Positions 1 through 64,000 of a stretch of DNA of 64,000 nucleotides are shown here, piece by piece. The notes below the pieces were generated by a model. That model ran no database searches. It worked only from the letters and a program-made list of their open reading frames with translations, and was not told the origin of the DNA. This stretch comes from Paludisphaera borealis. GTDB lineage: Bacteria > Planctomycetota > Planctomycetia > Isosphaerales > Isosphaeraceae. The stretch's first letter is position 1. Each line of letters opens with the position of its first letter. The DNA lies in assembly GCF_001956985.1 (NCBI RefSeq), contig NZ_CP019082.1, positions 930,001 to 994,000 of the forward strand. Reading direction: 5' to 3'. The translations under genes and the position numbers were made by a program.

Positions 1-1
1 C

Positions 2-1105
2 GAGGTCACGCTTTCGCCGGCGATGATGATGTACCTGGACCTGGAGGGCAGCGACAAGGCCAAGCCCAACGAGAACTACGCCCGCGAACTGTACGAGTTG
101 TTCACGGTGGGGATCGGCCACTACACCGAGAGGGACATCAAGGAGACGGCCCGCGCCCTGACCGGCTGGACTCTCGACGGCCCGCGGGGGGCGGCCAAGA
201 CCCGCGTCACGGCGGCCGACACCCCGCGCGACTTCGCCCGCGACGGCCTGATCGCGACCTTCGTCCCCGAGCGGCATGACGACGGCGTGAAGACCATCTT
301 CGGCGAGACTGGTCGCTTCGGGCTGGACGACGTCGTCGAACTGATCCTGAGGCAGGAGGCGACCGGCCGGTTCCTCGCGGCCAAGCTCATCGACTACTTC
401 GGGGCGATCGACCCCGACGAGGCGCTCCGGGGGCGGATGGCCGAAGCGTTCACCGCGAGCAAGGGAGAGATCCGGGAAATGCTCCGCGTCCTCTTCACCG
501 CGCCGGAGTTCTACGCCGAGGCCGCGCGCGGGTCGCTCATCAAGAGTCCGGTCCGGCTGCTCGTCGGGGCGTGCCGTCAGCTTGCGCTCGACGTCGAACC
601 GACGCCGACCCTGGCGCAGTTGACCGCGGCGATGGGGCAAGAGTTGTTCAATCCGCCCAACGTGAAGGGCTGGCCGGGCGGCCGGTCCTGGATCGGCGCC
701 GGGACGCTGGCGGTGCGCTACCATCTCCCCACGGCGCTGATCGACGGCAAGGAGCCCGCGGGCCTGGAGCCGCTCGGATTCAACCGCTTCCTCGCCCTGC
801 CGCGCGATGCGACGCAGGGGCCGGCGATGATGGCCCGCCTCCAGGGGGCCATGGCCGAGCGGAGCGCCGCACGCCACAAGGAAGGGCTGAAGTGCCGCTT
901 CCGTCCCGAGGCGGTCTTTCCCAAGGGGGCGCCGAACGACCCCGCGGCCCTGGTCGACGCCCTGCTCGCCCGCCTGGTCGTCACCCAGGTCCGCCCGTCG
1001 ACGCGACCGGCTCTGATGGCGGCCTGCGAGGCGGCTCCGGCCGCCGACCGCCCAGCCGTCGTGGCGCGGCTGATCCTCGCGTCCCCCGAATATCAGATGG
1101 CCTGA
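2..1105 (+). CDS. DUF1800 family protein, 3' part
   Basis: C-terminal part (about 367 residues) of a DUF1800 protein; the frame is open from base 2, so the start lies left of the window. The family signature NENYARELYELFTVG sits about 23 residues in, followed by ARALTGW and, near residue 216, FNPPNVKGWPGG. DUF1800 proteins are planctomycete-rich, usually exported and nearly always encoded directly before a DUF1501 gene, as here (45 bp gap). Their biochemical role is not established. The pair is probably one transcript. The family call is secure; the function is open. Confidence 0.93.
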   Translation, partial: EVTLSPAMMMYLDLEGSDKAKPNENYARELYELFTVGIGHYTERDIKETARALTGWTLDGPRGAAKTRVTAADTPRDFARDGLIATFVPERHDDGVKTIFGETGRFGLDDVVELILRQEATGRFLAAKLIDYFGAIDPDEALRGRMAEAFTASKGEIREMLRVLFTAPEFYAEAARGSLIKSPVRLLVGACRQLALDVEPTPTLAQLTAAMGQELFNPPNVKGWPGGRSWIGAGTLAVRYHLPTALIDGKEPAGLEPLGFNRFLALPRDATQGPAMMARLQGAMAERSAARHKEGLKCRFRPEAVFPKGAPNDPAALVDALLARLVVTQVRPSTRPALMAACEAAPAADRPAVVARLILASPEYQMA

Positions 1106-1150
1106 ACCATTCACCGATATATCCACGAACACGAACAGGAGACTGATGTT

Positions 1151-2413
1151 ATGTTGATCCAGATGGGCCGCCGCCGGTTCCTCCGTCGGGCCGCCGGACT
1201 CACCGCGCTGACCTCGACGGTCCCCGGCTTCCTCCACAAGACCGGAATCGCCTTCGCGGGCGCCCCGGGACGCGACGCATCGCCGATCCCCGGGCTGAAG
1301 GACGACCGCGTGCTGGTCGTCGTTCAACTCGCCGGAGGCAACGACGGCCTGAACACCATCGTCCCTCACGGCGACGATCTCTACGCAAAGGCTCGCCCGA
1401 AGCTGGGCGTCGACCCGAAGAAGGTGCTCAAGCTCGACGAACACACAGGGATGCACACGGAACTCGTCGAGCTGAAGAGATTGCTCGACGACGGTCAACT
1501 CGCCATCGTGCAAAACGTCGGTTACCCCAACCCCGACCGCTCACACTTCCGCTCCTCCGAGGTCTGGGAGACCGCCTCCCCGGCCGACAAGGCGTGGACG
1601 ACCGGGTGGGTCGGTCGCTACTTCGACAACGAGTGCGCCGGAGCCGAGTCGTCGGTGCTCGGCCTCCAACTGGGCGAGCGGCCTGCGCAGACGTTCGCCG
1701 GGACGTCGAACCGAGGCGTGACGATCTCCAACCCGGCGATCCTCGACTGGCCGGCTCGCGGCCCGGCCGCCGAGGCGATGAGGCGGATCAATCGGATCGA
1801 CCCGACCGCGATCGACGCGCTCGATTTCGTCCAGCGGACCGCCAGCGACACCCTCCGCCTCTCGAAGACGATCGGCGAGGCGATGGGCGGAGCGAAGTCG
1901 CCGGGCGATTACGGCCCGTTCGAGCTGTCGCAGTCGCTGAAGCTCGTCGCCCAGATGATCGCGGCGGAGGTGCCGACTCGCGTCTTCTACGTGACGCTCG
2001 GCGGGTTCGACACCCACGCCGCGCAGGCCAACCGTCACGCCGCGCTGTTGCAGGAGCTGAGCCAGGCCCTCGCGGCGTTCCACAAAGACCTGAAGGCGAG
2101 GGGGCACCTCGACCGGACGCTCGTGATGACCTTCTCGGAGTTCGGCCGCCGGGTCGCCGAGAACAAGTCGGCCGGGACCGATCATGGGACGGCCAACGTC
2201 ATGTTCCTGATGGGCGGTTCGACCCGTCCCGGCCTGCACGGCGACCGCCCCGACCTGGCGGGGCTCGACGAGTCGGGCGATCTGGCCCATAAGATCGACT
2301 TCCGCTCGGTCTACGCGGCGGTGCTCGGCGATTGGTTCGGCGCCGACGCGAGGCGCGTCCTCGACGGTCGATTCGACCCTTACCCGATCCTTGCCGCTTC
2401 GTCACGCGCCTGA
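1151..2413 (+). CDS. DUF1501 family Tat-exported protein
   Basis: A 420-residue DUF1501 protein. The N-terminus carries a twin-arginine signal (GRRRFLRRA at residues 6-14, then a hydrophobic stretch to about residue 36), so export in folded form is likely. Family landmarks are LAGGNDGLNTIVP near residue 60, GGFDTHAAQ near 283 and MTFSEFGRR near 325, the last resembling metal-site motifs of the alkaline phosphatase/sulfatase-like fold. The start is supported by AGGAG at 1137-1141. It follows the DUF1800 gene and ends just before a strong hairpin. The enzymatic role of this family is unproven. Confidence 0.94.
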   Translation: MLIQMGRRRFLRRAAGLTALTSTVPGFLHKTGIAFAGAPGRDASPIPGLKDDRVLVVVQLAGGNDGLNTIVPHGDDLYAKARPKLGVDPKKVLKLDEHTGMHTELVELKRLLDDGQLAIVQNVGYPNPDRSHFRSSEVWETASPADKAWTTGWVGRYFDNECAGAESSVLGLQLGERPAQTFAGTSNRGVTISNPAILDWPARGPAAEAMRRINRIDPTAIDALDFVQRTASDTLRLSKTIGEAMGGAKSPGDYGPFELSQSLKLVAQMIAAEVPTRVFYVTLGGFDTHAAQANRHAALLQELSQALAAFHKDLKARGHLDRTLVMTFSEFGRRVAENKSAGTDHGTANVMFLMGGSTRPGLHGDRPDLAGLDESGDLAHKIDFRSVYAAVLGDWFGADARRVLDGRFDPYPILAASSRA

Positions 2414-2427
2414 GCCGCGTCCCAACG

Positions 2428-2458
2428 GCCGGGCCGTCGATCTGCTCGACGGCCCGGC
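2428..2458 (+). terminator. hairpin terminator after DUF1501 gene
   Basis: Perfect 13-bp stem (arms 2428-2440 and 2446-2458) with a 5-nt loop, 15 bp after the DUF1501 stop. It is followed by TGTAATGTAAT rather than a clean T-run. It most likely ends the DUF1800-DUF1501 transcript. Confidence 0.75.
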
Positions 2459-2668
2459 TGTAATGTAATAAGGAGGACCAAGGTGGAACGAATGTGGGCG
2501 CGGCCGTCGCGAGCCTGGGCGCGGAGGGCGACGCCATGGCGGCGTGGCCGCCAACGGTTGAATCGGCCCCTTCGAAACGACGACACCGTGTGAAATCGGG
2601 CTGGATATGCGACAATCACGGCCTTGCGAAACGCCAGCCCCCTACGCGATGGAGTGAGTTTGAAGACC

Positions 2669-3949
<1,281 letters not shown>

Positions 3950-3962
3950 AGTTCTTGGACGT

Positions 3963-3988
3963 CGGGCGTCGCGCCGTCGCGGCGCCCG
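3963..3988 (+). terminator. possible terminator hairpin after clpX
   Basis: An 11-bp stem with one T-G pair (arms 3963-3973 and 3978-3988) and a 4-nt loop, 13 bp after the clpX stop. There is no T-run, so intrinsic termination is uncertain. Confidence 0.4.
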
Positions 3989-4010
3989 GCTCGTCCTCTG
4001 GAGTGGATCG

Positions 4011-4313
4011 ATGGGAATCCGCGAGCCCGAGTTCGATCCCGACGGTGGAATGTTACGGCGGCGGACCGTCCTGAAGGGGCTTGCGGCCCTCGGCGCCGGT
4101 TCGGCCCCCTTCCGTCGAGCGCTCTCGGCCCAGGCCGCGGAGGCCGGCGCGGTCACGCCGGAGATGGTCGCGCAGGCCGAGTGGATCGCCGGGCTGAAGC
4201 TCACCGACGACGAGCGCAAAGAGGTCGCGCAGTCGGTCCGCGACAGCCTCAACCGCTTCGAGGCGCTGCGGAACAGCGAGGTCGGCTTCGACGTCGCTCC
4301 GGCGCTTCAGTAG
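4011..4313 (+). CDS. small Tat-signal protein, possible amidase N-terminal remnant
   Basis: A 100-residue protein with a twin-arginine-type signal (LRRRTVLKGLAALGAGS, about residues 15-31). The rest reads AEWIAGLKLTDDERKEV and then RFEALRNSEVGFDVAPAL. From memory of the family, this pattern matches the short segment between the signal and the catalytic domain of exported GatA-like amidases. The protein stops (TAG) where the amidase domain would begin. No amidase sequence follows: the frame runs 19 more codons to another TAG. GGAGTGG ahead of the ATG supports expression. It is either a free-standing small exported protein or a truncated amidase gene. Confidence 0.6.
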   Translation: MGIREPEFDPDGGMLRRRTVLKGLAALGAGSAPFRRALSAQAAEAGAVTPEMVAQAEWIAGLKLTDDERKEVAQSVRDSLNRFEALRNSEVGFDVAPALQ

Positions 4314-4379
4314 GAGGCGACGGGCGATCACCACGCTCGCCCGCCGCTCGAGCGCTTTCTGGCCGAGGAGTAGCCGCCA

Positions 4380-6953
4380 TCAATCGTCGTCATCGTCGTC
4401 GTGCTTGACCGACGGCAGGATGAAGGCGGAGCGGACGGGGGCGGGCATGACCGAGTCGGCGCCTCGGACGGCCTTCCAGATGATCTCGTTGAACACGAGG
4501 TCGTCGGCCTGGTCTTCCTTGTCGAGATCGAGTTTGAGCGAGGCCTCGACGGCGACGGCGTGGGGGCCGTTCTTCTCGTTGACGTCGACACGCGCCGGGC
4601 GGCAGGTGAAGGGGGCGAGGTCGGGCTCGGCGGTGAACGAGGCCCACATCGGCCGGGCGGCGGCGTCGAACTGGCTCATCGGGTCGAGGCCCAGGATCAA
4701 CTCCATCGTCCGGAGCATCGACGACGTGGAGTACATCGTCGAATCCACCGACTTTTTCTTGATGTAGGGGCTGATCGCGAGCGCGACGGTGCGGTGGGCG
4801 TCGACGTGGTCGGGGCCGTTCTGGGCGTCGTCCTCGACGACGAAGACGGCGGTCTCCTTCCAGAACCGAGACCGGCTCAGGCCGTCGATCACCATGCCGA
4901 GCGCCAGGTCGTTGTCGGCGACCATCGCCCGGACGGTGAGTGCGCCCGGGCGGGTGCCCGCGGTGTGGTCGTTGGGGAGCCGCATGACGATCAGGCTGGG
5001 CATCTCGCCCTCGGCCTCGAACCGTTTCAGTTCGGCGAGGAAGCGTTCGGCCCGCTTGACGTCGGGGTAGTTCAGGTCGTACGACCGGTAGAGAGGGTCG
5101 AAATGGCCCTTGAGTGTCTCGTACTTAGTCGTGGCGGGATCGTCCGGAGTCGTGCCGTTCGCGACGAACTCGCCGTACGAGCGATACGAGACGCCTTTCT
5201 CCTTGGCCTTGTCCCAGAGGTAGCCGCCGGCCGGGGTGGCCAGGGCGAAATTCCCCTCGGCCGGGTACGGCACGCGCTTGTCGCCGCGGTAGCTCAGCGG
5301 CCAGGTGCGCTCGACGAAATCGGTGGCGTAGGCGCCCATCGTCCATTCGTGGCCGTCGGCGCTGACCTCGCCGTCGACGTAGAAGTTGTCGAGCAGCACG
5401 AACTCGCGGACCAGGGCGTGCTGGTTGGGGGTGACCTCCTCGGGGAAGAGGCAGAGCTTCGGCTCGCCGTTGCCTTCCGGCATGTCGCCGAACACCTGAT
5501 CGTAGGTGCGGTTCTCCTTGATGATGTAGATGCAGTGCTTGATGGGCGACGGATCGCCGACCCGCCCGGGGATCGGGTTGCCGGCCGGCGGCTTCGGGCC
5601 CGAGGCGACCGACGGGCCGGCTTCGGCGAGCGGGCAGCACTCGTAGACGGTCTTCGTGTAGGCCGCCATCTGCTTCGGGGTGGGCATGGCGACGACCGAC
5701 AGCGTCCCCTTGAACAGGCCGCCGATGTACTCGCGGACCGACGGGGTGGATACGCCCGGAATCGGGCCGTCTCGGTTGGCCTTCGAGGTCGTCCCCTTGC
5801 CGTTGACGATCCAGAGGGTCTTGCCGTCGCGGGCGACCCGTACCGAGGTCGGGTACCAGCCGGCCGGGATGAAGCCGAGCGGCGTGCTGTGCGCCGGGTC
5901 GGCGACGTTGAAGGCCGCCACGTCGTTGGTGTTGGCGTTGGCGACGAACAGGATCGACTCGTCGGGCGAGAGGGCCAGTGCGTTCGGCGTGCAGCCGGAG
6001 GGCGCCTTGGGGTGGATCGCCGTGGCGATCGTCGCCAGCGGCTTGCCGGCCTCGGCGTCGTACACGCTCACGGTGTTGCGGTTCGCGTTGGCGACGTAGA
6101 GGATCTTACCCCCTTTCGACAAGAGCAGCTCGTTGGGGTGCTCCTCGGCCTTCCACGAACCGACGACCGCGCCCTTCTCCGTGTCGATCACCGCGACCTC
6201 GGCCCTGCCCCAGAGGCTGACGTACAGCCGGCCGCGCGCCTCGTCGAGGGCCAGGCCGTAGGGGTAGCTCTCGGCCGGGAGCTTCACCTGCGTGGAGGGC
6301 TCGCCCGACTTCAGATTGATGCGGACGACGTCGTGCGCGAAGGCGTCGGCGACCCACAACGACGCGCCGTCGCGGGTCGGCGCCAGGCCGGCGACCGCGC
6401 CTTGGGCCTGATCGGCCCCGCGCTGGGCGCGCGGCAGGGGCTCGGTCCGCTCGCCGGCGCCCGGTTTGATCGGTCCGTGGATCGGGAGCGTCGCGCGGTT
6501 CGAGAGGAAGCCCTGGGCGTGGTCGAAGCGGTAGACGACCTCGTCGAAGCCGCCCCCCACGAACAGTCGCGAGCCGTCGGCCGACCAGGCGAGGCCGCCG
6601 TAGGTCTCGGGCACGGCGACCCGGCCGATCACTCGGGCCGTCTTGGCGTCGAGCGTGACGACCTCGTGCTCGCCGTAGCCGGCGTGAAGCACGGCCAGCA
6701 CGCTCTCGCTGGGATGCTCCGCCAGTGTGATCGGCAACTCGCCCAGCGGCGCCTGCCGACCCACCGGTTTCAACGACCAACCGTTGGGCAGAAGGACCGA
6801 GCCCGAAGGAGTCACGCCGGGCCAGACGACGGCGTCCTTCGCCTTCACCTTCGACGCGGCCGGCTCGACCGGCTGCTGGGCCGAGGCGATCGCCGTGAGG
6901 GACGCGGAAAACAGGACGCCGGCGCGCGCTGCGCTCCAGAAACTCGATCGCAT
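4380..6953 (-). CDS. secreted YVTN beta-propeller / phosphoesterase protein
   Basis: An 857-residue exported protein. A Sec signal peptide (to about residue 26, SLTAIASAQ) is followed by a YVTN-type seven-bladed propeller (about 40-430, with repeats such as VAVIDTEKGAVVG and VSVYDAEAGKPLATI). A phosphoesterase-family domain follows, with IIKENRTYDQVFGDMPEG near residue 472 and VVEDDAQNGPDHVDAHR near 704, the metal-site region of the phospholipase C/acid phosphatase family. The C-terminus is unusual: it ends in six aspartates. The start at 6953 is chosen because the signal peptide begins there and GGGAG precedes it. The substrate is unknown; similar two-domain proteins are common in planctomycetes and acidobacteria. 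Confidence 0.9.
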   Translation of the reverse strand: MRSSFWSAARAGVLFSASLTAIASAQQPVEPAASKVKAKDAVVWPGVTPSGSVLLPNGWSLKPVGRQAPLGELPITLAEHPSESVLAVLHAGYGEHEVVTLDAKTARVIGRVAVPETYGGLAWSADGSRLFVGGGFDEVVYRFDHAQGFLSNRATLPIHGPIKPGAGERTEPLPRAQRGADQAQGAVAGLAPTRDGASLWVADAFAHDVVRINLKSGEPSTQVKLPAESYPYGLALDEARGRLYVSLWGRAEVAVIDTEKGAVVGSWKAEEHPNELLLSKGGKILYVANANRNTVSVYDAEAGKPLATIATAIHPKAPSGCTPNALALSPDESILFVANANTNDVAAFNVADPAHSTPLGFIPAGWYPTSVRVARDGKTLWIVNGKGTTSKANRDGPIPGVSTPSVREYIGGLFKGTLSVVAMPTPKQMAAYTKTVYECCPLAEAGPSVASGPKPPAGNPIPGRVGDPSPIKHCIYIIKENRTYDQVFGDMPEGNGEPKLCLFPEEVTPNQHALVREFVLLDNFYVDGEVSADGHEWTMGAYATDFVERTWPLSYRGDKRVPYPAEGNFALATPAGGYLWDKAKEKGVSYRSYGEFVANGTTPDDPATTKYETLKGHFDPLYRSYDLNYPDVKRAERFLAELKRFEAEGEMPSLIVMRLPNDHTAGTRPGALTVRAMVADNDLALGMVIDGLSRSRFWKETAVFVVEDDAQNGPDHVDAHRTVALAISPYIKKKSVDSTMYSTSSMLRTMELILGLDPMSQFDAAARPMWASFTAEPDLAPFTCRPARVDVNEKNGPHAVAVEASLKLDLDKEDQADDLVFNEIIWKAVRGADSVMPAPVRSAFILPSVKHDDDDDD

Positions 6954-7420
6954 GTCGCTTCTCCCTCGATTCGTCCGCCGCGCCCTCGTTGGGCGGCGAT
7001 GCCTCTCAAGCGTAGCGACCGGGGATGGAATCGACCACCTTCGCGGCGTCCGTCCGATCCTGTTTCGCGGGATCTTCGCGGCGCGCTCATGGAACGCCCG
7101 CGAAACGATCACGGAAACCTCGTTCGACGGGGCGGTCCGCTGGTCGAATGAGGTTCGTCGGTGATCCCCGCGCCGGGGTCGTGAGCGACGACCGGCAAGG
7201 GCCGGCGCCCGCAACCGGAGGCCCCGAGACGGAGAGAAGAGAGGGCGATCGAACCTTCGCTCCTCGCAAAGGGGAGGTGACGAAGACACACGCCGAGGCG
7301 TCGGCGAAACGGGGAAAATTGAGAGTCCCTGGAAGCCGGTCGTCACGTATACTCATGACCGGCCTGGATTACTCGATCGCGCGTGGGCCGCGGCCCCGTC
7401 TGACCATTTAAAACACACGA
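6954..7420. other. divergent intergenic region
   Basis: A 467-bp gap between the divergent phosphoesterase and acyltransferase genes. A TATACT at 7348-7353 lies 68 bp before the acyltransferase start and could be a -10 box, but no good -35 box sits at the right distance. I see no RNA gene or repeat here. Confidence 0.4.
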
Positions 7421-8647
7421 ATGCATGAAAATATGAGCGTTGATGCGCAGATTTCGGCGGGGCTCTCGACGGACGGCCGCCAAGACCCCTCGGTCGGCTC
7501 CGAAGGGAGCCTAGCGCCGGTTGTGGAGGCCCGACAAAACGCCGCAAGGAAAGACAAGCTTTCGAGCGTCGACGGACTTCGAGGGATGGCCGTCGGGATT
7601 GTCATCTTATTTCATCTGTACGAGCACTGGCCCGAGACGCTCTCGCCTCTCACCGATCGTGTCTTGCGGGCGACCCACTTCGGCTATACGGGCGTTTCCC
7701 TCTTCTTCGTCCTCAGCGGATTCTGTCTGAGCTACTCGCTGCTGAGGCGGGAAGCCGCCGGTCGATCGTCGAGTTTCTCATCGTACATGGCGTCGAGATT
7801 CCATAGGATAGCTCCCCCGTACTACATCTCGATCTTGCTGTATCTTCTCGTCCCGTCCGTGAAGTGGCTGACGAGCGGCCAGGCATCGGACGATCTGACA
7901 TGGCGTCAGGTGACCAGCCACCTGATGTTTCTCCACGGATTTCGCGAAGATACGCTGTACGGCATCTGCGCCTCCTACTGGACCCTCGCGGTCGAGATGC
8001 AGTTTTACCTCGTGTTGCCGATTCTCTACTTCTGCGCCAAGAAATTCGGCGTCACATGGGTCGTTGTCGCGGCGGCGCTCTCTTCGTTGGCATGGGCCTT
8101 GAATTCCGGCGACACCCGGAGCATGACTCACGGCGTCTTCCTGGCGCGCTGGACCGAGTTCGCACTGGGGATCGCCGTCGCCTTCTGGTTTGTGAGGGCG
8201 CGGGAGCCGTTGAGCCCGACCGGGGAAGGGACGTTGCTGGGCGCCTCGGGCGTCTTCCTTGCGTCGGCCGCCGCTTTTGCGTCGCGGAATGAATTCAGCT
8301 CGAACTTGCAATTCGGTTTGGGATACGCGCTGCTGCTGAGCGCGATACTTTCCTCGTCTCGTCGAGGGAGAGGGATTTCGACGCTCTTCGAACGTCCCTG
8401 GATCGTGTTGGCCGGGCAAATCTCCTACAGCCTCTATCTGACCCACGTGTTTTCACAAGGCAAGATCAGAGTGCTGCTGTATCGACTGCTTCCAAACCCC
8501 GGCGTCCTGGGCGAATTAGGCATGATCCTCGTGACGCTCATCACGATCTGGGTCGGGGGATGGGTCTTCTATCAGTTGGTCGAGCGTCATTTTCTCAGGT
8601 CCATCGACCTGCGGTCGTCTCGAAAACCCGCACCCGAAGTTCATTAG
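7421..8647 (+). CDS. acyltransferase 3 family membrane protein
   Basis: A 408-residue integral membrane O-acyltransferase of the OafA/acyltransferase-3 family. After a soluble N-terminal stretch of about 45 residues comes the family opening LSSVDGLRGMAVGIVILFHL with the conserved histidine, then about ten hydrophobic segments, for example GVSLFFVLSGFCLSY. RFHRIAPPYY is the conserved Arg-containing motif after the second segment. Such enzymes move acetyl or other acyl groups onto surface or exported sugars. Base composition is somewhat less GC-rich than the neighbours, and it stands alone between unrelated genes, so lateral origin is possible. The substrate cannot be inferred. Confidence 0.92.
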   Translation: MHENMSVDAQISAGLSTDGRQDPSVGSEGSLAPVVEARQNAARKDKLSSVDGLRGMAVGIVILFHLYEHWPETLSPLTDRVLRATHFGYTGVSLFFVLSGFCLSYSLLRREAAGRSSSFSSYMASRFHRIAPPYYISILLYLLVPSVKWLTSGQASDDLTWRQVTSHLMFLHGFREDTLYGICASYWTLAVEMQFYLVLPILYFCAKKFGVTWVVVAAALSSLAWALNSGDTRSMTHGVFLARWTEFALGIAVAFWFVRAREPLSPTGEGTLLGASGVFLASAAAFASRNEFSSNLQFGLGYALLLSAILSSSRRGRGISTLFERPWIVLAGQISYSLYLTHVFSQGKIRVLLYRLLPNPGVLGELGMILVTLITIWVGGWVFYQLVERHFLRSIDLRSSRKPAPEVH

Positions 8648-8823
8648 AGACCGTATCCGGTCGCCGATCCGGGGAAGCCGCCCGATCGCGGCAATTTATG
8701 AGTCGGCGAGCCGGCGGCCCGTTTTTTGGGAATCTCCGCGGCGCGCCCGCGGAGTCCTCCTGCGACGGAGCAGTCGATGGGGCGACGAGGGAATCGACCC
8801 GGCCGCCGTTGAAACTGACGACC

Positions 8824-10149
8824 TCAGGACAGACCGGTCAGGGGGCCGGCGCCGCAGTGGTCGGGGTTGCCGAACTTGGTGATCTCGTGGCCCATGCCGT
8901 GGGCGATCGACAGCAACAGGCGGTTGTGCGGCACCTTGGGGAACTTGATCGACTGGCCCATCTTGAAGTCGAGGCCGTTGCCGACCAGGACGAACGGGAT
9001 GTCGTCGAGGGTATGCGAGTTGCCCTTGCCCAGCTCGTTGGTCCAGATGATCGTCGTGTTGTCGAGCAGCGACCCGGGGCCTCCCGGCTCGGGGGTCTCG
9101 GCCAGCCGCTTGGTGAGGTAGGCGAGCTGCTCGCAGAACCACTTGTTGATCTTCGTGAGCTTCTCGACCGACGCCTTGTCGCTGTCCGGGTTGTGCGACA
9201 GCTCGTGGTGCCCCTCGTTGACGCCGATCCAGTGCATCTTCGCCCCGCCGACCGAGTTTGTGTACTGGAGCGTGGCGACCCGGGCGAAGTCGGCCGAGAA
9301 GCTCTGCACCATCAGCTCGATCTGGGTCTTGCTGATCTTGGGGATGTTGTCGTTCTCTTCCTTGATCCCCTGCTCGATCTCGGGCACGGCGTGGCTCGCG
9401 CCCGCGCCGGCGACCGGCTCAGACTTCAGCTCTTGCTCCATCTCGCGGACGAACGTGGCGTGCTCTTCGAGAATCCGACGGTCCTCGACGCTCACGGCGG
9501 CTTCGAGCGTCTTGAGGTCGCTCTGGACGTCGTCGAGGATGCTCTTGAGGGTTTCCTGGTCCTTCATCCGACCGTAGAGCTTGGCGAACATCTGGTACGG
9601 GTTGTCGATCGGCGCGACCGGCTTGTTGGGGCCGTCGTAGACCATCCGGGTCCAGGTGTCGGCCCGTTCGGGGACCATCACGCCGAATTCGAGCGAGCCG
9701 AACCGGGTCCGCGTTTTGGGGTCGGACTGGAGCTTCCGCTTGATCTCCTGGTCGATCGACAGCCCGCTCGCCCAGCCGGCCGGCGTGTCGGAGCCCCCTT
9801 GGATGTTGCCCGGGAACAGCTCGATGCCGGTCAGCAGGCAGCCCATCCCGCGCATGTGGTTGTCGCCGTCGCCGCGAACCTTGTCGCAGACGCCGTGGAG
9901 GATCATCGTCCGATCCTTGAACGGCTCCAGCGGCGTGAGGCTTTCCTTGAACTTGAAATCCTTCCCGGCCTCGTCCGGCCAGAACGCCGACGGGATCACG
10001 CCGTTGGGGCTGAACATCACGACCAGGCGTTTCTTGCGCATCGGCTCGGCGGCGAAGCCCAGGCTGGGGAGGTTCATCGCGAACGGCAGGGCCGCCGCGC
10101 TGACACCCAATTCGCGGAGAAAATCGCGTCGGTTGCGGGTCCGGGCCAT
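8824..10149 (-). CDS. DUF1552 family Tat-exported protein
   Basis: A 441-residue DUF1552 protein. The N-terminus has a twin-arginine signal ([19 protein letters not shown], residues 5-23). Typical family stretches are [15 protein letters not shown] near residue 44, [13 protein letters not shown] near 95 and [20 protein letters not shown] near the C-terminus. Partner genes of this family encode DUF1592-type cytochromes; here that gene lies directly upstream on the same strand (76 bp gap), so the two form an operon. GGAGACGAG ahead of the ATG supports the start. The function is not established. Confidence 0.94.
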
Positions 10150-10225
10150 ATCTCGTCTCCGTGTTGAGCCTGGCGACGTTCGCCGTTGGGGCTGATGAAA
10201 AGGAATACCTTATTACGACGGGCCG

Positions 10226-12601
10226 TCAGCGGCTCGAAGCGACGGGCGTTGCGCCGCCCGAGGGTTTCGGGTCGGTTTGTCGCGGGGTCAAGGCCGAGGA
10301 GGCCATGACGTCCACCATCAACTTGCGGATGTTGAAGCTCTGATTCTCGAACGATTTCGTCAATTTCGCCAGCTCGTCGCCGCCGAACGCGTTCAGCGGC
10401 TGCTTGACCAGATGGTGGAACATCTGCTGAACGAAGGCCGAGTGCGACTCCGGGCTGGCCGCCAGATAAGCCGCGAGATCCTTCGGGCCGTCGAACGTGG
10501 CGAGCTCGCCGGTCTTCGACTGGTAGGCGCCGACCGCGTTGACGGGCTTGCCCTTCTCTTCCTTGCGGAACCGGCCGACGGCGTCGTAGTTCTCCAGGGC
10601 GAAGCCGACGGGATTGATCATCGTGTGGCACACCTGGCACGATTTGGGACTGGTTTGCAGGTCGACCCGCTCGCGCGTGGTCAGGCCGGCGTGCAGATCC
10701 GGGGCCAGCGGAGCGACCGCCTCCGGGGGAGGCTGCAACACCCGGCCCAGAACCCCCCGGGTGACGAATACGCCTCGGTGGATCGGCGAGCTGGCCGTCG
10801 TGTAGGCGAAGCTCGCCATCAGATAAGGATGCGTCACCACCCCCGCCCTCGGCTCGCCTTCGAGCTTCACTTTCTGAAACGGGGCGTCGGCGGGGAGCTT
10901 GGCACCGTAAAACTGGGCCAGCCGGCCGTTCAAGTAGAGGTCGTCCGCCTGGAGGAACCGCCGGTAGTCGGAGCCCCCTTCCCATACCACGTCGTCGAGG
11001 AACATCTCCAACGAGGTCCGCAGGTCGGAGACGATCGACTCGTCGAAGTTCGGGAACAGTTTGGGGTCTTTCGCCATCTCGCCCGTGCGATCGACCCGGA
11101 GCCACTGGAGCAGCAGCTCGCGGACCTTGCCCCGGGTCCGCAGATCGGCGGTCATCCGGTCGGCCTGCTGGGCGACTTGCTCGCGGGTCGCCAGTTTGCC
11201 GGCCGCGGCGGCCTCGCGGAGCGGTTGGTCGGGCAGCGAATCCCAGAGCCCGAACGACAGCCGCGCGGCCACGTCGTGGGCGTCGAGCGAGCCGGTGGGT
11301 TCGTGATAAAGGAACCGGGTCGACTTGAGGACCAGGATCACCGACCGCTTGACCGCCGCGTTCAGATCGCCCCCCTTTCCGAACTGCCGATCGACGAGGA
11401 CCTTGCGCTGGTCTTCGGTGAGCGGGCGGCGGAACGCGCGTTCGGCGAACTCGGCGCAGAACGCCTTCAGCTTGGCCTCGCGGTCGGCCGCGTCGGCCTT
11501 GACCTTGGCCAGCTCCTCGATGTGCGCGACGACGTAGCCGGCCGCTTCGAGGGCCGCGTCGGTCGTGGCCGAGTCCCACGCCTTCGAGATCGACGTCCCG
11601 CGCTCGTAGCCGATGCTTCGGTCGTCGGGGGGGAACGGCGTCTGGAGCACGAACAGCTCGGGGGTCCACTTGGGCGAAAGATTGCGCTGGGGGATGACCT
11701 CGACGGCCTGTTTGGGCTGCTTCCAGAGCAGAGCGATCGAGGCTTTGGTCGGCGGCGGGTCGGGGTCTTTCTTGCCGTCTTTCTCCCCCTGCTTGCCCTT
11801 CGACATTTCGAGCCGAATCGGGTAGACCCGGCCGCCGATCAGCCGGATCGTCTCGCGGAACTCGGTGTCGTTGCCCGACTTGACCCAGCGATCGATGAGC
11901 GGCGTCTTGGGGTCGTTGACCCAGAGCTTCGTCGAGTGCTCGGTGCGGACGATGAATTCGTAGTCGCCGGTCTCGGGTGCGAGAACGCCTCCCTGCCACC
12001 GGACGAAGAACAGGTGCCCGACCTCCTTGTCGGAGCCGGGCAGGTTGACGCCGAAATCGAACTGGACGGTCGGATCGACCCGGTCGATGAGCCGATTCTC
12101 CTTCTTCCAGTGCTGGTGCGTCTTGTAGTATTCGCCTTGCAACCCCTTGGGGCCGTCCCAGACCATCGGCCCGCGAACCCAGCCGATCAGGTCGGCCAGG
12201 GCGTTCTGATACTGCCGGACCGTCAGCCGCGACAGCTCGATCCGCGCGGGCTGGTTGCGGGCCCGGGCGATATTCGAATAGAACGCGTCGTGGATGTATT
12301 CGGCCACCTTCTGGGCGTCGTCGCCCGTGCAGGTTCCCGGGTCGTCCTCGGGCATCGTCTTGGTGATGTACTTGGCGAGTTCCTGGACCGACTTGTCGCC
12401 CACCAGCGCGTGCGGGTACTCCTTGCTCCCCTCGCCCGCCTTGCCGTGGCACGCCAGGCATTGCTTCGCATACACGGCCTCGCCCTTCGGAGGGTCGGCG
12501 GCGCGGACGAATCCGCACCACGTCGCCGTCAGAGCGAACGAGAAGACCGCCGCCAGCCAGGGCGTGCGCGAGCCGAATTTCGATGTCTGCTGAGGATTCA
12601 T
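10226..12601 (-). CDS. DUF1592/PSD1-type cytochrome c domain protein
   Basis: A 791-residue exported multidomain protein. In order: signal peptide (to about residue 35), a c-type haem site CLACH (about 47-51), a DUF1587-like segment (IELSRLTVRQYQNALADLIG), a PA14-like segment (about 150-270), DUF1595/DUF1592/DUF1588 segments, and a C-terminal DUF1585 segment. A second Cys pair in SCQVCHTMINPVGFALENYD lies near residue 650 in the DUF1588 part. Such proteins are planctomycete hallmarks proposed to be periplasmic and redox- or polysaccharide-linked, without proof. The start at 12601 is chosen at the signal peptide. It is followed by DUF1552 in one operon, probably driven from the promoter at 12803-12831. 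Confidence 0.93.
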   Translation of the reverse strand: MNPQQTSKFGSRTPWLAAVFSFALTATWCGFVRAADPPKGEAVYAKQCLACHGKAGEGSKEYPHALVGDKSVQELAKYITKTMPEDDPGTCTGDDAQKVAEYIHDAFYSNIARARNQPARIELSRLTVRQYQNALADLIGWVRGPMVWDGPKGLQGEYYKTHQHWKKENRLIDRVDPTVQFDFGVNLPGSDKEVGHLFFVRWQGGVLAPETGDYEFIVRTEHSTKLWVNDPKTPLIDRWVKSGNDTEFRETIRLIGGRVYPIRLEMSKGKQGEKDGKKDPDPPPTKASIALLWKQPKQAVEVIPQRNLSPKWTPELFVLQTPFPPDDRSIGYERGTSISKAWDSATTDAALEAAGYVVAHIEELAKVKADAADREAKLKAFCAEFAERAFRRPLTEDQRKVLVDRQFGKGGDLNAAVKRSVILVLKSTRFLYHEPTGSLDAHDVAARLSFGLWDSLPDQPLREAAAAGKLATREQVAQQADRMTADLRTRGKVRELLLQWLRVDRTGEMAKDPKLFPNFDESIVSDLRTSLEMFLDDVVWEGGSDYRRFLQADDLYLNGRLAQFYGAKLPADAPFQKVKLEGEPRAGVVTHPYLMASFAYTTASSPIHRGVFVTRGVLGRVLQPPPEAVAPLAPDLHAGLTTRERVDLQTSPKSCQVCHTMINPVGFALENYDAVGRFRKEEKGKPVNAVGAYQSKTGELATFDGPKDLAAYLAASPESHSAFVQQMFHHLVKQPLNAFGGDELAKLTKSFENQSFNIRKLMVDVMASSALTPRQTDPKPSGGATPVASSR

Positions 12602-12802
12602 GGCAGGCCAACCCTTTGACGGAGTTGGAGGATCGTCCGAGGCCGGGACGTCCGGCGCTCGAAAGCCGGTGGGGCGGAGCCGGAAGCTCGGGGAAGAAAC
12701 CTCCGGCGCGGCAAGCAAGGGTGGGAGTCGTCGCGGTCTCGCGGAGGCGTTCAAGCCCCATCGATTGTATCGGACTCCGCAGCGCGAAAACGTACACCCT
12801 TT

Positions 12803-12831
12803 CTTATACCCCATCCAATCAGACAAAACAA
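12803..12831 (-). promoter_or_regulatory. candidate sigma-70-like promoter for the DUF1592-DUF1552 operon
   Basis: On the - strand, TTGTTT (12831-12826) and TATAAG (12808-12803) are separated by 17 bp, about 200 bp before the DUF1592 start. The surrounding bases are AT-richer than the rest of this 400-bp gap. The remainder of the gap (12602-13001) shows no gene. Confidence 0.5.
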
Positions 12832-13001
12832 GCCTCGGGCCGTCGGTCCACTGGAACGATTTCCTCGCGGCGCCTCTGTTGCAAGAGAACAGCGCATTGG
12901 AATCGTGGAGGCACCGGCGGATACGCCTCGACCGCAGTCGAGCGCCTGTCCAATTCACACCTGTTCTGACACACGCAACGAGAGAACGAAAGGAGACAGT
13001 C

Positions 13002-13316
13002 ATGCCCAGGGGCGACAAATCCAAGTACACAGACAAGCAAGAACGTCAGGCCAAGCACATCGAAGAAAGCTACGAGTCGCGCGGCGTCGATGAAGCCGAG
13101 GCCAAGAGCCGGGCGTGGGCGACCGTGAACAAGGAGTCCGGCGGCGGCAAGAAGTCGGGTTCCGGCCGTGGCAAGGCCGTCTCCCACGCATCGAGCAAGA
13201 AAGGCGGCGAAAAAGGGGGGGACGCCTCCGCCGCTCGCACTCCCGCCGAACGCTCCGCCTCCGCCAAGAAAGCCGCCGCCACTCGCAAACGCAGCCGCGA
13301 AGCACACTCCGAATAA
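13002..13316 (+). CDS. small Lys/Ala/Ser-rich protein of the plasmid-stabilization-annotated family
   Basis: A 104-residue, very basic protein. The N-terminal half is conserved in many alpha-proteobacteria and planctomycetes (MPRGDKSKYTDKQ, then RAWATVNKESGGG). The C-terminal half is low-complexity, with runs of Ser, Gly, Lys and Ala (RSASAKKAAATRKRSR). The family is often labelled plasmid stabilization protein, but I know of no demonstrated role; the charge suggests nucleic-acid binding. AGGAG at 12991-12995 fixes the start. It stands alone and nothing here suggests a plasmid. Confidence 0.85.
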   Translation: MPRGDKSKYTDKQERQAKHIEESYESRGVDEAEAKSRAWATVNKESGGGKKSGSGRGKAVSHASSKKGGEKGGDASAARTPAERSASAKKAAATRKRSREAHSE

Positions 13317-13571
13317 CGTTTACCCTGCCCAGCTGCTATTTCATCCCGGCCCCGCCGACCCTTCGACGCGGGCCGGCCGCGCATTGCGGCGGCTCCGCCC
13401 TCGATCACTTGGGCGAATCCTTACTCCTTGAGCCGGCGGTCCGAGGCGGGGGGGGGCCGATGAGCGGATGAATTGGGAGGGAAATGAGCGAATGCGGGCG
13501 TCCCACTGCGGTTGACGCCGTCAGGGGACGCTCTCATCCGGTGGTCGGGCAGGAGATTCGGCGTCGTCACG
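13317..13571. other. intergenic, nothing recognised
   Basis: A GC-rich stretch with a G9 run near 13449 and a short palindrome around GGCCGGCC (13373-13380). I see no gene, RNA or convincing terminator. Confidence 0.4.
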
Positions 13572-13700
13572 TTATTTGTTGAACGCCTTCGCGACTCCGT
13601 AGATTACGGCCGCTCCGACGACCCCACCGCCGCAAAGCATATAGAGCAGGGAATACTGGATCGCCGCGAAGACCATGGGAACCTGTGAAATGGCTTGCAT
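13572..13700 (-). CDS. 42-residue single-pass membrane peptide
   Basis: A short open frame, MQAISQVPMVFAAIQYSLL through to the stop TAA, with one hydrophobic segment of about 25 residues (from about residue 9 to 35, containing CGGGVVGAAVIYGVA) and a short basic tail KAFNK. An AGGAGCT Shine-Dalgarno lies 4 bp before the ATG, better than most genes in this window. Codons are ordinary. I do not recognise a family. It is flanked by about 250 bp of non-coding DNA on each side, so it would be its own transcript. A strong ribosome site plus a clean transmembrane profile is the whole case for it. Confidence 0.55.
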   Translation of the reverse strand: MQAISQVPMVFAAIQYSLLYMLCGGGVVGAAVIYGVAKAFNK

Positions 13701-13973
13701 ATCAAGCTCCTATTGAAGCAGGTGAAATAAGTTCGTTGACCAATTGGCGGTCGGAGGAATTCGGTTGCACGCAGCAACCTAGAGGTAGCTCCGGCCCGCT
13801 CGTCTTTGCTCCTCTGCTCGATACTTAAAAGCAATTCGCGTACCAAAGTCGATTGATCGGCTCCCTGGCCGACACGATCCCAGCGGCCCATAATGGGCCT
13901 TACTCTGGATCAGCCTCTCGGCGGGAATTCCGCCGTTCGTTTTTCTTTCGGAGATCACACCCTGGCGGCACAG

Positions 13974-15878
13974 ATGAAAACACCGACGTCCGACGTCATC
14001 GCGGCTCTCGGCGCAAAAGAGGTCGTCATCGCCGTGATGGCCGTGGCGGCGATTGGGATTCACCTGGTGCTGCGGTTCGGCGTCGCTGCGACGGGCGCGG
14101 TCTTCGGACTGCCGGCGCAGGAGATTCCTCTCCTGGTCGCGTTGGCGTGTGGCGTCCCGCTGGTGGTGGATCTGGCGACCCACATGGTGCGCGGGGAGTT
14201 CAGCTCCGACCTGCTCGCCGGGATCTCGATCGTGACGTCGGTGGTTCTCGGCGAGTATCTGGCGGGGACGCTGGTCGTGCTGATGCTGTCGGGCGGGCAG
14301 GCGCTGGAGGCGTTCGCCGTGCGCCGGGCGTCGTTCGCCCTGGAGGCGCTGGCGAAACGGTTGCCGGCCCTGGCGCATCGTAAGACCGATGGGGATGTGG
14401 CCGACGTCCCGCTCGCCGAGATCGCGGTCGGCGACGCTCTGGTGGTCTTCCCGCATGAGACCTGCCCCGTCGACGGCGTCGTGCTTGAAGGTCGGAGCAC
14501 GATGAACGAGTCGTATCTGACGGGCGAGCCGTATCTGTTGCCCAAGGCGACGGGTTCGGCGGTCCTCTCCGGGGCCGTCAACGGCGACGGCGCCTTGACG
14601 ATCCGGGCCGAAAAAACCGCCGTCGATTCGCGATACGCCAAGATCATGCAGGTCATGCGCGAATCGGAACAGCGACGGCCCCGACTGCGGCGCCTCGGCG
14701 ATCAGCTCGGCGCGGTGTACACGCCGCTGGCGATCGCTCTCGCTGTTCTGGCCTGGGCGTTCAGCGGCGACGCCTCGCGCTTTCTGGCTGTGCTGGTGGT
14801 CGCGACCCCCTGCCCTCTGTTGATCGCGATTCCGGTGGCGATCATCGGCTCGATCTCCCTGGCTGCGCGTCGCGGCGTCATCATCAAAGACCCAGCCGTG
14901 CTCGAATTGATCGACACCTGCCGCGTCGCCATCTTCGACAAGACGGGCACACTCACCTACGGGCAGCCGAAACTGACCGAAATCCTCCCGGCCCACGGCT
15001 TCACGAAGGATGAAACCCTCGGGGCCGTGGCGAGCCTCGAACGCTACTCGCGCCACCCGCTGGCGTCCGCCATGATCGACGCCGCTGCGGAGGCGAAACT
15101 TCCGCTTCAGGAGGCCGGCGAGGTCAGCGAACGACCGGGCGAAGGCCTGCGCGGGGTGATCGGCGGCCGGACGATCCAGGTGACCAGCCGGAAGAAGCTC
15201 GCCCTTCAATCGCCGACGGCCGCCGAGCCGCTGCCGCCGCTCTCCGGAGGGCTGGAGTGCGTCGTCCTCATCGATGGTCGCTACGCGGCGACGTTCCGGT
15301 TCCGCGACGAACCGCGCGCGGAGGGCATGTCGTTCGTCCGGCACCTGAAACCTCAGCACGGTTTCGATCGCGTGCTGCTCGTCTCGGGCGATCGCGAAAC
15401 CGAGGTCCGCTACCTCGCCGAAAAGGTCGGCGTCACCGAGGTTTACTCCAGCCAGAGCCCGGAGCAGAAGCTGGCCCTGGTGCGCCAGGAGACTAGTCGG
15501 GCCAACACGGTTTTCATGGGGGACGGGATCAACGACGCCCCGGCGCTGACGGCCGCGACCGTGGGGATCGCCTTCGGTCAGGGGAGCGACGTGACCGCCG
15601 AGGCGGCCGGCGTGGTCATCCTCGACAGCTCACTGGAGCGCGTCGACGAACTGCTGCACATCGGACGGCGGATGCGATCGATCGCGTTGCAGAGCGCCGT
15701 CGGCGGGATGGGCCTGAGCCTGATCGGCATGCTCATCGCGGCCGCCGGCTACTTGCCGCCGGTCGCCGGCGCGATTTCGCAAGAGGTGATCGACGTCCTC
15801 GCCGTGCTCAACGCCATGCGCGCCGCCGTCACTCCGCGAACGCTGTCCGACTATCAAACGCGGCCTCCGGCGGGTTGA
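13974..15878 (+). CDS. heavy-metal translocating P-type ATPase (TPC-type P1B)
   Basis: A 634-residue P1B ATPase. Visible in order: hydrophobic N-terminal segments, the actuator motif TGEP (about 184), the membrane metal site TPCPLL (about 277), the phosphorylation site DKTGTLT (about 322), the P1B-specific HP dipeptide in SRHPLAS (about 358) and the hinge [10 protein letters not shown] (about 516). There is no N-terminal HMA metal-binding domain. A TPC rather than CPC or SPC membrane motif places it outside the classical Cu and Zn/Cd groups; ion specificity cannot be told. I chose the ATG at 13974; an in-frame ATG at 13893 would add 27 residues. Neither has a clear ribosome site. The 3' end overlaps the next gene tail-to-tail by 50 bp. 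Confidence 0.93.
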
Positions 15879-16701
15879 TCGTCGGAGTCTCCGCGCGCAG
15901 CGGATAGGCCAGTTGCCCGACCAGAGTATCCGGCAATTTCGCCTTGATCCCGTAGGCCGCCGGCCATTCCTTGCGGGGCAGGTAATGAGTCCCGAAGATC
16001 CGGTCGAGCCAGGGGAGCGTGGAGGCGTAATTTCGGTTGACGGGCGTGGTGGTGTGGTGCCAGTGGTGGAACGCGGGAGTGGAGATCAGCCATTCCAGCG
16101 GCCCGAACCGCCACCGCACATTGGCGTGGATGAAGAAGCCCCACACCGTGCCGATCAGGGTGGCCACGACGGGCGCCGCGCTCCCCGCCGGACTCGCCGG
16201 ACTGCCCAGGCCCAGCACATAGATCGGCACCAGGCCGCAGAACCGGCCGAACACCATGTCGACCGGATGCGCGCGGGTGTTGACCAGGAAGTCGACTTCC
16301 TCGGCGCTGTGGTGGATGGAATGGAACCGCCAGAGGTACGGGATTTCGTGGCTCCAGCGATGGCCCCAGTAATAGCCGACCTCGCCCGCCACCAGCCCGG
16401 CGAGCGCGCGCGCCCAGAGCGGCAAGGCGGCTGCCGTCGCCAGAACACCGCCCGGCACTGCGCGATGGACGGCCCAGGCCAGCAGGCCGACCGGCACGCT
16501 CAGCAGCAGGGCGGGAACCAGGCTGCTCAGGAAATAGTAGCCGAGATCCGTGGCGATCCCCTTGCGGAAGATCTTTTGCGGATGGGCGGCGAAAAGCCGC
16601 TCCAGCGGCACGAAGATCACGACCAAGATCGTCAGCCAAAGGGAGAGCCGGAAGACGTCGATCAGGAAGGCGTGAAGTTGCGGACCCATGAGCTGCGACA
16701 T
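15829..16701 (-). CDS. sterol desaturase / fatty acid hydroxylase superfamily protein
   Basis: A 290-residue membrane di-iron enzyme of the fatty acid hydroxylase superfamily. Hydrophobic segments at about 10-35, 48-80 and 88-110 precede the histidine boxes HRWSHE (about 118), [11 protein letters not shown] (about 131) and HHWHH (about 212), with a further lone His in FFIHANVRW. Relatives hydroxylate or desaturate sterols, carotenoids or fatty chains; the substrate here is unknown. It is convergent with the metal ATPase, and the last 50 bp of each gene overlap. AGGAAAAAG ahead of the ATG is an acceptable ribosome site. Confidence 0.92.
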
Positions 16702-16789
16702 ATGTCTTTTTCCTGACAGGTCATCGGACGGACGAGGGGGACGGCGTCTCCCCCGTTCGTGTTTGGCACGATCAAGACGGGTTCATCGA

Positions 16790-17539
16790 TCAGACCGTGG
16801 TGGACTTACCGCGGCAACGCAGGCCGGCGACGCCAAGGCCGAGCATGCCGCCGCCCATGAGCAACAGGGCCGAAGGCTCCGGCACGGCGTTGACCGTCAC
16901 ACCGTCCAGCAGCGTGAAGGGGGGCACGCCCACCGGACTGCCGTGCGAGATGAAGGAGAGCAGTTCGCTGGTGCTGGTCGCCTGGAAGTCGAAGGTTTGG
17001 TACATCCAATCGGTGAAACCATGACTGACATTATTCACGACGACGGTGGACTGACTCTGGCTGCCGAACTTGACTTCCCACTGCTCGGTGGTGTCGCCGG
17101 TAAAGCCATACTGCTGACCGGCCGCCCACCAGAAACCGACCTGGTATGTGTCGCCGACGACCAGGCCGTTGATGGTCTGCGAGATCGCGCCGTTCTGGAA
17201 AGGACCGTCCGCGGCGATGAAGTTGCCGCCGACCGGGCTGCTGGCGGGCATGCCATTGTTCGAGCCGTTGCCCGGACCCCAGAGCTGGACGTTGCCATAC
17301 TGGCCGGTCGCGCCGACGGTGTCCGCCGCCCCGGGAGCGTAGATGAAGTTGTAGGCGTCGTTGTTGCCGTTGGTGGAAGTCCATCCGAGGACCGTCGTCA
17401 AACTGTCGAACTGCTTGTTAACGCCGGTGGTCAACTCGAAGTCGCCGTTGTACACCAAGTTGGCCTGAGCACCACCGGCGCCGCCGAGCGTCAGGGCAAG
17501 GGCGGGGATCACGATCGCGGCCGTTTTTTTCCAAGACAT
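16790..17539 (-). CDS. PEP-CTERM sorting domain protein
   Basis: A 249-residue secreted protein. A signal peptide (about 1-27, ending GGAGGAQAN) is followed by a beta-rich, Gly/Asn/Thr-rich region starting LVYNGDFELTTGVN. It ends with a classic PEP-CTERM tail: VPEPSALLLMGG, a hydrophobic segment, and the basic cluster RCRGK. Exosortase would cleave and anchor or release it at the cell surface; no exosortase gene is in the window. The start at 17539 is chosen for its signal peptide and the GAGGAAG ribosome site. The binding or structural role is unknown. Confidence 0.92.
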   Translation of the reverse strand: MSWKKTAAIVIPALALTLGGAGGAQANLVYNGDFELTTGVNKQFDSLTTVLGWTSTNGNNDAYNFIYAPGAADTVGATGQYGNVQLWGPGNGSNNGMPASSPVGGNFIAADGPFQNGAISQTINGLVVGDTYQVGFWWAAGQQYGFTGDTTEQWEVKFGSQSQSTVVVNNVSHGFTDWMYQTFDFQATSTSELLSFISHGSPVGVPPFTLLDGVTVNAVPEPSALLLMGGGMLGLGVAGLRCRGKSTTV

Positions 17540-18069
17540 GTAGCTTCCTCGTGGGTGTTTGAACAACCTGAGCTGGGAGGTCCGCCAACAATCCGAGCCA
17601 GGAGGTCCACCATGGATGAAATAAACCTAGCTCCAGTCATGCGGGGACGATCCCATGGTTTGTGTAGACTGAAAACATGTAAATGATTGTTCCCCATATG
17701 CGACAGGTTTGAGGCGTTCCAGCGTCAACGACGGCGGCTGAGACAACGCCCTTGTCGCCGACGTTCGATTCTCGCAACGCGCAGCCTCTTCTGGGGACAA
17801 GCCTGGCTTCGCCGTGACAAGACTTCCACGCGGGAATACCGGCGAAGACGAGCGTGAGGGAGGCTCGCGCTTAGAATTTGAATCGGAAGTGGTGTTGGGC
17901 CGAGGCCGGCTTCGCTTCTCCCGTTGCAGGAGAAGGCAGGATCGCGACGGCCTGTTGGGATAGCCGTCTGCGACTCAGCGGCAAACCGCGCTCACGGGTC
18001 GAGATTGCTTGAATCTCGAAATCCCGTGTTTGAGCGGATGGCCTGTCGGTGGAGCTTTCGGCGGAACAA
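17540..18069. other. intergenic with a short direct repeat
   Basis: A 530-bp gap. Two 17-bp direct copies of GAGCYRGGAGGTCCRCC lie at 17570-17586 and 17595-17611. The second is placed as a ribosome site for a 24-codon frame on the + strand (17612-17686). The remainder is GC-rich and featureless apart from an AT-richer patch around 17665-17700, which may hold the PEP-CTERM promoter. Confidence 0.35.
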
Positions 18070-18110
18070 CGAAACAAGCCCCTCGGCTTGGAGCCGAGGG
18101 GCTTGTTTCG
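18070..18110 (-). terminator. terminator of tRNA-Pro
   Basis: A perfect 19-bp inverted repeat (arms 18070-18088 and 18092-18110) with a 3-nt loop. It lies 9 bp downstream of tRNA-Pro on the - strand. The stem starts with CGAAACAAG and ends with CTTGTTTCG, the A- and T-tracts sitting inside the stem. It could end transcription of the DUF1570-tRNA unit. Confidence 0.85.
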
Positions 18111-18119
18111 CGTCAATAG

Positions 18120-18194
18120 TCGGGGCGAGAGGATTTGAACCTCCGGCCTCACGATCCCGAACCGTGCGCTCTAGCCAAGCTGAGCTACGCCCCG
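18120..18194 (-). tRNA. tRNA-Pro (anticodon CGG)
   Basis: A cloverleaf on the - strand: acceptor CGGGGCG/CGCCCCG, D-arm with GCTC..GAGC, anticodon stem CACGG/TCGTG with loop TTCGGGA, and T-arm loop TTCAAAT. Anticodon CGG reads the proline codon CCG, common in this GC-rich genome. No CCA is encoded. Its 5' end overlaps the last 10 bp of the upstream DUF1570 gene, whose TAG stop is the conserved U8-A9-G10 of the tRNA. Confidence 0.95.
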
Positions 18195-19789
18195 TACTGC
18201 GTGAAATGAATCATAGCGATCCCCGGCGATCTGTCAATCGCATCGTGCCCGAGAAGTCGATTGTGGGGGGCCGAGCCGGGCTGGGAGGCGGCCGGAAGCA
18301 CTTTGGGGGCGTGGAGTTCCAGCGGCGTTGCGGCGTTGCGGAGGAATTCGTGCCACTCGCGTTCGAGGGATTCGAGATCGGTCCCGAAGGCGCGCCGGAA
18401 GGCGTCGAAGGGAGTTGGCGGGCTTTCGGGGTGGTCGTCGGTCGCGGGGGACGGGTTGCGGAGGAGGTCGAGGAAGGTCACGAACTGGGCCGAGCGGCGG
18501 GCGCGGAGGAAGTAGACCAGCGCCCAGGCCTGCACGTACGGGTCGCGCTGGTAGCCGCGGCCGAAACCCTTGTCGCGGACCAACGGTTCGAGAGGAGGCG
18601 GAGGGTTGAGGCTCCGCCAGTCGGCGAGGCGGATGTCGTGGGCGCGGCCGATCCCCGCCCAGCGCCCCCCCCGGACGACCTCGAACTGCATCGCCAGCCC
18701 TTCTTGCAGCCAGATCGGAAAGGCGTCGTGACGCGGCTGGAGGCCGCTGGCGGCGGCCAGCAGGTGGATCGTCTCGTGCGCGGCGATGCCGTCGTCCATG
18801 GCGAGGCGGCGATCGGCCAGCAGCAGCTCGCGACGCCGCACGTCGCGTTCGAGACGATCGATCAGAGCCGCGCCGTCGGCCTTGCCGACCGTCTGGGCCG
18901 GCTCGTCCGCGAGCACCACGCGCGCCCGGGCTCGCGGCGGCAGGCGGTCGAGGACCGTCTGGAACCGCTTCAGCTCGCCGCGACGGGCGGCGAAGACGTC
19001 CCGCTCGCGACGATCCGACTCGGCGCTGTGGGCGTCGTAGGAAACCACCGCGTTCCAGGTCGGATGGTAATAACCGCGCGTGGTTTCGAAGGCCCCGGCG
19101 CCCTGCGATTTCAGGAAGGCGAGGTAGTCCGTCCGGTCGGCGAACCAGGCGAAGACGACGCGACGTTTCGGAACCTGAAGCTCGATCCCCGAGCCGGCGA
19201 ACGTCAAGTAATAGCTTGTGACGACTCGTTCCAGGAGCGCGACCCGGGCGGCGGCCTCGGCGTCGGAGTGCTGGTGCAGCAGCAGGACGTGCGGACCTCG
19301 GGCGGTCTCGAACGCGACCCGCAGCGCCCCTCGGAAACCGGGCATTTCGGGGTCGTTGCACGGGGGTTCGAGGCGAGCGATCATCGCGGCCATCCGGCCG
19401 GCCGGCCCGTGCATTGGGGCGGCCTGATGGATCGCCTTCACCTCGGCGACCGCTTCGTCCGTCAGGCCGTTTTCGAGAGCCCACCAGGCGTTCGCGAACC
19501 GGGAGTCGGCTCCGGCCTCGCGGGCTCGCGCCGCCCGCTCGCTCCATTCCTCGGAAGGGAGGAAGCCGGGCAGCCGCTTGCGGACGTCTTCAGGAGGAAA
19601 AACGTACTCCTCGCCCGCCAGGTCGATCACGATCGAATCGCCCCGCATCGCAACCGGGGCCTGAATCTCGCCGCCGTTTCGAAAATAAACCAGGTCGGCG
19701 CGAACCCCGCCGCCGAGCGAGAACCACGCCGCGACCAGGGCCGGGAGCCAGCGAACCGCCGTCGAGGTGCCGGGAACATCGACTTTCAT
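18185..19789 (-). CDS. DUF1570 family exported peptidase-like protein
   Basis: A 534-residue planctomycete protein with a signal peptide (to about residue 31, GGGVRAD). The DUF1570 part holds a zinc-metallopeptidase-like motif AHETIHLLAAASGL (HExxH, about residues 336-341) followed by PIWLQEGLAMQFE, whose Glu could be the third ligand. I infer a gluzincin-like fold; activity has not been shown for the family. The C-terminal end runs into tRNA-Pro, where the stop codon is supplied by the tRNA sequence. GGGAAGGG precedes the ATG. Confidence 0.85.
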   Translation of the reverse strand: MKVDVPGTSTAVRWLPALVAAWFSLGGGVRADLVYFRNGGEIQAPVAMRGDSIVIDLAGEEYVFPPEDVRKRLPGFLPSEEWSERAARAREAGADSRFANAWWALENGLTDEAVAEVKAIHQAAPMHGPAGRMAAMIARLEPPCNDPEMPGFRGALRVAFETARGPHVLLLHQHSDAEAAARVALLERVVTSYYLTFAGSGIELQVPKRRVVFAWFADRTDYLAFLKSQGAGAFETTRGYYHPTWNAVVSYDAHSAESDRRERDVFAARRGELKRFQTVLDRLPPRARARVVLADEPAQTVGKADGAALIDRLERDVRRRELLLADRRLAMDDGIAAHETIHLLAAASGLQPRHDAFPIWLQEGLAMQFEVVRGGRWAGIGRAHDIRLADWRSLNPPPPLEPLVRDKGFGRGYQRDPYVQAWALVYFLRARRSAQFVTFLDLLRNPSPATDDHPESPPTPFDAFRRAFGTDLESLEREWHEFLRNAATPLELHAPKVLPAASQPGSAPHNRLLGHDAIDRSPGIAMIHFTQYGA

Positions 19790-20048
19790 GCCCTTCCCCG
19801 CGCGTTGAAGCGAACTCAGGACTGATCTCGCGAGGTCGCATTAGAGCGGAATCGGCCGCTCTCGTCATCGCGAAACGCTCGGCCGTCGAATTCGTCTTCC
19901 GTGGGTGGGTGATGGGGCCTGCTCCGGCCCCGGCTGGAAAACGATGTCGGCTCAGAGCACTGGACTTCGACGATTCTGACGACGGAAGGAAACGACGAGG
20001 GAGTTCGGACTTGAGTGAGAGTGGTTGGGACGAGACAGGGAGGTCGAC

Positions 20049-20261
20049 ATGCTGGTGCTGAGCCGCAAGAGTATGCAATCCGTGACGATCGGTTCAGATA
20101 TTCGGATCACCGTGATTCGCCTCGAAGGCAACCAGGTGAGAATCGGAATCGAGGCGCCCCGTGACGTCCGTATCCTGAGGGATGAACTCGTCGACGGCTA
20201 TGAAGAGGTGCCAGGTCTCTCCGACGAGCCGATCATCGACCTGGCCTCGGTCGTCGCCTAG
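20049..20261 (+). CDS. csrA: carbon storage regulator CsrA
   Basis: A 70-residue CsrA. The sequence opens MLVLSRKSMQSVTIG and contains IRITVIRLEGNQVRIGIEAP and RDVRILRDEL, covering the beta-strand core and the RNA-binding Arg in the second half. The C-terminal tail (EEVPGLSDEPIIDLASVVA) is planctomycete-like. CsrA binds GGA motifs in mRNA leaders and controls translation or stability. GGGAGG five bases before the ATG fixes the start. It is monocistronic, closed by the hairpin at 20312. Confidence 0.96.
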   Translation: MLVLSRKSMQSVTIGSDIRITVIRLEGNQVRIGIEAPRDVRILRDELVDGYEEVPGLSDEPIIDLASVVA

Positions 20262-20311
20262 CCAACCGGCCGACCGACCCACGGCCCAACTTCTCTAAAA
20301 AACACCGAATA

Positions 20312-20358
20312 GCGAAACCCGGCGGGCTGGGTAAACCAGGCTCGCCGGGATGTTTCGC
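20312..20358. terminator. bidirectional terminator between csrA and the lipoprotein gene
   Basis: Inverted repeat with outer arms GCGAAAC/GTTTCGC, a 6-9 bp GC stem CCGGCG/CGCCGG and an inner CTGG/CCAG around a GTAAA loop, with a small bulge on the right arm. It lies between convergent genes and has flanking A/T tracts on its left side. Confidence 0.75.
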
Positions 20359-20379
20359 GTTGGGGAATCGGCCGACCGA

Positions 20380-21108
20380 TCAAATCGGCGGACCGCCCCC
20401 TTCTCCGCCCCCGCCGCCCCCTTCACCGTCGGCGTTTTCCTCGACCTCGCCGCCGGCGAACGCCAACCTGGCGGCCTCGCCGACCGCGAAGCATTCGAGG
20501 CACAGGCCGATCTTGGGACTGACCGCGTTCTTTTCGGCCTTGGGGTACTCGAAGATCAGCGCGACCTTGTGAGGCGTGCTCTTGCCGCCGTAGAGGTAGA
20601 TCTGGATCTCCTTGGCCTCAAGATTCACTGTATAGGCCTTGAACGTGTTGTTCTGCTTCTTCTGCTCCTTGAATTGGCCGAGATTGATCTCCGCGCCGTA
20701 GACGTTGCGGACCAGGTCGACGACCTCTTCGTTGAAATCGCCGCGGGGGGCGGCGTCGGCCGGCGCGGGGGTCTTCTTGGCCGCCGCCTTGGGCCGATCG
20801 ACCCGGGCGAGGACGTGCAGGCTCTGCTTGTCGGGTTCGATGAACGTCGATTCGACGTCGAACTTGCCGGGCTCGACCACGGTCATCTGGAAGGTCTGGG
20901 TGGGACCGGCCAGTTCCTTGGGAGGGCGCAGGTAGATCGACAGCTCTTCGAGCTTCCCCTTGGCCGCGGGGGGCATGAGGTTGTCGTCGAGCCGCTTCTC
21001 GTAGTACATCCGATCGAGCGTCTGCTCCGTCCGACGGTCGTAATTCTGGGAGCAGCCAACCACCAGCAGCAGCGTCATGCCGCCCAACATCGCCCACGCG
21101 CGTTTCAT
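20380..21108 (-). CDS. lipoprotein of unknown function
   Basis: A 242-residue lipoprotein. The N-terminus MKRAWAMLGGMTLLLVVGC has a lipobox (LVVGC) with the lipidated cysteine at about residue 19. The mature part is mixed alpha/beta with no motif I recognise, and ends in a Gly/Glu-rich tail (GEGGGGGGEGGG). The start at 21108 is chosen because the lipobox then sits correctly; GAGAGGG lies upstream. It is convergent with csrA and divergent from the PII gene. Confidence 0.8.
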   Translation of the reverse strand: MKRAWAMLGGMTLLLVVGCSQNYDRRTEQTLDRMYYEKRLDDNLMPPAAKGKLEELSIYLRPPKELAGPTQTFQMTVVEPGKFDVESTFIEPDKQSLHVLARVDRPKAAAKKTPAPADAAPRGDFNEEVVDLVRNVYGAEINLGQFKEQKKQNNTFKAYTVNLEAKEIQIYLYGGKSTPHKVALIFEYPKAEKNAVSPKIGLCLECFAVGEAARLAFAGGEVEENADGEGGGGGGEGGGPPI

Positions 21109-21279
21109 GAAACAACCCTCTCGCCTGCGGATGAATCCCGACGCCCCGCCGTCCGACTCCCTCCCGAATCGGGAGGACCAAGCGCGTTCACGGGCGACCG
21201 CGATCGTGTTAGCTTCGATCATAGTTTCCAGACGCGGACCACGCCAGTTGGCGGCCGGCTTTCAACGACGGGACGGGGC

Positions 21280-21663
21280 ATGGGCGATCGCGACGACACG
21301 CAGGCCAAGACGCAGCCGCAACCGCAAGGCGACCCGGTCCGGACGGGCCGTCCCGTCCAGATCGTCGCCCTGGTGAAACCGTTTCGCACCCAGGCGGTGC
21401 TCGAAGCCCTCGAGTCGGTCGAGATTCTGGGGGGAACCGTCCGCGAGGCGATGGGCTACGGCCGGCAGAAGAACCGGCTCCACCATTACCTGGGCAGCGA
21501 GTACAACACGTCGTTCCTGCCCAAGGTCGAGTTGACGATCTTCGTCGAGGAGGAACACGTCGCGGCGGCGATCCGGGCCATCGTCGGCCAGGCGCGGACG
21601 GGACGGATCGGCGACGGCAAGATTTTGGTGTTGCCCTGCCTCGGCGACTTTCTCAGTTGGTGA
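21280..21663 (+). CDS. PII family nitrogen regulatory protein
   Basis: A 127-residue PII (GlnB/GlnK-like) signal protein. The T-loop is complete, GRQKNRLHHYLGSEYNTSF, including the Tyr that is uridylylated in proteobacterial PII, followed by LPKVELTIFV. The ATP-site stretch TGRIGDGKILVLP is intact. Two features are unusual: about 26 extra N-terminal residues rich in Gln/Pro before VQIVALVKPF, and an early C-terminus just after LPCLGDFLSW. There is no amtB, glnA or glnD beside it. GGACGGGGC before the ATG is a weak ribosome site. The family is secure; which paralogue is not. Confidence 0.9.
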   Translation: MGDRDDTQAKTQPQPQGDPVRTGRPVQIVALVKPFRTQAVLEALESVEILGGTVREAMGYGRQKNRLHHYLGSEYNTSFLPKVELTIFVEEEHVAAAIRAIVGQARTGRIGDGKILVLPCLGDFLSW

Positions 21664-21679
21664 CGCGGCGGTCTTGCCC

Positions 21680-22507
21680 TCAGTGCGGCGTTTCGATCCA
21701 GAGCACCCGGCGGAACCTCGGCGTGTCGTGCTCGTCCTCGAGGTCGACAAGGGTTTGCGAGGGGCTCGCCTCGGGGTTCTGGGCGCGCAGCAGAGCGTAT
21801 CGGCCGCAATCCTGATACCAGCGGATCAACGGGGCCTGGTCGATCCAGACGACCACGATCTTGCCGTCGAGGGTCACGGCGTCCTCGGGGTCTCGCGAGT
21901 AGGCGATCGACGCCCCCTCGGCGATGACCGGAGCCATCGAATCGTCGACGACGTGGAGGCAGCGATTCTCCCGTCGCGCTTCGATCCATTCGGATCGGGC
22001 GACGCTCATCCGATCGTGGGAGTTGCTGCGGAGCGTGTCGTGCTCGTCTTCCTCCGCGTCCGTTCCGCCCGGCTCAAGCCGGTTCGACGCGTCGCCCAAG
22101 CCCGGCTGTTCCGACTCGAGCAGTCGCGCACCGCCCGCTCCTCGTTCCGGAGGCGCCTCGCCTTCCAGCAACTGAAGCGCCGTGCGCAACAAGGCGCCGA
22201 CCATCATCGTCGGCTGCGACCCCGCCTCCGACCGGTCCGCGCGCGTCGTGTTGCGGAACTTCGCCCCCTTGCCGTGCAACAGCCATCCCGGCTCGACCGC
22301 CGTCAACTCGATGATCTTGAGCACGACCTCGGCGGGAACCGTTACGCCGCCTTCATAGTTGTACCAGGTGCGCACCGGAATCCCGAGCCGTCGAGCCATC
22401 TCGGGACCGCCACGCTCACCGAATAATTCCAGTCGTAGTATCGCGAGCCGTTCGGCCAGATCAAGTTTGGCGCGGAGCGACTCAGGAAGGGTCTTCCGTC
22501 GAGCCAT
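21680..22507 (-). CDS. HTH / S24 LexA-like regulator
   Basis: A 275-residue putative transcription regulator. The N-terminal 70 residues form an HTH-like segment (MARRLGIPVRTWYNYEGG). A low-complexity linker (about 95-160) leads to a C-terminal S24/LexA-like domain with CLHVVDDSMAPVIAEG carrying the nucleophile Ser. The place where LexA-type peptidases have catalytic Lys reads APLIRWY, an Arg at the aligned position, so self-cleavage is doubtful. It may act as a repressor that responds without cleavage. A TTGCA/TGCAA palindrome lies 127 bp upstream. It is convergent with the PII gene (16 bp gap). Confidence 0.8.
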   Translation of the reverse strand: MARRKTLPESLRAKLDLAERLAILRLELFGERGGPEMARRLGIPVRTWYNYEGGVTVPAEVVLKIIELTAVEPGWLLHGKGAKFRNTTRADRSEAGSQPTMMVGALLRTALQLLEGEAPPERGAGGARLLESEQPGLGDASNRLEPGGTDAEEDEHDTLRSNSHDRMSVARSEWIEARRENRCLHVVDDSMAPVIAEGASIAYSRDPEDAVTLDGKIVVVWIDQAPLIRWYQDCGRYALLRAQNPEASPSQTLVDLEDEHDTPRFRRVLWIETPH

Positions 22508-22633
22508 GGGATGAGTTTCCTGAACGCGTGCAGCCGAAAGTGACTGTCAAAAGAAAAGAATCAAACAAGTCGACACGACCGTTCGTCTCTGAGAGCTTTT
22601 TATAGCGAATCGCCAAGAAAATCAATCGGTGAG

Positions 22634-22647
22634 TTGCAAAGATGCAA
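22634..22647. promoter_or_regulatory. candidate operator palindrome
   Basis: TTGCA, 4-bp spacer AAGA, TGCAA, in an AT-richer stretch 127 bp upstream of the S24-like regulator gene. It could be an autoregulatory site. This is one short palindrome only, so weak. Confidence 0.3.
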
Positions 22648-22802
22648 AAGTTCAACAAGAGAGGATGGCAACAAGGGTGAGGCGTTGGTTTTTATCACGC
22701 TCCCACGATGGGGTGAGCCGGCGGGACGTTGCCGGCCGCCGGCGACGAGGCGTGGATGTCGCAACGGGGCTGCGACGGAACCGCGGGGGCGTTGGGGATG
22801 GG

Positions 22803-23402
22803 TCAATCTTCGTCGTCGAGCTTCAGGTCCATCAGGAATTGTGCCACGGCGTCGTCCGCCGGCGGCTCGGGGGGTGTTGGTTCGGCCGGTTGGCTCGCTT
22901 CTTCCTTCGCCTTGGACTTGGCGGAGGCCTTCTTCTTAGGTTCGGGCGCGGGTTCGTCATCAAGGGGGATGATGTCGAGGTGGTCGGCGGGCTGGTCGAA
23001 CACCGTCTCGCTGACGTCGAGGCCGACCTCGAAGTCGTCGACGACCGCGGTGAGGGCTTCGACTTCGGCGGTGTCGCCGGCGGCGGGGGTGTTCTTAGCG
23101 GCGGGGGCGGCGTCGGCGTCGATCCGCAGGGCCACGCCGCCGACGGTGATCACGTCGCCCGGGCTAAGAACCTGCTGCGCGCCGATCCGCGCGCCGTTGA
23201 CGAACGTGCCGTTGGAGCTTCCCAGGTCGCGGATGATCAGCCGGCCCTCGTTCTCGAAGAGTTCGCAGTGCCGGCGGCTTACCTGGGAGGAGCGGATTCG
23301 GATCAGGCAATCGTCATGGCGACCGATGCTGTTGACGCCTTCGATCAGCCTGAGGGACGTGGCCTCGGTGCGGCCTCGAACGACCTGAAGTGTGTAGTTC
23401 AT
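22803..23402 (-). CDS. FHA domain protein
   Basis: A 199-residue protein with an N-terminal forkhead-associated domain (about 1-95): SIGRHDDCLIRIRSSQVSRR and DLGSSNGTFVNG contain the Gly-Arg, Ser-Arg-Arg-His and Asn-Gly residues that bind phosphothreonine. The rest is a disordered Ala/Pro/Glu/Lys-rich tail ending LKLDDED. It probably docks to a Ser/Thr-kinase substrate; no kinase gene is nearby. The start at 23402 is the only Met before the domain. Confidence 0.9.
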   Translation of the reverse strand: MNYTLQVVRGRTEATSLRLIEGVNSIGRHDDCLIRIRSSQVSRRHCELFENEGRLIIRDLGSSNGTFVNGARIGAQQVLSPGDVITVGGVALRIDADAAPAAKNTPAAGDTAEVEALTAVVDDFEVGLDVSETVFDQPADHLDIIPLDDEPAPEPKKKASAKSKAKEEASQPAEPTPPEPPADDAVAQFLMDLKLDDED

Positions 23403-23604
23403 CGCGGATCAATCCCGGCTGGCTGGCGGACCCGTGGAATCGCGGAAGCGCGTGTGAGAACGGTGTTAAAGCGAACTGCGATTACTTCAAGCTACCTTCT
23501 GAAACCAGGACACGCAAATGGAAAGCCCCGCGATCCCGATTCCGCGCCGGGACCGCGAGAAACCCCGCCGCGAGACGATCGCGACGCGAATCCGAGAACT
23601 CGGC

Positions 23605-23632
23605 TTGCTTTCTTCGATCTCGGGTTTATACT
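23605..23632 (+). promoter_or_regulatory. sigma-70-like promoter for tRNA-Gly
   Basis: TTGCTT and TATACT separated by 16 bp, 78 bp before the tRNA-Gly. This is the best -35/-10 pair in the gap 23403-23709. It may also drive tig, which begins 104 bp after the tRNA with no terminator in between. Confidence 0.55.
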
Positions 23633-23709
23633 TGGTTCACCAGTCGACTGACGCCGGTTTGGAAACGAACGGCGAAAGATCAAGTGGTGACGGCCTTTAA
23701 GGCCTTTTA

Positions 23710-23781
23710 GCGGGAGTAGCTCAGGGGTAGAGCACCACGTTGCCAACGTGGTTGTCGTGGGTTCAAATCCCATCTCCCGCT
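23710..23781 (+). tRNA. tRNA-Gly (anticodon GCC)
   Basis: Acceptor GCGGGAG/CTCCCGC, D-arm GCTC..GAGC, anticodon stem CCACG/CGTGG with loop TTGCCAA (anticodon GCC), and T-arm GTGGG/CCCAT with loop TTCAAAT. No CCA is encoded. It sits in front of tig, possibly on one transcript. Confidence 0.96.
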
Positions 23782-23884
23782 CTTCGATCAGCCATCTGGG
23801 TTGGCCGCTTTCGCTCGAGCGCGTTGGGTGCGTGTTGGCGAGTCAAGCCAGCCCAGCCCGACGTCCCCCGAGGAAATGCCGCTC

Positions 23885-25363
23885 ATGAGTACTGGCGAAG
23901 AACGCGATCAGACGTCGGTTTCCGTCGACGAGCCGGAAGCCGCCGTGGAGCCCGAAAAGCGGAAGCTCGAGATCGACGTCCAGATCGACGACGCCGGGGC
24001 CTGCAAGAAGCACGTCAAGATCACCATCCCCCGCGCTGAGATCGACCGACAGTTCGATGAGTCGCTGGGCGCGTTCCAGAAGGAAGCGCAAGTTCCGGGG
24101 TTCCGCCCCGGCCGCGCCCCCAAGACGCTGGTGGTCAAGCGGTTCCGTAAGCAGGTCTCCGATCAGGTCAAGTCGACTCTCCTTATGGAGACGCTTGAGC
24201 AGGTCGACCGCGACTATCAGCTCAACCCGATCACCCAGCCCAAGCTCGACGTTGCGGCCATCTCCCTTCCCGACGAAGGCCCGCTGTCGTTCGATATGGA
24301 AGTCGAGGTTCGGCCCGAGTTCGCCGCGCCCGTGTTCAAGGGCCTGAAGGTCAAGCGTCCCATCCGGACGGTTACGGATAAGGACGTCGACTCGCAGTTC
24401 GAACGCTTCCTCGAACGGTACGCCCAGGTCGTGCCCAAGCTCGAAGGAGCTGCTCAGGTCGGCGACTACCTGACCGCCGATCTCACCTTCTTGCGCGACG
24501 ACGGCACGGTTCTGAACGAGGTCAAGGAAATCCAGTTCCGGCTTCAGCCCGAGCTGCGGTTCCAGGACGGCCGAATCCCCGAGGTCGGCAAGGCCCTTGC
24601 GGGTGCCAAGCCCGGCGAGTCCCGCGAGGTCGACGCTCAGCTCGGCACCTCGGTCGCTGATCCCGACCTGCGCGGCAAGACCGTCAAGGTCAAGGTCGTC
24701 ATCCACGACCTCAAGCAGGTGCGGCTGCCGGAAGTCAATCCGGAGTTCTTGACGTCGATCGGCTTCGACAGCGTCGACGAGCTTCGCGAAGCCGTTCGCG
24801 ACGCCCTGAACCGGCGGATCGCCAACCAGCAGCGGGCCGCCGTCCGCCGCCAGGTGCTCGACAAGCTGATCGAGGCGAACCCGTTCGACCTGCCGGCCGA
24901 CCTGGTCTCGCGTCAGGAGAAAGGCACGATCTCCCGTCTGGCCATGGAGTTGCGGCAAGAAGGGTTCTCGCCCGACGAGATCCGCGCCCGCCAGGCCGAG
25001 ATCCGGGCCAACGCCCATGAGATGACGCTCCGCTCGCTCAAGGAGTTCTTCGTCCTGGCCAAGGTCGCCGAGGCCGAGGAGATCAAGATCGAGGACGAGG
25101 ATCTGGAGCTGGAAATCGAGGCCATGGCCGAGAAATCCAACGAGAGCGTCCGCCGGGTTCGCGCCCGGGTCGAGAAAGAGGGCCTGGCCGACGCGCTGGC
25201 GACCCAGATTCTCGAACGCAAGGCTCTCGACCGGATTCTCGAATCGATCGAGTACGAAGACGTCGCGGCCGACGAGCCCGAGGTCGACGTCGAGACGCTC
25301 GACGAAGCGGCGACCCCGGAAGCCGAATCCGACGAGACGGCGGGCGAGTCGTCCGAAGGTTGA
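23885..25363 (+). CDS. tig: trigger factor
   Basis: A 492-residue ribosome-associated chaperone. The N-terminal ribosome-binding domain has FRPGRAPKTLVVKRF near residue 72 (the family GFRxGxxP signature). An FKBP-like PPIase segment follows (QVGDYLTADLTFLRDDG, about 190-275), then a long helical C-terminal domain and an acidic tail of about 40 residues. It is longer than the E. coli protein (432), mainly because of N- and C-terminal charged extensions. Of two close ATGs, 23885 is chosen because AGGAA at 23871-23875 is spaced for it and abuts the one at 23876. The tig-clpP-clpP order is conserved in many bacteria. Confidence 0.96.
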   Translation: MSTGEERDQTSVSVDEPEAAVEPEKRKLEIDVQIDDAGACKKHVKITIPRAEIDRQFDESLGAFQKEAQVPGFRPGRAPKTLVVKRFRKQVSDQVKSTLLMETLEQVDRDYQLNPITQPKLDVAAISLPDEGPLSFDMEVEVRPEFAAPVFKGLKVKRPIRTVTDKDVDSQFERFLERYAQVVPKLEGAAQVGDYLTADLTFLRDDGTVLNEVKEIQFRLQPELRFQDGRIPEVGKALAGAKPGESREVDAQLGTSVADPDLRGKTVKVKVVIHDLKQVRLPEVNPEFLTSIGFDSVDELREAVRDALNRRIANQQRAAVRRQVLDKLIEANPFDLPADLVSRQEKGTISRLAMELRQEGFSPDEIRARQAEIRANAHEMTLRSLKEFFVLAKVAEAEEIKIEDEDLELEIEAMAEKSNESVRRVRARVEKEGLADALATQILERKALDRILESIEYEDVAADEPEVDVETLDEAATPEAESDETAGESSEG

Positions 25364-25391
25364 GCGGCGGCCTTCGCTCCGCTTTCGCCCT

Positions 25392-25416
25392 GGCCCTGGC
25401 CCTTGCGGCCAGGGCC
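25392..25416 (+). other. hairpin with abutting TATAAT between tig and clpP
   Basis: Perfect 10-bp stem GGCCCTGGCC/GGCCAGGGCC with a 5-nt loop, directly followed by G and TATAAT (25418-25423). No T-run follows, so it is not a standard terminator. The TATAAT could be the -10 box of a clpP promoter, but no -35 box lies at a normal distance. Confidence 0.45.
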
Positions 25417-25483
25417 GTATAATAGAACTTCGGCGATCGACGCCTCTTCGATCCTGTAGACGCTGATAGCGAAGGACCGTTCC

Positions 25484-26176
25484 ATGCCCTTTGACCATCC
25501 GCTCGCGGACCCGATGTTGCAACGCGGTCGCGACTACGCGCGCCAGAGGCAGATGACTCTTGGCGACCTGCTCCTCGAAAACCGCATCATCTTCCTCGAA
25601 GGCGTGATCAACGACGCCGTGGCCAACAACGCGGTGATGAAGTTCTTGTATCTCCAGTACGAGAACCGGACCCAGGGGATCAGCTTCTATATCAACAGCC
25701 CTGGCGGCAGCGTGAGCAGCACGCTGGCGATCTACGACACGATGCAGTTCATCGAGTGCCCGATCGCGACCTACTGCATCGGCCTGGCCGCCTCGGGCGC
25801 CGCGGTGCTGCTGGCCGGCGGCAGCAAGGGGCGGCGGTATTCGCTGCCCCACTCGAAGATCATGATCCATCAGCCTTACGGCCAAGTCGGCGGCCAGGTC
25901 TCCGACATCGAGATCCAGGCCGAGGAGATCGTCAAGAGCCGCCAGGTGATCAACGAGGTCCTCGCCCGCCACACCGGCCAGCCCATCGAGCGGATCGCCA
26001 AGGACACCGAGCGCGACCGCTATCTCACGGCCATTCAGGCCAAGGAGTACGGGCTCGTCGACGAGGTGGTCGGCCGGATCGTCGGCGTTGGAGGCCCCAG
26101 CGGCGTTTCGATGGGAGGACCTTCGTCCGACGCTTCGGGGTCGGGAAGTCCTCCGCCCGCGCCCAGCGCGATGTGA
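25484..26176 (+). CDS. clpP: ATP-dependent Clp protease proteolytic subunit, paralogue 1
   Basis: A 230-residue ClpP. The catalytic Ser lies in IGLAASGAAVLLAGG (about 103), His in SKIMIHQP (about 128) and Asp in DTERDRYL (about 176). The usual AASMGA after the active Ser is AASGAA here, and the C-terminus carries about 25 extra Gly/Ser/Pro residues. It forms the peptidase barrel used by ClpX and ClpC. It lies 120 bp after tig and 181 bp before a second clpP; GAAGGA precedes the ATG. It may mix with paralogue 2 in one tetradecamer. Confidence 0.95.
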   Translation: MPFDHPLADPMLQRGRDYARQRQMTLGDLLLENRIIFLEGVINDAVANNAVMKFLYLQYENRTQGISFYINSPGGSVSSTLAIYDTMQFIECPIATYCIGLAASGAAVLLAGGSKGRRYSLPHSKIMIHQPYGQVGGQVSDIEIQAEEIVKSRQVINEVLARHTGQPIERIAKDTERDRYLTAIQAKEYGLVDEVVGRIVGVGGPSGVSMGGPSSDASGSGSPPPAPSAM

Positions 26177-26357
26177 GGCTCGGGGGGATTCGCAATCTCC
26201 CCTGTTCGCGCGTCTTCCCCTCCTTCCGATTCCAATCGAGAATCCGAGCGGGGAAGTTGCGAGCCGGCCGTTGACCGACACGGCCATTCACACACCCGAC
26301 CTATCGAACATCGCCGCGGCGAGCAGGCTCGTTTCCTGACAAAGAGGCCAATCACCG

Positions 26358-26972
26358 ATGCCACTGGTTCCAATCGTCATCGAACGTAGCGGTCGCGAAG
26401 AGCGAGCGATGGATATTTATTCCCGCTTGCTTCAGGATCGCATCATCATCCTGGGAACCGCCATCGACGACAACGTCGCCAACCTGGTGGTCGCCCAGAT
26501 GCTCGTCCTGGCCCATCAAGACGCCAAGGCCGACATCCACCTGTATATCAACAGCCCCGGCGGCAGTGTGACGGCCGGTATGGCGATCTACGACACCATG
26601 CAGTGGGTTCCGTGCGACGTGGCCACCTACTGCATCGGCCAGTGCGCCAGCATGGGCTCGCTGCTCATGACGGCCGGGGCCAAGGGCAAGCGCAACGCCC
26701 TGCCCCACAGCCGGATCATGATCCACCAGCCGCTCGCCGGCATGGAAGGGACCGCGACCGAGATCTTGATTCATGCGGAGGAGTTCATCCGCATGAAAAA
26801 GCAGCTCAACGACATCTACCGCCGCCACTCCGGCCAGTCGCTTGAACGGCTTCAGGAAGACACCGACCGCGACCGCTTCATGTCGCCCGAGGAAGCCCGC
26901 GACTACGGTCTGATCGACAACGTCGTCGACCGCGCCCCGATCTTCCCCGCCCCGAGCCCAGACAAGATCTGA
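26358..26972 (+). CDS. clpP: ATP-dependent Clp protease proteolytic subunit, paralogue 2
   Basis: A 204-residue ClpP with the canonical triad: Ser in IGQCASMGS (about 98), His in RIMIHQPL (about 123) and Asp in DTDRDRFM (about 171). Length and motifs are close to E. coli ClpP, unlike the diverged paralogue upstream. It is the last gene of the tig-clpP-clpP cluster, closed by the hairpin at 27007. The gap before it (26177-26357) shows no feature I can name. Confidence 0.96.
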
Positions 26973-27006
26973 GCCGGGACCTCGATCCGGACAGATTGAT
27001 CACATG

Positions 27007-27058
27007 AAGCCGCCGCTCTGCAAGATGCTCCTCTGGGCCTTGCTCGCGGCGGCTTTTT
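27007..27058 (+). terminator. intrinsic terminator of the clpP cluster
   Basis: Outer stem AAGCCGCCG/CGGCGGCTT, an internal GCAAG/CTTGC stem and a final T-run (TTTTT at 27054-27058). It lies 34 bp after the second clpP. The only open frame here (27004-27207) starts inside it and is not credible. Confidence 0.8.
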
Positions 27059-27183
27059 GCGTTTGGGAGGCCTGTAGCCGCCTGAGTCCAAGTCGGCCCC
27101 GACTCCCAGCCCGGGACTCGGCCCGGCTCCGTTGGCGGCTGGCCAGCAACCGTGAGCACACCGCGCACGCTTCGATCGAGGAA

Positions 27184-27627
27184 CTAATCGAATTCGTCGC
27201 GATCTGAAGAGTCGTCGGTCTCGGCGACAAGCTGCTCGATGATCACCTCGTTCGCCTCGGGGAAGCGGTAGAGCCGCAATTCCTCGGCCTTCACCCAGCG
27301 GCAGCCGTGTTCGGCGGCCGGTTCGACCACGAGGTCGATCGGCGTGCAGTCGAAGAAGAAGAGTTTCACCCGGCCGTGCGGGTAGACGTGTTCGATCACG
27401 CGCCGAGGTTTGCGGACGGCGACTTCCAGGCCGGTCTCTTCGAGGCATTCGCGGGCGGTGGTCTGTTCGGGGGTCTCGCCGGGCTCGCACTTGCCGCCGG
27501 GGAATTCCCAGTAGCCGGCGTAGACGGTCCCCTCGGGACGCACGCGGATCAAGAACTGATCCGCGCGCTGGATGATCCCGATTCCGACGAGGGTCAGGCC
27601 GTGTTCCGACGATTCGGGCTCAGGCAT
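27184..27627 (-). CDS. NUDIX hydrolase (MutT-like)
   Basis: A 147-residue NUDIX protein. The Nudix box is complete, [20 protein letters not shown] followed by ETGLEV. The N-terminal [19 protein letters not shown] and the length fit MutT-type (8-oxo-)dGTP diphosphatases. It overlaps the end of fabI by 8 bp and follows it on the same strand, so the two are co-transcribed. Confidence 0.9.
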
Positions 27628-28429
27628 GACCGGCTTTGGCTTCTTCGAGGGCGCGGCCGGGCGAGCCCATGACGTTGTAGCCGCAATCGACGTGGAGGAT
27701 CTCGCCGCTGATTCCGCTGGCGAGGTCGGAGAGCATGAACATGCCGGCGCCGCCGACTTCTTCGCGGGTCACGTTGCGCTGCATCGGGGCGACCGCGACG
27801 TACAGGCCGGAGAGCAGGTCGAAATCGCCGACGGCTGACGCCGCCAGGGTTTTGACCGGACCGGCCGAGACGGCGTTGACCCGGATGTTCTTGGGACCGA
27901 GGTCGTAGGCCAGGTACTTGACCGAGGCGTCGAGCGCGGCCTTGCAGACGCCCATCATGTTGTAGCCGGGGACGACTTTTTCGCCGCCGTAGTAGGTGAG
28001 CGTGAGGATCGAGCCCCCGTCGGGCATGACGCGGGCGGCGTGGCGGGCGACGACGGCCAGCGAGAAGACGCTGATATCCATCGCCGTCTTGAAGCCTTCG
28101 CGGCTGGAATCCACGAACGCGCACTTGAGATCCGCGAGCGGGGCGAAGGCGATCGAGTGGAGCACGAAATCGAGCGAGCCGTAGGTTTCCTTGGCCTCGT
28201 CGAAGACCCGGGCCACGTCCTCGTCCTTCTGGACGTCGCACGAGGTGATCAGCTTGGCGCCGATCGGCTCGGCCAGCTTCCGCACGCGCCGCTCCATCTT
28301 GTCGCCGGGCAGGTGGGTGAAGCCGACCTCCGCGCCTTCGTCAAGCAGCTTGCGCGTGATCGCCCAGGCGATGCTGAAATCGTTGGCGACTCCCAGCACC
28401 ATTCCCTTTTTCCCGGTAAACATCCCCAT
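27620..28429 (-). CDS. fabI: enoyl-[acyl-carrier-protein] reductase (NADH)
   Basis: A 269-residue SDR-type enoyl-ACP reductase, the last step of each fatty-acid elongation cycle. The NAD-binding start is [16 protein letters not shown], the FabI-type variant with a spaced Gly motif. The active site reads [20 protein letters not shown], with the two Tyr and the Lys in the FabI spacing (YxxxxxxK). [14 protein letters not shown] is the typical FabI loop. Length matches E. coli FabI (262). It is the first gene of a fabI-nudix pair. Confidence 0.97.
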
Positions 28430-28572
28430 CGGTGGTCCCTTTCGGATCGGTCGAAATCACTCGATCGCCCTGGCTCATCGACCAAGGCGCGCAGGACTGT
28501 ACAATAACCGGACGAGCACACCCGCTCAACGTCCAGTTTCTTGGTGAGGACGTCCGGAGTACGAGGATCGTG

Positions 28573-29847
28573 ATGGAACCGGGACCCGATCTAGCCGGCG
28601 AGCCGACGAACCGAGCCCTTTGGGAGCGGCTGACCTGCTTGGCCGTGGCCGTGGGCGTCGCGTTGCGAGTCTGGGAGTATTCCAGCTTCCGCGCGCTGTA
28701 CATGGATGAAGAGGCGCTGCTCAAGAACCTGGTCGGCGTGCCGATCTTCGACTTCGGGCACGTTCTCAGCCAGGACCAGCTTGCGCCGCCGGGCTTTCTG
28801 GTGGTCGAACGGCTCATGCTGCGGTCGCCGCTCGACGAGCTGGCTGCGGGTCGGCTGTTTCCGCTGCTCTGCGGGCTGGCCTCGATGCTCCTGGTCGTCC
28901 CGCTCGCCCGTCGCTTCGTCGACCGCCGGGCGGTGCCGATCGCGGCGTGGTTCCTCGCCCTGGCCGATCACTTGATCTACTATTCGGCCGAGATCAAGCA
29001 GTACTCGTGCGATCTCGTCCTGGCCATGGCGGCCCTTCTGGTCGCGATCCCTCGCGACGCCGAACGGCCGACGCCCCGCCGGATCGCGGCCCTCGCCCTG
29101 CTCGGCGTGGTCGCCCCCTGGTTCTCGTATCCGGTCGTCTTCGTGCTCGCGGGGGTCGGGTTCCACTGGATCGCCCGCCGCGCGATGGTGAAAGACGGAC
29201 GCGGGGTCGCGCTGGCCGTGGGCGTTTGCCTGGCCTGGCTGATCAGCTTCGTCGGCTGCTTCGCGGTCTCGCACATCATCGTGAGCAAGCGCGACTTTCT
29301 CTGGGTCTGGTGGAATTTCGCGTTTCTGCCGATCCCGCCGCACAGCGCGAACGACGCCCGGTTCGTGGCCGAGACCTTGGCCAACGTCTTCATCAATCCG
29401 GGAAGCCTGCTGACGCCGTTCTCGCTGGCCGTCACGGCGGTTTTGGCGTCCGGGCTGGCGGTCGTCGGCTGCGTGTCGCTCGGCCGACGCTGGCGAGGCG
29501 GGTTGTTTCTGCTGCTGGCCCCCCTGGTCTTTTCGCTGGCTGCCTCGGCCCTCCGTCAGTATCCGTTCCACGGCCGGTTGATCCTCTCGCTCGTGCCGAC
29601 CTACCACCTGCTGCTGGCCGAGGGCATCGCCGCCGTCGGGCGGCTCACGCACGTCGGGGCGACGATCTTCCTCGCGCTCGTGTTCATCGTCGGCCAGGCG
29701 TCGGACATCGGCTGGAACCAGTTCGTCATGCCGAAAAGCCGGGCCCGCCCGTTCGACACCCATGGCGATCTTAAGAACGACCTGCTCGACTACCTCGACG
29801 ACCAGCGTCGGCCGCCGCGACGGCCGGAACGCGAGCGGACGCCATGA
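28573..29847 (+). CDS. GT-C type membrane glycosyltransferase 1
   Basis: A 424-residue multi-pass membrane protein with about ten hydrophobic segments. It resembles dolichyl-phosphate-mannose-protein mannosyltransferase-like (GT39/PMT_2) proteins. An acidic pair in ALYMDEEALLKNL (about residue 43) sits in the first extracytoplasmic loop, where GT-C enzymes keep catalytic acidic residues. A GAGGA six bases before the ATG supports the start; earlier in-frame starts lack one. The last 4 bp (ATGA) overlap the next gene, a second GT-C enzyme, so they are translationally coupled. Acceptor and donor are unknown. Confidence 0.82.
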   Translation: MEPGPDLAGEPTNRALWERLTCLAVAVGVALRVWEYSSFRALYMDEEALLKNLVGVPIFDFGHVLSQDQLAPPGFLVVERLMLRSPLDELAAGRLFPLLCGLASMLLVVPLARRFVDRRAVPIAAWFLALADHLIYYSAEIKQYSCDLVLAMAALLVAIPRDAERPTPRRIAALALLGVVAPWFSYPVVFVLAGVGFHWIARRAMVKDGRGVALAVGVCLAWLISFVGCFAVSHIIVSKRDFLWVWWNFAFLPIPPHSANDARFVAETLANVFINPGSLLTPFSLAVTAVLASGLAVVGCVSLGRRWRGGLFLLLAPLVFSLAASALRQYPFHGRLILSLVPTYHLLLAEGIAAVGRLTHVGATIFLALVFIVGQASDIGWNQFVMPKSRARPFDTHGDLKNDLLDYLDDQRRPPRRPERERTP

Positions 29848-31358
29848 ATTCAGCCGACGTCGAGCCATCGAGTTCCCCGTGCCGGCGCGTGCTCGAAGCG
29901 TCGGCGCTCGTGCTGATCGTGATCGCGGCGACGGTCCTCCGCGTCTGGCAGCTCGGCCGGCTCAGCTTCTGGTACGACGAGGTCGTGACCATGCGGCTGG
30001 CGGAGACGCCCTCGATCGCCGGGCTGTTCGCGCTGCTGTTCCAGATCGACGCCACGCGAGCGCCGTTGCATCCGCTGATCCTTCAAGACTGGCTCGCCGT
30101 CTTCGGGACTTCGGAAATCGCGGGGCGCGCGTTGAGCGTCGGCTTCGGCGTGGCGACGGTCGTGCTGCTGTACGGGCTCGGCCGGCTCGCGTTCGACCGA
30201 TCGACGGGCGTCTGGGCGTCGTTCCTGGGAGCGTTCAGCCCGCTCCTGGTCTATTATTCGCGCGAAGTGCGGATGTACGCCCTGCTGACGATGCTCACCA
30301 CCCTTTGCTGGGTGTTGCTGTTCTGGCGTCGGCGGACGCCGGCACGATGGAAGACGATGGCCTACGCGGCTTGCCTGGTCGCGATGCTGTTCACGCACCC
30401 GCTCGGGCTCTTGATGCTCGGGACCCTGGCGCTGGCCTCGGCCCTGGACGTTCGCGCGTTCTTCGGGTCGTGGAAGGCGTGGCTGGCGGTCCATCTCGGT
30501 GCCTTGATCGTCACCGCTCCGTGGCTACGGTTTTACTTCGACCACGCGCCTGAGTTCCTATCGGGCCGGCTGCCGATCAAGTTTCTGCTGGCCACGCCGA
30601 TCGGCTTTACTGGCGGCGACTCGACCGTCTACGTCGTGATCGTCGCCCTCATCGCGTTCGGCCTGTACCGCCGTGGGGTCGCGGATCGGACGATGCGGGA
30701 ATGGGTCGCGCCGGCCTGCCTGGCGCTCTGGCTCGTCCTGCCTCCGACGATCCTTTTCGCCTATTCGTGGATCGCCAGCCCGATCTTCGGTCCGGCCCGC
30801 TACACGCTGTTCTGCGCCCCGGCCTACCTGGTGCTCATCGCGCAGGCCCTCTCTCGTATTCCGCCGTTGAGCCGATGGACGTTGGGACTCGGGCTCGCGT
30901 GCGTGGCCGTCGTCACGCTGAGGACCATCGTTTACGACCCCCAGTTGAAGGCGGACTGGCGCTCGTTCTCGGAGACGCTCGCCTTCTTCCAGGCCCAACC
31001 GCCTCGTGTGAAGATCACCGTCATGACGGCCTCGGACGTCGAGCCGAACGTCGAGATGGTAACGGCTCGCTACTACCTTGAGAGGGCCTGTCCCATCGTT
31101 CCGTTCGACGAGAGCGAACTCGAGGCGCTTCGCAAGCTGCCTCGCCAGGAAGTTTACCTGCTGGTCGGCGGGGGACCTTCCCGCGAGATTTCCCCGAGCC
31201 TTCAAGAGCGGTTGCAGCCCTTCGTCACGGGCGTGGATCAGCACCGGATCGGGCCGTTGCGGTTTTACCGCCTTGCGGCTGCGTCCCTCCAACTGCCGGC
31301 GCGGGCTCCGGCGCCTGCTCCAGCACCGGCAGAGCCAGCGCGTCCAGCTCCTGATTGA
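29844..31358 (+). CDS. GT-C type membrane glycosyltransferase 2
   Basis: A 504-residue membrane protein of the GT39/ArnT-like group. SFWYDEVVTMR (about residues 42-52) gives the catalytic-loop Asp-Glu, and SPLLVYYSREVRMYALL is the conserved second loop stretch. About ten transmembrane segments are followed by a soluble domain (about 370-480) and a Pro/Ala-rich tail. It is coupled to the preceding GT-C gene by a 4-bp overlap. Its last 134 bp are also the antisense of the end of the next gene, the long tails of both proteins being encoded on opposite strands. Confidence 0.85.
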   Translation: MNSADVEPSSSPCRRVLEASALVLIVIAATVLRVWQLGRLSFWYDEVVTMRLAETPSIAGLFALLFQIDATRAPLHPLILQDWLAVFGTSEIAGRALSVGFGVATVVLLYGLGRLAFDRSTGVWASFLGAFSPLLVYYSREVRMYALLTMLTTLCWVLLFWRRRTPARWKTMAYAACLVAMLFTHPLGLLMLGTLALASALDVRAFFGSWKAWLAVHLGALIVTAPWLRFYFDHAPEFLSGRLPIKFLLATPIGFTGGDSTVYVVIVALIAFGLYRRGVADRTMREWVAPACLALWLVLPPTILFAYSWIASPIFGPARYTLFCAPAYLVLIAQALSRIPPLSRWTLGLGLACVAVVTLRTIVYDPQLKADWRSFSETLAFFQAQPPRVKITVMTASDVEPNVEMVTARYYLERACPIVPFDESELEALRKLPRQEVYLLVGGGPSREISPSLQERLQPFVTGVDQHRIGPLRFYRLAAASLQLPARAPAPAPAPAEPARPAPD

Positions 31359-32523
31359 ATTCAGCCCGGGCGATGCCGAGGGCCTTGGAGGTGGCGGCGC
31401 CGATCTTGATGCTTCGCTGCTTGAGGTCGCCCGCGATCGCGCCCAGACCGAGCTTTTCGACGATGTCGAAGGCCGCCTGGACCTGGGGGTCGCCGGCGAT
31501 GTTCTGCTCGACGCCGACGTCGACGTCCTCGGGCCGGACGGTCGCCGTCCTCGATCCCCAGGCGATCCATCCCCGAGGGCCGCGAACCCAGAGGGCCGAC
31601 TCGACCGTGACGTGGCTCATGTCGGGCGCGATCTCCAGCCGGGTGACGGCCGCGCCCGACCGGCCCCTCGCGGCGATCTTCTCAAGGGCCGGGGCCAGCG
31701 GATCGGCCTGCGCGGCGTTGGGGTCGAGCAGCTTGGCGATCTCGCCGATCGCCGCCGAGGCGTCGAGCCCGCCGACCGCGAGCGGCTGGCCGAGCTTGGT
31801 GTCGGGCAAAAGCAGGCCCTGATAGCGGATGAACCGGAGGTCGGGATCGATGGCCAGCTCGGTCGCCGCGCGGCGGGCCATCCATCGCGCGTCGGGTTCG
31901 GAGACGACCGGCAGCATGCGGTCGAGCGACGGCAACGCGTCGCCTTCGGTCAGGAAACCTCGGCCTTCGAGGGAGAGCTGGAGGTCGGCGATCGGCGTCG
32001 CCTCGACGTCCTTCAGCCCACAAAGCCAGCCCAGGGCCAGCAGCCGGCCGCTCGATTTCGGCTGGCGGACCAGCTCGCGGACGTCGGAGCGAGGGACGCG
32101 AACGGCCAGCAGCGGCGTCTGCGCGCTGGACTTCGCGTCGTCGAGCCGGATCAGCTCCTGGTCGATCCAGGCGACGATCGGGTCGTTTTGTGGAGCGTTC
32201 GCCGCGCGTTCCTGACGCCACGCCTTGAGCCGGCTCTTGCGCTGGGCGAGGGCCGGTTTGGCGGCGGATCGGGCGGCGCGGTCCCAGGTCTTGAACCAGG
32301 ACGGCAGGTTCGCCTCGGCCCAATCGCGACGGACCAACATCTCGACGCCCCCGCGCGCGCCGGGCACGGCCGACGTGACGAGTCCCCGCGCAACTCCGCC
32401 GTCGCGCAGCGTCAGGCGGTCGGCGACGGCCGCATCCGGGGCTTTGGGAGGCTCCGGCTTGCCGGCCTGGGGCTCCGAGGCGTTCGTCAGGCAGCTTGCC
32501 AGCAAGAGCGCGGCGCAGAGCAT
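31225..32523 (-). CDS. lipoprotein of unknown function
   Basis: A 432-residue exported protein. MLCAALLLASCLTNA gives a short lipoprotein-type signal (LLASC). The rest is helix-rich with no motif I recognise, and ends in a Pro/Ala/Gly-rich tail. The start at 32523 is chosen because GAGGTGG precedes it; an in-frame ATG 51 bp upstream lacks a site and would bury the signal. It is divergent from pxpB (106 bp gap) and overlaps GT-C gene 2 tail-to-tail. Confidence 0.75.
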   Translation of the reverse strand: MLCAALLLASCLTNASEPQAGKPEPPKAPDAAVADRLTLRDGGVARGLVTSAVPGARGGVEMLVRRDWAEANLPSWFKTWDRAARSAAKPALAQRKSRLKAWRQERAANAPQNDPIVAWIDQELIRLDDAKSSAQTPLLAVRVPRSDVRELVRQPKSSGRLLALGWLCGLKDVEATPIADLQLSLEGRGFLTEGDALPSLDRMLPVVSEPDARWMARRAATELAIDPDLRFIRYQGLLLPDTKLGQPLAVGGLDASAAIGEIAKLLDPNAAQADPLAPALEKIAARGRSGAAVTRLEIAPDMSHVTVESALWVRGPRGWIAWGSRTATVRPEDVDVGVEQNIAGDPQVQAAFDIVEKLGLGAIAGDLKQRSIKIGAATSKALGIARAEFNQELDALALPVLEQAPEPAPAVGGTQPQGGKTATARSGADPRP

Positions 32524-32629
32524 GATCCACCTCGTCTCTCTTCCCGAGTCGTCGTCCGAGGGCGTACGCTTCATTCTATCGGCGACCGTCGCTCGTGCAA
32601 CTTGAGGGCCGTTTCGGCGGAGGTTCGAC

Positions 32630-33283
32630 GTGGTTCTCGACCTGGAGCCTCTTGGCGACCGGGCGTTCCTGGCCCGGTTCCCGACCGAGGACGCGGCCCG
32701 AGCCTGGGCGGCGACCGTCCGCAACCGCGCGTTCCAAGGGGTTGACGATGTCGTCCTCGCCTACCGCTCGACGGCCGTGTTCACCGACCCGGAGCGTTGT
32801 GATCTCGATTCGCTCGAACGCGCGCTCCGCACCCTCGAACCGCGAATCCACGACGCCGAGGCCGGCGCGCGGCACGTCGTCCCGGTTCTGTACGACGGCC
32901 CCGACCTGGCACACGTCGCGTCGACGCTCAGCCTGAGCAGGGACGAGGTGATCGACCGCCACGCGGGCCGCGATTACCATGTGTTCGCTGTCGGCTTCCT
33001 GCCGGCCTTTCCGTACGCGGGCTACCTGCCGCGCGAGCTTTCGGGGTTGGCCAGACGGGCCGAGCCCCGGCTCGAAGTCGCCGCCGGCTCGGTCGCGATC
33101 GCCGGCCGCCAGACGGGGATTTACCCGTCGAAATCGCCCGGCGGCTGGCATCTTCTTGGGCGGACGCCGTTGCGGATCGCCGACCCCGAAGCCGGCCGGT
33201 TCCCGATCCGCGCCGGCGACGCGATCCGGTTTCAACCGATCGATCGACACGAATACGAGGCGAGGCTCCATGAACGACTCTGA
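32630..33283 (+). CDS. pxpB: 5-oxoprolinase subunit PxpB
   Basis: A 217-residue KipI/PxpB-type subunit of the ATP-dependent 5-oxoprolinase, which opens pyroglutamate to glutamate. Typical stretches are LEPLGDRAFLARF at the N-terminus, HVVPVLYDGPDLA, VGFLPAFPYAGYL and TGIYPSKSPGGWHLLG. The start is GTG with GGAGG six bases ahead. Its end overlaps pxpA by 14 bp. With pxpA and pxpC it forms one operon. Confidence 0.94.
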   Translation: MVLDLEPLGDRAFLARFPTEDAARAWAATVRNRAFQGVDDVVLAYRSTAVFTDPERCDLDSLERALRTLEPRIHDAEAGARHVVPVLYDGPDLAHVASTLSLSRDEVIDRHAGRDYHVFAVGFLPAFPYAGYLPRELSGLARRAEPRLEVAAGSVAIAGRQTGIYPSKSPGGWHLLGRTPLRIADPEAGRFPIRAGDAIRFQPIDRHEYEARLHERL

Positions 33284-34010
33284 ACGCCAGACCGCCGCCG
33301 TCGCTCGCCGCTCGATCGACCTGAACGCCGATCTCGGCGAAGGCTTCCCGAACGACCTCGCCCTGCTCGATCGCGTCAGCTCGGCGAGCGTTTGCTGCGG
33401 AGTGCACGCGGGAGACCCGGACGCGATCCGCCACACGCTGCAAGCCGCCGCCGAGCGCGGGGTGGTCGTGGGCGCCCACCCCGGCTACCGGGACCGCGAG
33501 GGTTTCGGCCGTCGCGAGCAAGACCTCTCGACCGAGGATGTCGAACTGCTGGTTCTCGATCAGGTGGCCGATCTTGACCGCCTCGGCCGCGACCTGGGCG
33601 TGCCGATCCGGTTCGTGAAGCCGCACGGCGCCCTCTACAACCAGGCCCAGCGCCAGGAGGAGATCGCCCGGGGGCTGATCAAGGCGGTCGCCCAGTGGGG
33701 CCTGCCGCTGCTCGGCCAGCCCGGCACGTTGCTGGAGACCCTGGCCCATTCCGCCGGCCTGCGGTACGTCGCCGAGGCGTTTCCCGACCGCCGATACAAG
33801 CCCGACGGCTCGCTGACCCCGCGCGACGAGCCGGGCGCGGTGCTGTCCGATCCCGACGAAGTCGCGGCGAACGTCCGGGCGCTCTTGGCCGACGCCCGCG
33901 TGGCGACGCTTTGCATCCACGGCGACGAGCCGTCCGCCCTGGCCGTCGCCGACCGCCTGCGGGCGATCGTTCAGAGCCAGGGGATCGTCATCCGCTCCTT
34001 CCTGGGTTGA
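33270..34010 (+). CDS. pxpA: 5-oxoprolinase subunit PxpA
   Basis: A 246-residue LamB/YcsF-family subunit. IDLNADLGEGFPND near residue 16 and VCCGVHAGDPDAI carry the conserved acidic and His residues. RFVKPHGALYNQ and AEAFPDRRY complete the signature. Length matches E. coli PxpA (244). Its start lies inside the pxpB end, with GAGG ahead. An inverted-repeat element separates it from pxpC. Confidence 0.95.
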   Translation: MNDSERQTAAVARRSIDLNADLGEGFPNDLALLDRVSSASVCCGVHAGDPDAIRHTLQAAAERGVVVGAHPGYRDREGFGRREQDLSTEDVELLVLDQVADLDRLGRDLGVPIRFVKPHGALYNQAQRQEEIARGLIKAVAQWGLPLLGQPGTLLETLAHSAGLRYVAEAFPDRRYKPDGSLTPRDEPGAVLSDPDEVAANVRALLADARVATLCIHGDEPSALAVADRLRAIVQSQGIVIRSFLG

Positions 34011-34084
34011 GGGGCGTCCACAAGAACGTCCAACCCGAATTGTGGAGTCGAAACGTGGGCAGGAAGAAACTCATCAATTCATCT

Positions 34085-34187
34085 CACCACGGAGGACGCG
34101 GAGCAGAAGCGGAGAGGAATCGAGAATGATTCGGGAAGAGATTAATTGAGTTGTTTTCCCTCCGTGCTCTCCGAGTCCTCCGTGGTG
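34085..34187. repeat. inverted-repeat element A (MITE-like)
   Basis: A 103-bp element between pxpA and pxpC. Terminal arms CACCACGGAGGACGCGGAG (34085-34103) and its complement with one change (34169-34187) flank an AT-richer centre. It carries no coding sequence. Its position inside an operon is notable. Confidence 0.7.
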
Positions 34188-34204
34188 AAGTTCCCCGAAC
34201 CAAC

Positions 34205-35152
34205 ATGGGACTACTCGTCGTCAACCCCGGACTCTGGACGACCGTGCAAGACCTCGGCCGGCCTGGCTTTCGCGAATGGGGCGTGCCGGTCGGCGGCGCG
34301 TTTGATCGGCGGTCGCTTGCGCTGGCCAACGCCTTTGCTGGCAATCCGCCGGACGCCGCCGGTCTGGAGCTGACCCTTCATGGCGGCGTCTTCGAGGCTC
34401 GCTGCGACCTCGGAATCGCGCTGGCGGGCGCGGATATGGAGGCGTCGATCGTCGATCCGGACGGCGGTCGGCGATCCGTGATCTCCCCTTCGAGTACGAC
34501 TCTCAAAGCGGGCGAGCGGCTGATCCTCGGCCGGGCGACCGCCGGCGCGCGGACGTACCTGGCGGTCGCCGGTGGGTTCGGCGGCCGGTCGTCGGAACGT
34601 CCCGTCCGCGCGGGCGACTTCCTGCCGGCCGTCCCGAGCCGGCTGCACGGCCGACGGCCTCGGCCGGTCGAGTCGGCCGCGACCGATCCGATCGGCGAGC
34701 CGTTCCGGTGCCTTCCCGGCCCTGATTCGTCGTCGCTCGCCGATTCGGAAGCCCTTTGGAATCAACCCTTTCAGGTCGGCCTGCGGAGCAACCGCATGGG
34801 GCTGCGGTTGGAGGGCGAGCCCCTGGCGGTCGTCCCCGAAGCCGAACGGCTGTCGGCTCCGGTGGCTCCGGGGGCGATCCAGGCGGCGGGAGGGCGGCTG
34901 ATCGTCCTGGGTGTGGCGTGCGGCACGATGGGGGGCTATCCGCACGTCGCGCAGGTGATTTCGGCCGATCTCGACCGGGTCGGCCAGCTCCGGTCGGGCG
35001 ACGGCTTGCGGTTTCGGCGGGTGACGATCGACGAGGCCCGTCGGCTCGATCGCCAGGCTCGCGAAGCCCAGCGGCGGTGGTCGGCGCCGATCACCGCCCT
35101 CTCCCGCGACCTGTTCGAGCTGGAATTCCGGCCGGAGGGGACGCCAGGTTGA
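34205..35152 (+). CDS. pxpC: 5-oxoprolinase subunit PxpC
   Basis: A 315-residue KipA/PxpC-type subunit. PGLWTTVQDLGRPGFREWGV at the N-terminus, AGADM, ERLILGRATAGARTYLAVAGG and SNRMGLRLEG are family landmarks, and CGTMGGYPHVAQVISADLDR lies near the C-terminus. It acts with PxpB in the kinase half of 5-oxoprolinase. No good ribosome site is visible before the ATG at 34205, which lies 17 bp beyond the inverted-repeat element; an in-frame ATG at 34151 lies inside the element and adds a basic leader. Confidence 0.93.
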   Translation: MGLLVVNPGLWTTVQDLGRPGFREWGVPVGGAFDRRSLALANAFAGNPPDAAGLELTLHGGVFEARCDLGIALAGADMEASIVDPDGGRRSVISPSSTTLKAGERLILGRATAGARTYLAVAGGFGGRSSERPVRAGDFLPAVPSRLHGRRPRPVESAATDPIGEPFRCLPGPDSSSLADSEALWNQPFQVGLRSNRMGLRLEGEPLAVVPEAERLSAPVAPGAIQAAGGRLIVLGVACGTMGGYPHVAQVISADLDRVGQLRSGDGLRFRRVTIDEARRLDRQAREAQRRWSAPITALSRDLFELEFRPEGTPG

Positions 35153-35276
35153 GCTTGCCGGGACCGGCGTCTTGGGGTACACAGGCGTTCCATTCACGTC
35201 TTTTCGACCGGGCGCTTCTTCGGCCGACGTGCCGGAGCACGAGCCTCGGTCCCGGGTTTCAGGCAAGGGTCGTACG

Positions 35277-36386
35277 ATGTCGCATCATCGCTGGGCGCGG
35301 CACGTTTTCGGGGTCGCCGTCTGCATCGCCGTCATGGTCGTGACGACCGGCTGCCGTAGCTCGCCGTACCACCCGTTCGGCAGAGATCGGCCGATCGGGC
35401 CGGACGGCAAGCCCGTGGGCTTTCAGGAAGCCCTCTCGCCGCTCGATCAGGCGTCGGCCGCCCCCGGTCCGAAGCCGTCGGCTCCTTCGCCCGTCGCCGT
35501 CGCGGCGGCCGCCACGAAGCGCGCCGCTTCGACTTCGACCTCGACTCCCAGTCCAGTTCTGGCTCTGGCTCCGACGCCGTCCGACGGGCCGTCGATCGCC
35601 CCGGCGGGCACGCCGTTGCTCGACGCGGCGCTCAAGCGGGCCCAGGCGATCGAGGCCGAGCAGCGGCTCTTGATGCGGGCCGAGGCCGATCCGCCCGCCC
35701 CCGTGCCGGCCGAAATGAAGGTCAAAACGGCGGCTCTCCCCGCCGTCGTCAAGAAGCCGGACGCCAAGCCGCCGAGCGACGCCGCCGTCAAGCTCGCCGG
35801 TGCCGAGGAGCCCGCCGGTCCGACCGAAGTCGATAAGGCGAAGCTCTGGAACGCCTGCGTCGAGCTGGTCGACCGCCTCCCCGCCGACCTCTCAGCCGCG
35901 GCCGTTCCGGCGATGCTGCCCAGGGCCGTCGCCCTGCTCGCCCCCGTCACGACGACGAGCGAGCCGGCCCCATCGCCGCGCCGGGAACCCTCGGCGTTCG
36001 GGATCAACGCGGTCGAGCTTTGCCGCAATATCCAGGGATTCGGATCATTCGAGACGATGGACGCCCAGACGCTCAAGGCCGGCCGCCAGGTCCTGATCTA
36101 CTGCGAGCTGGCGGGCCTGCACTACGAGCGGCAAGGCGACGAGTTCGTGTCGCACGTCGCCACCCGCGTCGAACTGGTCGACGCCAGGGACGGCGCCAAG
36201 GCGTGGGAGGTTCTGGGCGAGGCCGAGGACCGCTGCCACAGCCTCCGCCGTGATTCGTTCGTCAGCACCCTGGTCACCCTTCCCGAAACGATCGTTCCCG
36301 GCGCCTATACGATCCGCCTGACCCAGACCGACACCCTCGCCCAGCAATCGGCGACCGCCGAAATGGCTGTCACGATCGGTCGTTGA
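35277..36386 (+). CDS. lipoprotein of unknown function
   Basis: A 369-residue lipoprotein. AVMVVTTGC (about residues 18-26) is the lipobox. A long disordered Ala/Pro/Ser/Thr-rich stretch (about 50-215) leads to a compact C-terminal domain (about 240-369) that begins GINAVELCRNIQGFGSFE and ends GAYTIRLTQTDTL. It looks like a planctomycete-specific domain with beta-sandwich character; I do not recognise a family. GGCAAGGGT ahead of the ATG is an acceptable ribosome site. Confidence 0.75.
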   Translation: MSHHRWARHVFGVAVCIAVMVVTTGCRSSPYHPFGRDRPIGPDGKPVGFQEALSPLDQASAAPGPKPSAPSPVAVAAAATKRAASTSTSTPSPVLALAPTPSDGPSIAPAGTPLLDAALKRAQAIEAEQRLLMRAEADPPAPVPAEMKVKTAALPAVVKKPDAKPPSDAAVKLAGAEEPAGPTEVDKAKLWNACVELVDRLPADLSAAAVPAMLPRAVALLAPVTTTSEPAPSPRREPSAFGINAVELCRNIQGFGSFETMDAQTLKAGRQVLIYCELAGLHYERQGDEFVSHVATRVELVDARDGAKAWEVLGEAEDRCHSLRRDSFVSTLVTLPETIVPGAYTIRLTQTDTLAQQSATAEMAVTIGR

Positions 36387-36497
36387 CCGCCGTTTCTCTG
36401 AATAGAGAGCGCTTGCGCAGCTTGCCAAAGCGCCCATCGCGAGCAAGAATTAAGATGCACATTCTCGCTCGCCGATCGACTATTCGGGGATGAGACG

Positions 36498-38102
36498 ATG
36501 TTTATGACGCTTCGGCCTCGAGCCCTGACCGGCCTCTTGCTTGCGGCGGCCTGGTTCGTTTCGGCTCCAGAGCACTTGAGCCCGTTCCATGGCCGCGCGG
36601 CGGCCCAGGAACCGTTTGACGAAGGCGACGCGCCCGTCCAGGCCGGCGACGCGATGCAAGGCGACGCGAACGGGGACGACGCTCCGGCGACGGGCCGGCG
36701 CGCGGCGACGAAGAAGGCGCGCCGCCCGCGCGCTTCGACCCCGACCGCCAAGTCGGCCCGCAAGCCGTCCACCTCCCCGTCGGCGAAGACCGCGACCGCC
36801 GCGAAGGCCAAGGATCAGGACAAGAAGTCGGCCGGCCTGTCGTTCGCTCAGGACATCGCGCCGATCCTCGTCGCCAATTGCGTCGGGTGTCACCGCGAGG
36901 GCCAGCCGGGACTGAACCGGGGCAAGCTCGACCTCACGACCTTCGAGAATCTGATGAAGGGGACGACCGCGAACAAGAAGGTCGTCCTGCCCGGCAAGCC
37001 GGCCGAGAGCCACATGGTCTTGCGGATCAAGGGCCAGGAAGAGCCCCGGATGCCGCAGGGGGGCAACAACAACGGCCTGGCGGAAGACGTGATCGCGCGG
37101 ATCGAGGGCTGGGTCAAGGCGGGCGCCACGCTCGACGCCGGTCTCGACCCCAAAGCGCTCATCGCGTCGTACGCGGCGTCGCTCGACGACGTCGAACGCT
37201 CGAAGCTGGCCAAGCTGAGCCCGAAAGATCGCGCGGCCAAGATCGAGGCGGTCGGCCTGGAGCGCTGGAAGAAGGCCAATCCGAAGCTCAAGCCCGAGAT
37301 CACGCCGAGCGACCATTTCGTCCTGTTCTCCAACATGCCCAAGGACCGCGCCGCCAGCACGCTCAAGGCGGTTGAAGCCCAGTACGGCAACCTCCGTCGG
37401 CTGCTCGGCCCGGGCCCGACGGAATGGGTCGAGAAGGTCAGCCTCTACGTGTTCGACGACCGCAAGGATTACGTCGAATTCGTTCGCACCGTGCAACAGG
37501 GCGAGGTCGACTCCGAGGAGGCGGGACGGGGCGACCTCCGCACGTCCGAGCCGTACGTGGTCGTCGCCGACCCTCACGACGCCGCCGGCAAGGACGAACC
37601 GGCCGCCCGACGCAGGACGACCCGCCGCCGCGGCGAAGACCGCGACGCCTCCGGCGCGGGGGCCAAGCGGAGCCTGGTCGGACTGCTGACCCAGCACATG
37701 GCCGAGTCGGCCGTGCTGGCCGACGGCAAGTCGCCGCGTTGGCTCGCGGCGGGCGTCGGCCTTTACCTGGCCTCGCAGACCGAGCGCCGGGCCGACTTCT
37801 ACCGCACGCTTCGCCAGACCGCCCTCGAAAAGTATCAGCAGGGCTGGTCGACCAAGACCAACGAGGTGCTGGGCGACGGCAACGGCGTCTCGCCCGACGA
37901 GTTCCTCGCGATCAGCTTCGGCCTGGTCGAGTGCCTGACCTCGCCCCAGTACCGTGAACAATTCCCCGCGCTGACGAAGAGCCTGAGACAGGGGGGCGAC
38001 AAGCTCGACGAGGTGCTCAAGGACGCCTATGGAGTGACCCGGGAAGAGTTTTTCAACGCCACCGGCGAATGGGTGGCCGCCGCCTACGGCAACGATCAGT
38101 GA
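36498..38102 (+). CDS. planctomycete cytochrome c domain fused to a peptidase-like domain
   Basis: A 534-residue exported protein. A signal peptide (to about 35) and a Lys/Ala-rich linker are followed by a planctomycete-type cytochrome domain (about 110-210) with one haem site in NCVGCHREGQPG and the family stretch PRMPQGGNN. The C-terminal half (about 260-534) matches the layout of DUF1570-like peptidase proteins, including SPRWLAAGVGLYLASQ and FGLVECL. At the expected HExxH it reads TQHMAES, so the metal-binding residues are missing. A binding or structural role seems likelier than proteolysis. Confidence 0.78.
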   Translation: MFMTLRPRALTGLLLAAAWFVSAPEHLSPFHGRAAAQEPFDEGDAPVQAGDAMQGDANGDDAPATGRRAATKKARRPRASTPTAKSARKPSTSPSAKTATAAKAKDQDKKSAGLSFAQDIAPILVANCVGCHREGQPGLNRGKLDLTTFENLMKGTTANKKVVLPGKPAESHMVLRIKGQEEPRMPQGGNNNGLAEDVIARIEGWVKAGATLDAGLDPKALIASYAASLDDVERSKLAKLSPKDRAAKIEAVGLERWKKANPKLKPEITPSDHFVLFSNMPKDRAASTLKAVEAQYGNLRRLLGPGPTEWVEKVSLYVFDDRKDYVEFVRTVQQGEVDSEEAGRGDLRTSEPYVVVADPHDAAGKDEPAARRRTTRRRGEDRDASGAGAKRSLVGLLTQHMAESAVLADGKSPRWLAAGVGLYLASQTERRADFYRTLRQTALEKYQQGWSTKTNEVLGDGNGVSPDEFLAISFGLVECLTSPQYREQFPALTKSLRQGGDKLDEVLKDAYGVTREEFFNATGEWVAAAYGNDQ

Positions 38103-38159
38103 TCCCGATCGCGGCGGCGACGGCCCTAACGAGCAAACCAAGGAAGGCGTGAACGAACC

Positions 38160-39095
38160 ATGGCCCGAGTCGTCGTGATTGGATCGAGCAACACCGATAT
38201 GACAGTCCGTCTCCCCCGGCTTCCCGAGGCCGGCGAGACGGTTCTCGGGGGGGCGTTCACGACCACGCCCGGCGGCAAGGGGGCCAACCAGGCCGTCGCG
38301 GCCCGCCGCGCGGGGGCCGAGGTCGTTTTCGTGGCCGCCGTCGGCGACGACGAGCTGGGACGCCAGGCGCTCGCCCTGTTCCGCCGCGAGGGGCTCGACG
38401 TCAGCCACGTGCGGGTCGTCGATCAGACCGCGTCGGGGGTCGCGCTCATCTTCGTCGGCGACGACGGCGAGAACATGATCGGCGTGGCCTCGGGCGCCAA
38501 CGCCAGGATCGAGCCCGAAGACGTCGACCGCCTCCCCGCTTCATTGTTCCGGCGCGGCGACGTGCTGTTGACGGGTCTTGAAATCCCCCACCGCGCGGCC
38601 GTCGCGGCCATGAGACGCGGTCGCGACGCGGGCATGATCGTGATCCTCAACCCGGCCCCCGCGCCCGCCGCCGCCAGCCCGGACGTCGCCGAGCTGCTCG
38701 CCTCGGCCGACGTCGTCACGCCGAACCGCCTGGAAGCCTCCGCGCTGGCGGGAATTTCGCCCCGGCCCGAGACCGACTGGGCCGATTGCGCGCGGCGGCT
38801 GATGGCGAAAGGTCCTCGCGCCGTCGTGATCACCCTGGGTGCCGAAGGCTGCCTGACGGCGGAGGGGGATCGGTTCGACCGGATCGCCGCGCGCCGGGTC
38901 GTCGCCGTTGACACCGTCGGCGCGGGCGACGCCTTCAACGGCGCCCTGGCCGTCGCCCTGGCCGAGAACCGCCCGCTGGCCGAGGCCGCCGCCTGGGCCG
39001 CCGCTGCCTCCGCCCTGGCCGTCACCCGGCCGGGCGCCCAGTCGGCCCTTCCCCGCCGCGAAGCCATCGACTACCTTGCGCGTAACCCCGATTGA
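38160..39095 (+). CDS. rbsK: ribokinase
   Basis: A 311-residue PfkB-family sugar kinase. VIGSSNTDMTVRLPRLPEAG and TTTPGGKGANQAVAARR are the N-terminal substrate motifs, and DTVGAGDAFNGALAVAL carries the catalytic Asp and anion hole near residue 250. Length and the GGKGANQA motif fit ribokinase. It phosphorylates ribose at O5 in the family. AAGGAAGG precedes the ATG. The next gene begins 56 bp later. Confidence 0.93.
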   Translation: MARVVVIGSSNTDMTVRLPRLPEAGETVLGGAFTTTPGGKGANQAVAARRAGAEVVFVAAVGDDELGRQALALFRREGLDVSHVRVVDQTASGVALIFVGDDGENMIGVASGANARIEPEDVDRLPASLFRRGDVLLTGLEIPHRAAVAAMRRGRDAGMIVILNPAPAPAAASPDVAELLASADVVTPNRLEASALAGISPRPETDWADCARRLMAKGPRAVVITLGAEGCLTAEGDRFDRIAARRVVAVDTVGAGDAFNGALAVALAENRPLAEAAAWAAAASALAVTRPGAQSALPRREAIDYLARNPD

Positions 39096-39151
39096 ACCGG
39101 CCGGCGTTCGTTATCTGGCCGCCGGAAACGCACCGAGAGGAGCCGACGGCC

Positions 39152-40846
39152 ATGACGTTCGCGCCTGTTCATGCCTTGTTTCTTGTGGGCGGTCTGGCGA
39201 TCGTGGCGTCGGCCCATGATCGACCTTCCGGCCCGCTGCACAAGTCCCGGTCGGTGGTCATGGCTCGGCACGGCATGGCGGCGACCAGCCAGCCGCTGGC
39301 GACCGCCGCGGCGATCCGGGTTCTTCAGCAAGGGGGCAACGCGGTCGACGCGGCGATCGCGGCCAACGCCGTGCTGGGCGTCGTCGAGCCGATGTCGTGC
39401 GGCATGGGCGGCGACCTGTTCGCGATCGTCTGGGACGCCAAGACGAAGAAGCTCCACGGCCTCAACGCCAGCGGGCGTTCCCCCGCGCGGGCCGACATCG
39501 CCTTCTTCCAGGCCCAGGGGCTCGACGCCATCCCGACGCACGGCCCGCTGAGTTGGTCGGTCCCCGGCTGCGTCGACGGCTGGGACCAGCTCCGGCGGAA
39601 ATTCGGCACCCGGCCGTGGGCCGACCTGCTCGCGCCGGCGATCCAGTACGCCGAGGAAGGCTTCCCCGTCACCGAGATCATCGCGGCCGACTGGAACGGC
39701 GCGGCTCCGGCGCTGGACCGGATTCCGACCTCGGCGGCCTGCTACCTCCCCGACGGCCACGCGCCGGCCGCCGGCGACGTCTTCCGCAATCCGGGCCTGG
39801 CGCGGTCGTTGAAGGCGATCGTCGACGGGGGACGCGACGCCTATTACAAGGGGCCGCTGGCCGAGGCGATCGTCCGCTATTCCGAGTCCGAGGGGGGGCT
39901 GTTCGCCCTGCCCGACTTCGCCGAGCACGCGTCGACGTGGGTCGAGCCGGTCTCGACCAACTATCGCGGCTACGACGTCTGGGAACTGCCCCCCAACGGC
40001 CAGGGGATTGCGGTGCTCCAGATGCTCAACCTCCTGGAAGCCTACAATCTCAAGAGCATGGGCCCGCAGTCGGCCCAGGCGCTCCACCTGATGATCGAGG
40101 CCAAGAAGCTCGCCTACGAGGACCGGGCGAAGTACTACGCTGACCCGGACAAGGTTTCCGTCCCCGTCGCCGAGCTGATCTCCAAGGGCTACGCCGACAA
40201 CCGCCGCAAGGAGATCGACCCCGAACGCGCCAGCGACCAGCCCCGCGCCGGCGATCCTCAGCACAGCGACACGATTTATATGACGGTTGTCGACGGCGAT
40301 TTCAACTGCGTCAGCCTGATCCAGAGCAACTACCACGGCTTCGGCTCGCGGCACGTCCCCGGCGACCTCGGTTTCGCGCTCCAGAACCGGGGCACGTCGT
40401 TCTCGCTCGACCCCGGCCGCCCCAATCGATTGGAACCCCGCAAACGGCCGTTCCACACGATCATCCCGGCGTTCATCACCAAGGACGGCAAGCCCTGGCT
40501 GAGCTTTGGCCTGATGGGGGGCGACATGCAGGCGCAGGGACATGTCCAGGTCGTCTGCAACATCATCGATTTCGGCATGGACGTGCAGCAGGCCGGCGAC
40601 GCCCCGCGGTTCTGCCATTTCGGCTCGTCCGATCCCAGCGGCCCGCCGGCCCAGGGAGGCGGCTCGGTCGCGCTGGAGTCGGAAATCGGGCCGGAGGTCC
40701 GCCGCGCCCTCGAAGCCAAGGGCCATCGAGTGCTTGATTCGCGCGGCGGGTACGGTGGCTATCAGGCGATCCGCATCGATCTCGAACACGGCGTGCTGAT
40801 GGGAGGCTCCGAGTCACGCAAGGACGGTGCCGCGATGGGCTACTGA
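39152..40846 (+). CDS. gamma-glutamyltransferase
   Basis: A 564-residue gamma-glutamyltransferase with a signal peptide (to about residue 22), so periplasmic. GNAVDAAIAANAVLGVVEP and CGMGGDLFAIVWD open the large subunit. The autoprocessing site is HSDTIYMTVVD near residue 375, with the Thr that becomes the new N-terminal nucleophile, and FGLMGGDMQAQGHVQV follows in the small subunit. Relatives split glutathione or gamma-glutamyl peptides; some are cephalosporin acylase-like. AGGAG at 39138-39142 favours this start over the TTG that overlaps the ribokinase stop. Confidence 0.92.
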   Translation: MTFAPVHALFLVGGLAIVASAHDRPSGPLHKSRSVVMARHGMAATSQPLATAAAIRVLQQGGNAVDAAIAANAVLGVVEPMSCGMGGDLFAIVWDAKTKKLHGLNASGRSPARADIAFFQAQGLDAIPTHGPLSWSVPGCVDGWDQLRRKFGTRPWADLLAPAIQYAEEGFPVTEIIAADWNGAAPALDRIPTSAACYLPDGHAPAAGDVFRNPGLARSLKAIVDGGRDAYYKGPLAEAIVRYSESEGGLFALPDFAEHASTWVEPVSTNYRGYDVWELPPNGQGIAVLQMLNLLEAYNLKSMGPQSAQALHLMIEAKKLAYEDRAKYYADPDKVSVPVAELISKGYADNRRKEIDPERASDQPRAGDPQHSDTIYMTVVDGDFNCVSLIQSNYHGFGSRHVPGDLGFALQNRGTSFSLDPGRPNRLEPRKRPFHTIIPAFITKDGKPWLSFGLMGGDMQAQGHVQVVCNIIDFGMDVQQAGDAPRFCHFGSSDPSGPPAQGGGSVALESEIGPEVRRALEAKGHRVLDSRGGYGGYQAIRIDLEHGVLMGGSESRKDGAAMGY

Positions 40847-40854
40847 CAGGGGCC

Positions 40855-40879
40855 GCGCGCCGGGGAGCACCCGGCGCGC
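40855..40879. terminator. bidirectional terminator hairpin
   Basis: Perfect 10-bp stem GCGCGCCGGG/CCCGGCGCGC with a 5-nt loop, between the convergent gamma-glutamyltransferase and DUF1080 genes. There is no T-run. Confidence 0.65.
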
Positions 40880-40886
40880 TTGCTCG

Positions 40887-41723
40887 TCACTTGGCCGAGG
40901 TCTTGTCGAGAGGCCAGATCTCGATCTTTCGGAAGACGATCTCGGCCCCTTCCGACTGGAACATGAGCTTGCCCTTGGTCACGCCCGCCTTGGAGCCGAC
41001 GTTCACCACCTGGCCGTTGAGGATGTTGGTGATGGCATCGCCGTCGCAGACGACCTCCAGCGTGTTCCACTCGCCGACCGGCTTCTCGACGTCGCGCTCG
41101 CCTCGGATGCCGATCACGTCCTTCCACTTCGGATCGCGGCCCCACCAGTTGAACCGGCCCCCCTTGAGCGTGAGGGACTCGCCCCCTTTTTCGTAGTACG
41201 GCTGGCCGTCGGGGCCGCGGCGAGTCTCGGAGGTGAGGCTGAACTTGCCGCCGTTGTTGACGACCAGGAAATCGCCGGTCCCCCCCTCGATGATCTGGCA
41301 CTCGATCGATTCCATCCAGTGCCCGCCGATGGTGCCGTCGGGCTCCTGGCAATGGAGCAGAATCCCCGAATCGCGGGCGTTCTCGACGCGCGGGGGCCAG
41401 GTCTTGCCTCCCCATTTCCACTCGGTGACCAGGCGGTAGTTCGAGAACGTATCGCGCGTGGCGAGCCCGCCGAACTCCTTGCCCGAGATGTGGATCGCGC
41501 CGTCGACGACGGAGAACACGCCGTCGGGGTCGTCGTATTTGTGGTCGTGCAAATAGCCGTACAACCCGGTCAGGTCCTTGCCGTTGAACTGATAGAGCGG
41601 CGTCTTCGCCGCGGCTTCCTTCGGCGCATCGGCTCGAACGGCGCCGCCGGCGGCGAGACACGAGCCCAGACCCAGGCCCAGGACCAACATCGTCAGGGAC
41701 GAGCGAAGTCGCGATTCGAACAT
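40887..41723 (-). CDS. DUF1080 (3-keto-disaccharide hydrolase-like) protein
   Basis: A 278-residue exported protein with a DUF1080 beta-sandwich. The signal peptide runs to about residue 32. Family landmarks are LYQFNGKDLTGLYGY, RDSGILLHCQEPDG and WMESIECQIIEGGTGDF, and EWNTLEVVCDGDAITNILNG near the C-terminus. DUF1080 proteins bind or hydrolyse sugars (3-keto-glycosides in characterised members). It is convergent with the gamma-glutamyltransferase gene. The substrate cannot be inferred. Confidence 0.9.
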   Translation of the reverse strand: MFESRLRSSLTMLVLGLGLGSCLAAGGAVRADAPKEAAAKTPLYQFNGKDLTGLYGYLHDHKYDDPDGVFSVVDGAIHISGKEFGGLATRDTFSNYRLVTEWKWGGKTWPPRVENARDSGILLHCQEPDGTIGGHWMESIECQIIEGGTGDFLVVNNGGKFSLTSETRRGPDGQPYYEKGGESLTLKGGRFNWWGRDPKWKDVIGIRGERDVEKPVGEWNTLEVVCDGDAITNILNGQVVNVGSKAGVTKGKLMFQSEGAEIVFRKIEIWPLDKTSAK

Positions 41724-41765
41724 GAGGGAAGGCTCTCTTTCTCAAGGAAGGCGGTCGCGATCATC

Positions 41766-41922
41766 CCTTCTCCCCCCGGGAGAAGGTGCCCCGAAGGGGC
41801 GCATGAGGGTCGTGGCGTTTCGAGATCCGAGGGGCAGGCGGGAAAGATCACGGGCCGACATTCATGGTCGAGCGTCGACTCTCATCCGGCCGTTCCGGCC
41901 ACCTTCTTCCGGGGGGAGAAGG
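41766..41922. repeat. inverted-repeat element B with nested hairpins
   Basis: Two 47-nt arms (41766-41812 and 41876-41922) form an imperfect inverted repeat, about 40 of 47 matching, separated by 63 bp. Each arm also folds by itself: CCCC-GAA-GGGG in the left arm and GGCCG-GAA-CGGCC in the right, changes that keep pairing. It carries no gene, and lies between divergently placed DUF1080 and the small 92-residue gene. Confidence 0.75.
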
Positions 41923-41937
41923 CGAGTCGACCTCGCC

Positions 41938-42216
41938 TCAGCCGCGCTGGCGATGGATTTCACCGCCGAGCTTCCGGAGGATCGACTCGGCTTTCGCCTG
42001 GAGCGCTTCGGTGGGGCAGCCGACCGACAGGAGCATGCCCTGGCCCCCTTCGAGCTGGTCGGGAGGGGTGACGCCCAGGCGGTCGCTGGGGATGCCGATC
42101 CCGGTCAAGAGCTGGACGGCCAGGTTGCCTTCGGCGGCGCTGTAAAAGTAGGCGAGGACCCGAAGTTTCGGTTCCGGGCTCGAAACGGCTCCGGGGCGGA
42201 TCTGAGGCGTTTCCAT
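41938..42216 (-). CDS. small protein, DUF2007-like
   Basis: A 92-residue protein: LRVLAYFYSAAEGNLAVQLL, GIPSDRLGVTP, then a two-helix tail. The pattern of an ACT/ferredoxin-like fold with a hydrophobic first strand resembles small DUF2007 or 17M-type stress proteins, at low confidence. GGAAGAG before the ATG at 42216 supports this start; the longer upstream frame has planctomycete-atypical Arg/Ser content and is not used. No operon partner is seen. Confidence 0.65.
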   Translation of the reverse strand: METPQIRPGAVSSPEPKLRVLAYFYSAAEGNLAVQLLTGIGIPSDRLGVTPPDQLEGGQGMLLSVGCPTEALQAKAESILRKLGGEIHRQRG

Positions 42217-42504
42217 GGCGCGTGTCTCTTCCGGCGACAGTGATGGAACGCGAGTCGGCGAAGCGGCGAATCGGACGTTCCGCCCGCGATCGTCGACTAG
42301 TTTGACAGTCGACCGGCCGGTTCGCAAGCGGGGGCCGCTCTCGCCCCGTTCACGATCGGCGTCGATCCGGCTCGACGTTCGTCGATTCGCGGAATCATGG
42401 TGCGCGGCGGACGCGGACGTTTTTTCGGCGTGGGGCGAAAATTGGACGTAGGGTTGATCGGGAGTCGCGAGCGGCTCCGACAACCCGGGCGTGGGAACCA
42501 GACG

Positions 42505-43017
42505 ATGAGAGCGCGTCGAGCCGAGATCACGAACCGAGGGCGTCGCGGGATCGCGGCGGTGGAGACCGCCGTCGTCTTGCCGGTGCTCTTGACGCTCTTG
42601 CTGGGCGTGTGGGAGGTCGGCCGGATTCTCCAGGTCCAGCAGGTCCTTTGCATCGCTACTCGGGATGCGGCTCGACAGGCGGGATCGGGGCTGATGACCA
42701 ACAGTCAGGTGCAGCAGACGGCGATCAACTCCGTTCGGCGAATCCTCGGCGACACGTCGGGCGTGATGACCAAGAACATCGTGGTCGCCGTGGCGGTGTC
42801 ATCGAACACCAACCCGCCGGTCGTCAAGTCCATCGACGTCTCCCAGGCCGCCCCCCTCGATCTGTTGAAGGTGACGGTCACGATCCCATACCAGGACGTG
42901 CGCTGGATCAACCTGCCGATGATCACCAACGCCACGCTGCTGCGGGCCGAGTCCATGTGGCTCTCGCTCAAGAACCTGCCGTATCCCACGACGGTCCCCC
43001 AGCCACCCACGGGATGA
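42505..43017 (+). CDS. TadE-like pilus assembly protein 1
   Basis: A 170-residue TadE/TadG-like pseudopilin. RRGIAAVETAVVLPVLLTLL (about residues 13-32) is the single N-terminal membrane segment with the conserved Glu. The rest is a periplasmic domain. It belongs to a Flp/Tad pilus accessory set with the next gene and the VWA protein downstream. The start at 42505 is chosen because the earlier frame has no ribosome site. Confidence 0.85.
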   Translation: MRARRAEITNRGRRGIAAVETAVVLPVLLTLLLGVWEVGRILQVQQVLCIATRDAARQAGSGLMTNSQVQQTAINSVRRILGDTSGVMTKNIVVAVAVSSNTNPPVVKSIDVSQAAPLDLLKVTVTIPYQDVRWINLPMITNATLLRAESMWLSLKNLPYPTTVPQPPTG

Positions 43018-43068
43018 TCGCGCGGGCGGCCCGGACTCGGAGGCGACGGCGACGGAAGGACGATTGCG

Positions 43069-43530
43069 ATGCGCGTTTCAGGAATCCAGCAGGCGCGGAG
43101 GCGACGGCGCGGGGCGGCGGTGGTCGAGACGGCCGTGGTCCTCAACGTCTTGCTGCTCATGGTCCTGGGGATCTTCGAGTACGGCCGGCTCGTGATGATT
43201 CGCCAACTGATGCTGAACGCGGCCCGCGAGGGGGCCCGGATCGCGGTGGTCGGCACGGCGTCGAACCCTCCGGCGACGACCTCGCAGATCCAGGCCGCCG
43301 CGACGGCGTATCTGGTCGGCCAGCCGCTGTCCAGTCTCGCGGTGAGCGTCTACCAGGCCGACCCCGCCACCGGGAACTCGATCGGCGCATGGGACCAGAC
43401 GCCGTACGGCGGCGCCCTGGTCGTGAAGATCAGCGGCAATTACAAACCGGTCATCGCCAGCACGTTCGGGATCGTGCCCAATCCGATGCCGTTGCAGGCC
43501 GTCGTGATGATGCTCAGTGAGGCCAATTGA
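43069..43530 (+). CDS. TadE-like pilus assembly protein 2
   Basis: A 153-residue TadE-like protein. RRGAAVVETAVVLNVLLLM carries the Glu in the membrane segment, then RQLMLNAAREGARIAVVGTA, the family helical stretch. GGAAGGA precedes the ATG. It lies 51 bp after TadE 1 and is followed by an inserted GT2 gene, then the TadG-like gene. Confidence 0.88.
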   Translation: MRVSGIQQARRRRRGAAVVETAVVLNVLLLMVLGIFEYGRLVMIRQLMLNAAREGARIAVVGTASNPPATTSQIQAAATAYLVGQPLSSLAVSVYQADPATGNSIGAWDQTPYGGALVVKISGNYKPVIASTFGIVPNPMPLQAVVMMLSEAN

Positions 43531-43769
43531 CACGTGTAATCCAGAGTTGTTAGTGTTTGTTGGTGATCTCTCGAATTAAATAGTGTGGATTTCTCATGCG
43601 GGACTGATGGCGATGTGAGGTCCCCGACCATGCGAATGGGGCGTCGCCCGCCATTCGAGATCGTTACAGCCTTCGGGTGGATGGCGCCCTATCCGCGACA
43701 CAAGGGCTCCCTCGCCGCCACGATCTCGACGTGAGTTGAATTCATTACCTGGAAGCCGGATCCAATTTG

Positions 43770-44756
43770 ATGCGCATTTCCATCGCCATGACGTCGTACA
43801 ACAGCGAGCGTTTCGTCGGGGAACAGCTCGAATCCTTTGCCAACCAGACGCGAAAGCCGGACGAACTCGTCATATGCGACGATCAATCGACCGACCGGAC
43901 TTCGGAAATCCTCCATGAGTTCGCGAGGAACAGCCCTTTCCCGACGCGTGTCGTCGTCAACGAGCCGCAGCTCGGGATCATCAGGAATTTCGAGCAGGCC
44001 GTCCGGCTCTCCACCGGCGACCTGATCTTCTTCTCCGACCACGACGATCGATGGCTGCCGGATAAGTTGGCCATGCATGAATCGACTCATCTGTCGGCGC
44101 CGGACGTCGGTTTCGTCTTCAGCAACGCGGAAGTCTGCGATGAAAAAATGGCCCCGCGCGGGTTCACGCATTTCGACGTTCAGCACCTGGGCGGCAAGCG
44201 ACTCGCGGAGATACCTCGGGGCAGGTTGTTCGACATGTGCATCCGGTCTCCTCGGCTCTATGGATGCACGATGTCGTTCAGCGCGAGTCTGAAGGAGGCG
44301 ATCCTCCCCTTCCCGACGTCGACGTCGCATGACATGTGGACCTGTCTGATTCTCGCGGCTCTGACCCCGACGAGATGCATCGAAAAGCCCTTGATGAAAT
44401 ACCGAACTCACACATCCCAGCTTTGCGGCGTCTTCTTCGACAAGCCCGCGAAGAGCGACGATCCGGGCGGAGTCGATCACTTCCTCACCGAAATCGAACG
44501 GAACGCGAGGTATTTCAGCGATGCTCTGCAACGCCTCCGCCTCCACGAGCACCGCCTCTATCGCAAAGACGCATTGAGAATACTGGAGCAAAAACTCGCG
44601 CATCTCAACGCGCGCCGCAAGCTCCGCGGAACTTTGCCGACGCGCGTCGGGGCTTTTTGTCGGGAGATGCTCAACGGTCGTTATCTCAGATACACCTCCA
44701 AGATTGATCTGATCAACGACGTCAAACGGGTCTACCGGGACGGTCGGGCGCGATAA
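43770..44756 (+). CDS. family 2 glycosyltransferase
   Basis: A 328-residue GT-A fold glycosyltransferase. ISIAMTSYNSERFVGEQLES and ELVICDDQSTDRTSEIL form the nucleotide-sugar pocket, and FFSDHDDRWLPDKL holds the DxD-type metal site near residue 92. The C-terminal half is helical and poorly conserved. It sits between tadE and tadG genes, with AT-richer flanks (43531-43769) and less GC-rich codons, suggesting later insertion. It may glycosylate a surface structure, which is inference from context. An alternative start is TTG at 43767. Confidence 0.88.
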   Translation: MRISIAMTSYNSERFVGEQLESFANQTRKPDELVICDDQSTDRTSEILHEFARNSPFPTRVVVNEPQLGIIRNFEQAVRLSTGDLIFFSDHDDRWLPDKLAMHESTHLSAPDVGFVFSNAEVCDEKMAPRGFTHFDVQHLGGKRLAEIPRGRLFDMCIRSPRLYGCTMSFSASLKEAILPFPTSTSHDMWTCLILAALTPTRCIEKPLMKYRTHTSQLCGVFFDKPAKSDDPGGVDHFLTEIERNARYFSDALQRLRLHEHRLYRKDALRILEQKLAHLNARRKLRGTLPTRVGAFCREMLNGRYLRYTSKIDLINDVKRVYRDGRAR

Positions 44757-44924
44757 AAGTGGAACCTCTCGGCCGATCGGAGCCCCCGAAGGACGAGAAC
44801 CGCCCCTCTCCCGTCGCCACCGAGACCGACGCCGAGTGAGCCGTAATCGAGCTGATGTGTCCATGACGGAAAGTGGAAGCGAGGCGACGACACGTCGTCA
44901 CGCCTTCGCCGAAGGAGGATCGCC

Positions 44925-47426
44925 GTGATTCGCTTGAACCAGCGCAGGGGACCGTCGGGAGGCGTCGCGCCCTTGGTCGCGGTGAGCATGGTCGCGCTCA
45001 CGGGCATGGCGGCCCTGGCCGTGGACGTGGGGCGGATCGCCGTGGCCAAGGTCGAGTGCCAGAGCGCCGCCGACGTCGCCGCGATGACTGGGGCGCGAAC
45101 GCTCGACGGGGTCATGCCGCAAAACCTCGCCTCGGCCACGACCAACGCCAAGAACGCGGCCGGCTATTACAAGGTCATGGGCGATCCGATCGCCTCGACG
45201 GAGGTGACCGTCCAGCACGGCTCGTACCGCTACGACCGCTCGAAACAGCAGTTCTCGCCGTCGTACTCCGTGCAGTCGAACGAGAGCTACAATCTGACGA
45301 AGGTGACGATCAACAAATCGTGCCCGACGACGTTCGCCCAGGTTCTCGGCTACTCGGCGTTCAAGGTCGCGGCGACGGCCGTCGCCGCCCACCGCCCGCG
45401 CGACGTCGCCATCGTCCTCGACTACTCGGGGTCGATGAACAACGAGAGCGACCTCTGGAACTGCGAGAGCTACCTCGACAACGGCCAGGGCAGCACCAGC
45501 AACCCCAACAACACGTCGAACAACCAGGAGACCGTCTACCCCAAGTTCGGACACTACAGCAATGACAAGAACTATTCCAACTACACCAACTACGCCAACC
45601 TGCTGAGCCCGGCCGCCGACGCCTCGAACCCGCTCTCGAACGACCCCCGGATCGGCAAATCCAACGTCTCGATCTCGGCGCTCGGCATTCCCGCGATGGT
45701 CAACGACTTCTGGTCGAACAACCGTGGCGCCTCGTCGACCGCCTCGGCCTTCACGGCCGCGTCCGACGCCGCGCTCGATTCAACCAACCGCGCCGGCGGC
45801 GACAAGTACCTCTTCAAGTCGGGCTCGACCACGGTTTACGCCGCCACGGTCCAGGATTACACAGGCTCGACGACGAAGAACACGGCTTTTGAAACCAGCG
45901 GTTATGCGACGCTCGGCTACATCCAAGGGCCGCGGTATTGGGGCAAGACCTTCTTCGTCTGGCCCCCCGATCCGCGAGCGGCCTACGATTGGCGACAGCT
46001 CTATTTCGGGACCAAGGACAACACCGTCCTCTGGGACGCCAGCGGCAACTGGCGCAGTCCGTCGGGCTATTACACGATCAATTACAAGGCGATCCTCGCG
46101 TGGATCAAGGCGACGCCCAACCCGTTTCCTTCGCAACTGCGGTCGGGCAACATCCTCTACTACAACCTGATTCCGACCGACGTGCCCGCGTCGGCTTACA
46201 CGCACACCCAGCTCAATTCGGCGATCACCGACTCCAATCAGCGGTTCTGGAAAGAGTACATCGACTACGTCGTCGGCTCCTGGCGCGATCCGTTCAACGG
46301 CGTCCAGACGCCCGGCAACCCGTCGATGAGCTACGGCCCGGACTACACCTTCGGGACCGTCAAGATCAGCTCGCCCCCCACCGGTTCCACCCCGGCGTAT
46401 ATGAATTACGCCGACAATCCCAAACGGCCCCGCCACCGACTCTGGTTCGGCCCGATGACGATGATCCAGTTCATGTCCGACACCGGCATCCTTCCCGGCA
46501 CCGCGCACGACATCTCGATGTACAGCATGAAGGCCGGCCTCGGCCAGGCGCTGGAAGACATCCAGAACAACCACCCCAACGACCTGGTGTCGATGATCCT
46601 CTTCAGCCGCCCCCTCTTCAACGGCGGCGCCAGCGGAACCGGCGCCTTCAACCTGGCGCAATACAGCCTCACCAACAACATCCAGCCGATGATCAACTCG
46701 CTCTGGGTGCCCCCCAACAGCGGCACGAGCGACGTCCGCCCCTGGGACGCCAACGGCTCGCAGACGCCCAGGGCCTTCGGCGACTGGTGCTCCAACACCA
46801 CGTCGGTGTACGGCTTCATGCTGGCCTACAACCAGTTCAGTTGCAGCAACACGTTGCAGGCGCTCGATCTGTCGACCGCGGCGGGGGTCGGCGGCGAGGG
46901 CCGCGTCGGCGCTCAACGGCTGATCGTCTACGAGACCGACGGCATGGCCAACCAGGGGGTGACTCCCGCCAACGGCTTCTCGACCAGTTCGAATTACAGC
47001 TCGTACTATCAAATCCAGCCCGGCCAGACGCTGAACTCCGTCGGATATACCGATGCGAACCTCTTCCAGACCGTGCAGAACATCTGCAACACGTCGAGCG
47101 GAGCCGCGGTCAGCGCGCCCGGCGTCCTGCCGTACTCGCCGAATCAGGGGCGGCCGGGCTTTGGAACGCCGGGGAAGCCGGTGACGATCCATTGCCTGGC
47201 GTTCGGCGGAATCTTCGAATCGCCGTCGTCGGTTCAGACCAGCTCGGTCGCCCTGTTGCAACAGGTCTCGGGCATCGGCGGGACCGTCTTTCCGTCGTCG
47301 GCGTCCGATCCAGCCAACGGCTTCAAGTGGTGCATCGGCACCCTCCAGCAACGGCAGTCGCGGCTGGTCAACGCCTTCCAGAACATCATGAACCTGAAGC
47401 CCGTGCCGATCACTTTGATCCAGTAG
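44925..47426 (+). CDS. TadG-like VWA domain pilus protein
   Basis: An 833-residue TadG-type protein. An N-terminal membrane segment (PLVAVSMVALTGMAALAVDV) with the TadE/G stretch precedes a VWA domain with MIDAS DYSGSMNNES near residue 166. A long Asn/Ser/Tyr-rich insertion follows, and a C-terminal portion with RLIVYETDGMANQG completes the VWA. Start GTG with AAGGAGG at 44912-44918, the strongest ribosome site in the window. It is probably surface-exposed with the tadE partners; the core Tad ATPase and pilin genes are not in this window. Confidence 0.88.
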   Translation: MIRLNQRRGPSGGVAPLVAVSMVALTGMAALAVDVGRIAVAKVECQSAADVAAMTGARTLDGVMPQNLASATTNAKNAAGYYKVMGDPIASTEVTVQHGSYRYDRSKQQFSPSYSVQSNESYNLTKVTINKSCPTTFAQVLGYSAFKVAATAVAAHRPRDVAIVLDYSGSMNNESDLWNCESYLDNGQGSTSNPNNTSNNQETVYPKFGHYSNDKNYSNYTNYANLLSPAADASNPLSNDPRIGKSNVSISALGIPAMVNDFWSNNRGASSTASAFTAASDAALDSTNRAGGDKYLFKSGSTTVYAATVQDYTGSTTKNTAFETSGYATLGYIQGPRYWGKTFFVWPPDPRAAYDWRQLYFGTKDNTVLWDASGNWRSPSGYYTINYKAILAWIKATPNPFPSQLRSGNILYYNLIPTDVPASAYTHTQLNSAITDSNQRFWKEYIDYVVGSWRDPFNGVQTPGNPSMSYGPDYTFGTVKISSPPTGSTPAYMNYADNPKRPRHRLWFGPMTMIQFMSDTGILPGTAHDISMYSMKAGLGQALEDIQNNHPNDLVSMILFSRPLFNGGASGTGAFNLAQYSLTNNIQPMINSLWVPPNSGTSDVRPWDANGSQTPRAFGDWCSNTTSVYGFMLAYNQFSCSNTLQALDLSTAAGVGGEGRVGAQRLIVYETDGMANQGVTPANGFSTSSNYSSYYQIQPGQTLNSVGYTDANLFQTVQNICNTSSGAAVSAPGVLPYSPNQGRPGFGTPGKPVTIHCLAFGGIFESPSSVQTSSVALLQQVSGIGGTVFPSSASDPANGFKWCIGTLQQRQSRLVNAFQNIMNLKPVPITLIQ

Positions 47427-47526
47427 TCTCGCCGCGGTCGGCGCGGGAGCTGGATGGTGGCCCTCGGGCCGCGTTCCCGCTATCATGGGGCCTTGCCTTG
47501 ACCGCTGGTCGGAAGGTCCTTGCCCC

Positions 47527-48384
47527 ATGCTCCGCCTCATCGCTCTCGCCGCGACGTTGCTCCTCTTCGCCGGTGATCCCCCCGACTTCGAGCCGCTGGG
47601 CCGGTTCGATCTCCGGGAGATCCCTGAGTCGTCGGGGGTCGTCAAGAGCCGTCGGCACTCCGATGTTTTCTGGGTCCACAACGACTCCGGCAATCCCGCG
47701 ACGCTGTTCGCGATCGATCGCCGGGGACGCATCCTCAACAAGTTCGCGATCGCCGTTCCCAACCTGGACTGGGAAGACCTCGCTATCGACGGTCAGGGTC
47801 GGCTTTACATCGGCGACATCGGCAACAACAACGGCCGCCTGGCGATCCGGATGATCCACCAGATCGCCGAGCCCGACCCGGGCAAGCCGTCCGCCGGCCC
47901 GATCAAGCCGCTGGCGTCGTCGTTTTACGCGATGTCGCGCGACGATCGGTTCGACGCCGAGGCGCTCGTCGTCGACGGCGACCGGGCGATCATCGTGACC
48001 AAGCGGTTCGACGGCCGCGAGGCCGAGCTGCGCGAGGTTTCGTTCAACCCCCCCGCTCCGCTCTTGCGTCCCGCGACCGCCCGGCGGATCGGGGTTCTAC
48101 CCCGCTTCGTCGAGTCCGCGACCGGGGCCGACCTCTCGGCCGACGGCCGGCTGCTGGCGGTCTGCGGCAACCGCGTGACGCGCGTCTACGAACGCGCCGA
48201 CGCACGGTCGTGGGACAAGCTGCGACTGCTGGCCGAGGTGTTCCACGAGCCGCTCGGGACCGAGGGCGTGGCCTGGGACGGTATGGACCTGATCCACGTC
48301 AGCGAGAACCGCGGCGTCGACCGGATCGCCGAACGGGTCTGGAGACGCGCCTCGGCCTCCGCGACGGCGGGAAAGACTCGATAA
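47527..48384 (+). CDS. secreted beta-propeller protein
   Basis: A 285-residue exported protein. A short signal peptide (MLRLIALAATLLLFAG) is followed by propeller-like repeats: SDVFWVHNDSGNPATLFAID, LDWEDLAIDGQGRLYIGDIG and GVAWDGMDLIHVSENRG. It resembles the SdiA-regulated/phytase-like propeller proteins, at modest confidence. It ends 1 bp before thiO, likely co-transcribed. GGAAGG precedes the ATG. Confidence 0.78.
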   Translation: MLRLIALAATLLLFAGDPPDFEPLGRFDLREIPESSGVVKSRRHSDVFWVHNDSGNPATLFAIDRRGRILNKFAIAVPNLDWEDLAIDGQGRLYIGDIGNNNGRLAIRMIHQIAEPDPGKPSAGPIKPLASSFYAMSRDDRFDAEALVVDGDRAIIVTKRFDGREAELREVSFNPPAPLLRPATARRIGVLPRFVESATGADLSADGRLLAVCGNRVTRVYERADARSWDKLRLLAEVFHEPLGTEGVAWDGMDLIHVSENRGVDRIAERVWRRASASATAGKTR

Positions 48385-48385
48385 G

Positions 48386-49528
48386 ATGGCCAGATATGAA
48401 GTCGTGATCGTGGGAGGAGGCGTGATCGGGCTGTCGATCGGCTACGCCCTGGCCCGATCGGGGGTCTCGTGCGTGATCCTCGACCGCACCGAACTGGGGC
48501 GCGAGGCCTCGTGGGCCGGGGCCGGCATGCTGCCGCCGCAGTCCGAGCCGCGTCCGGGGCCGATCCATCCCAGCGTCGAACTCCGCTCTTGGAGCGCGCG
48601 GCTGTACCCCGAGTGGTCGGCGGCTCTCCTCGACGAGACCGGAATCGACAACGGCTATCGCCGGACCGGCGGGGTCGACGTCGCCTGGACCGAGGCCGAG
48701 GAGCAGGCGCTGCGGACCACCGCCGGCCGATGGCGGGTCGAGGGGATCGCGTTCGAGCGGCTCGCGGCCGGCGATTTCGGGCGGGTCGAGCCAGCGCTCA
48801 ACCCCGAGCTTCGCCTCGTCTACTTCCTCCCCGACCGCGCGCAGGTGCGCAATCCGCGACACCTCCGCGCGCTGGCCGTCGCCTTCACGGGCCGAGGGGG
48901 CGTGATCCGCGCGAATTGCGCCGTCGAGGGCTTCATCGCGCGCGGCGACCGCGTCGTCGAGGTCCGGACCGAGGCCGGGGCGTTCCAGGCCGATCAGGTG
49001 ATCGTCGCGGCTGGAGCGTGGTCGGGGCGTTTGCTCGACGCTCTCGGTGTGCACGCGCCGACGCCCCCGCTGAAGGGCCAGCTCGTGCTGCTGCGTGGCG
49101 ATCGTCCCCTGCTTCGACGGATCGTCGAGCATGGCAAGACTTACCTGGTTCCTCGCGACGACGACCGCATCCTGGTTGGCGCGACTGAGGAGGACGCGGG
49201 TTTCGACGTCCTGCCGACGGCCGACGCGTTCCGAGCGCTGACCGAGGCGGCCGTGCGGCTCTGTCCGGAGTTGAAGGAGGCCCGGGTGGAAGCGACCTGG
49301 ACCGGGCTTCGTCCCGGCAGCTTCGACACCCGGCCGTACATCGGGCTGGTGCCCGGCTATCGCAACGTGGTCGTCGCCTCCGGGCACAAGCGCGCGGGGC
49401 TTCAGCTCTCGCCGGCCACGGCCGAGCTGGCCGTCGACCTCGTGCTCGGCCGGCCGCCGAGGATCGACCTCGCCCACTTCCGCATCGATCGCGAGCCGTC
49501 GACCGGCGACGACGTGTTCCGCTCGTGA
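48386..49528 (+). CDS. thiO: glycine oxidase ThiO
   Basis: A 380-residue FAD-dependent amino acid oxidase. EVVIVGGGVIGLSIGYALAR (residues 5-24) is the dinucleotide-binding motif, GREASWAGAGMLPPQSEPRP is the ThiO flavin-site stretch, and GLRPGSFDTRPYIG is near the C-terminus. ThiO oxidises glycine to the imine used in thiazole synthesis for thiamin. No other thi gene is nearby and no TPP riboswitch can fit the 1-bp gap. It is tail-to-tail with the next gene (4 bp apart). Confidence 0.9.
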   Translation: MARYEVVIVGGGVIGLSIGYALARSGVSCVILDRTELGREASWAGAGMLPPQSEPRPGPIHPSVELRSWSARLYPEWSAALLDETGIDNGYRRTGGVDVAWTEAEEQALRTTAGRWRVEGIAFERLAAGDFGRVEPALNPELRLVYFLPDRAQVRNPRHLRALAVAFTGRGGVIRANCAVEGFIARGDRVVEVRTEAGAFQADQVIVAAGAWSGRLLDALGVHAPTPPLKGQLVLLRGDRPLLRRIVEHGKTYLVPRDDDRILVGATEEDAGFDVLPTADAFRALTEAAVRLCPELKEARVEATWTGLRPGSFDTRPYIGLVPGYRNVVVASGHKRAGLQLSPATAELAVDLVLGRPPRIDLAHFRIDREPSTGDDVFRS

Positions 49529-49532
49529 TCTC

Positions 49533-50195
49533 TCAGCGGGTCTGAACGAGGACTTTTTCAGCCGCCGAGAGGCCCAGCGCGACGTCGCGCCCGCCCAGTC
49601 GGCAGACGACGGCGGCCGACTCGGGGCGGTTCTCGCACAGTTCGCCCTCGGCGTTCAGATCGAGCCGGCACTCGGTCAGGTAGCGGAGGAACGCCGGGTC
49701 TTGATCGAGCACGCGGATGACCCGGAAATGCTGGCCGCGACCGCACTGCGACAGCGGGATCCCCTTCGGTTCGGTCAGCGAGCCGTCGGCCCCCGGGATC
49801 GGGTCGCCGTGCGGGTCGACGGCCGGATGGCCGAGAAAGTCCTCAATGCGGTCGATCAAGCGTTCCGAGACCGCGTGCTCCATGTGCTCGGCCTCTTCAT
49901 GCACCTCGTCCCACGACATTTCGAGCGTGCGGGCGAGGAACAATTCGAGCAACCGGTGCCGGCGGATCACCATCAGGGCCAGCCGGTTGCCCGCGTCGCT
50001 CAGCCGCGCGCCTTCGTACGGCGTATAGGTCGCCAGCGCCGCCTCCGAGAGCGTCTTGAGCATGCCGGTGACGGTCCCCGGCGAGACCCCCAGCGCCAGG
50101 GCCAGTTGACCCGTGCTGACGGCGGTCCCGGCCGGGTTCCGAGCGGCGATGAGCGCGATCGATTTGACGTAGTTCTCGACAGTCAGGCTTGCCAC
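49533..50195 (-). CDS. DtxR/MntR family metal-dependent regulator
   Basis: A 220-residue metalloregulator. The N-terminal winged helix (VENYVKSIALI through LALALGVSPGTVTGMLKTLS) is followed by the dimer and metal-site domain (WDEVHEEAEHMEHAVSERL, the ExxEH-type metal site) and a C-terminal FeoA/SH3-like domain. It senses Mn or Fe in the family and represses metal uptake. The start is GTG, 6 bp after the rlmI stop, with GGAG inside that gene. rlmI lies directly upstream, so expression may be shared. Confidence 0.9.
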   Translation of the reverse strand: MASLTVENYVKSIALIAARNPAGTAVSTGQLALALGVSPGTVTGMLKTLSEAALATYTPYEGARLSDAGNRLALMVIRRHRLLELFLARTLEMSWDEVHEEAEHMEHAVSERLIDRIEDFLGHPAVDPHGDPIPGADGSLTEPKGIPLSQCGRGQHFRVIRVLDQDPAFLRYLTECRLDLNAEGELCENRPESAAVVCRLGGRDVALGLSAAEKVLVQTR

Positions 50196-50201
50196 GACGG
50201 C

Positions 50202-51488
50202 TCAAACTCCGGGTTCAAAAAATTCGTCGGGCAATCGTTCGCCGATGCGGAGCCAGGCGACCTTGAGGTACGAGCTTTCGGGCGCGTCGAGGGCGACCGG
50301 GTGGTCGGCCGACGCGCCGGTCATCGCGAGAAGCTGGACGCTCCGGTTCGCCTTCCGAGCCGCGGCCCGCAACAGCGACAGGAATTCGGGCGCGTCGAGC
50401 AGGCCCGAGCACGAGCAGGTCAGAAGCAGGCCGCCGGGCTCGACCAGTTTCATCCCCATGACGTTGAGGTCGAAGTACTTGCGCTTGCCGGGCGCGACGT
50501 CGTCGCGGTCGAGGATCAGCTTGGGCGGGTCAAGGACGACGACGCCGTACGTCCGCTCGTTCTGCCCCATCTGCCGCATGTAGCCGAAGGCGTCGGCGTG
50601 GACGACGTCGAGTCGCACGCTGTTGGCGTTGCCGTTCTCCTTGGCCAGCGCCACGGCTTTTTCATCGAGGTCGATGCAGGTGACCTCGCGGGCCTTGCCG
50701 CGGATGAGCGCGTTGAGGCCGAAGCCGCCGGTGTAGCAGCAGGCGTCGAGCACGGTGCGGTCGTTGCAGAACTTCGCCAGGTCGCGGCGGTTGTCGCGCT
50801 GGTCGCAGAAGAAGCCGGTTTTATGAGCCTCGGCGAAGTGGATCCGGTAGCGGATTCCGTGCTCGGAGACGGTGATCCGGGGCGGAAGCTGGGGGCTGGC
50901 CAGCGGCCTCCCCGAGAAATCCTCCTGAAGCGCCACCCGCTCGGCGACGTGCACCCGGAAGTGCTTCGTCCCGAGCCGACCGGCGAACAGTTCGAGGATC
51001 GGACCGATCCGCTGGTACATCCCCAGGCTGTTGATCTCGACCGAGAGGACGTCGTCGTAGCGGTCGACGATCAGGCCGGAGAGCCCGTCCCCCTCGGCGT
51101 GGACGACCCGGTAGGCGTTGGTTTCCTGTTCGAGTCCGAGTGTGTTGAGACGCAGGCTCACCGCCTCGTCGATCCGCCGGACCCAGAACTCGGTCCCGGG
51201 CGCCTCGGGCGCGCGCGACAGAAGCCGCAGGCTGATCTGGGAACGGGGGTTCCAGAGCCCGTAGCCCAGCGGCCGGCCGTCGCGGTCGACGATCTGGACG
51301 AGGTCGCCGGGATTGGCGACGAGCGGGCCCCGGACGCCGTCGATCATCTTCCGGAAGATGAACGGGTGCATTCCCGGAGTGCGGATCGCCACGACCGGCA
51401 GCGGGACGTCGGGGTCCAGGCTGCGGTCGGGGATCGTCTGAGCCGCCACGGGGGCGGTTCGGGTTCTTGGTCGAGGCTGGTTGCTCAT
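50202..51488 (-). CDS. rlmI: 23S rRNA (cytosine-C5)-methyltransferase RlmI-like
   Basis: A 428-residue class I SAM methyltransferase. An N-terminal PUA-like segment (PFIFRKMIDGVRGPLV), an EEHG-like domain with HKTGFFCDQRDNR near residue 225, SAM-binding TVLDACCYTGGFGLNAL, DPPK and the catalytic cysteine stretch TCSCSGLL fit RlmI/RlmK-type enzymes. The same order and length occur in E. coli RlmI. Its ATG overlaps the stop of the preceding 110-residue gene (ATGA). Confidence 0.9.
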   Translation of the reverse strand: MSNQPRPRTRTAPVAAQTIPDRSLDPDVPLPVVAIRTPGMHPFIFRKMIDGVRGPLVANPGDLVQIVDRDGRPLGYGLWNPRSQISLRLLSRAPEAPGTEFWVRRIDEAVSLRLNTLGLEQETNAYRVVHAEGDGLSGLIVDRYDDVLSVEINSLGMYQRIGPILELFAGRLGTKHFRVHVAERVALQEDFSGRPLASPQLPPRITVSEHGIRYRIHFAEAHKTGFFCDQRDNRRDLAKFCNDRTVLDACCYTGGFGLNALIRGKAREVTCIDLDEKAVALAKENGNANSVRLDVVHADAFGYMRQMGQNERTYGVVVLDPPKLILDRDDVAPGKRKYFDLNVMGMKLVEPGGLLLTCSCSGLLDAPEFLSLLRAAARKANRSVQLLAMTGASADHPVALDAPESSYLKVAWLRIGERLPDEFFEPGV

Positions 51489-51817
51489 TCGTCGTCGTCC
51501 GCGTCGAGCGCGTCAATGTCCTCGCCGCCGTCGCCGGCGTCACCGGTTCGCAGGAGCCGGCGCAGCCGGACCAGAAGCGCCGTCGCGTACCGCTGAACCG
51601 AAAGTTGCTGCGTCAAAACCGCTTCATCGACCGCCGCTCGCGGAATCTCGGCCATCAGGCGGTGCGCCTGAATCAGACTGGCCCAGCCGGCGTCGACGAT
51701 CCTCGGCGTCAATCCGGGGTTCTCCCGCCCCTGCCTCATCAACTGCCGCGCTTTCTTCAGACCGGCGTGGGCTTGCTTGAGCTGCCTCAGCGCCGCGCCT
51801 GCACTCATCTCCGCCAT
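51485..51817 (-). CDS. helical protein coupled to rlmI
   Basis: A 110-residue helix-rich protein (ALRQLKQAHAGLKKARQLM and a long C-terminal helix), ending in an acidic Asp/Glu tail. I recognise no family. GGAGAG ahead of the ATG at 51817 and the 4-bp overlap with rlmI indicate translational coupling. It could be a partner or chaperone of rlmI, which is inference only. Confidence 0.6.
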   Translation of the reverse strand: MAEMSAGAALRQLKQAHAGLKKARQLMRQGRENPGLTPRIVDAGWASLIQAHRLMAEIPRAAVDEAVLTQQLSVQRYATALLVRLRRLLRTGDAGDGGEDIDALDADDDE

Positions 51818-52051
51818 ATCGCGTCTCTCTCCGCCCTTTACTCCAGGGCCAAGCCAGTATTCCCGTTTCATTCTCACCGCCATCCATTATAAACTAGTGG
51901 ATCGTCCACGTCATGCCGACCAGAGCCGTGGGCGATGCCCATTCTGTATAAACCCTTTGGTGGCAATGTGTAAGGAAGATCCGTTGGGTCGGGACGGGCG
52001 AGGCGCACGAATCGCGTAGCCGATACGCAGAAGCCCACAGGAGCCCGCGCG

Positions 52052-52393
52052 ATGTCGGAAGAGCAAGGGGAAACCAGCGTCGCCGTCGAGCCGGAAGTCG
52101 TCCAGGAGACCCGAACGCGCCGGCTTCCGCCGTACAACGTCGTGATCCTCAACGATGAGGAACACACGTTCGAGTACGTGATCGAACTTCTGACCAAGCT
52201 CTTCGCCCATTCGCTTCCCACCGCCGAGAAGCTCACCCTGGAGATTCACCACCGGGGCCGGGCCATCGTCTACACGACTCACAAGGAAAAGGCCGAACTC
52301 AAGCGCGAGCAGGTCGTTTCCTACGGCGCCGACCCCCGGATGGCGGCCTCCAAGGGCCCCCTCCGCTGCTACATCGAACCGGCCGGCGATTGA
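52052..52393 (+). CDS. clpS: ATP-dependent Clp protease adaptor ClpS
   Basis: A 113-residue N-end-rule adaptor. PPYNVVILNDEEHTFEYVI carries the conserved substrate-pocket residues (N and D/E/H), KLTLEIHHRGRAIV and then KEKAELKREQVVSYG follow. It delivers N-degron substrates to ClpA or ClpC with ClpP; clpX and the two clpP genes are elsewhere in this window, but no clpA/clpC is. AGGAG at 52039-52043 precedes the ATG. Confidence 0.95.
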   Translation: MSEEQGETSVAVEPEVVQETRTRRLPPYNVVILNDEEHTFEYVIELLTKLFAHSLPTAEKLTLEIHHRGRAIVYTTHKEKAELKREQVVSYGADPRMAASKGPLRCYIEPAGD

Positions 52394-52418
52394 GCGATCA
52401 GGGGAGGTCTTCTCTTCA

Positions 52419-52491
52419 TAGGGTGGGCACCGCCCACCTCCGAACCTGTTGTAATATCGATGATTAACGACGGTGGGCGGTGCCCACCCTA
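52419..52491. repeat. inverted-repeat element C (TAGGGTGGGCACC family)
   Basis: A 73-bp element with perfect 20-nt terminal arms TAGGGTGGGCACCGCCCACC (52419-52438) and its complement (52472-52491). Each arm also folds by itself (GGTGGGC/GCCCACC). It lies between the convergent clpS and SDR genes and has a second, diverged copy in reverse direction at 59878-59951. Confidence 0.8.
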
Positions 52492-52514
52492 CGGGGAAAG
52501 GACTCCCTCGGCGC

Positions 52515-53375
52515 TCACGCCAGCGCCGCCGGCACGCCGGACGTCGCATCGGGATAGGCGAGTTTCACGCCGAGTTCGGCCTTCATCTTGCGGTTCGCCA
52601 CCCGCCGGCTGGCGGCGTCGCGCGCGGCTTCGGGCGATCCGGGCGCGGGAGGGACGAACCGGGGCGGAACGGCCTTCAGGCAGTCGGCCGCCAGCGAATA
52701 GTATTCGAGCCGCGTGACCGGGCGGTCGTCGCTGATCAGATACAAGCCCGACGGCCTGGAGGCGTCGAGGGCGGCGGTCACGGCCTGGGCGGCGTCGTCG
52801 ATGTGGATCAGGTTCAGGTACTTGTCCGGGTCGCCGGGGATCGGCTCGCCGTTCGTGATCATCGACCGACGGACGATCCGGTCCGGCCCGTAAAGCCCCG
52901 AGCAGCGGAGGACGACCACCTCGACGCTCGCTTCGCGGCCCCAGGCCGTCACGACGCGTTCGGCGTCCAGGCAGATGCGGCCGGCCTCAGTGCGCGGTTC
53001 GGTCGGCGAGTCTTCATCGACCCAGCCGCCGTCGTCGCGTCCGTAGACGCTCGTCGAGCTGACGTAGACCAGCCGGATCGGGGCGGTCGCAAGCCGATCG
53101 AGGACGTTCCGCAGACCGTCGACGTAGACGGACCGCTTGTCGGCCCCCGCCGTGCGGTCGTAGCCGACGCAATAAACCACGCGGTCCGCCGCGGGCAGGG
53201 CGCGAAGCGAATCGGCGTTGAGCACGTCGGCCAGGACCGGCTTCACGCCGAGAGAGGCGAGTTCTGACGCGGTGGACGCCGATCGGCACGTCCCGAAGAC
53301 CTCCTCGCCGCGATCGACGAGCCGCGCGGCGACGCGTCGTCCGAGGTAGCCGCAGCCGATGATCAGGGTGGTCAT
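52515..53375 (-). CDS. NAD-dependent epimerase/dehydratase family protein
   Basis: A 286-residue extended SDR. LIIGCGYLGRRVAARLVDRG (N-terminal, GxxGxxG-type), VYVSSTSVYGRD and the LRCSGLYGPDRIV stretch are typical; the active-site Tyr appears as SVYG, and the following Lys of YxxxK is not obvious. It resembles YeeZ-type or nucleoside-sugar epimerases without a clear substrate. It is convergent with clpS. Confidence 0.85.
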   Translation of the reverse strand: MTTLIIGCGYLGRRVAARLVDRGEEVFGTCRSASTASELASLGVKPVLADVLNADSLRALPAADRVVYCVGYDRTAGADKRSVYVDGLRNVLDRLATAPIRLVYVSSTSVYGRDDGGWVDEDSPTEPRTEAGRICLDAERVVTAWGREASVEVVVLRCSGLYGPDRIVRRSMITNGEPIPGDPDKYLNLIHIDDAAQAVTAALDASRPSGLYLISDDRPVTRLEYYSLAADCLKAVPPRFVPPAPGSPEAARDAASRRVANRKMKAELGVKLAYPDATSGVPAALA

Positions 53376-53427
53376 GGCGTGGTTTCCGAAATGGAGTGAG
53401 GCGGAAGTTCGATGTATGATTGTGAGC

Positions 53428-53546
53428 TAATGGGTGGCACGGGTTCGGATCGTCCGAACCCGTGGGTCAAGCCGTGGCGAGCGTCCACGGGGTCGAGTAC
53501 GAACCCGTGCCACCCGGGATGAACATCCCGGACTTACGACCCATTA
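53428..53546. repeat. inverted-repeat element E with nested hairpins
   Basis: Outer TAATGGGT/ACCCATTA (53428-53435 and 53539-53546), a perfect 16-nt inverted repeat GGGTGGCACGGGTTCG (53432-53447 and 53500-53515), and internal hairpins GTTCGGA/TCCGAAC and CCGTGG/CCACGG. The right edge holds the last codons and stop of ruvX. Confidence 0.7.
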
Positions 53547-54025
53547 CTTTCCTCTTCGGAATCGACGAGCGGCTGGAGCGGCGATTCGGTCTCGGGACAG
53601 CCGGCGTCGAGGTAGCCTTGCAAGAGGATCTGAGCCGCCAGCATGTCGCGCAGTCCTTTGCGCTTCTGACGCTTGAATCCCGAGCCGATGAGGATCTCGT
53701 CGGCCAGCTTCGACGTGTACCGCTCGTCGAAGTAAAAGACCGGCAGGCCGGTGATCGTGATCAGCCAGCCTCCCCATTCGCGGGCCTTCGCCGCCAGCTC
53801 GCCCTCCTGGCCGCTGGTGTGGACCGGCAGGCCGATCACGACGCGGTCGATCTCGTTCTCTTCGACCAGTTTCCGGTAATGGCGGGCGTCCTGGGCGGCG
53901 TCGCGGCGTTCGTAGACTTCGAGCGGCGTGGCGATCGACCGGCCGGGGTCGCTGACAGCCGCGCCGACGCGTCGCAATCCGAAATCGATCCCCAGGGTTC
54001 GGGCGAACGGCCGACGGTGGCTCAC
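53534..54025 (-). CDS. ruvX: Holliday junction resolvase-like protein RuvX (YqgF)
   Basis: A 163-residue RNase H-fold protein. TLGIDFGLRRVGAAVSDPGR holds the catalytic Asp near residue 12, VVIGLPVHTSGQEGELAAKA and YFDERYTSKLADE give the further acidic residues. Family members process 16S rRNA ends or junction DNA. Start GTG, overlapping the manC stop by 4 bp (GTGA). The stop and the last few residues (SNGS) fall inside inverted-repeat element E, so the natural C-terminus may have been altered. Confidence 0.9.
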   Translation of the reverse strand: MSHRRPFARTLGIDFGLRRVGAAVSDPGRSIATPLEVYERRDAAQDARHYRKLVEENEIDRVVIGLPVHTSGQEGELAAKAREWGGWLITITGLPVFYFDERYTSKLADEILIGSGFKRQKRKGLRDMLAAQILLQGYLDAGCPETESPLQPLVDSEEESNGS

Positions 54026-55101
54026 AGGTACGACCCGTAACCGCGCTCGTCCAGGCTCTCGACGAGGCCCTTGAGCTTGTCGAGCTGGTCGCGACGTGCG
54101 ACGAGCGTCGCCTGTCCGGCCTGGACGATCACGACGTCGTCGAGCCCGAGGGTGGCGATCAGGCCGCCGTCGTTGGAGAGGATGATCGAATTCGTGGTGT
54201 CGCGCGCGATCACGTCGCCCTGGATCGTGTTGCCCGACCCGTCGGCCTCGATCAGCGACTTCAAAGCCCGCCAGTCGCCGACGTCGTTCCAGTCGTAGCG
54301 GACTTCGAGGACCTTGACATTCTCGGCCTTCTCCATCACCGCCTTGTCGATCGGCGTCCGCTCCATGCGCGGGAATTCGAAGGCCAGAACGTCGGCCTCG
54401 GCCGGTGTTCCGATGCTCGCTCCGACGCGATTCAAGGCCGCGCCGAGCTGGGGCCGATGACGCTCGATTTCGCCCTGGATCGTCTTCGCCCGCCATAGGA
54501 AGATGCCCGAATTCCAGGCGAAATTTCCCGATGCGAGGAACCGCTCGGCGGTGTCGCGATCGGGCTTCTCGCGGAACTGGACCACGCGGTTGACGGCGAC
54601 GCCGTCGCGGGTTTCCAGCAGCTCCCCGCGCTCGATATAGCCGTAGCCGGTCTCGGGCCGGGTCGGCTTGATTCCGAACGTCACGAGGGCCGAGGGATCA
54701 GCGTCGATGACCGCGACGGCGGCCTTCACCGTCGCCAGAAACGTGTCGATCGGCTGGATGACGTGATCGGCGGGCATCACGATCATCGTCCCCTCGGGGT
54801 CGCGCCGCGCAACGATCTGCGCGGCCAGTCCGACGCAAGGGGCGGTGTCGCGCGGGCAGGGCTCGGCGATCACGTTCTCGGCCGGCAGGTCAGGGAGCTG
54901 GGCGCGAGTCGCCTCGGCCTGATCGGCCCCCGTGATGATCAAGACGCGCTCGGGAGCGACCAGGGGCGCGATCCGGGCCACCGTCTGCTGGAGCATCGTC
55001 GCGTCGCCGTGCAGATTCAGGAGCTGCTTGGGACGGTTGCGGCGGCTCCTGGGCCAGAACCGCGTGCCGCTGCCGCCGGCCATGATGATCGCAAAGAGCA
55101 T
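54022..55101 (-). CDS. manC: mannose-1-phosphate guanylyltransferase
   Basis: A 359-residue GDP-mannose pyrophosphorylase. IIMAGGSGTRFWPRSRRNRP and KQLL form the nucleotide-binding signature, and VIAEPCPRDTAPCVGL and VVQFREKPDRDTAERF (the EKP motif) follow. Length corresponds to the catalytic domain only, with no isomerase domain. GDP-mannose feeds surface glycans and glycoproteins. It overlaps ruvX (4 bp) downstream. Confidence 0.93.
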   Translation of the reverse strand: MLFAIIMAGGSGTRFWPRSRRNRPKQLLNLHGDATMLQQTVARIAPLVAPERVLIITGADQAEATRAQLPDLPAENVIAEPCPRDTAPCVGLAAQIVARRDPEGTMIVMPADHVIQPIDTFLATVKAAVAVIDADPSALVTFGIKPTRPETGYGYIERGELLETRDGVAVNRVVQFREKPDRDTAERFLASGNFAWNSGIFLWRAKTIQGEIERHRPQLGAALNRVGASIGTPAEADVLAFEFPRMERTPIDKAVMEKAENVKVLEVRYDWNDVGDWRALKSLIEADGSGNTIQGDVIARDTTNSIILSNDGGLIATLGLDDVVIVQAGQATLVARRDQLDKLKGLVESLDERGYGSYL

Positions 55102-55291
55102 GTCTCACCCCTGAAGGGCCGCCGCCGCGCAATCCCGAATGCGGTGACGACCTTGGCCCTACGAATGGTTCGTGTCGGGAAGTCGGTCGATCCGTCGATC
55201 CCCGAAATCATAACCATTCGGCGGGGCCGGCTGTAGGGCGACTGAGAGGCTGAGTCGAAGGCTCGCGTGATCCGCCGCGGCGGCGAGGCCG
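55102..55291. other. intergenic, nothing recognised
   Basis: A 190-bp gap between manC and the small DNA-binding-like gene. No repeat, RNA or terminator is evident. Confidence 0.4.
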
Positions 55292-55477
55292 TCAGCGATT
55301 GCAAATCGCCATGGCGCCGGAGCCCTCTCCGGCGTGCAGCCGGTCGGCGTCCACGGTGTCGCAGATCAGGCCGGCCACCAGCCATCGCAGGGGAATGTGC
55401 TCCTTCTGAGCGACTTTGCGAAGGCGGTCGAGCAGATCAGCCGAGAGGGTGACGAAGACTTCGGTGTTGGCGTCCAT
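55292..55477 (-). CDS. small ribbon-helix-helix-like protein
   Basis: A 61-residue protein MDANTEVFVTLSADLLDRLR with a strand-helix-helix pattern that resembles ribbon-helix-helix DNA-binding proteins (EVFVTLSADLLDRLRKVAQ then PLRWLVAGLICD). GAGG lies ahead of the ATG. A near-perfect palindrome (55491-55514) starts 13 bp upstream, which fits an autoregulated antitoxin-like gene, yet no toxin gene adjoins on this strand. Confidence 0.55.
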   Translation of the reverse strand: MDANTEVFVTLSADLLDRLRKVAQKEHIPLRWLVAGLICDTVDADRLHAGEGSGAMAICNR

Positions 55478-55490
55478 GTTTTCATCCTCG

Positions 55491-55514
55491 TGATCGTGCC
55501 CTGAAGGGCGATCA
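55491..55514. promoter_or_regulatory. palindrome upstream of the RHH-like gene
   Basis: TGATCG(TG)CCC..GGG(CGATCA): arms TGATCG (55491-55496) and CGATCA (55509-55514) with inner CCC/GGG. It may be an operator for the small gene at 55477. The remainder of the 303-bp gap (55478-55780) shows no other feature. Confidence 0.4.
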
Positions 55515-55780
55515 TGTCTATCAAGTGACGTGAGCCGAGGAACGTGCTACAGCAAACGATATGCCAGAAGATCCAGGCAGACCAAACGACCCATACCGGG
55601 GGGCTTCGAGTCGTAAGGCCACGCAATCGTGGCTGTTGTCATTCGTGCTCCATCATAACGGTAGATCACGTCTACTGTGACAGGGGGGAGCCAGCTTTTT
55701 CTTTCCTGCTCGAAAGAGCGGACGGAAGGCGGCCGCCGGGCCCCCATTCGAGTAGAATGGCGATGGAGAAGGAGGCTTCG

Positions 55781-56011
55781 ATGGAACAGCCCAAGCCGGC
55801 CGAACGGCCGTTACGCCCCGGTGTGGTTTCGCGGGTCATCCGCAAGGGGACGCCCGAGCCCACCGACGTCGACTGGATGGCCCTGACGCCCGAACAACGG
55901 ATCGACGCCGTCTGGACTTTGACGAAGGCCTGCATGGCCTGGAACAGCGAGGGGGACGATGAACCCCGACTTCAAAGATCTGTTGTCCACATTAAACGCA
56001 AGGGGCGCTGA
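55781..56011 (+). CDS. small partner of a nucleotidyltransferase-like gene
   Basis: A 76-residue protein with TPEQRIDAVWTLTKACMAWN in a helical middle and a basic end. AAGGAGG five bases before the ATG at 55781 gives a strong start. Its last 53 bp overlap the next gene in another frame, so the two are coupled. Pairs of a small helical protein and a DUF6036-like nucleotidyltransferase fold protein are common in planctomycetes. A toxin-antitoxin-like role is possible but unproven. Confidence 0.65.
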   Translation: MEQPKPAERPLRPGVVSRVIRKGTPEPTDVDWMALTPEQRIDAVWTLTKACMAWNSEGDDEPRLQRSVVHIKRKGR

Positions 56012-56423
56012 GTTTCTGGTGGTCGGGGCGCATGCGCTCGCGGTTCACGGGCATCTCCGCGCCACCAAGGACCTCGACGTTTGGGTACGGCCGTCGCCAG
56101 ACAATGCGTCCAAGGTAATCGCCGCGATCGCTGAATTCGGCGCGCCGCTTCATGACCTGGTCGCGAGCGATCTTGCCGAGAGAGGAACGGTGTTCCAGAT
56201 CGGCGTGCCCCCAGTCCGCATCGACCTGTTGACGGCGGTCGACGGCCTGGAATTCGACGATGCCTGGAAGGATCGCCTGCCGACGCAATTCGCGGGAGAG
56301 CCCGCATTCGTGCCCTCGCTCGCGCATTTGATTCGGAATAAAAAAGCCTCCGGGCGTCTGCAAGACCTTGCTGACGTGGAGGCTCTGGAGCGGCTCAGCG
56401 CAGATAGATCGGCTTCTCGATGA
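55959..56423 (+). CDS. nucleotidyltransferase-fold protein (DUF6036-like)
   Basis: A 154-residue protein: FLVVGAHALAVHGHLRATKD then LDVWV (G-x-H-A and DLD) are the nucleotidyltransferase motifs. The second half (PSLAHLIRNKKASGRLQDLAD) is typical of AbiEii/MNT-like proteins. It is probably one half of a two-gene module with the upstream 76-residue protein. Its last 29 bp overlap the convergent pyrophosphorylase gene. Confidence 0.75.
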   Translation: MNPDFKDLLSTLNARGAEFLVVGAHALAVHGHLRATKDLDVWVRPSPDNASKVIAAIAEFGAPLHDLVASDLAERGTVFQIGVPPVRIDLLTAVDGLEFDDAWKDRLPTQFAGEPAFVPSLAHLIRNKKASGRLQDLADVEALERLSADRSASR

Positions 56424-57819
56424 CCAGGCCCGGTTCGAGTTTGGCTTTCAGCTCGTGGGGGTCGAGGGCGTAGAGGGGGCTGATCTCGATGCCGAACGGG
56501 GCCGAGCCGTCGGGTCGGCGGGGGACGATGGCGCCGGCCTGTTCGAGCCAGTCGCCGAAGAGGTCGCTCATCCGCTGGTGGACGGTGGCCGGCGAGTCGG
56601 GGCCCGTTGCGTTCTTGAGCGGCTCGAACTCGCGGGCGCGGTCGGTCTCGACGATCGACCACCGCTCAGCTTCGGGCAGGGCGTCGAAGATGAACTGCTC
56701 GAATTTGACGGCGTTCGGTTCGGCCGGCTTGATCGTCGCGCCGGAGTCGTCGATGTGCGCGACCTTCTTGACCGCACGATGGAAAGGCAGCCGGTGCTGA
56801 CCGACGAGGCGTTCGATGAACGCGCGTTCGAGGACGTGGATCGCGATGCTGCCGGCCCAGATTTCGAGCTGGCCGTCGCTTCGTCGCTTGCCGGCGAGTT
56901 CCGGCGGCAGGTCGGAGTACTCGATCACCTGGGGACGGCCGTCGATGGTGACGACCACGCCGACCTTCTCTTCCGGCGTGCGGCGCTCGACGATCTTGAA
57001 CGACATCTCGGCGTCGGCCTTCCGGTGCAGGCCCAGGAACGCCGCGTCGGCGATCTCGACCATCGGGTTGTCGACCTGGAAGTAGAACAAGGTCCGGACG
57101 CCCCGCTCGCGCATGTCGTCGAGGCAGCTCGGCCCGGCGTCGGCCCCCCGCGCGGCCATCGCCAGGAGCGTTCCGCCGTGGCCGTCGGGGCTGAGCGCGA
57201 CATGGTCGGGAGCGGCGAGGAGGATCTTCCCGGTCCGGCGGTCGACGGCGGGCATCTGGCCTTGCTGGAAGAATCGCGGGCGTTCAAGGCCGAACCGATC
57301 GTGCTCGTCGAAGAACCGCACGGTCGCGTCATGATTTTCGGGGCTCGTCATGACGTACAAAGGCGGCTGTTTGCCATACCGGCCGCCGAGGGCGACGATC
57401 TTCTCGGCGTGGATCTGGAACAGGCTGGCCGAGGAGACCGGTCCGATCGGGAAGGTTCCCTTGGGGCCGTCGAAGCCGAGCCTCGTGCCCGAGCCGCCGG
57501 CGACCAGAATGACGCCCACCTCGCCGGCCGCCAGGGCTTCTTCGCCGAGTTCCATCGCGCGGCGGCGGGCGACCCGCTCGCCGTCGGTCTCGGGAAGCCG
57601 GATGACCTCGATCGGTTCCACGCGGTCGGTCGGGACCGTCGCGACGGCCGCGCCGTGGACGTGTTCGGCGATCAGCCGATCGATCTGCTCCAGATCGATC
57701 GCCGCGATCTCCGCTTCCAGCCGTGCGCGCTGCGCCTCGCTCAGATCGTCCCACCAGCGCAGTAAGTGCCGCTGTCCGTGAAGCTCCAGCCGTTCCGCCA
57801 GATCCGTCTTGAAAGCCAT
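56395..57819 (-). CDS. UDP-N-acetylglucosamine pyrophosphorylase-like (UAP1/UDPGP family)
   Basis: A 474-residue UDPGP-family protein of the eukaryotic UAP1 type. VAGGSGTRLGFDGPKGTFPI near residue 105 is the nucleotide-binding signature, RPRFFQQGQMPAVD and LFYFQVDNPMVEIADAAF follow, and KFEQFIFDALPEAERWSIVE then EFEPLKNATG are the UAP1-type substrate loop. It makes UDP-HexNAc in the family; bacteria usually use GlmU instead. The start at 57819 is the only Met before the first conserved helix. Confidence 0.9.
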   Translation of the reverse strand: MAFKTDLAERLELHGQRHLLRWWDDLSEAQRARLEAEIAAIDLEQIDRLIAEHVHGAAVATVPTDRVEPIEVIRLPETDGERVARRRAMELGEEALAAGEVGVILVAGGSGTRLGFDGPKGTFPIGPVSSASLFQIHAEKIVALGGRYGKQPPLYVMTSPENHDATVRFFDEHDRFGLERPRFFQQGQMPAVDRRTGKILLAAPDHVALSPDGHGGTLLAMAARGADAGPSCLDDMRERGVRTLFYFQVDNPMVEIADAAFLGLHRKADAEMSFKIVERRTPEEKVGVVVTIDGRPQVIEYSDLPPELAGKRRSDGQLEIWAGSIAIHVLERAFIERLVGQHRLPFHRAVKKVAHIDDSGATIKPAEPNAVKFEQFIFDALPEAERWSIVETDRAREFEPLKNATGPDSPATVHQRMSDLFGDWLEQAGAIVPRRPDGSAPFGIEISPLYALDPHELKAKLEPGLVIEKPIYLR

Positions 57820-57946
57820 CGCTCGGCACGCTCCTGAAGCCTTGTGGCGGCGCGATCGTTCGCGGTTCGCGCCCTCGCACCGTGATCGTACCATCTCACC
57901 GCATCGACGACACCAGCGCCCGCAAGTCGCGTGCCTCCCAGAGGCC

Positions 57947-58747
57947 CTAAAAAGGCACGATCAGTCCGTCGTACGCCAGCCGGACGTCGGCGGGCAGGCG
58001 TTCCTCGACATAGCCGTGATCGAAACTGTGCGACAGGTGTGTGAAAAACGTGCGTTTCGGCTTGAGCCGCTCGACGACCCCCAGGGCCTCGTCGAGGCTG
58101 AAATGGGTGGGGTGAGACTCGTAGCGGAGGGCGTCGAGAATCAGCGTGTCGAGCCCTTGAAGCGCGTCGAAGCTCGCCTCGGGGATGCGGTTGACGTCGG
58201 TGCAATAGGCGAGGTCGCCCACCCGGAAGCCCAGGACCGTGAAGCTGCCGTGATGCAGCCGCAACGGCAGAATCCGCTGACCCAGGACTTCGAACTCCCC
58301 GCCCGGCTCGATCCGGACGAACTGGATCTTGGGGATGAACCCCGGGGGCCAGTCGCGCGACTCCTCGCGAAACGCGTAGGAAAACACCCGCTTGATGTAC
58401 TCCTCGGTGTCCTGCTCGCAGAAGACCGGCACCGGGCCGCCGATCCACTTGGGGAACAACCGGGCGTCGTCGAGACCGTAGAGGTGGTCGGCGTGATGAT
58501 GCGTGAACGCGATCGCGTGGACCCGCCGGATCTTCTCGCGGAGGAGCTGAATCCGCATCTCGGGCGTGGTGTCGATCAGCAGGTTGCCGGCGGGGAACGA
58601 CATCAGGACGCTCGGCCGCGTCCGCTGGTTCCGAGGGTCGTCCGACGTGCAGACGGGGCAGTCGCACCCCAGGATCGGAACCCCTGTCGAAGTTCCGGTC
58701 CCCAGGAAGGTCAGCCGCCGCTCGGGAGCAAAAGGGCTTTCGATCAA
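57947..58747 (-). CDS. PhnP-like metallo-beta-lactamase fold hydrolase
   Basis: A 266-residue MBL-fold phosphodiesterase-like protein. LTFLGTGTSTGVPILGCDC, with two following Cys that bind zinc in PhnP, then AIAFTHHHADHLYGLDD (HxHxDH), LRLHHGSFTVLGFRVGDLAY and FTHLSHSFDHG. PhnP-type enzymes hydrolyse cyclic phosphates; no other phn gene is nearby. The start is TTG, preceded by GGGAGACGA; no ATG lies before the motif. Confidence 0.88.
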   Translation of the reverse strand: MIESPFAPERRLTFLGTGTSTGVPILGCDCPVCTSDDPRNQRTRPSVLMSFPAGNLLIDTTPEMRIQLLREKIRRVHAIAFTHHHADHLYGLDDARLFPKWIGGPVPVFCEQDTEEYIKRVFSYAFREESRDWPPGFIPKIQFVRIEPGGEFEVLGQRILPLRLHHGSFTVLGFRVGDLAYCTDVNRIPEASFDALQGLDTLILDALRYESHPTHFSLDEALGVVERLKPKRTFFTHLSHSFDHGYVEERLPADVRLAYDGLIVPF

Positions 58748-58958
58748 CCGACTTCGTCTCCCGCCAGTCGTCCCGGACCGCCGCCCGACGCCGTCGCGAC
58801 GTCGATTCGAGCCGGCGGCCTCGCCGCGAACTGGTTCGTTCGCATTTTACGCGAACCCCGCGCCGATGGCGACCCGAGCGATTCCGAGGTCTGGTAGGAT
58901 CGCCGCTTCGACCCGATTGATCAGACGCAAACCGGCGTCGCCGCCGAGGAGTCCTACG

Positions 58959-59507
58959 ATGATCCAGACTGAGAGACTGATCCTTCGAGAATGGCTCGAC
59001 GACGATCTCGCACCGTTCGCCGCGTTGAACGCCGATGAGCGAGTCGTCGAGTTCCTGCCCGGCCTGCTGAGCCGCGAGCAGAGCGATGCGACGGCGGCGT
59101 CGATTCGCGACCATTTCGCCCGTCAAGGCTTTGGTCGCTGGGCCGTCGAGGTCCCGGGCGTCGCTCCGTTCATCGGCTTCGTCGGCCTGTCGGTCCCATC
59201 GTTCGAGACGCATTTCACCCCTTGCGTCGAGATCGGCTGGCGACTCGCCTGCGAGCACTGGGGACGCGGCTACGCGACCGAAGCCGCCCGCGCCGCGCTC
59301 CGGTTCGGCTTCGACGAACTCGGACTCGACGAGATCGTCTCCTTCACCGTCCCCGACAACCTCCGGTCGCGCGCCGTCATGGAGCGGATCGGCATGCAAC
59401 GCTCGCCCGTCGACGACTTCGACCACCCGAGCCTGCCCGCCGGCCACCGCCTGCGGCGGCATGTCCTGTATCGACTGAGTCGCAACCCCGACGCGAGCCG
59501 TCCCTGA
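58959..59507 (+). CDS. GNAT family N-acetyltransferase
   Basis: A 182-residue RimJ/RimL-type GNAT enzyme. MIQTERLILREWLDDDLAPF opens the fold, EIGWRLACEHWGRGYATEAA is the acetyl-CoA loop (Q/RxxGxG/A), and VPDNLRSRAVMERIGMQ closes it. Substrate could be a ribosomal protein N-terminus or a small amine. GAGGAG precedes the ATG. Confidence 0.9.
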   Translation: MIQTERLILREWLDDDLAPFAALNADERVVEFLPGLLSREQSDATAASIRDHFARQGFGRWAVEVPGVAPFIGFVGLSVPSFETHFTPCVEIGWRLACEHWGRGYATEAARAALRFGFDELGLDEIVSFTVPDNLRSRAVMERIGMQRSPVDDFDHPSLPAGHRLRRHVLYRLSRNPDASRP

Positions 59508-59572
59508 CGTTACGCATAATTTGGGAATCACCAGTCCATCGTCTCGCATCTTCGCCGAGAGGCACCAACGCG

Positions 59573-59854
59573 ATGAAACTCCGGGCGCTCGTCTTTCTTC
59601 AAATCGCGTGCATCGTGTTCCTAGGAGCGGCGATTCGAGAAGGTCCCAACGCCGTGTTTTCGGGGCGGTGGGATGAGGCTGCCAAACGGCTCGCGGTTAT
59701 CATCTATCTTCCGGTCTGGATCGGAATCCCCATCCTGGTCTGCCGGGCCTTGAACCGATCGGGGCTGCCAGCGTGGAAACGTTGGATCATCGCCGGCATC
59801 GAAGCCGCCCTCGTCTACGCCACCATGCTTGCCATGCTGCCGGCGGTGCAGTAA
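59573..59854 (+). CDS. small membrane protein
   Basis: A 93-residue protein with three hydrophobic segments (LVFLQIACIVFLGAAI, LAVIIYLPVWIGIPILVC and IIAGIEAALVYATMLAML). No family is recognised. GAGAGG ahead of the ATG supports it. It follows the GNAT gene by 65 bp and is immediately followed by inverted-repeat element D. Confidence 0.65.
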   Translation: MKLRALVFLQIACIVFLGAAIREGPNAVFSGRWDEAAKRLAVIIYLPVWIGIPILVCRALNRSGLPAWKRWIIAGIEAALVYATMLAMLPAVQ

Positions 59855-59877
59855 CTCGAAGCCCGCCGCCAATTTTG

Positions 59878-59951
59878 TAGGGCGGACACCGCCTGCCGTG
59901 TTTAACCATCGACACCGTAATGGGTTCGGACGGTTGGCAGTGCCCACTCTA
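59878..59951. repeat. inverted-repeat element D (second copy of the element C family)
   Basis: A 74-bp element, arms TAGGGCGGACACCGCCTGCC (59878-59897) and GGTTGGCAGTGCCCACTCTA (59932-59951), each differing from element C by three or four bases. Its centre, read on the other strand, also matches the centre of C (TCCGAACC, then TCGATGGTTAA). It is therefore a reversed, older copy. Confidence 0.75.
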
Positions 59952-59993
59952 CGAAATGAGAGATGTGTGTGGCCGATTCTTCTAGACTGTCTC

Positions 59994-60659
59994 TCAAGCC
60001 TTGGGGCCGGTCTGCTCGGCCTGAGCGAACCAGTCGGCGAGGGCGAGGCGGAAGCCGGGTAAGACGTCGCCACCGTCGAGCTCGTCGTCGATTGTCAGCG
60101 TGGTGAAATCGTGGCGCGCGGTGTAGGCGCGGACAGTGTGGCGTCTGGGGTCGACGTACCAGACGAGCCGCACGCCGGCCCGGAAATACTCGTCAAGCTT
60201 GCGCTCCATCTCCCTGCGTCTGTTCGACGTGTTGAGGATTTCCACGACGAGGTCGGGTGCCACAGTCGGGATCTCGCCGCTCCCTCGACCCGTTTTGGGA
60301 ACACGCTCCCACGAGATGAACATGGTGTCGGGGATTCGGATTACGCCGGGAAAGAGCCTGATCGTGCCGTCGGCCCTCAGGATCACGCCGAGATCGTGCT
60401 CCCGGAGATAGCTGCCGAGATAGTAAGCGAGCAGAACCGCGAGCCGCGATTCATGGAACCCCATGCCCTTCTCTACCAGCACCCCGTCGACCAACTCAAA
60501 GAGCCGTCCCTCGCGGCTGCGGTTGTGGAATCGGATCACGTCCTTCTCGGTGGCCGTGCCGGGGGTGGGGACCATCCGGACGCGCGAGGGGGGGACGTCG
60601 CCCAACCGCTTCAGCAGGTCGGCCACGGTCTCGGTGCCTGGAGGCGTCGCGATCGACAT
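59994..60659 (-). CDS. Uma2 family PD-(D/E)xK nuclease-like protein
   Basis: A 221-residue Uma2 (DUF820) protein. RLFELVDGVLVEKGMGFHES, IRIPDTMFISWERV and APDLVVEILNTSNRR give the acidic catalytic residues, and the Lys follows in ERKLDEYFRAGVRLVWYVD. The fold is restrictase-like; activity is not established. Such genes are numerous in planctomycetes and cyanobacteria and often move. GAGGGACG precedes the ATG. Confidence 0.9.
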   Translation of the reverse strand: MSIATPPGTETVADLLKRLGDVPPSRVRMVPTPGTATEKDVIRFHNRSREGRLFELVDGVLVEKGMGFHESRLAVLLAYYLGSYLREHDLGVILRADGTIRLFPGVIRIPDTMFISWERVPKTGRGSGEIPTVAPDLVVEILNTSNRRREMERKLDEYFRAGVRLVWYVDPRRHTVRAYTARHDFTTLTIDDELDGGDVLPGFRLALADWFAQAEQTGPKA

Positions 60660-60898
60660 GGGCGTCCCTCGAAAATGCCGGAGATCAAGGCGATCCATTG
60701 TCTCATCAACCGGGATCGGCGGGCAAGCCGACCCCTGTCGACGATAATCTTGCGAAACACCTCCGATACGGTCGTCTCAATCGAGCGATCCGGGAGTAAA
60801 TTAGCTGTAGGGGATTCCCTGCACTTTCTCAACCTGGAACGCCGTTCGGCCGGGCCGTGGAAGCCGGGAACTTTCGGTGAGATGGGATGAAAAGCGCG
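60660..60898. other. intergenic left of the repeat array, nothing recognised
   Basis: No gene, tRNA or clear terminator. The first, degenerate motif copy starts at 60899. Confidence 0.4.
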
Positions 60899-61047
60899 CG
60901 ATCAAAGCCAATCGTGGGAACAGGAGCCTGAGTCGTTCGACTTCAACGGAAACGGGGGGGGCAGATGTCGGCTGGTGACGAATCAGGCCGAAAACCGCGC
61001 CGAACGAAGCCAATTTGTTGGCGTGAGTGTAAAGAAAAATGGGGTAA

Positions 61048-61094
61048 GGCTTTGCGTTTGTTGGCCGGGCGGTTGGCCCGGCGCGAACGAAGCC
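61048..61094 (+). other. 47-nt hairpin ending in motif copy 61084
   Basis: GGCTT(TG)CGTTTG pairs with CGAACG-AAGCC of the motif, leaving a TG bulge, with an inner CCGGGC/GCCCGG stem and a 5-nt loop. The only non-Watson-Crick pair is a T-G. Confidence 0.65.
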
Positions 61095-61252
61095 AATTTG
61101 TTGGGGTGGGTAGAAGGAAGTCCGTATCGGTGGGGCCCTTGGATGCCGCAACCCGTTTTGGGGCGAACGAAGCCAATGCTCAAGTCGCGTCAGCCTGTTT
61201 TCGGGACGAACGAAGCCAATGGCATTCTATGATACAAAGTATTGCAAGATAG

Positions 61253-61299
61253 GGTTTTGCGTTCTTGGGGCGGGCGTTGTGGCCGGCGCGAACGAAGCC
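61253..61299 (+). other. 47-nt hairpin ending in motif copy 61289
   Basis: GGTTT(TG)CGTTC pairs with GAACG-AAGCC of the motif, again with a TG bulge. Its inner stem is less regular than in the 61048 hairpin. Confidence 0.55.
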
Positions 61300-61601
61300 A
61301 ATTCGGCGGCCAGGCTCGAATGAGGACGGGCATCAGGGCAAGACCTTCCTCGCGACTGTCATCGGTCGGGGGGAACTCGAATGCGGAGTGGTTTTCGGGG
61401 CAAACGAAGCCAATTCTCCGGTCTGGCGGTCGGAGGGACGGGGCGGCCTTTTCGGCGGCGGGTCCGGCTCGGGGGGCGGAAGGCCGCATGCGGTTATCCA
61501 TGTGGCGGCCAAGAACTTCGGGCGAGGAATTTGCGAACGGGCGTCCCATAATGATCGTAGGAAATGTCGACGGCCCGTCGAGCGGACCGCCGCGGCCCCG
61601 G

Positions 61602-61629
61602 TTGACGAAAACCGAGCGGGCGCTGTAAG
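61602..61629 (+). promoter_or_regulatory. candidate secA promoter
   Basis: TTGACG and TGTAAG separated by 16 bp, 62 bp before the secA ATG and 187 bp after the last motif copy. The rest of the stretch 61415-61601 shows no feature. Confidence 0.4.
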
Positions 61630-61691
61630 GTTTGGCGTCTTAACGACTTGCTGCAACGTGTCCAGAGTCATTGCGTGGGGAATGAGCGGCA

Positions 61692-64000
<2,309 letters not shown>

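Follow-up and report, generated by a model that had tools for sequence, protein, structure and literature searches.

What does an array of a 14-base motif do in front of secA in Paludisphaera borealis? The array lies in a 64,000-nucleotide stretch of the genome (the whole of the DNA analysed, called the window here), in the gap before secA, and a sequence-only reading had left open whether it consists of protein-binding sites, a structured transcript or a mobile repeat. We therefore examined the array itself, its counterparts in P. borealis and its relatives, the spacing of its sites and the genes found beside it.

The array before secA and its counterparts in the genome

A scan of the window allowing mismatches placed seven plus-strand copies of CGAACGAAGCCAAT at 60899-61414. 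Five are exact (starting at 61001, 61084, 61164, 61207 and 61289), the copy at 61401 has one mismatch and that at 60899 has two, in agreement with the earlier count of seven same-direction copies, six of them with no more than one change. Their start positions give intervals of 102, 83, 80, 43, 82 and 112 bp, in order, within the range of 43-112 bp first given. The array is flanked by a 234-aa open reading frame (60698, minus strand) on one side and by secA (ATG at 61692) on the other. Four further matches in the window each have three mismatches, which is chance level, so that the motif is indeed absent from the rest of the window. The sequence between the copies had been described as mostly different; this holds for the array in general and fails for the 83- and 82-bp intervals, which have in common a 74-nt block at 74% identity that includes the conserved core treated below. 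The features are as follows.

60890-61414, plus strand: whole array, seven motifs and two core units (motif scan, spacing analysis, congener comparison)
60890-60893, plus strand: A-tract box at the conserved offset of -9 to -6 before the first motif (sequence; weight matrix)
60899-60912, plus strand: motif copy 1, CGATCAAAGCCAAT, two mismatches, a common variant genome-wide (motif scan; degenerate genome search)
61001-61014, plus strand: motif copy 2, exact (motif scan)
61029-61056, plus strand: core dyad 1, inside the 83-bp unit 61001-61097 (alignment of 81-83 bp units)
61084-61097, plus strand: motif copy 3, exact (motif scan)
61164-61177, plus strand: motif copy 4, exact (motif scan)
61207-61220, plus strand: motif copy 5, exact (motif scan)
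61234-61261, plus strand: core dyad 2, inside the 82-bp unit 61207-61302 (alignment of 81-83 bp units)
61289-61302, plus strand: motif copy 6, exact (motif scan)
61401-61414, plus strand: motif copy 7, CAAACGAAGCCAAT, one mismatch (motif scan)

Exact copies of the 14-mer number 49 in the P. borealis genome, against none for the reversed-pattern control; the cluster is thus real and beyond chance, as had been claimed. A degenerate form, CRAWCRRASCCAAT, has 326 copies (reversed control 0). A weight matrix over 58 array loci of this genome, which include that of the window and were chosen by the motif itself, found 289 sites (reversed control 0); its consensus is GSG followed by CGAWCGAASCCAATy, with an A/T-rich box ahead of them at -9 to -6. 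Within each of the 58 loci the motif copies lie on one strand. Arrays hold three to eight direct sites around a core and number about 100 per genome; intergenic same-strand arrays occur once per ~75 kb in P. borealis, in divergent (20), convergent (16) and tandem (21) gene gaps. Several counts of this analysis cover the first 100 places listed. The genome-wide search thus returned neither single motifs scattered at chance level nor a cluster confined to one strain and lacking conserved spacing. The window array is one of dozens scattered over the chromosome, neither local nor specific to secA.

Helical spacing of the motifs and the core unit

In the 58 P. borealis loci, spacings no longer than 180 bp number 225 and cluster at about 45, 56, 67.5, 79, 89.5, 101, 112, 123 and 135 bp, with a separate class at 81-83 bp. 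When this class is set aside, the best period is 11.08 bp (~11.1; bootstrap 95% 10.96-11.18) with R 0.69, a pooled statistic that is inflated by related, non-independent arrays; when a single array stands for each similarity cluster (n=30 spacings), the period is 11.02 bp, R 0.64 and p about 5e-6. The zero phase of the lattice falls at 11.22 bp, and the intervals are therefore whole multiples of about 11.2 bp. Codon spacing, that is multiples of 3, was considered as a cause of the lattice and does not account for the ~11.1-bp period. Negatively supercoiled bacterial DNA in vivo has a helical repeat of about 11 bp per turn (PMC8501960), and the nearness of the lattice to this value suggests that the sites lie on the same face of the helix. 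Hand-transcribed spacings from distant metagenome-assembled genomes (MAGs) are phased too, at 21, 32, 63 and 90, 100.5, 111 bp, and give lattices of their own: 10.4 bp for the short spacings of G233 (R 0.94) and 11.2 bp for G232 (R 0.89). In G232 and G233, overlapping half-motifs TTCAAACCCAATTCAAACCCAAT recur every 10-11 bp, one helical turn (L243, L277, L278).

The 81-83 bp class is found about once per array (44 cases in the 58 loci), and most arrays hold such a unit. In its spacer lies an imperfect dyad, AT-rich and conserved (roughly YAAANNNCTT-N5-AAWAANGANTTACG), whose AA and TT blocks are 21 bp apart. In P. soli JC670 (G003) and Planctomyces sp. SH-PL62 (G002) the unit is ~90 bp long and reads motif, core, inverted motif (GATGGSTTCGTT), motif, with nothing conserved beyond it; the variable base of the inverted motif does not track that of the direct motif. 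Pairing of the core dyad did not exceed that of shuffles and showed no covariation, and the core is therefore read as a DNA site, not as an RNA hairpin. The array has no Rfam match either, so that the suggestion of a structured transcript or riboswitch is not supported. The suggestion of protein-binding sites fares better: the sites lie on one strand and on an 11.1-bp lattice, with a motif conserved over unconserved spacers, from which we infer binding. It is thus probable that a DNA-binding protein docks on the arrays and that they have nothing to do with secA.

A gene family linked to the arrays

Four of the 58 P. borealis array loci carry a gene of a 411-436 aa class with the N-terminus ANRANAKKSCGPKSDDGKARSRLNALKHGL, one of them shortened by an insertion sequence (IS), and the last codons of these genes are the motif itself (..KEPNPP.., ..ANEAN..). 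The family to which they belong is ~330-450 aa long with the N-terminal signature ANRxNAxKSxGPxTxxGKxxSxxNALxHG. Every full-length P. borealis copy inspected either has the motif at its 3' end or is truncated at that point by an IS. Species-specific motif-core-motif units sit in the 3' end of the gene in SH-PL62, P. soli, G005, G004 and G001; those of G001 and G004 are degenerate. Copy number varies from 11-28 matches in P. borealis, G005, G006 and G023 to one in G001-G004 and G011.

Of 40 relatives, seven genomes have 8 or more pattern hits and all of these carry the linked gene; the 19 genomes that lack it all stay below 8 hits. The gene is not sufficient for arrays, since many genomes carry it without the motif (e.g. 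G008, G012, G013 and G020). Aquisphaera insulae (G235) has more than 10 gene copies that lack the motif (L250-L261 listed); some of these copies have other C-terminal tandem repeats (SPAVGSLRSSTAT), perhaps a different type of array. G176 has arrays, none of them beside its one distant gene copy. We also considered that every array might have a decayed gene copy upstream; in tblastn searches, however, the gene turned up at only 4 of 58 P. borealis loci and at none of the array loci sampled in SH-PL62 and P. soli.

Searches with the linked protein gave no match in Pfam (E<0.01) or NCBIfam, and a transposase, integrase or phage relative was found neither there nor in phages or viral contigs. Hits in PHROGs were weak (terminase small subunit, E 0.04), and a PDB sequence search gave a hit at E 0.23. 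Modelled by AlphaFold from 16 sequences, the protein is all-helical (pLDDT 79.5, pTM 0.59), and Foldseek returned nothing for the model at E<=0.001. About half of the invariant residues fall in the first 37 positions, which we take, without proof, as the predicted DNA-contacting part. In SH-PL62 the sole gene copy is on plasmid pPL62-1 (L196/L269), where parA and a replication initiator gene lie within a few genes of it, and the arrays are on the chromosome. The N-terminal signature also occurs in hypothetical proteins of alphaproteobacterial (Marivivens) and cyanobacterial (Picosynechococcus) plasmids (L267, L268).

The distribution of the arrays is wide but patchy, comprising the Isosphaeraceae and distant planctomycete MAGs. 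In the latter, arrays of AACRAASCCAAT lie after or over the 3' end of the linked gene (L243, L244, L249, L251, L255, L257), and this motif has 212, 240 and 567 copies in those genomes (summed controls 0-4); the record of one such MAG (L231) is titled Phycisphaerae. Array pairs were found in only 2 of 199 genomes of a phylum sample and in six stretches among 2.9 million viral contigs. Units in G232 and G233 (L243, L244, L277, L278) read in frame as MNVNLYVIEDYEN...NKPN..KPIS, and arrays may therefore yield over-annotated small hypothetical proteins.

Spacers of different arrays in one genome are 65-85% alike over up to about 600 bp, and the arrays are therefore old copies of each other. Together with positions that mostly differ between species, this lends partial support to the earlier idea of a mobile repeat, and movement would follow as an inference.

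Taken together, we consider that the window array is a dispersed, helically phased and putatively protein-binding copy of a planctomycete repeat system made of a gene and its satellites, a reading to which we give a probability of roughly 0.55. Its unit would be a motif (CGAWCRRASCCAAT), the AT-rich dyad core and a second motif, extended by same-strand motifs at whole helical turns. The motifs would serve as binding sites on one face of negatively supercoiled DNA, over several of which a protein could assemble, around the core, into one nucleoprotein complex. The likeliest binder may be the product of the array-linked gene, where the array makes up the last codons in Paludisphaera and lies after or over the 3' end in the distant MAGs. 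The satellite arrays would derive from such gene-linked arrays and spread between genes, presumably copied in trans, and would then decay except at the motif and the core. No catalytic domain able to move arrays was found, and two gene copies of G005 (L207/L218), inspected by eye, have no terminal inverted repeats of the kind seen in DDE transposons and MITEs. A more specific version is tentative: a helical DNA-binding family, with a gene that ends in its own array, might assemble on whole-turn satellite arrays and either organise the chromosome at tens of kb or copy the arrays without a known transposase; the result may serve the host or only the element.

The closest described counterpart in logic is that of the REPIN-RAYT systems, in which intergenic repeats have a linked gene (PMC3116915, PMC8049555). 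As there, hundreds of short intergenic repeats per genome have a patchy, partly vertical distribution, the linked gene has a repeat beside it (with A. insulae and G176 as exceptions here) and is single-copy in several species. However, the gene is multi-copy in several of our genomes, and the repeat overlaps coding DNA in Paludisphaera. Moreover, a REP hairpin is replaced here by direct phased repeats and a dyad core without covariation, and the linked protein has a predicted helical fold and no match to a Y1 (HUH) transposase. Because these two defining features, hairpin and Y1 transposase, fail, the arrays are not a member of this class. Among open-licence papers, those that came up for the motif sequence do not deal with dispersed repeats of bacteria, and none of the planctomycete papers found describes the array; nor does any sequence library searched. 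If the gene-plus-satellite reading is correct, the repeat system would be an undescribed one, with a protein family of its own that is uncharacterised and as many as several hundred sites in a genome. It would preserve a natural trace of the helical repeat in vivo (11.1 bp in P. borealis), and the filling of phased sites by a single protein could readily be studied on it. Some odd small hypothetical proteins in planctomycete annotations, read from arrays, may have their explanation here, as may the places at which IS110 elements land in these genomes. A vague repeat before secA would then become the testable question of whether the linked protein binds the sites.

Alternative readings: chromosome architecture, recombination, IS110 insertion and secA

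The same dispersal could be expected if a nucleoid or segregation protein of the host bound the arrays at intervals of tens of kb as sites of chromosome architecture, the gene-linked copy being incidental or self-regulatory. Among the matches listed, inter-array intervals are more even than random in P. borealis (CV 0.66, p 0.006), in SH-PL62 (CV 0.64, p 0.0004) and on two P. soli contigs (CV 0.34-0.35, p 0.0012 each), values that come from the first ~100 places listed and whose evenness may in part be imposed by large intergenic gaps. Four array pairs, two of them in opposite orientation, occupy corresponding gaps of two species, with both flanks clearly homologous, and the indifference of the arrays to divergent, convergent and tandem gaps speaks against a tie to promoters. 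However, other cross-species arrays, including the nearest counterpart of the window array (L169), are shifted by at least one gene, and positions are mostly not common to species. Arrays are also nearly absent in some congeners (G001, G004). The sites known as matS, parS and SlmA sites are likewise short, dispersed (tens to hundreds) and presumably protein-bound; they are single and mostly palindromic, unlike the three to eight direct sites on a helical lattice around a core described here. We regard an architectural role as unlikely, although it is the best of the alternatives.

Somewhat less likely still is that the arrays are recombination sites, that is attachment sites or residual ends of a mobile element, in which a tyrosine-recombinase-like enzyme would cross over at the core (two ~11-bp arms plus a short spacer) and use the phased motifs as arm sites. 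In phage lambda attP, a dyad core is flanked by same-direction arm-type sites, and the arrays have a dyad core of suitable size with similar flanks. The P. borealis gene copies, alike in DNA up to the 3' motif and different beyond it, would fit such a scheme. On the other hand, the arrays have no recurrent recombinase gene next to them, conservation of the core from copy to copy is poor, and homology between arrays breaks at varied points and not at the core. The some 100 arrays per genome, with neither a linked recombinase nor a consistent core junction, also differ from attP.

The 14-mer is an insertion target of an IS110-family element. An element encoding 382 aa splits the motif in six of the seven P. 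borealis copies compared (CGA, IS, AAGCCAAT; L063, L065, L070, L081, L091 and L113, with L110 as the exception), and a further copy of the linked gene is interrupted by an IS at the same point of the motif (L272). Insertion sequences, including IS110-family elements of the IS621 type, are known to target REP/BIME repeats (PMC11208160, PMC1525189). Here too intergenic repeats are hit by IS110-family elements; the target differs in being a non-palindromic 14-mer and the IS in being secondary. That the arrays are a by-product of such an element is very improbable despite the split motifs, since the IS went into a pre-existing motif, most arrays have no IS or IS remnant, intact arrays occur in genomes and loci without it, and IS110 insertion would not make phased arrays.

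Equally improbable is a secA leader or regulatory RNA: the array does lie upstream of secA on the same strand, but it is absent from the 1.5 kb before secA in the four congeners with enough upstream sequence (G001, SH-PL62, P. soli and G005), dozens of other arrays occupy positions away from secA, frequently between convergent genes, and neither an Rfam match nor covariation was found. The caution of the sequence-only reading that the array need not be the secA leader was thus well placed. Its separation of the array from CRISPR also stands, with repeats of 14 nt at non-uniform intervals of 43-135 bp. In G004 the check covered 849 bp before secA. P. soli also has the 234-aa minus-strand gene (59994-60698 in the window) next to secA, with another gene at the place of the array.
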